DNA from: a virus
DNA: 20,661 bases
Virus record (IMG/VR): IMGVR_UViG_3300045009_000694
Location: 1 to 20,661 of that record
Strand: one strand, 5' to 3'
The notes beneath the pieces are model-generated. The model searched no databases, was not told where the DNA came from, and saw nothing but the letters and a program-made list of their open reading frames with translations. How positions within the stretch are numbered: the first letter of the stretch is position 1; each line of letters starts with the position of its first letter. Positions 1-20,661 of this stretch are shown here, in pieces. Made by a program: the position numbers and the translations under genes.

Positions 1-717
1 GACCCCGCCAAGCCCGAGGGCGGCCCCGCGGCCGCCAAGCCGGACTGGTTGCCGGAGCAGTTCTGGCGGGACGGCAAGATCGACCACGAGGCGCTGGCCA
101 AAAGCTGGAAGGACATGCGCACGACCGTCGCCCGAGGAGAGCACAAGCCGCCGGAAAATCCGGACGCCTACACGGTGCCGGCCGTCGAGGGGCTGCCCGA
201 GGGCTTCATCGGCGGTGAGAAGGACACGCTCTGGCCGCAGCTGCGCCTGGCGGCCCACGCCGCCGGCGTCACGCAGCGCCAGCTTGACGCGCTGGCCAAG
301 CCCTTCCTCGCCGCCGCCGCCGAGGCCGCGAAGACCGCCCAGCCGCTCAGCCCGGAGGCCGTCAAGGCCGCGCGGGATGCGGAGATCGAGAAGCTCGGGC
401 CGAACGCCCGGGCGGTGATCCGCGACGTGGCCGGGTGGCTGCGCGGCATGGAGGCGCGCGGGGTGCTGACCAAGCCCGAGCTCCAGGCACTGTGGGGTGT
501 CAGCAGTGCCGAGGGCGTCCGCGCGTTGGCCAAGCTGCGCGAGGCGGCCGGCGAGCAGCCCATCCCCATCGACGCCTTCGCCAGCGGCGACATGTCCCAG
601 GCGGACGCCCAGCGGTTGATGCGCGAGGGCTTCGCCAAGGGGGATCAGGCGATGATCGACAAGGCGCGCCGCCGGCTGGCGGAGATGGACGGCCGCGGGG
701 AGCTGGTCCTGCGCTGA
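1..717 (+). CDS. Head scaffolding (capsid assembly) protein, T7 gp9-like, 5' end missing
   Basis: The reading frame is open from the first base of the window to TGA at 715-717, so the N-terminus lies outside; 238 residues are visible. The protein is acidic and predominantly helical. Near the visible N-terminus is the block WLPEQFWRDGKIDHEALAKS, followed by a P-E-N-PDAY-type segment. Blocks like this are typical of podovirus capsid-assembly proteins, where a predicted 'peptide plus linker' region precedes a helical scaffold. The C-terminal part is rich in A, E, R and K and ends in basic residues (KARRRLAEMDGRGELVLR), consistent with a capsid-binding helix-turn-helix tail. It sits directly upstream of the major capsid gene, the T7 gene 9 to gene 10 order. 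Scaffold proteins direct procapsid shell assembly and leave before packaging. An internal TTG at 49 could serve as a start, but the frame continues upstream in similar coding style. Family assignment comes from motif and position, not a search. Confidence 0.8.
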   Translation, partial: DPAKPEGGPAAAKPDWLPEQFWRDGKIDHEALAKSWKDMRTTVARGEHKPPENPDAYTVPAVEGLPEGFIGGEKDTLWPQLRLAAHAAGVTQRQLDALAKPFLAAAAEAAKTAQPLSPEAVKAARDAEIEKLGPNARAVIRDVAGWLRGMEARGVLTKPELQALWGVSSAEGVRALAKLREAAGEQPIPIDAFASGDMSQADAQRLMREGFAKGDQAMIDKARRRLAEMDGRGELVLR

Positions 718-737
718 AAAAAACTGGACGACGCCGC

Positions 738-778
738 GGCGCATGAAAGATGGTGGCGCGTCGCCGCCATCATGCGCC
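738..778. promoter_or_regulatory. Long imperfect hairpin between scaffold and capsid genes
   Basis: The arm 738-746 (GGCGCATGA) pairs perfectly with 770-778 (TCATGCGCC). The inner arm 751-758 (TGGTGGCG) pairs with 762-769 (CGCCGCCA) with one G-U wobble, around a 3-base loop. The only interruption is the 4-base bulge AAGA at 747-750. No T-tract follows on the plus strand, so it is not a standard intrinsic terminator. A 7-A tract (717-723) lies just upstream. Possible roles are an RNase III-type processing site, an mRNA-stabilising 5' structure for the capsid message, or a partial terminator. Smaller stems follow at 808-813/820-825 and 836-839/844-847, so this 183-base gap is structured and shows no good coding frame. 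Confidence 0.55.
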
Positions 779-900
779 GACTGACCGCGCGGACAGACGC
801 GCCGGCGCCAGGGCCGCCCCCCTGGAAGCGGACGACCCGCTGACGGGCCAATCGGCGCCAGCCGACCCCGCGCGCGGCCTATCGGATCGCGAGCAACGCA

Positions 901-1758
901 ATGCGTTTCTCGGAGACCGATTGGGCCATGAGCCGCAATCTGACCAATGTCGCGCGCATCGAATTCGATGCGCAGGTGAAGGCGGCCTACGGCGCCGCCG
1001 GCAAGCTCCGCCGCATGGTCCGCTACAAGGGCAATGTGGTCGGCAACGAGGTCCGGTTCCGCCGCACGGGGCGCGGCATGGCCACGCGGCGCATCCCGCA
1101 GACCGACCTGACGCCGCTCAACCTGACCTACACCACCATCACCTGCACGCTGGCCGACTGGATCGCGGCCGAGTACACCGACGTGTTCGACCAGCAGAAG
1201 ACGGACGTGCAGGAGCGCGGCATCGTCGCCGCCGAGATCGGCCACGCCATCGGGCGCCGCGAGGATCAGATGATCATCGACGCGCTGGACGCCGCCAACG
1301 CCGCCAACGCCATCCCGGTCGGCACCACCGGCATGACCGACGCCAAGCTGCGCCGCGCGCAGGCGCTGATGGATCAGCGATCCGTGCCCGAGGGCATGCG
1401 CAAGCTGATCATCAGCGCGCGCGCCAAGGAGGATCTGCTCGCCGACGTGCGCTTCTCCTCCCGCGACTACGTCGAGGCCACGGTGATCCGCACCGGCCGC
1501 CTGCCGCAAATCTACGGCTTCGACTGCGAGGTCATCGAGACGCGGGACGAAGGCGGCCTGCCGCTGGCCGGCACCACCCGCACCAACTTCGCCTTCGACA
1601 TGCAGGCCATCGGCCTGGCCGTCGGGCTGTCCGGCACCACCGCGGTGGACTGGATCGCCGAGAAGACGTCGTGGCTCGCCTCGCAGCCCTTCTCGGGCGG
1701 CGCCGTGGCCATCGACTCCGAAGGCATCATCGAGATCGAGACGCTGGAGGCCGCCTGA
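901..1758 (+). CDS. Major capsid protein
   Basis: This 285-residue protein forms the icosahedral shell. It shows recurring blocks of a podovirus capsid family with the HK97-type fold: LTNVARIEFDAQVKAAYGA at the N-terminus; a VVGNEVRFRR / RIPQTDLTPLNL segment; LADWIAAEYTDVFDQQK; an AIGRREDQMIIDAL helix; LRRAQALMDQRSVPEGMRKL; and a C-terminal EKTSWLASQPFSGGAVAIDSEGI-type strand region. These are split here across residues of about 12-280. Length is normal for the family. The longest start is ATG 901, with only a weak GAG upstream. ATG 928 (MSRNLTN) gives an N-terminus closer to the family and has GGAGA at 912-916, so the true start may be nine codons downstream. It follows the scaffold gene and precedes a short structural gene after 1 base, suggesting co-translation of capsid and decoration. 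Structured RNA lies on both sides of the pair. Confidence 0.9.
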   Translation: MRFSETDWAMSRNLTNVARIEFDAQVKAAYGAAGKLRRMVRYKGNVVGNEVRFRRTGRGMATRRIPQTDLTPLNLTYTTITCTLADWIAAEYTDVFDQQKTDVQERGIVAAEIGHAIGRREDQMIIDALDAANAANAIPVGTTGMTDAKLRRAQALMDQRSVPEGMRKLIISARAKEDLLADVRFSSRDYVEATVIRTGRLPQIYGFDCEVIETRDEGGLPLAGTTRTNFAFDMQAIGLAVGLSGTTAVDWIAEKTSWLASQPFSGGAVAIDSEGIIEIETLEAA

Positions 1759-1759
1759 C

Positions 1760-2368
1760 ATGCCCTTCTCTCTCACCGGCCTCGCGCCCATCGGCAACAC
1801 CAGCAACCCGCTGGCCGCGCCCACGCTGTGGTCCTACCGCAGCACCGACACCATGGCGGTCATCTCGGCCGCCAACTACTTCAACGGCGCGGCCGGCATG
1901 CTGCGCGCGGGCGATCACATCTTCCTCCACGCCGACACCGGCGGGACGCCGCGCTACAACATGGCCGTCGTGGCGAGCGTCAGCGCGGGCGTGGTCACGC
2001 TCGGCGCGCCCGAATGGGGGCCGGCCAACGGGCGGTCCGTCCTCGCGCTCGCGGTGCCGATCACCGTGCTCGCGCAGGCCAACACGGACTTCACGGTGCC
2101 CGTGCAGGACCCGGCGCGCATCTTCCGGGCCACCATGCTGACCACCACCGCCTTCACCGGCGCCACCGTCGCGCTCTCGCTGGGCTCCTCCGCCGGCGGC
2201 GCGCAGATCGTCAACGCCGCCGACGTGAAGGCCGCCGGCGCGGCCGCGCTGACGCTGGTCGGCACCGCCGGCTGGTCGCTCACCGGCGGGACGCTGTTCG
2301 GCCGCATGGCGCAGACCACGCCGACCAACGTCGGCGCCGGCACGCTGATCGTCGAGTTCATCCGCTGA
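1760..2368 (+). CDS. Putative head decoration / minor structural protein
   Basis: The 202-residue protein begins one base after the capsid stop codon. It is rich in G, A, T and V, low in charge, and looks all-beta. The N-terminal half contains LWSYRSTDTMAVISAANYF, then NGAAGMLRAGDHIFLHADTG and a VVASVSAGVVTLG strand pair. This arrangement recurs in small virion proteins of high-GC phages and reads like a beta-barrel with a 'created/written value' loop. The C-terminal half (about 105-202) has regular short strands and resembles a jelly-roll. No signal peptide, cysteine or catalytic motif is seen. A position directly after the capsid gene, sharing its transcript, fits a decoration (cement) protein made in high copy. 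It could also be a fibre-attachment or head-tail protein. The decoration role is inferred from position and composition only. Confidence 0.5.
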   Translation: MPFSLTGLAPIGNTSNPLAAPTLWSYRSTDTMAVISAANYFNGAAGMLRAGDHIFLHADTGGTPRYNMAVVASVSAGVVTLGAPEWGPANGRSVLALAVPITVLAQANTDFTVPVQDPARIFRATMLTTTAFTGATVALSLGSSAGGAQIVNAADVKAAGAAALTLVGTAGWSLTGGTLFGRMAQTTPTNVGAGTLIVEFIR

Positions 2369-2373
2369 GGCCG

Positions 2374-2401
2374 GGCGGGCGCCGCCGACACGGCGCCCGC
2401 C
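2374..2401. terminator. Strong GC hairpin after the capsid/decoration pair, candidate T-less terminator or mRNA stabiliser
   Basis: Bases 2374-2384 (GGCGGGCGCCG) and 2391-2401 (CGGCGCCCGCC) are perfectly complementary over 11 bp around a 6-base loop, with an extra G-U pair outside. It starts 6 bases after the decoration-protein stop. No T-run follows, so Rho-independent termination in the E. coli sense is unlikely. Position matches the terminator after gene 10 in T7. It may partially terminate transcription or protect the 3' end of an abundant capsid message. Confidence 0.5.
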
Positions 2402-2420
2402 TCCGGGACAGGAACGCACC

Positions 2421-2756
2421 ATGGGCAAGCGCAGCGCCACCGAGCCAGACATCGCCCGCAGCCTCGCCACCGCCACCTTCACGGCGGCGGCGCAGGTGAG
2501 CGCCGGCGTCGAGATGGACGGGCCGTGCAGCGTGACCGTCGGCGGCTCCGGCTGGACCGCCACCGTCGTGCTGGAGCGCAGTTTCGACGGCGGCGCGACC
2601 TATGTGCCGCTGCTGGTGGACGGCTACCAGACTGCCGCGGTGTTCACCGTTCCCGGATCACTGGACGTCTACGGCACCGGCGAGCCGGGGGTTCTGCTGC
2701 GCGCGCGCTGTTCCGCTCACACGCTCGGCAGCATTCCTGTCCGGCTGTCCCGATGA
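2421..2756 (+). CDS. Small beta-rich structural protein (unknown role)
   Basis: The 111-residue product is preceded by AGGA at 2410-2413, seven bases before the ATG, which supports the start. The sequence alternates short strands: VTVGGSGWTATVVLERSFDGG, then a hydrophobic pair, then GVLLRARCSAHTLGSIPVRLSR at the end. The 'ERSFDGGATYVPL ... GVLLRARC ... RLSR' pattern is a small beta-sandwich design I have seen in many short phage proteins next to fibre genes, but I cannot name a characterised member. Its stop overlaps the start of the large spike gene (ATGA at 2753-2756), implying translational coupling and possibly a physical partnership such as spike anchoring or head-tail joining. No membrane segment or signal peptide is present. 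Confidence 0.6.
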   Translation: MGKRSATEPDIARSLATATFTAAAQVSAGVEMDGPCSVTVGGSGWTATVVLERSFDGGATYVPLLVDGYQTAAVFTVPGSLDVYGTGEPGVLLRARCSAHTLGSIPVRLSR

Positions 2757-5713
2757 CCGGCATCCCCACCGCTTTCATTCCGCCTTACATGGGCGCGCCT
2801 GCGCGGCTGATCGTCAGCCCCTACGGCGGCTTCGTGCCGCAAGAGCCGTTCACCGCCTGGCAGCCCACCATCGCGTCGAGAGAGACGCTGTGGAGCACGC
2901 CGGACGACAGCGACTACTGCCACGTGCCGGCCGTGGCCTGGTACGGCGGCAAGCTGTGGGTCTTCGCCATCGGCAACCTGACCACCGCCGCGGAAAGCCA
3001 CCCCACCGGCCAGCGCGTCTATCTGCGCACCGGGCTGCCCGGCGCCTGGGATGCGGAGTGGGTCGAGCCCTTCGCCTCGGCGACGCTCACGACCAACCCC
3101 ATCGCGTCGCCGGGGATCCTGAACGAGGTGCGCTGCGCCGTCGTGGGGTCCGAGTTGTGGGTGTTCTACGCGGAGCGCGGGTCCAACCAGGCGCTGATCT
3201 GGGCTCGCCTCAGCTCGCCCACCGGGCAATGGACGCTGCGGCGCCTGCTGCGCACCACCGCCACCGGCGCCCTGTCGTGGTCCGCGACCAACCTGACGGG
3301 ATCGCCGGGCGCCGGCCTCGCGCTCACGCTGCTGATCGGCGGCAAGGCGCACACCATCCTGCCGAACGACCTCATCATCGCGCACGACGGCCGCATCGTC
3401 CTCCTGCTCAACGCGCTGGAGGGCAGTTTCCAGGCGGCGCCGCACACCTTCGTCTGCCTGACCTCCGCGGACAACGGCGCCACATGGGGTCAGGGCAACG
3501 CGCTGCCCCGCGGCCCCTACAATTTCCGATGCCCGATCGAGGGCTCGCTCGTGCCTCTGCGCGGCGGCGAGTACGTGCTCACCTGCCGCATTTCCACCGC
3601 GGACAGCAACATCGCCGGAGAGGCGGTGGCCCAGGCCATCACCGATCTCGTGTCGTTTTCGCCGCTGACGCCGGCGCAGATCAACATCGTGTCGAGCCGC
3701 ATCGCTCCGCTGCGCGGCATGCCGGACGGGCGGTACGGTTGGACGGGCTGCGCCGCCTACACCGAGCGGGTGCATATGTCCGTCGGGTTCAGCCGCTCGG
3801 CCGACGAGTGGGAGCTTGGCCCCATCGTCTCGGACGAAAACTGGATCACCGAGCGTGTCCACTACAGCGCCGGCCTGGTTGCCGGCTCGACGGTCTACGT
3901 GGCCTATACCGAGGGCATCGACGGCGCGGCGCCGACACGGCTCAAGCTCGTCAGCTTCGCCGCGCCGCCTCCGGAGCTGCTTGCCACGACCAGCAAGCGC
4001 GGCGCGGCAACGCTCGGGCAGCCGGTTGCCACCGCCACCGCGGTGTCGAGCATCGCCGGAACCGACCTCACCATCGGCCCGCGCGGCACGGCGCGGCTGG
4101 AGACCGTCGGCGACCGGTACGCTCTGCACCTTTCGTGGCGCATCACCGAAGCGCCGAGCCCGCCCGACACCGTCGCCGCGCCGTACACCCTTGCGGTGAT
4201 CGGCAACGCCGACAGCGCCGTCGTGGTGACGCTGCGCAACGGGGTCGGCGGCGCAGACCTCTACGTGGACAGCCGGCCAGTGCGCAGCATCGCCACGCCG
4301 ACCGCGGCGCAGACGCTGACCGTGCTGGTGGATCGGACCACCGGCCGCGTCGTGGTGGACGGCATCTCGCGATTCGTCTCCGGTGCCCTCCAGGTGATGT
4401 TGGGCGACGCCTACCTCTTCGGCAGCGCCTCCGTCGCCGCCAGCATCGTGTTCGACGTTTCGCGCTGCACGCTCCAGCCGCTCGCGCAGCTGCCCACCCT
4501 GCCGGCCGCGGTGCTTCAGCAGACAGGCGAAAACGTGCTTGTCAATCCGGGCCTGCGGCTCGATCAGCGCAACCGTGGCGCGGCCTACAACTACAGCACC
4601 GCTCCGCCAGCAAAGCTCGACGGCCTGAATTTAACCGCCAACGGGGGGCAGTCGGGGTCGATCCAGCAGGCCGCCTTCAGCGCCAACGCCGCCGCCGCCA
4701 CCTTCGGCGGCTGGCAGCACAGCGTCATCGTGAACCGGTCCGCCGCCGGCAGCAATCCGGCAAAGATCGGGTGGGAACTCGAAGGCCTCACGCCGCTATC
4801 GCAGCTCGATTGTTCGTTCTGCGTCGATCTAGAGGACACCTCCGACCCGCCTCTCGAATACGATGTTGAAGTCTACATCGCGCAGTTCTACGACCCGTCG
4901 CTGATCGAGACGCGGGTCGGGGTCGTGCAGGTGGACGGGCAGCGGCGGCGGTTCCATGTGCCGTTCCGGCTGCCGTCCATTACGTCCGGCACCTCCGTTG
5001 GCGCGCAGCCGCGCACGGCGGTGCAGCTCTGGCTGCCCGGCGATGTGGATTACACGCTGCGGCTGTCGAGGGCCGACCTCTACACCGGCGCCGCGCAGCG
5101 GCTGTGGTCTCCGCCGGACCAGACGGTCGATCTGGTGCGCGCGCAGCGGTATCTGTACGTCATCGAGACGCCCAACCTGGCCGCGCTCGCCGTCACCGCC
5201 GCCACGGTCGCCAGCAATGTCCTGACGGTCACCACCGCCAGCAGCCACGGGCTGACCGCGGGCATGACGGTGGTGCATGCCGGGTTCAGCCCCGGCGCTC
5301 TCAACGGCACGTTCTCGGTCGCGAGCGTGCCGAGCTCGCGCACCTATACCGTCGCGGTGACCAGCCCCAACGGGGCGGCCGGCACGCTCGGCACCTACGC
5401 TGTCACCTCGCCGGTGCCGGTTGCCGGCATGGGCCAGGTATCCAGCACATCGCCCATCGAGGTGCGCGTGCCCGTCCGCTGGCCGCAGGCCATGGCGCGG
5501 GCGCCTGTGCTCACTGTGGCGGGATCGTGGGAGTTCGCGACCGCGGGCGGCGTGCTGGCGCTGTCCTCGGTCGCGCTGGTGGACGCGACGCCGCTCGGCG
5601 GCGTGCTGCTCGGGGCCGCCGGCGCGGGCAGCCCGACCCTGTATGCCGGCGGGGTGCTGCGCGGCGCCAGCGCCACGGCGCGCCTGCTTATCAGCGCAGA
5701 ACGGCAGGCATGA
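2753..5713 (+). CDS. Large tailspike-like protein with sialidase-type beta-propeller and C-terminal carbohydrate-binding-like module
   Basis: The start is set by the ATGA overlap with the preceding gene; the product has 986 residues. Residues of about 30-410 look like a sialidase/BNR-type propeller. A perfect Asp-box (S-A-D-N-G-A-T-W) is at 238-245, followed by E263 in IEGSLVPLRGG and R279, reminiscent of the E...R blade arrangement of sialidase-like enzymes. Residues of about 430-585 resemble a LamG/concanavalin-like sandwich. From N594 (NVLVNPGLRLDQRN) to the C-terminus is a second jelly-roll-like module shared with the tail fibre at 18085, interrupted at about 810-884 by a small domain with HGLTAGMTVVHAG and NGTFSVASVPSS. 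Only one canonical Asp-box is visible, and a full arginine triad cannot be confirmed, so glycosidase activity is unproven. The likely role is a virion appendage that binds or degrades surface polysaccharide. One TTA leucine codon (4631-4633) stands out against the GC-rich codon use. Confidence 0.7.
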   Translation: MTGIPTAFIPPYMGAPARLIVSPYGGFVPQEPFTAWQPTIASRETLWSTPDDSDYCHVPAVAWYGGKLWVFAIGNLTTAAESHPTGQRVYLRTGLPGAWDAEWVEPFASATLTTNPIASPGILNEVRCAVVGSELWVFYAERGSNQALIWARLSSPTGQWTLRRLLRTTATGALSWSATNLTGSPGAGLALTLLIGGKAHTILPNDLIIAHDGRIVLLLNALEGSFQAAPHTFVCLTSADNGATWGQGNALPRGPYNFRCPIEGSLVPLRGGEYVLTCRISTADSNIAGEAVAQAITDLVSFSPLTPAQINIVSSRIAPLRGMPDGRYGWTGCAAYTERVHMSVGFSRSADEWELGPIVSDENWITERVHYSAGLVAGSTVYVAYTEGIDGAAPTRLKLVSFAAPPPELLATTSKRGAATLGQPVATATAVSSIAGTDLTIGPRGTARLETVGDRYALHLSWRITEAPSPPDTVAAPYTLAVIGNADSAVVVTLRNGVGGADLYVDSRPVRSIATPTAAQTLTVLVDRTTGRVVVDGISRFVSGALQVMLGDAYLFGSASVAASIVFDVSRCTLQPLAQLPTLPAAVLQQTGENVLVNPGLRLDQRNRGAAYNYSTAPPAKLDGLNLTANGGQSGSIQQAAFSANAAAATFGGWQHSVIVNRSAAGSNPAKIGWELEGLTPLSQLDCSFCVDLEDTSDPPLEYDVEVYIAQFYDPSLIETRVGVVQVDGQRRRFHVPFRLPSITSGTSVGAQPRTAVQLWLPGDVDYTLRLSRADLYTGAAQRLWSPPDQTVDLVRAQRYLYVIETPNLAALAVTAATVASNVLTVTTASSHGLTAGMTVVHAGFSPGALNGTFSVASVPSSRTYTVAVTSPNGAAGTLGTYAVTSPVPVAGMGQVSSTSPIEVRVPVRWPQAMARAPVLTVAGSWEFATAGGVLALSSVALVDATPLGGVLLGAAGAGSPTLYAGGVLRGASATARLLISAERQA

Positions 5714-5943
5714 CGCAAGCGGACCAGCTTCTCGGGCGTTTGCACGCGGAAGTCGGCGGGCTCGATGCCCGCCTTGATCGCCTGGAACAAACAACCAACG
5801 ATCTCGCCCAGGCCGTCAACGACTTGCAGCGTGTTGTCGCCGCGGCGCGCGGCGTGCGCTGGACCATCGTAACCCTGTTCACGCTCGGGACAGCGACGCT
5901 CGGGGCCGTCGCAACCATCCGAGCCTTCTGGAACGCCCCCTGA
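5710..5943 (+). CDS. Small coiled-coil/single-TM protein, XhlA-like
   Basis: The 77-residue product starts inside the stop of the spike gene (ATGA at 5710-5713). Residues of about 5-45 form a heptad-rich amphipathic helix (LLGRLHAEVGGLDARLDRLE), a likely coiled coil. A short basic stretch leads into one hydrophobic segment at about 51-70 (WTIVTLFTLGTATLGAVATI). This layout, an N-terminal coiled coil plus one C-terminal membrane helix, is that of XhlA/haemolysin-like phage lysis accessory proteins. It is directly followed by a holin-sized gene. A role in lysis or in anchoring a complex to the inner membrane is therefore plausible. Single-TM spanin subunits are an alternative, but they have the opposite order, with the TM at the N-terminus. 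Function is inferred from topology. Confidence 0.6.
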   Translation: MTQADQLLGRLHAEVGGLDARLDRLEQTTNDLAQAVNDLQRVVAAARGVRWTIVTLFTLGTATLGAVATIRAFWNAP

Positions 5944-5953
5944 AGGACACACC

Positions 5954-6166
5954 ATGCTCACCTGGATCAAGCGCCAGAGCGCGCAGCCCAGCACCTATCG
6001 CGGCGGCGCGCTGCTCATCGCCTCCATCCTCTCCGCCGTGTTCGGCCAGCCGCTGGAAGCGCCGGTCATGGCCAGCGTGGACGGCCTGGCGGCCGCCGTG
6101 ACCGCCAGCGTCGGCCTGTACGACGTGCTGCGCAACGGCCGCCCCTTCGGCTCGCCCGGCGCCTGA
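5954..6166 (+). CDS. Small membrane protein, candidate holin
   Basis: The 70-residue protein has a clear AAGGA ribosome site at 5944-5948, five bases before the ATG. The N-terminus is short and basic (MLTWIKRQ). Two hydrophobic stretches follow: about 17-31 (GGALLIASILSAVFG) and about 38-60 (PVMASVDGLAAAVTASVGLY). The tail is polar, with R and G. Size and topology match the small phage holin-like proteins that often begin 'MLTWIK...PSTY/W', known to make inner-membrane lesions that release endolysin. It sits with the XhlA-like gene between the spike and tail tubular genes, so the two probably form a lysis or membrane pair inside the structural operon. No endolysin gene is adjacent. Confidence 0.6.
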   Translation: MLTWIKRQSAQPSTYRGGALLIASILSAVFGQPLEAPVMASVDGLAAAVTASVGLYDVLRNGRPFGSPGA

Positions 6167-6170
6167 CGCC

Positions 6171-6785
6171 ATGGCCACCGCCGCCGTCGAGCTCGTCAAC
6201 CAGGCGCTCGCCCTGTTGGGCGAGCGCGGCATCACGAGCTTCGACGACGGCACGGCCATGGCGGGCTCCGCCGCCCAGCTCTACCCCGACACCGTGGCGG
6301 CGCTGCTGGACAGCTATCCGTGGCGATTCGGCCAAACCAAGGCGCGCCTCGCCCGACTGGCCGACCCGCCGCTCGCCGGCTGGAGCTACGCGCATGCGCT
6401 GCCGGCCGACCTGATCCGGCTGCGCGCGCTCTATGCCTCACCCGACGTCGATATGCGGCCCTGCGCGCTCTACGACGTGGCGGAGGGCCGCGTGCTGTCC
6501 AACCAGCCCGAGCTGTGGGCTGACTATCTGCGCGCGCAGGACCCGGCCACCTGGTCTCCGGCGTTCCGCAACCTTGCGCGCTACGCGCTGGCCGCCGACC
6601 TTGCCGTCGCGGTCACCGGATCCACCAGCCAGGCGGACTTCATGCGCCGCATCGCTTTCGGGACGCCGCAGGAGGCCGGCAATGGCGGGTTGATGCAGAC
6701 CGCGCGCCGGCAGGACGCGCAACAGGCGCCGCCGCGCGTCCTCGCCGACGACCCGCTGCTGGCGGCGCGGTTCGGATCACGCTGA
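6171..6785 (+). CDS. Tail tubular protein A (T7 gp11-like adaptor)
   Basis: The 204-residue product shows the family signature of podovirus gp11-type adaptors: an N-terminal ELVNQALALLGERGITSFDD, then LYPDTVAALLDSYPWRFG, a LARL...GWSYAHALPADLIRLRALY block, and a helical C-terminus with FRNLARYALAADLAVAVTGS. Length is close to the T7 protein. It forms the 12-mer ring joining portal to nozzle at the phage neck. No good Shine-Dalgarno precedes ATG 6171, which lies four bases after the previous stop, so coupling is likely. Its stop TGA overlaps the next start by one base (6785). Gene order A then B then internal proteins is exactly that of T7-like phages. Confidence 0.9.
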   Translation: MATAAVELVNQALALLGERGITSFDDGTAMAGSAAQLYPDTVAALLDSYPWRFGQTKARLARLADPPLAGWSYAHALPADLIRLRALYASPDVDMRPCALYDVAEGRVLSNQPELWADYLRAQDPATWSPAFRNLARYALAADLAVAVTGSTSQADFMRRIAFGTPQEAGNGGLMQTARRQDAQQAPPRVLADDPLLAARFGSR

Positions 6786-8704
6786 TGCGCCCCGTCAGGG
6801 TCTCCCAGACCAGTTGGACGGCCGGCGAGCTGGACGCCGGGCTGGCCGGCCGCATCGAGGTGGCGCGCTACTACAGCGGCGCCGCCCTGATGCGGAACGT
6901 CCTCGTGCGGCCGCAGGGTGGGTTCCGCCGCCGGCCTGGCATGGCGCATGTCGCGCTGCTGAGCGGCATCGCCGACAACGTCAAGCTCATCCCCTTCGCC
7001 TTCAACGTCGATCAGAGCTACCTGTTCGTCCTGTCCGACCAGGCGTTCCGGGTGTTCACGCCCGACGGCACGCTGCGCGCCACGGTGACGGGATGCCCCT
7101 GGGATGGCGGGCGCGCCGCGCAGATGAACTTCGCGCAGTCCGCCGACACGCTGCTGCTGTTCCACCCGGACTTCCAGCCGCAGCGCATCGTCCGCGGCGC
7201 CACGCATGCGGACTGGACGCGCGACACCGCGCCGCTGACCGCCATTCCCACCTTCGATTTTGGCGCGCTCACGCCCGCCGGCACCATGACCCCGAGCGCC
7301 ACGAGCGGCAGCGTCACGCTGACCGCCAGCGCCAATGTCTTCGTGGCCGGCCATGTCGGCTGGGAGCTGAAGGGCAACAAGGGCCGCGCGCGGATCACCG
7401 CCGTCGGCAGCGCCACCAGCGCCACCGCCACGGTCGCGGTGCCGTTCGACAGCACCGCCGCCATCGCCGCCACCGACTGGACGCTCGAGGAACCGGTCAT
7501 GTCCAGCACCAGGGGCTGGGCAGAGTGCGGCACGTTCCATGGCGGCCGGCTATGGCTTGGCGGGCTGCGCTCCCGCCCGTCCACCGTGCTCGCCAGCCGC
7601 GTCGGCGCGGTGTTCGACTTCGATCCCGGCACCGGCCTGGACGACCACGCCATCAACGCCACCATCGCCACGGCCCAGCTGAACGCCGTGCATCAGCTTG
7701 TCTCCGGCCGCGCGTTGCAGATCCTGACCAGCGGGGCCGAGCATGCCGTCATGTCGCCGGCGCCGATCACGCCGCGCAACCTCGCCATCGAGCAGCAGAC
7801 CAGCCGCGGCATCCGCCGCTTCGTCGGCACGGTGGAGGTGGACGGCGCCACGCTGTTCGTCGAGCGCACCGGCGCCGCGCTGCGGACCTTCGTCTATGAG
7901 GACGTGGAGCAGGCGTTCAAGGCGGACCTGCTTTCCCTGCTCGCCCCGCATCTGATCCGCTCGCCCGTCGCCATGGCGGCGCGCAAGGGCGCCGCGGCCG
8001 ACGACGCCGACCATGTGCTGCTGGCCTTGCAGGACGGCGCGGTCACCGTGCTGACCACGCTGCGCGCGCAGGAGGTGACGGCATTCTCGCGCTGGGAAAC
8101 AACCGCCGGCGTCGTGCGCTCCGTCGCCGCGCTCGCCTCGGGCGAGGTGTTCTTCGCCGTGATCCGGGCCGGCGCCGTGCGCATCGAGAAGTGGGACGAG
8201 GCGCGGCTGCTGGACGCCGGGGTGCGCGTGGCCACCGGCAGCCCGGTGACCAGCGTCAGCGGCCTCTCGCATCTGGACGGGCGCCAGGTGGCCATGGTGT
8301 TGGACGGGGCCTATGCCGGTCTCGCCACGGTCGCCAGCGGCGCCGTGACCCTGCCGGCCGCGGCGCTGGTCGCGGAGGTAGGCCTGCCCGTGCTCGTGCA
8401 GGTGACCAGCCTGCCGCTTGAGCCGCGCGACCCGACGGGCGCGCTGCTCGGGCGCAAGGCGCGCATCACCGCCATCACGGCGCGGGTGCGCGCGGCCGGT
8501 CTGTTCCGGCTCAACGACCACCCGACGCCGCAGCGCGTGGTGGGCGCCAGCCCGCTCGGCGGGCCGCCGCCCGTGCTCACCACCGACCTGCGCGTCGCCG
8601 GCCTGACCGGATGGCGCGAGCGGCCCGAGGTGACCATCAGCCAGGCCGAGCCGGCGCCGCTCGAAGTGCTGGCCGTCACCACCGAAATGGTCATCGAGAC
8701 CTGA
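6785..8704 (+). CDS. Tail tubular protein B (T7 gp12-like nozzle)
   Basis: The 639-residue protein begins with VSQTSWTAGELDAGLAGRIE, then YYSGAALMRNVLVRPQGGFR and RRPGMAHVALL. This N-terminal signature is typical of podovirus tail nozzle / 'stabilisation' proteins (N-F-x-x-G-E-L-x-P-x-L-x-G-R ... G-x-x-R-R-P-G-T). The rest is beta-rich, with repeated strand pairs compatible with the propeller platform of T7 gp12. A block around residues 235-265 (AECGTFHGGRLWLGGLRSRP followed by TVLASRVGA) is also typical of this family. It would form the hexameric tube at the tail tip with the adaptor encoded just upstream, one base overlapping. Length is somewhat shorter than T7 gp12. No enzymatic motif is visible. 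Confidence 0.88.
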   Translation: MRPVRVSQTSWTAGELDAGLAGRIEVARYYSGAALMRNVLVRPQGGFRRRPGMAHVALLSGIADNVKLIPFAFNVDQSYLFVLSDQAFRVFTPDGTLRATVTGCPWDGGRAAQMNFAQSADTLLLFHPDFQPQRIVRGATHADWTRDTAPLTAIPTFDFGALTPAGTMTPSATSGSVTLTASANVFVAGHVGWELKGNKGRARITAVGSATSATATVAVPFDSTAAIAATDWTLEEPVMSSTRGWAECGTFHGGRLWLGGLRSRPSTVLASRVGAVFDFDPGTGLDDHAINATIATAQLNAVHQLVSGRALQILTSGAEHAVMSPAPITPRNLAIEQQTSRGIRRFVGTVEVDGATLFVERTGAALRTFVYEDVEQAFKADLLSLLAPHLIRSPVAMAARKGAAADDADHVLLALQDGAVTVLTTLRAQEVTAFSRWETTAGVVRSVAALASGEVFFAVIRAGAVRIEKWDEARLLDAGVRVATGSPVTSVSGLSHLDGRQVAMVLDGAYAGLATVASGAVTLPAAALVAEVGLPVLVQVTSLPLEPRDPTGALLGRKARITAITARVRAAGLFRLNDHPTPQRVVGASPLGGPPPVLTTDLRVAGLTGWRERPEVTISQAEPAPLEVLAVTTEMVIET

Positions 8705-8705
8705 C

Positions 8706-9311
8706 ATGGCCGAAGTCGCATCCCTGTTCGCCACCACCGCGCCAGCCGCAGCCACCACGACGGCCAGCGCCACGACGGCGGCAACAACCGCGGCCGCCAC
8801 AACGGCCGCCACCAGCACGGCCGCAGCCGCCACCACGGCCGCCACCACCGCCAGCCTCCTCGCCAACCCCTGGGTCGCCGGCGCGCTTGCGCTGACCAGC
8901 GCTGGCCTCGGCCTGTCCGGCGCCATGTCCCAGGCCGCCGCGGCCGATGCCGCCGCCCAGCAGGCCAGGCTCGCCGCGCGGCAGGAGGAGCTGCGCGGCC
9001 GCGACGAGGCCAACACCGTCCGCCGCACGCTCATGGCCACGCTGAGCGCGCAGAATGCCCGCTATGCCGCCGGCGGTGTGCTGCTGGACAGCGGCACCCC
9101 GGCCGACGTGGAGGACGCCACCCGCGCCGAGGCCGACCGGCAGCTCACCATCTCCGGCGGCAACGCCGCCCTGCGCGCGTCCGACCAGCGCGCCAACGCC
9201 ACGCTGTACGAGGGCCGTGCCAGCAGCTCCCGCACCGCCGGCGCCGCCGGCGTCGCCGGCTCGCTGCTCGATTACGGCCTGCGCGTCAGTGCCCGCAGCC
9301 GAGGAGGTTAG
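8706..9311 (+). CDS. Internal virion (ejection) protein, T7 gp14-like
   Basis: The 201-residue product starts one base after the nozzle gene. Residues of about 9-50 are a nearly pure alanine/threonine tract, encoded by a low-complexity GCC/ACC/ACG stretch. A glycine/alanine hydrophobic segment follows at about 55-75 (PWVAGALALTSAGLGLSGAM). The core then carries the pattern common to gp14-type proteins: RRTLMATLSAQNARYAAGG, LLDSGTPADVEDATRAEADR, and a GGNAALRASDQRANATLYEG helix. In T7 this protein leaves the capsid first and forms an outer-membrane pore for DNA entry. Position immediately before the larger core proteins matches. Confidence comes from length, pattern and gene order. The A/T-rich head is unusual. 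Confidence 0.75.
   Translation: MAEVASLFATTAPAAATTTASATTAATTAAATTAATSTAAAATTAATTASLLANPWVAGALALTSAGLGLSGAMSQAAAADAAAQQARLAARQEELRGRDEANTVRRTLMATLSAQNARYAAGGVLLDSGTPADVEDATRAEADRQLTISGGNAALRASDQRANATLYEGRASSSRTAGAAGVAGSLLDYGLRVSARSRGG
8730..8850 (+). repeat. Low-complexity GCC/ACC/ACG tract inside the gp14-like gene
   Basis: About 120 bases are built almost only from GCC, ACC, ACG, ACA, GCG and GCA codons, giving an Ala/Thr run with a few serines and one proline. It is degenerate, not a perfect tandem array, but recurring units such as ACGGCCGCCACC suggest slippage-driven growth. It encodes residues of about 9-49 of the gp14-like protein and stays in frame. Confidence 0.6.
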
Positions 9312-9313
9312 CC

Positions 9314-9832
9314 ATGACCGCACCCCAATCCATGTCGCCGTTCCCGCCCGACACCTTCGCCCGCACCATCCTCGCGCCGGGCATCGAGTTTTCGGGCATC
9401 ACGCGCCAGCGGCCGCAGGCCGCCACCTTCCTTCTGGCCGTCGCCATCCAGGAAACCGGGCTGCTCGAGCGCGCGCAGCGGCTTGGCACCGGCGCGCCCG
9501 GTCCGGCGCGCGGCTGGTGGCAGTTCGAGATGCCGACCATCGGACTGCTGCTTGCGCACGCCACCGCCTCGCCGATCCTCGCCGGCCTCGCGCAGCGGGT
9601 GCGGGTGCGCCCGCAGGCCGAGGACATCTGGCGCGCCATCGAGGGCCACGACGCCCTGGCCTGCGCCGTGGCGCGGCTGCTGCTGCTGACCGACCGCCTG
9701 CCCATCCCCACCGACGAGGAAGCCGCCTGGGAGTGCTACGCCCGCCGCCTCTGGCGCCCCGGCAAGCCGCACCGCGCGCGCTGGCGTGAGACCGCCTGGC
9801 CGCAGGCCGTGGCCACGCTGCCCCTGCCGTAA
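9314..9832 (+). CDS. Lysozyme-fold / transglycosylase-like virion protein
   Basis: The 172-residue protein has the strongest ribosome site in the window (GAGGAGG at 9301-9307, six bases before ATG), implying high expression. Residues 39-50 read FLLAVAIQETGL, with E47 in the place of the catalytic Glu of SLT-type lytic enzymes. After it come a PARGWWQFE block (64-72), equivalent to the GlmQ/GxxQF substrate motif of this fold, and a conserved-looking C-terminal YARRLWRPGKPHRARW segment. I have seen this pattern (QE..L..R ... GPARGFWQFE ... RPGKPH) in many phage proteins next to internal virion genes. It probably cuts peptidoglycan locally during DNA ejection; lysis endolysin is the alternative. 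It sits between the gp14- and gp15-like genes and overlaps the latter by one base (TAATG). Confidence 0.62.
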   Translation: MTAPQSMSPFPPDTFARTILAPGIEFSGITRQRPQAATFLLAVAIQETGLLERAQRLGTGAPGPARGWWQFEMPTIGLLLAHATASPILAGLAQRVRVRPQAEDIWRAIEGHDALACAVARLLLLTDRLPIPTDEEAAWECYARRLWRPGKPHRARWRETAWPQAVATLPLP

Positions 9833-12504
9833 TGGCCCGCGCCCCGCTGCGCCGCGGCGGCGACACCGCCGCGCCGGCCTTCCCGCTGGCCATCGCGCCG
9901 ACGGCACTGGCCGGCCCCAATGAGCGCGCGTTGCGCGCCGGCATGGACACCGGCGCCGCCACGCTGGCCGACCGCGTGCAGCGCCTGCTTGACCGCAGCC
10001 AGGCCGCGCTGGACCAGGCGGCCGAGCAGGATGCGCTGACCGCCGGCGCCGCCGCGGGCGAGGCCGCCCCGGGCACCCTCATGGAAGGCGGCGGCGCCAT
10101 CTACCAGGCCGCCTACAACCGCGCGGCGGTGGAGACCGGCGCGCGCCGCCTGGAAATCGCCGCGCGCGACCGGCTGGACCAGCTGGCCCGGGAGCATGCC
10201 GCCAACCCCGCCGCCTTCGCCGCGGCCGCGAAAAGCTACCGCGACGGCATGGTGGGCGAGCTGCCCGACCAGCTGCGGCCGCGGATGGCGCAGACCTTCG
10301 ACGCCATCGCGCGCCCCTATGCCGGCCAGATCGCGCAGCAGCACGAACGCCAGGTGGCGGATCAGGCCATCGCGGCGTGGCAGGAGGCGCAGCCGCGCCG
10401 CGAGGCCAGCGTGGAGCGGCTGGCCCGCGCCGCCATGCGCGACCCGGGCGCGCAGCGCGCACTCGAGGCCGAGCTGGACGCCGCCACCACCGACCTGATC
10501 GCCATGGGGCCGCGCGTCGCGTTCGCCGCCGGCAGCCGCAGTTACGAGGCAGACCCCACCCGGGCGGGCGCCTTGAGCGTGGAGCAGGTGACGCGCGCCC
10601 GGCAGGCGCTTCAGGAGCGCGCCGACTATGGCGTTCTCATGGGCGCCTACCAGGCCGGGCCGCGCAGCGAGGCCTGGATCGACGAGGTGGAGAAGCGCGC
10701 GCGCAACCCCGCCGGTGAAGCCGTCTCCGCCCGCGCGCTGCGCGAGGCCGTGCGGGACATGCGCGCCGATCAGGCCGACCGGCGGCGCGCGGCCGCGGAA
10801 GCCAGGGCAGGGGCTTCGGCCGAGCTTCAGCCGATGCTGACGGCCAATGCCGTCGCGCTGGCGCAGACCGGCCGGGTCGTCACCCGGATCCCCGACGAGC
10901 TGTACCGCCGGGCCGGCTGGACCCCGGCGCGCATCGCGCAGCAGCGGGCCTCCGAAACCACGCAGGCGGCCGCCTATGCCACGCGCGCCGAGTTGGCCGC
11001 CGCCGACACGCCCGAGCACGTGAGCGCGCTGGCCGAGCGGTTCGCCGTCGGCTCCCCGTTGTTCCTGGCAGACCCGCGCGCGGCATCGGCCGTGCTGGAC
11101 TATGCCGGCCAGCGCGGCGTGCAGATCAGGGGCGCCAGCCTGACCGCCCGCATCCACGACCTCCAGGCCCAGGCCGACGCGCCGCCGCAGACGGAGGAGC
11201 GCGGCGGCCGCGCGAGGCCCGCCATCACTGCCGAGGAAGGTGCGGCCGCCGGGCTGCGGCCGGAGCAGGTGACGGCCGTCAACGCCGACCTCGCCGAGCG
11301 CGCGCGCCGTGCCGAGCTGCGGGCGCAACTGCTGCGCGCCTCGCCCGACGAGCGCCAGCGCATCACCGCGCAGTTGGAGAGCGCCGACAGCCAGACAGCC
11401 GCGGACGCCGCGGCCGCGCGCGGCGCGGCGCAGGCCATCGAGGCGCAGCGCCGCGGCCTTGCCGAGGCGCCGGCGGACTATGTGATGCAGCTGTACCCCG
11501 CGCTGCGCACCCGCGCCGAGCGCGCCGCCCAGGGCGACATGCCGGCGCTGGCCGGGTTGGTCACCGCCCTGCGCGACGAGCAGACGCGGCTGGGCGTGCC
11601 GGCGCATGTGCAGCAGCCCTTGCCCACCGCCATCACCCAGGGCTTCGTGGCCGCCATCCAGCGCCTGCCCACCGAGCCCGAGCGCGTCGCGCGGCTGCGC
11701 GCCATGCTGGACGCCATGCCCGACCGCGAAACCCGGCAGGCCGTCATCGCCGCCATGCGCAGCGCGGACCTGCCCGAGCCGCTGCTGGCCGGCGCGGCGC
11801 TGGCCCCGCGCATCGGCGACTTCGCGGCCTCGCGCATCGCCACCGAACTCGCGACCGACCCCAAGGACCTCAACCTGGCGCGCGACGTGAAGGCCAGCGT
11901 CGAGACCTATGTGCCGGCCGTGTTCAACGCCGCCGACCGCCTCGGCGGGTTGCGCGCCGCGCAGGCCCAGGCCACCGGCAACGCCGAGTACCTGCGCGCC
12001 GCCGCCGCCGACCGGGACCGGCTGGAACGCATCGTCGCCGTGCGCGCGGGCGCGGCGGGCCGCACCAGCACGGACAGCGTCCGCACCGCCTATCAGCAGT
12101 TGTTCGGCGGGCTGACCGTCGTGCAGCAGGGACAGATCATGGCCGCCGTGCCGACCGGCACCGATGAAGACAAGCTGGAGCGCGGACTGACTGGGCTGCT
12201 CACCGCCGCCCTGGACCAGATGCTGCCCGGCGCGGACCCGCAGCAGCGGCAACTGCGCGCCGCGCTGGCGCGCGGGACCTGGATCGACGCCGCCGATGGC
12301 CGGCTGGTCTTCTACCCCGAGGGTGTGTCCAACCCGCTGCGCGGCCCGCAGGGCGGCCCGCTGACCGTGACGGTGACGGACGCGCTGGCGGCCGCGCCGC
12401 GCGTCGCAGGCCGGCCGACGCCCGAGGAACAGCTCCGCGCCCAGCAGCGCGCCCTGCGCGACCGCGGCCGCGAAATCGCCCGCGAGGCCCAGCAGGCGCC
12501 ATGA
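9832..12504 (+). CDS. Large helical internal virion protein, T7 gp15 position
   Basis: The 890-residue product starts in a TAATG overlap with the lysozyme-like gene. It is almost entirely alpha-helical, rich in A, R, E and Q, with no membrane segment or cysteine-rich motif. An early block (EGGGAIYQAAYNRAAVETGA, then RRLEIAARDRLDQLAREHAA) and a C-terminal block (TAYQQLFGGLTVVQQGQIMA, then a DQMLPGADPQQRQLRAALARG segment) frame long helical repeats. These features, its length and its place after the gp14-like gene match the gp15-type core protein, which forms the periplasmic part of the DNA-ejection channel in T7. The last residues (RALRDRGREIAREAQQAP) overlap the next gene by four bases (ATGA). 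No enzyme domain is recognised; homology to gp15 is by position and composition, not by a diagnostic motif. Confidence 0.65.
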   Translation: MARAPLRRGGDTAAPAFPLAIAPTALAGPNERALRAGMDTGAATLADRVQRLLDRSQAALDQAAEQDALTAGAAAGEAAPGTLMEGGGAIYQAAYNRAAVETGARRLEIAARDRLDQLAREHAANPAAFAAAAKSYRDGMVGELPDQLRPRMAQTFDAIARPYAGQIAQQHERQVADQAIAAWQEAQPRREASVERLARAAMRDPGAQRALEAELDAATTDLIAMGPRVAFAAGSRSYEADPTRAGALSVEQVTRARQALQERADYGVLMGAYQAGPRSEAWIDEVEKRARNPAGEAVSARALREAVRDMRADQADRRRAAAEARAGASAELQPMLTANAVALAQTGRVVTRIPDELYRRAGWTPARIAQQRASETTQAAAYATRAELAAADTPEHVSALAERFAVGSPLFLADPRAASAVLDYAGQRGVQIRGASLTARIHDLQAQADAPPQTEERGGRARPAITAEEGAAAGLRPEQVTAVNADLAERARRAELRAQLLRASPDERQRITAQLESADSQTAADAAAARGAAQAIEAQRRGLAEAPADYVMQLYPALRTRAERAAQGDMPALAGLVTALRDEQTRLGVPAHVQQPLPTAITQGFVAAIQRLPTEPERVARLRAMLDAMPDRETRQAVIAAMRSADLPEPLLAGAALAPRIGDFAASRIATELATDPKDLNLARDVKASVETYVPAVFNAADRLGGLRAAQAQATGNAEYLRAAAADRDRLERIVAVRAGAAGRTSTDSVRTAYQQLFGGLTVVQQGQIMAAVPTGTDEDKLERGLTGLLTAALDQMLPGADPQQRQLRAALARGTWIDAADGRLVFYPEGVSNPLRGPQGGPLTVTVTDALAAAPRVAGRPTPEEQLRAQQRALRDRGREIAREAQQAP

Positions 12505-14948
12505 GCGACACGCTGGCCACCTTCCTGCCGGCGCCGCGGGACACCGCCAGCGCCGATGCCCTGGCCGCCGGCATCGGCAGCTTCTCGCCGCCGCTGGGGG
12601 AATACCTCGGCGCGGCCGCCGCCGAAGCGTTCAACACCGGCACCCTGGCCGGCCGCGCCATCGAGAGCACGCGCCTGCGCCGTGCCGAGCTGTACGCCGA
12701 GGAGCAAGACCTCGCGCCACTGGCCGAACCGGACTGGCGCGCCGGGCCGCTGTATCGCGAGGGGCTGCCCTACCGGCCCGGCCTGACCGTCGCCGCCGCC
12801 CGCGCCTTGGCCGACATCGTGGACGAACGCCAGCAGCGACGCGCCTTGCTCTCCGCCGGCGATCCCAGCTTTGGCCGGCAGGCTCTCGGCTTCGCGGCCG
12901 GCGTCGCCGCCAGCCTGCCCACGCCCGAAAACTTCCTGCCTTTCGCCGCGCCGGCGTTGCGCGCGGCGCAGGGCTTTCGCTACGCCCGCGGCCTGGCCGC
13001 CGCCATCGAGCGCGGCGCGCAGGGCGGCGTCGGGGCGCGGCTGGCCGCCGGCGCCGCCACCGGCGCGCTGGACGCCACCATCGGCAATGCGCTGGTCCTG
13101 CCCATCATCGCCGCCAACCGTGAGGCGTTCGGCGACGACGTGACCTTCGCCGACACGGCGCTTGACCTCGCGTTCGGCGCGGTCGGCGGCGCCGTGCTGG
13201 GCGGCGGCGCCGGGGCGGTGCTCGGCCGCGCAGCGCCGACGCCGGCCATGCAGGACACCGCGCTGCGCGCCCTGACCGCGGCCGCCACCGACATCGCCGC
13301 CGGCCGCAGCCCGGACTTCTCCATGGCGTCGCCCGTGGAACGGCTGACCATCGAGGCCTTGCAGGCCGAGATCGCCAAGCTGCGCGCCATGCAGCAGCCG
13401 GAGGGCGACGCCAGCGTTTCCGGCCGCGCCGCCGCCCGGCCCCTCATGGCCAGCGGCGCCGCCGCGCCCGGCGCCGACACCCGCATCACCACGCCCGCCG
13501 GCATGGAAGTCACCGCCCGGTGGGAGGTGGTCGAGGGTGCGGACCTGATCACCAGCCACAGCCTGCCGGACTTCAAGCCGGACGCGCGCTTTCCGCCCGA
13601 GTTGCAGAACCGCGACCGCGCGGCGGCGGAACGTCAGGCGGAGGTGCTGGACCGCGCGGCCCGGCTGCGGCCCGAGCAGGTGGAGGCCAGCGCCACCACC
13701 GACACGGGCGCGCCCATCGTCGGACCCGACGGGTTGGTCGAAAGCGGCAACGGCCGGACCTTGTCCATCCTCTCCGCCTATCAGCAGGGCCTGCCGACCG
13801 CCCAGGCGTATCGCGCCTTTCTGATGCGCCTCGGCTTCGACGCCGCCGCCACGATGCGCGAGCCCGTGCTGATCCGGCGCCGGACCTCGGAGCTGGACGC
13901 GGCCGCGCGCCGCCGGTTCGCCGAGGAAAGCAACACCCCGACCATCGAGGCGCTGGCGCCGGCCGAGCAGGCGCTGACCGACGCCCAGCGCCTCACCCCG
14001 GAGGTGCTTGCGCTGCTGCGCGGTCGCGACCCGGCGGCCGCCGCCAACGCCGACTTCGTGCGCGCCTTCGCCGGCGCCCTGCCTGGCCGCGAGGGCCGAG
14101 CCCTGTCGGCCGACGGCACGCTGACCGCCGACGGCGCAACCCGCGTCCGCCGGGCGCTGGCCGCGCGCGCCTATGGCGCCTCGCCGCTCATCGCGCGTCT
14201 GGCGCAGGACCCGGATGCGCTCGGGCCGCTCGGCCGCGCGCTGTTCGACGCGGCGCCGCAGCTTGCGCGGCTGCGCGCCGCCATCGACGCCGGCCAGGTG
14301 CGGCCGCAACTCGACTTCGTGCCGGCATTGATGCGCGCGGCGCAGCGCATCGCGCAGGCGGCGGACGCGGGCCGCGAACCTGCGGCCGCGCTGCGGCAAG
14401 GCGACCTGGTTGATCCGCCCAGCCCGGCCGAGGCCGCCATGCTGGAGCTGCTGCTGCGCCATCCGGTGCGCGACCAGCTCGGCGGCGTTGGCCGCGACAC
14501 GCTGGCCGAGCGCATGGAGACCATGGCCGACCGTGCCATGGCCGCGCCGCGTGACCCCGACATGTTCGGCGCGCCGCCGCCCGGGCTCGGCGACGTGCTG
14601 CGCGCGGCCTTCCGCGCGGCCGGGATCGAGCCGCAAACCGCGCTGCGCGACCTGGACGCGGACACCTGGCAGCCGCCCCCCGTAACGCCCGACCCAGTGC
14701 CGGATGTGCCGGAGCCCAGCCTGCCCGGCGCGCCGGCGCGCGACCCCACAGTCACGGCGGCCGAGACGCGCGGCTACGACCTCGCCAACGCCTCCGCCAT
14801 GCGCGCCGAGGCCGAGCGGCTGGCGGCCGGCAATGCCCTGCCGCTCGAGCTGGCGGCCGAGCTGCGCGAGGCGCTGGACCTCGAGGTCCGCATGGCCAAT
14901 GCCGACGCGGCGTTCCAGGCCGCCGCCACCTGCGCGTTGGGGGGCTGA
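12501..14948 (+). CDS. Ejection-block protein with ddrB-type ParB domain (polyvalent-protein-like)
   Basis: The 815-residue protein has three parts. Residues 1-260 hold Ala-rich helices and glycine-rich hydrophobic stretches (for example AFGAVGGAVLGGGAGAVLG), possibly membrane-interacting. Residues of about 334-498 match the ddrB-like ParB superfamily: VTARWEVVEGADLITSHSLP; a helical stretch with RAARLRPEQVEAS; VESGNGRTLSI (N417-G418-R419), like the ParB nucleotide-binding box; and FAEESNTPTIEALAPAEQAL. Residues of about 500-815 are helical and Pro/Ala-rich. The ddrB-ParB domain was described in large 'polyvalent' proteins of phages and conjugative elements that enter the host with the DNA and are thought to counter host defence. 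Here it sits between gp15- and gp16-position genes, overlapping the former by four bases, which supports injection. Nucleotide hydrolysis or DNA binding is not shown. Domain recognition is by motif. Confidence 0.7.
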   Translation: MSDTLATFLPAPRDTASADALAAGIGSFSPPLGEYLGAAAAEAFNTGTLAGRAIESTRLRRAELYAEEQDLAPLAEPDWRAGPLYREGLPYRPGLTVAAARALADIVDERQQRRALLSAGDPSFGRQALGFAAGVAASLPTPENFLPFAAPALRAAQGFRYARGLAAAIERGAQGGVGARLAAGAATGALDATIGNALVLPIIAANREAFGDDVTFADTALDLAFGAVGGAVLGGGAGAVLGRAAPTPAMQDTALRALTAAATDIAAGRSPDFSMASPVERLTIEALQAEIAKLRAMQQPEGDASVSGRAAARPLMASGAAAPGADTRITTPAGMEVTARWEVVEGADLITSHSLPDFKPDARFPPELQNRDRAAAERQAEVLDRAARLRPEQVEASATTDTGAPIVGPDGLVESGNGRTLSILSAYQQGLPTAQAYRAFLMRLGFDAAATMREPVLIRRRTSELDAAARRRFAEESNTPTIEALAPAEQALTDAQRLTPEVLALLRGRDPAAAANADFVRAFAGALPGREGRALSADGTLTADGATRVRRALAARAYGASPLIARLAQDPDALGPLGRALFDAAPQLARLRAAIDAGQVRPQLDFVPALMRAAQRIAQAADAGREPAAALRQGDLVDPPSPAEAAMLELLLRHPVRDQLGGVGRDTLAERMETMADRAMAAPRDPDMFGAPPPGLGDVLRAAFRAAGIEPQTALRDLDADTWQPPPVTPDPVPDVPEPSLPGAPARDPTVTAAETRGYDLANASAMRAEAERLAAGNALPLELAAELREALDLEVRMANADAAFQAAATCALGG

Positions 14949-14951
14949 TCC

Positions 14952-17900
14952 ATGGCCGTCTCGCCCGCCTGCATCGCCGCCGTCCGCGAAGCCTCCGGCC
15001 AGAAGCTGGACGACCAGCAGGCCACCGACCTCATCCGCAGCATGGAGGACCAGCGCAAGGCGTTGGAGGCCAAGGGCAGCATCGACAATTTGTCGGCACG
15101 GCTGCTGGGCCTTGCCGCCGAGGGCGCCGAGCAGGCGCGCATCGCCGCCGCCCTGCGCGCCAAGCAGGCGGCGCTGACCGCCATCGCCTTCGACCGCACG
15201 CTGACCCACATCCGCGGCCTGCGCGAGCAGGGGCTATCGTGGCACGGCGCCGTGCTGGCCAGCCTCGAAGGCACCGTGCGCAACATCGAGGGCGGGCGCG
15301 CCAGCGTCGCCGCCACCGCCGCTGCCTACCAGGGCCGCTATCTGGAGCCGGTGAACCGGCTTCTGCTGGGGGATCCGGAAGTCGCCAAGCGCCTGCGCCA
15401 TCCGGACTTCGCCCGCGCCGTCACCATCGAAATGGGCGAGCTGCGCCAGGGCGGCGCGCCCGGCAGCACGGGCGACCCGGCCGCGCTGCGGCTGGCCAAG
15501 GCGTACGAACAAGCGGCCGAACAGGCACGCATCGACCTCAACCGCCATGGCGCGCCCATCGGCCGGCTGGACGGCTGGCGCCCGCAGGCACATGACAGCG
15601 GCCGGGTGGTCCAGGTCTCGCCCGAGGACTGGATGGCATTCATCTCGCCACTGCTGGACCGCGACCGCACCTTCGTCGGCATGTCGCACGAGCTGGCGCG
15701 GCTGCACCTGCGCGACATCTACGACCGCATCACCACCGGCGTGGACCGCAACGGGCTGGCGGCCGAACGAGCCGGACGCCTTGGCCCGGCCAATCTGGCC
15801 AGCACGCTGGCCGCCGCCCGCGTGCTGCACTTCAAGGACACCAACGCCTGGCTGACCTACGCCGAGCGTTTCGGGTCCGGCGACATTCACGCCGCCATGT
15901 TCGGCCACCTGCAATCCGCCGCCCGGTTCGCCGCTCAGCTCGAGCTGTTCGGCGCCAACCCCGAGGCCACGTTCACCCGGCTTCTGGCGACCGTGCAGCG
16001 CGAGGTGATGACCGACCCGCGCCTGACGCCGAAGGAACGGCAGCGCGAGGTGGCGCGGCTGCGGCCCGATGGGATGTTCACCTCCATCGGCTCGGCCTGG
16101 GCGCAGGTGGTGGGGCTCGATAACTCGCAGGCCCATAGCCTCCTCGGCCAGATCGGCACCGGCGCGCGCGCCGTGCAGATCCTCGCCAAATTGGGCGGGG
16201 CGTTGATGTCGTCCATGGGCGACCTCGCCACGCGGGCCATCGCGCTCAGTTACCAGGGCCAGCCGGCGCTTGGGTTGTGGCGCGACAACCTGACTGAGCT
16301 GGCCCGCGGCCGCGGCCGCGGCGATCTGCGGCAAATCGCCGCCGTGCTGGACGCTGGCCTGGACGGCATGCGCGACCACATCGTCATGGCCGGCGTCGCG
16401 GAGGACGCGCCGGTCGGCTGGGCACATCGATGGACCAGCCGCATCTTCCGCTGGCAGGGGCTCTCTCTGTGGTCCGACGCAATCAAGGCGGGCTCGGCGC
16501 GCATGGTTTCCCGGTGGATGGGCGAAAACAGCAGCGCCAGCTACAGCAGCCTGCCGCCGCAGTACCGCCGCGTGCTGCGGCAGCACGGCATCGGCACCGC
16601 CGAGTGGGACGCCATGCGCGCCGCCGCCTGGACCGCGGACGACGGCCGCATCTACGTCACGCCCGACCGGGTCCGCAGCCTGACCGCGGCGCAGCTTGCG
16701 CCGCTGGCCAAGCCGGAGTTGGAGGCCATCCAGACCGGGCTGGCCGAGCGCATCCAGCGCCGCGCCGAGGCCGACGCCACGGAAGCGCAGTGGGTGACCA
16801 AGCGCAGCGTCGCGTTCGCCGAGCGCCTGCGGCGCAGCCGCGACTGGTGGGAAAAGGTCTCCGTCGCCGCCGAGGGCGGGCGCGCGCGGCACGTCGAGCG
16901 GCTGCGCGCCAACATGGCGGAGTTGGAGACCCAGCTTTCCGAAATCGCGGAGTTCCATTCGGCGCTGCTGGACGGCCGCGCCGTGCCGGACGCCACGCCG
17001 GACCCGCCGCAGCAAGGCAGCCGCGGCACCTTCCGCCCGCGCACCGAGGCCTACCTCGACGGACCCCAGGTTGAGCCGGCGCTGCGCGCCGCGCGCGCCG
17101 AAGGGCGCTTGCAGGCGAGGCTGGATCGCCTGCGGCGGCTGATCGGCGAGACCAACCGGGAGGCGGCCGCTGCCGACATCGAGCGCATCGAGGGCTTCGA
17201 CGAAGCATGGCGCCGCCGCGCGGCAGAGCTGACCGAGTTCACGCTGCGCATGGAGGCCCGGGCCAAGGCGCGCGCCGACGCCACCGCGGCCGAGAATGCG
17301 GACTGGACCAATCGCGTTCAGCGGGTGTTCGACGACACCCGCCGCCGGCTGGAAATCCAGATGCGCCGCTTCTTCGCGGACGAAACGCGGTTCGCATTCA
17401 TCGAAGCCGACGCAGCCTCGCGCCGGCTCACGTTGCTGAACAGCGCCGCAGGCCAAGGCACGATCATCGGCGAGCTCCTGCGAACGCTCATGCAGTTCAA
17501 GGGCTATCCCATCGCGTTCACGCAGCGCGTTCTGGGCCGCGCGTTCTACGGGTTCGGCGAGCCGGGCGCGCCGCGCACCCTCTCCGACCGCCTCTCGCAG
17601 ATCGGCCATATCGGCAACACCTTCGCGCTGCTGACCTTCTTCGGATACCTGTCCATGTCGCTGAAGGACATGGCGCTCGGCTATGGGCCGCGTGACCCGA
17701 CCGACTACAAGACCTTGCTGGCGGCGATGATGCAGGGCGGCGGGGCCGGCATCTATGGCGACTACCTGTTTGCCGAGGCCAGCCGGTTCGGCGGCGGCCC
17801 GCTGGAAACGGCAGCTGGCCCCACCGCTGGCGCCGTCACCAAAGCCGTCCTGCTGTTCCAGGCGGCGCGGGATGGCGACGCCCGCGCCGGCAGCGCGCTG

Positions 17901-18080
17901 TCGCTGGCGTTGCAGAACACGCCCATGCTTTCGCTGTGGTACGTCCGCCCGGCTGCGGACTACCTGATCCTCAACACGCTGCGCGAGGCAGCTTCGCCGG
18001 GCACGCTGGCGCGCCGAGACCGCAAGCGGTTCGAGGACTACGGCCAGGAACGATGGATGCCAGCCACCGTGTGGGAGTGA
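14952..18080 (+). CDS. Giant internal virion protein, T7 gp16 position
   Basis: The 1042-residue product starts three bases after the ParB-domain gene. It is helical throughout, with long charged coiled-coil stretches at about 590-830. The C-terminal 200 residues carry a block I associate with very large phage virion proteins: LLRTLMQFKGYPIAFTQRVL (QFK at 848-850), a hydrophobic segment at about 887-905 (IGNTFALLTFFGYLSMSLKD), AMMQGGGAGIYGDYLF, and NTPMLSLWYVRPAADYLILN followed by LREAASPG from N989. A middle block (RWQGLSLWSDAIKAGSARMV) is also characteristic. Unlike T7 gp16, no transglycosylase motif is seen at the N-terminus; that activity may come from the separate gene at 9314. The likely role is the inner core protein that crosses the cytoplasmic membrane during DNA ejection. 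Assignment rests on size, order and remembered C-terminal motifs. Confidence 0.7.
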   Translation: MAVSPACIAAVREASGQKLDDQQATDLIRSMEDQRKALEAKGSIDNLSARLLGLAAEGAEQARIAAALRAKQAALTAIAFDRTLTHIRGLREQGLSWHGAVLASLEGTVRNIEGGRASVAATAAAYQGRYLEPVNRLLLGDPEVAKRLRHPDFARAVTIEMGELRQGGAPGSTGDPAALRLAKAYEQAAEQARIDLNRHGAPIGRLDGWRPQAHDSGRVVQVSPEDWMAFISPLLDRDRTFVGMSHELARLHLRDIYDRITTGVDRNGLAAERAGRLGPANLASTLAAARVLHFKDTNAWLTYAERFGSGDIHAAMFGHLQSAARFAAQLELFGANPEATFTRLLATVQREVMTDPRLTPKERQREVARLRPDGMFTSIGSAWAQVVGLDNSQAHSLLGQIGTGARAVQILAKLGGALMSSMGDLATRAIALSYQGQPALGLWRDNLTELARGRGRGDLRQIAAVLDAGLDGMRDHIVMAGVAEDAPVGWAHRWTSRIFRWQGLSLWSDAIKAGSARMVSRWMGENSSASYSSLPPQYRRVLRQHGIGTAEWDAMRAAAWTADDGRIYVTPDRVRSLTAAQLAPLAKPELEAIQTGLAERIQRRAEADATEAQWVTKRSVAFAERLRRSRDWWEKVSVAAEGGRARHVERLRANMAELETQLSEIAEFHSALLDGRAVPDATPDPPQQGSRGTFRPRTEAYLDGPQVEPALRAARAEGRLQARLDRLRRLIGETNREAAAADIERIEGFDEAWRRRAAELTEFTLRMEARAKARADATAAENADWTNRVQRVFDDTRRRLEIQMRRFFADETRFAFIEADAASRRLTLLNSAAGQGTIIGELLRTLMQFKGYPIAFTQRVLGRAFYGFGEPGAPRTLSDRLSQIGHIGNTFALLTFFGYLSMSLKDMALGYGPRDPTDYKTLLAAMMQGGGAGIYGDYLFAEASRFGGGPLETAAGPTAGAVTKAVLLFQAARDGDARAGSALSLALQNTPMLSLWYVRPAADYLILNTLREAASPGTLARRDRKRFEDYGQERWMPATVWE

Positions 18081-18084
18081 TCGC

Positions 18085-19788
18085 ATGTCCGTCACCACCA
18101 TCCCGACCAACGACCGGGTCGAGCGGTTCACCGCCACGGCCGGTCAGGTTGCCTTCCCGTTCGACTTCCCGGTCTTCGCGGAAACCGACCTGCGCGTGCT
18201 GCGCCTGCGCGCCGGCGTCGAGACGCTGCTGACCCGCGCCACCGACTACACGGTGACCGGCGCCGGCCAGCAGGCGGGCGGCACCGTGACCCTGACCGCC
18301 GGAGCCCAGGCCGGCGACATCATCGTCATCCGCTCGGGCCAGCCGGTCGCGCGCACCACGCAGTTCTACGATGGCGGCCCGCTGCCGGCGGCCGCCATCA
18401 ACGCCGAGCTCAACCGGCTGTTCGTCGTCTTGCAGCAGTTCGCCGCGGATGCGGCGCTGACCATGCGCGCGGCCGAGAGCGACGCCTCGCCCGGCCGGCT
18501 GCCGCCGCAGGCTGCGCGCATCGGCCGGCTGCTGGGGTTCGACGGCGCCGGCCAGTTCTCGCTCTACGCCCTGACCCTCAACGGCGGCACGTTCACCGTC
18601 ACCCCGTACTCCGCGACGCTGCTGGCCAGTGCCGACCAGGCCGCATGGCGCGCGGCGCTCGGGCTCGGCACAGCCGCCACCCTGAACGCCGGCAATGTCG
18701 GCGGACAGGTTATGCAGGCGGGAACCGCGCTGGCGGTGCGGCAGACCGCAGGTATCACCGCCACCGGCGACGCATTGGCGACGGCCGCCTCTGCCGTGGA
18801 AGCGCGCGCCGCCATCGGGGCGGCCGCAGTCGGACGCAACCGGCTGCTCAATGGCTCCATGCGTCTCGACAGCCGCAACGGCGGCGGCGAGGTGACCGAC
18901 GTCAACGGCTATACGCTGGACCGCTGGTACTGCGGTCGGGCCGGCGGGGCCGCCGGGCTCTCCGTGTTGCAGAACCTGAATGTCCCGGCCGGCTTCGCAC
19001 GCAGTCTCCAGCTGCGGCGCGCCACCGGCAATGCGCTCACCGCGCGCATCGACGCGATCCAGACGATGGAGGTGGCGGACACGCTGGACCTCTCCGGCAA
19101 GACCGTCACGCTCAGTTTCTGGGCTCGCGCGGGTGCCAACTACTCGGGCGGCGCGCTGACTGCGGCTGTCGGCGCCGGCACGGGTGCCGCCGATGCCCAC
19201 TATTACAACTTCACCGGCGCCACCTCGCCCGTGCTCAGCCTTGTCACGCTGACCACCGCCTGGCAGCAGTTCAATTTGACCGGGACAATCCCCAGCGGGA
19301 CGTCGCAGGTGGCGGTGGTGTTCAACTGGACGCCGGCCGCCGCGGCCGCCGGCGCTGACGACGCGGTGTACATCACCGGCGTGCAGCTCGAGGACGGCGG
19401 CAACGTCACCGCCTTCGAGCACACGCCGCTTGCCGTTTTGGCGGGCGCCTGCCGGCGGTACTTCCAGGTGCTGGGCGACGGCACGGTCGGCCAGGCGATG
19501 GCCGCCGGCGTCGGCACGGCCGGCACGACGGCGGATGCGGCGCTGACCTTCGAGACGATGCGGGCACCGCCCACCGTCGCGGTGTCTGCCGCCTCGCACT
19601 TCGGACTCTTCGACGGGCTCGGCTCGGGGGCGGCAACGGCGCTGGCGGCGAACCTGATCACGGCCCGCAGCGCGCGGCTTCAGACGACGGCCGGCGGCAC
19701 GGTGACGGCCGCCAGCCGGGCGGTGCTGATCCGGACCACCCATGCGGCGGCCCGGCTGCGGCTGGATGCGGAGATCAATCCGGCGTAG
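18085..19788 (+). CDS. Tail fibre protein with T7 gp17-type N-terminus
   Basis: The 567-residue product begins VTTIPTNDRVERFTATAGQV, then FPFDFPVFAETDLRVLRL, a TDYTVTGAG segment, VTLTAGAQAGDIIVIRSGQP, and a helix with AAINAELNRLFVVLQQFA. This is the order of elements of the T7 tail-fibre N-terminal domain that attaches to the tail tube (about 1-130). A short shaft follows with LGLGTAATLNAGNVGGQ-type repeats. From N252 (NRLLNGSMRLDSRN) to the end is a jelly-roll-like receptor-binding module with an internal SGKTVTLSFWARAGANYSG block and an ACRRYFQVLGDG motif, sharing architecture with the C-terminal half of the spike at 2753. It ends the plus-strand block with TAG at 19786-19788. The fibre determines host range by surface binding. 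No chaperone or autocleavage domain is seen. Confidence 0.87.
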   Translation: MSVTTIPTNDRVERFTATAGQVAFPFDFPVFAETDLRVLRLRAGVETLLTRATDYTVTGAGQQAGGTVTLTAGAQAGDIIVIRSGQPVARTTQFYDGGPLPAAAINAELNRLFVVLQQFAADAALTMRAAESDASPGRLPPQAARIGRLLGFDGAGQFSLYALTLNGGTFTVTPYSATLLASADQAAWRAALGLGTAATLNAGNVGGQVMQAGTALAVRQTAGITATGDALATAASAVEARAAIGAAAVGRNRLLNGSMRLDSRNGGGEVTDVNGYTLDRWYCGRAGGAAGLSVLQNLNVPAGFARSLQLRRATGNALTARIDAIQTMEVADTLDLSGKTVTLSFWARAGANYSGGALTAAVGAGTGAADAHYYNFTGATSPVLSLVTLTTAWQQFNLTGTIPSGTSQVAVVFNWTPAAAAAGADDAVYITGVQLEDGGNVTAFEHTPLAVLAGACRRYFQVLGDGTVGQAMAAGVGTAGTTADAALTFETMRAPPTVAVSAASHFGLFDGLGSGAATALAANLITARSARLQTTAGGTVTAASRAVLIRTTHAAARLRLDAEINPA

Positions 19789-19866
19789 GGCCGGACCCGT
19801 TTTCATACTCCCTTGCGTCAACCAGCGCGCGGCGTCCTATACAAAAGTTCCTTTACTTCCAGCAGC

Positions 19867-19888
19867 GCCACACCTAGCAGCGTGTGGC
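19867..19888. other. 7-bp hairpin abutting the CRISPR-like repeat pair
   Basis: GCCACAC at 19867-19873 is perfectly complementary to GTGTGGC at 19882-19888, with an 8-base loop (CTAGCAGC). It ends at the base before the first CRISPR-like unit (19889). No T-run follows on either strand. On the minus strand it lies immediately 3' of the repeats and could cap or terminate an RNA containing them. The preceding bases 19799-19860 are the least GC-rich stretch of the window and show no coding frame. Confidence 0.5.
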
Positions 19889-19968
19889 CGGATAATCCCC
19901 GCCTCGCGGGGAACACAGTGGCGGCATGCACCAGCACGCCGGACCATCCCCGCAATCGCGGGGACTAT
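19889..19968 (-). CRISPR. Two type I-E-like CRISPR repeats with a 23-base gap (mini-array or solitary repeat units)
   Basis: Unit 1 is 19889-19916 (28 bases) and unit 2 is 19940-19968 (29 bases). On the minus strand unit 1 starts GTGTTCCCCGCG, then AG, then GCGGGGAT and TATCCG. The I-E repeat of E. coli type begins G-TTCCCCGCG, has a short loop, then GCGGGGAT and ends ACCG over 29 bases. Unit 2 keeps TCCCCGCG / GCGGGGAT and the final CCG but has lost the GTGT start. The spacer-like interval, 19917-19939, is 23 bases, against 32 normally. There is no third unit 51 or 61 bases to either side, no AT-rich leader and no cas gene. Translated in one plus-strand frame the units give NPRLAGN and HPRNRGD, the familiar spurious peptides of I-E arrays. 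The alternative is a pair of terminator hairpins between convergent genes, though T-runs are absent. Confidence 0.5.
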
Positions 19969-19972
19969 GGCG

Positions 19973-20599
19973 CTACGCGTGGGCCGCGTACTGCTCTAGC
20001 GCTGCCAGCCGCGCACGCAAATCGCGCGCCACTGCCGGCCCGATCCAAACCGCCAGCGCGCGCGCGTCGGACAGAACCGCGGGCGACGGCGCCTCGTCGC
20101 GCGCGCCGGACGCCCAGCGCTGCATTGTGCGCGGCGATATTTTCAGATCGCGCGCGAGCGGCGAGACCCAATCGTCACCGTACAGCGCTTGACCTATGCG
20201 CCGAAGCGCCTCGCGCCGCTCGTGCCGCGCTGCCGCGTCACGCGCATCGAGCAGGCGCAGTATTGCGTCGTCGCCTAGGTACTGACTGATCTCCTCAGCA
20301 GCCGTGCGCGGGCGGTCCGCCAGCTGCCGGTCGGGCGACAACGGCATCGCCGACACCGACCAGATCACGCGGCCACGGGCGGTCAGTTCGACCGCCGCGT
20401 GACCGTGCGCAGCCGCCAACGCCAGCCGCAACACGGCTGCGCGCCAGAGATCGGCCCAGTCGGCGGCGGCCGACGGCACCGCCATCTCGGCCGCGATCTC
20501 GGCAGCCCACTCGCCCGGGGTCGGTTCGTCTGCCAGGATCAGAACGCCATCGTGCTCGCGGTGCGGTACGTCTCCCCCGCGCTCGGCCACACGGGCCAC
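19973..20599 (-). CDS. Helix-turn-helix protein, leftward, possibly 5'-truncated by the window
   Basis: The leftward frame gives 208 residues from GTG at 20599-20597. The frame stays open to the window edge with no Shine-Dalgarno before that GTG, so the true start may lie beyond 20661 or at ATG 20485-20483 (MAVPSAAADW). Residues of about 127-165 form a helix-turn-helix: RREALRRIGQALYGDDWVSP, then LARDLKISPRTMQRWASG, the recognition helix lying near SPRTMQRW. This 'ALYG..W...LARDL.IS.RT.QRW..G' pattern is frequent in small DNA-binding proteins of alphaproteobacteria and their phages. The N-terminal 120 residues are not recognised. It converges on the tail fibre and stops four bases before the CRISPR-like units, so readthrough RNA would carry them in crRNA sense. 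It may be an early regulator, or, speculatively, a controller of the adjacent element. Confidence 0.65.
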   Translation of the reverse strand: MARVAERGGDVPHREHDGVLILADEPTPGEWAAEIAAEMAVPSAAADWADLWRAAVLRLALAAAHGHAAVELTARGRVIWSVSAMPLSPDRQLADRPRTAAEEISQYLGDDAILRLLDARDAAARHERREALRRIGQALYGDDWVSPLARDLKISPRTMQRWASGARDEAPSPAVLSDARALAVWIGPAVARDLRARLAALEQYAAHA

Positions 20600-20661
20600 C
20601 AGGGCGCCGCTGGCGGGCGCGGCCGCGCCGCCGTGGCCGTTGGCCGCCGCGGCTGACGCGG

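Follow-up and report, generated by a model that had tools for sequence, protein, structure and literature searches.

The RNA anti-CRISPRs known so far, the Racr elements, are single repeat mimics, or solitary repeat units, carried by phages. Cas6f binds and cleaves RacrIF1, which then nucleates a complex of Cas6f and Cas7f; Cas5f and Cas8f are missing from this complex because RacrIF1 has no 5' handle, and two RacrIE candidates inhibit the type I-E system of P. aeruginosa (PMC10651486). The survey that defined these elements removed every clustered unit: SRUFinder drops clusters as well as units with partial repeats within 100 bp, so that any tight-cluster architecture falls outside the published survey by design. 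Two further systems bear comparison. Viral mini-arrays also consist of few repeats on a viral genome without cas genes; their repeats are identical to those of the host, and their full-length spacers match related viruses (PMC6858448, PMC11656645). In the archaeal type I-B system CreA/CreR, degenerate repeats flank a short guide-like stretch, and type I-B spacers that measure 24 nt or less still mediate repression, though interference and priming are lost (PMC10989794).

The locus that we compare with these systems lies in IMG/VR virus record IMGVR_UViG_3300045009_000694, whose whole linear sequence of 20,661 bases (GC 73%) was analysed and is referred to here as the window. The window encodes podovirus virion genes, among them those for homologues of tail tube proteins A (6171-6785) and B (6785-8704), for a T7-capsid-assembly-like protein (49-717), and for internal and structural virion proteins. 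An 815-residue protein (12501-14948, plus strand), encoded where an internal virion protein would be expected, contains a ddrB-like ParB domain (PF18763, E 1.6e-27). The tail fibre gene (18085-19788, plus strand) is convergent with a gene for a helix-turn-helix (HTH) protein (19973-20599, minus strand; 208 residues from a GTG codon, with a frame that stays open to the window end), in whose product the helix-turn-helix-like part is C-terminal. A pair of repeat units sits between the two convergent gene ends, at 19788 and 19973. An earlier reading made from the sequence only had placed this pair in a non-coding gap within the virion gene cluster; the gap is there, but it is the end of the cluster, between the tail-fibre and HTH genes, and not its inside. 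Just 4 nt separate the HTH stop codon from the start of unit A in the leftward sense and, because unit A follows that stop codon on the same strand, a leftward transcript of the HTH gene would include both units in its 3' UTR.

The two I-E-like units are present where the sequence-only reading had reported them, at 19889-19968 on the minus strand. Unit A (ATAGTCCCCGCGATTGCGGGGATGGTCCG; 19940-19968) is 29 nt long and has the putative 5' handle AUGGUCCG, while unit B (GTGTTCCCCGCGAGGCGGGGATTATCCG; 19889-19916) is 28 nt long, its loop being shorter by one base. The two units differ in sequence from each other, and the stems are intact in both. The interval between them (GCGTGCTGGTGCATGCCGCCACT; 19917-19939, minus strand) is indeed below normal length, at 23 nt against the 32 nt of a normal I-E spacer, a difference of 9 nt, and the core-to-core spacing of the units is 52. 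A hairpin, CGGCGTGC-TGGT-GCATGCCG (19923-19942, minus strand; CGGCGUGC-UGGU-GCAUGCCG as RNA), joins the end of the unit A handle to the interval, and handle and interval together fold at the 2nd percentile of shuffled sequences, as compared with the 15th for the interval by itself. A 7-bp hairpin, GCCACAC...GTGTGGC (19867-19888, minus strand), adjoins unit B on its downstream side, read leftward; it has no T run and is not a typical terminator. No third unit was found in the window, even with a loosened pattern, and the record has no Cas6e; the earlier statement that there is neither a third repeat nor any cas gene holds in its first part and, in its second, for Cas6e, the cas gene searched for. 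No sigma-70-like promoter of the pair's own is predicted, nor is a terminator at the pair, the sole predicted site being distant (20118-20136, plus strand). Units A and B can also pair with each other (-57 versus -39.5 kcal/mol for the local hairpins). We considered this long inter-unit hairpin as a sign of some other function and rejected it, since 78% of I-E pairs from true arrays likewise lose both local stems.

The pair resembles I-E repeats beyond chance in both stem and flanks, and does so in one orientation only. A shuffled window is expected to contain the bare stem pattern of unit A 0.01 times, hairpins with stem and AT occur at 0.007 per window in 2000 shuffled windows, and in none of 2000 shuffled windows are the flanks as I-E-like as those of the weaker unit. 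Given the stems, the flanks have p values of 0.002 (A) and 0.0003 (B) under a profile trained on unrelated 61-nt arrays that were selected without flank information; this profile replaced an earlier one that was circular, its search pattern having been derived from the window. The antisense reading of the flanks gives random-like scores, in agreement with the leftward sense strand proposed earlier. Whole units also match the repeats of independent arrays better than hairpins of the same composition do (p = 0.015 for A and 0.002 for B), and with alphaproteobacterial repeats alone the values are 0.069 (A) and <0.001 (B); a stronger whole-unit result was obtained with a library found by a window-derived pattern and is partly circular. 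The assignment to type I-E is upheld by these flank and whole-unit matches, and the outcome that the sequence-only reading had named as fatal to it, that no host repeat would match better than shuffled GC hairpins, is not what we observe. Among the real repeats compared, unit A is closest to those of Streptomyces spp. (25/29), and unit B differs from the Arenimonas composti I-E repeat by one gap and one mismatch (26/28 aligned, net score 26 of 29). Compared with the repeats used here, both units lie below the SRUFinder cut-off, which asks for 90% or more identity along 90% or more of a known repeat. The pair does not reach the gathering score of the Rfam CRISPR repeat families, and neither does a real I-E array (L132), so that these families do not discriminate here.

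With RacrIE1 and RacrIE2 the pair thus has in common that it is a phage-borne repeat mimic, lies in a non-coding gap without cas genes and is degenerate relative to real repeats; by analogy, processing by a Cas6 of the matching subtype would be expected (PMC10651486). It differs in consisting of two units, 23 nt apart, instead of one, in an interval that folds on itself and leaves a handle in place, in an identity below the 90% cut-off, and in that it lies in a 3' UTR and has no predicted promoter. A unit counts as solitary if the 100 bp around it are free of further units and partial repeats, and here the second unit is 23 nt away. The pair is by definition not a solitary repeat unit; it may act in a Racr-like way.

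We scanned IMG/VR with repeat patterns and then scored neighbouring I-E-like units, an approach whose counts are lower bounds. Two populations emerged: at least 229 non-redundant intervals with a spacing of 61 nt, which are the true arrays, as against at least 35 with a spacing of 43-57 nt. The latter come from at least 26 records (the window and about 25 other phage records) and are mostly spaced at 48-50 nt, with at least 16 at exactly 49; the spacing of 52 found in the window is shared by locus L176 and is off this mode. Spacings of 26-42 nt were absent among the matches listed, although the search largely allowed them. We stress that many of the cluster records probably belong to one host group and are maybe related by descent, so that record counts are not counts of independent events. 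Cas6e was detected in none of the 27 cluster-bearing phage records, window included, and in all three bacterial genomes with I-E arrays that served as controls. As to the spacings themselves, the favoured 49 (at least 16 of 35) and the 43 also seen equal 61 minus 12 and 61 minus 18, and at least 19 of 35 are 1 modulo 6. Such spacing would fit the 6-nt crRNA footprint of Cas7; shared descent is also possible, and the window, at 52, deviates.

Tight clusters occur in seven loci (L005, L011, L028, L047, L143, L156 and L199) that we take to be actinophages by their likeness to the Streptomyces phage clusters, and in L155 and L176, the latter near apparent virion genes. Locus L184 has an I-E-like pair with terminase genes nearby and a terminator immediately after the pair. 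IMG/VR phage 2788500359_000001 (L252) carries four units with a strong terminator directly behind them and a lysozyme-like gene near; the handles AUGGUCCG and AUGAUCCG and short folding intervals (21 nt in L252) are common to it and the window, from which it differs in the number of units, in the terminator, and in genes that are unrelated as far as compared. When the window element itself was used as the query, 16 Streptomyces phage records were the only matches among 50,697 phage records, and these were weak (E 0.9-3). The Streptomyces phage clusters comprise six degenerate units in a 365-bp non-coding gap, at spacings of 61, 60, 58, 49 and 51, and the named six-unit precedents are the phages Piccadilly, Ignacio, Eklok and others. 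They share with the window the degenerate I-E units, some spacing below 61 and the non-coding gap, and differ from it in having more units, mixed spacing and hosts of another phylum. In Piccadilly, Eklok, HFrancette (host S. sanglieri) and ZL12 (L256, L257, L258 and L260), three to six degenerate I-E-like units lie unannotated in non-coding gaps, the cluster of ZL12 being a separate one. Besides Cas6e and I-E arrays, Glycomyces arizonensis carries a mimic unit that is also present in a 36.9-kb IMG/VR viral contig. We found no description of such tight clusters in the open-access journal literature that was searched.

Solitary units were observed as well. On two Nocardia chromosomes (L110, L141), a single hairpin resembling an I-E repeat (e.g. 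GTGTTCCCCGCGATGGCGGGGATGATCCG) directly precedes a small, very basic open reading frame (MGKRGRKKRSRKGNAANHGKRPNA), and is perhaps an element of the 5' UTR or a repeat mimic of the cell's own. Near base 600 of L399 there is a solitary unit like an I-F repeat (TTTACTGCCGAATAGGCAGAAAAAG), which may be a mimic of one; a gene related to the HTH gene of the window lies about 0.9 kb away.

In the short clusters, the interval and the last bases of the handle often form a hairpin. The median folding percentile per record is 0.18 for short clusters and 0.47 for true spacers (p=1e-5 by a Mann-Whitney test, and 3e-5 when the window is left out). Because the idea arose from inspecting the first records, the test was also made on a held-out set of 15 intervals not inspected beforehand, with a median of 0.23 (p=0.004). 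Pairing of the handle bases themselves is weakly raised (p=0.04). Given that true spacers show no folding bias, the intervals of short clusters are unlikely to be guides acquired from DNA; self-folding intervals fit blocked handles or guides, not acquired spacers.

The host of the phage is probably alphaproteobacterial, because the tail tube protein B homologue (E<=1e-30) is far commoner in the Alphaproteobacteria sample (64 of 337 genomes) than in that of the Gammaproteobacteria (2 of 321), the class names of these samples resting on their centre genomes, Belnapia and Arenimonas. Cas6e is encoded by 15 of 385 genomes of this likely host class (about 4%), with repeats such as GTGTTCCCCGCACCTGCGGGGATGAACCG. 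Among named phages there are no close relatives by DNA, and in protein the tail tube protein B homologue gives the best similarity (34% identity). In the viral relatives and in about 40 prophage stretches, we found neither repeat units nor a homologue of the HTH gene behind the tail fibre gene. That related phages would keep the repeats and not the interval could not be shown, the relatives being without the element altogether, and since no relative keeps it, selection in this lineage cannot be shown.

Directly established are the units with their orientation and spacing, their likeness to I-E repeats beyond chance, the absence of Cas6e, the likely host class and the recurrence of the architecture. 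We hypothesize, and consider rather probable, that the element, with its two units, mimics host type I-E repeats and acts as a Racr-like RNA decoy. The leftward transcript of the HTH gene would carry both units in its 3' UTR, and host Cas6e would bind and cut each hairpin. The product would be a stunted crRNA-like RNA made up of the handle AUGGUCCG, the 23-nt interval folded with the end of that handle, and the unit B hairpin; it would occupy Cas6e and perhaps Cas7, with no resulting Cascade able to find and destroy DNA. Transcription, cutting by Cas6e, sequestration and the benefit to the phage are steps that we infer. The hypothesis is supported by the resemblance beyond chance in one orientation, by the recurrence of short spacing in about 25 other phage records, by the absence of Cas6e, by the occurrence of I-E systems in the likely host class and by the self-folding of the intervals, which decoys would predict and decayed arrays or usable guides would not. 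Several points count against it. Relatives are without the element, the share of genomes with type I-E in the likely host class is as low as about 4%, and, in contrast to the actinophage clusters, the pair has no predicted promoter or terminator of its own. Unit A matches alphaproteobacterial repeats no better than fairly (p=0.069), its spacing from unit B is off the modal 49, and the two units can pair with each other, though true arrays pair likewise. The sequence-only reading had suggested, from the precedent of solitary units and mini-arrays, that the element could load host Cas6e/Cascade with defective guides; recurrent short spacing and self-folding intervals strengthen that suggestion, and the element's absence from relatives and its being a pair rather than a solitary unit weaken it. 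Escherichia coli Cascade with shortened spacers was reportedly the subject of a study in 2016; the short-spacer argument made here rests on type I-B data.

Those same type I-B data also underlie the main mechanistic rival, in which the 23-nt interval is a short guide that, in the manner of CreA/CreR, directs host Cascade onto a host or phage promoter and represses it without cutting. The length of the interval fits, as type I-B spacers of 21-24 bp give strong repression but neither interference nor priming and, for a natural crRNA-like RNA, an 11-bp seed match suffices (PMC10989794); host Cascade would be used in both cases. CreA/CreR, however, is not of type I-E, and the window has no toxin gene or known target. 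The interval folds with the handle, as in the other clusters, which would hinder guiding, and a near-full target was not found in IMG/VR. We regard a short guide as unlikely, the self-folding interval speaking against it.

The pair might instead be a decaying relic of a host I-E array acquired by the phage, with which the degenerate units, the lack of a leader, cas gene and third repeat, and the relatives without the element would agree. A relic should preserve the 61-nt spacing, whereas across many phages we observe a pile-up at 48-52 and, among the matches listed, nothing at 26-42; moreover, random decay does not make self-folding intervals, and the stems are intact in both units. We find this explanation quite improbable. 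Much the same weight attaches to a bidirectional terminator, or a stabiliser of mRNA 3' ends, whose likeness to I-E repeats is due to chance: the pair does lie between two convergent gene ends, and both of its strands fold more strongly than shuffled sequences, but neither hairpin is followed by a T run on either strand, no terminator is predicted there, and a terminator has no need of I-E-like flanks, which are found on one strand only.

A working viral mini-array against a competing phage has precedent in the mini-arrays that target related viruses, and yet is very improbable here, as those have host-identical repeats and spacers with viral matches, whereas units A and B differ, the interval is 9 nt short, and no protospacer for it was found among the 2.9 million viral contigs of IMG/VR with a pattern that ignored every sixth base; the locus also departs from a functional I-E array in its period of 52 instead of 61 and in the absence of Cas6e from the record. 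That the neighbouring HTH protein binds to the pair, as to an operator, is equally remote, for although an HTH relative (65% over 37 residues) lies within about 100 bp of the I-E-like pair in L184, this is the sole case among 80 HTH-gene loci, and the window has its pair 3' of the HTH gene, not before it. The same count led us to discard the HTH gene as a partner or Aca-like marker of the units.

Returning to the decoy hypothesis, we put forward, as a tentative generalization, that multi-unit RNA anti-CRISPRs form a class which has been overlooked and which includes the window. These would be clusters of degenerate I-E units with a spacing of about 49 nt and intervals that fold with the 5' handle, so that Cas6e would release from them stunted crRNA-like RNAs with blocked handles, and these would titrate Cas6e and Cas7. 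The class would be widespread in actinophages and present in some phages of other hosts, and would have been missed by searches that discard clustered repeats. If it is true that tight clusters are decoys, filtering has removed from view an entire layer of phage counter-defence, that of cultured Streptomyces phages included. Their short self-folding intervals offer a testable idea, namely that a phage exploits the processing enzyme of its host without supplying a usable guide.
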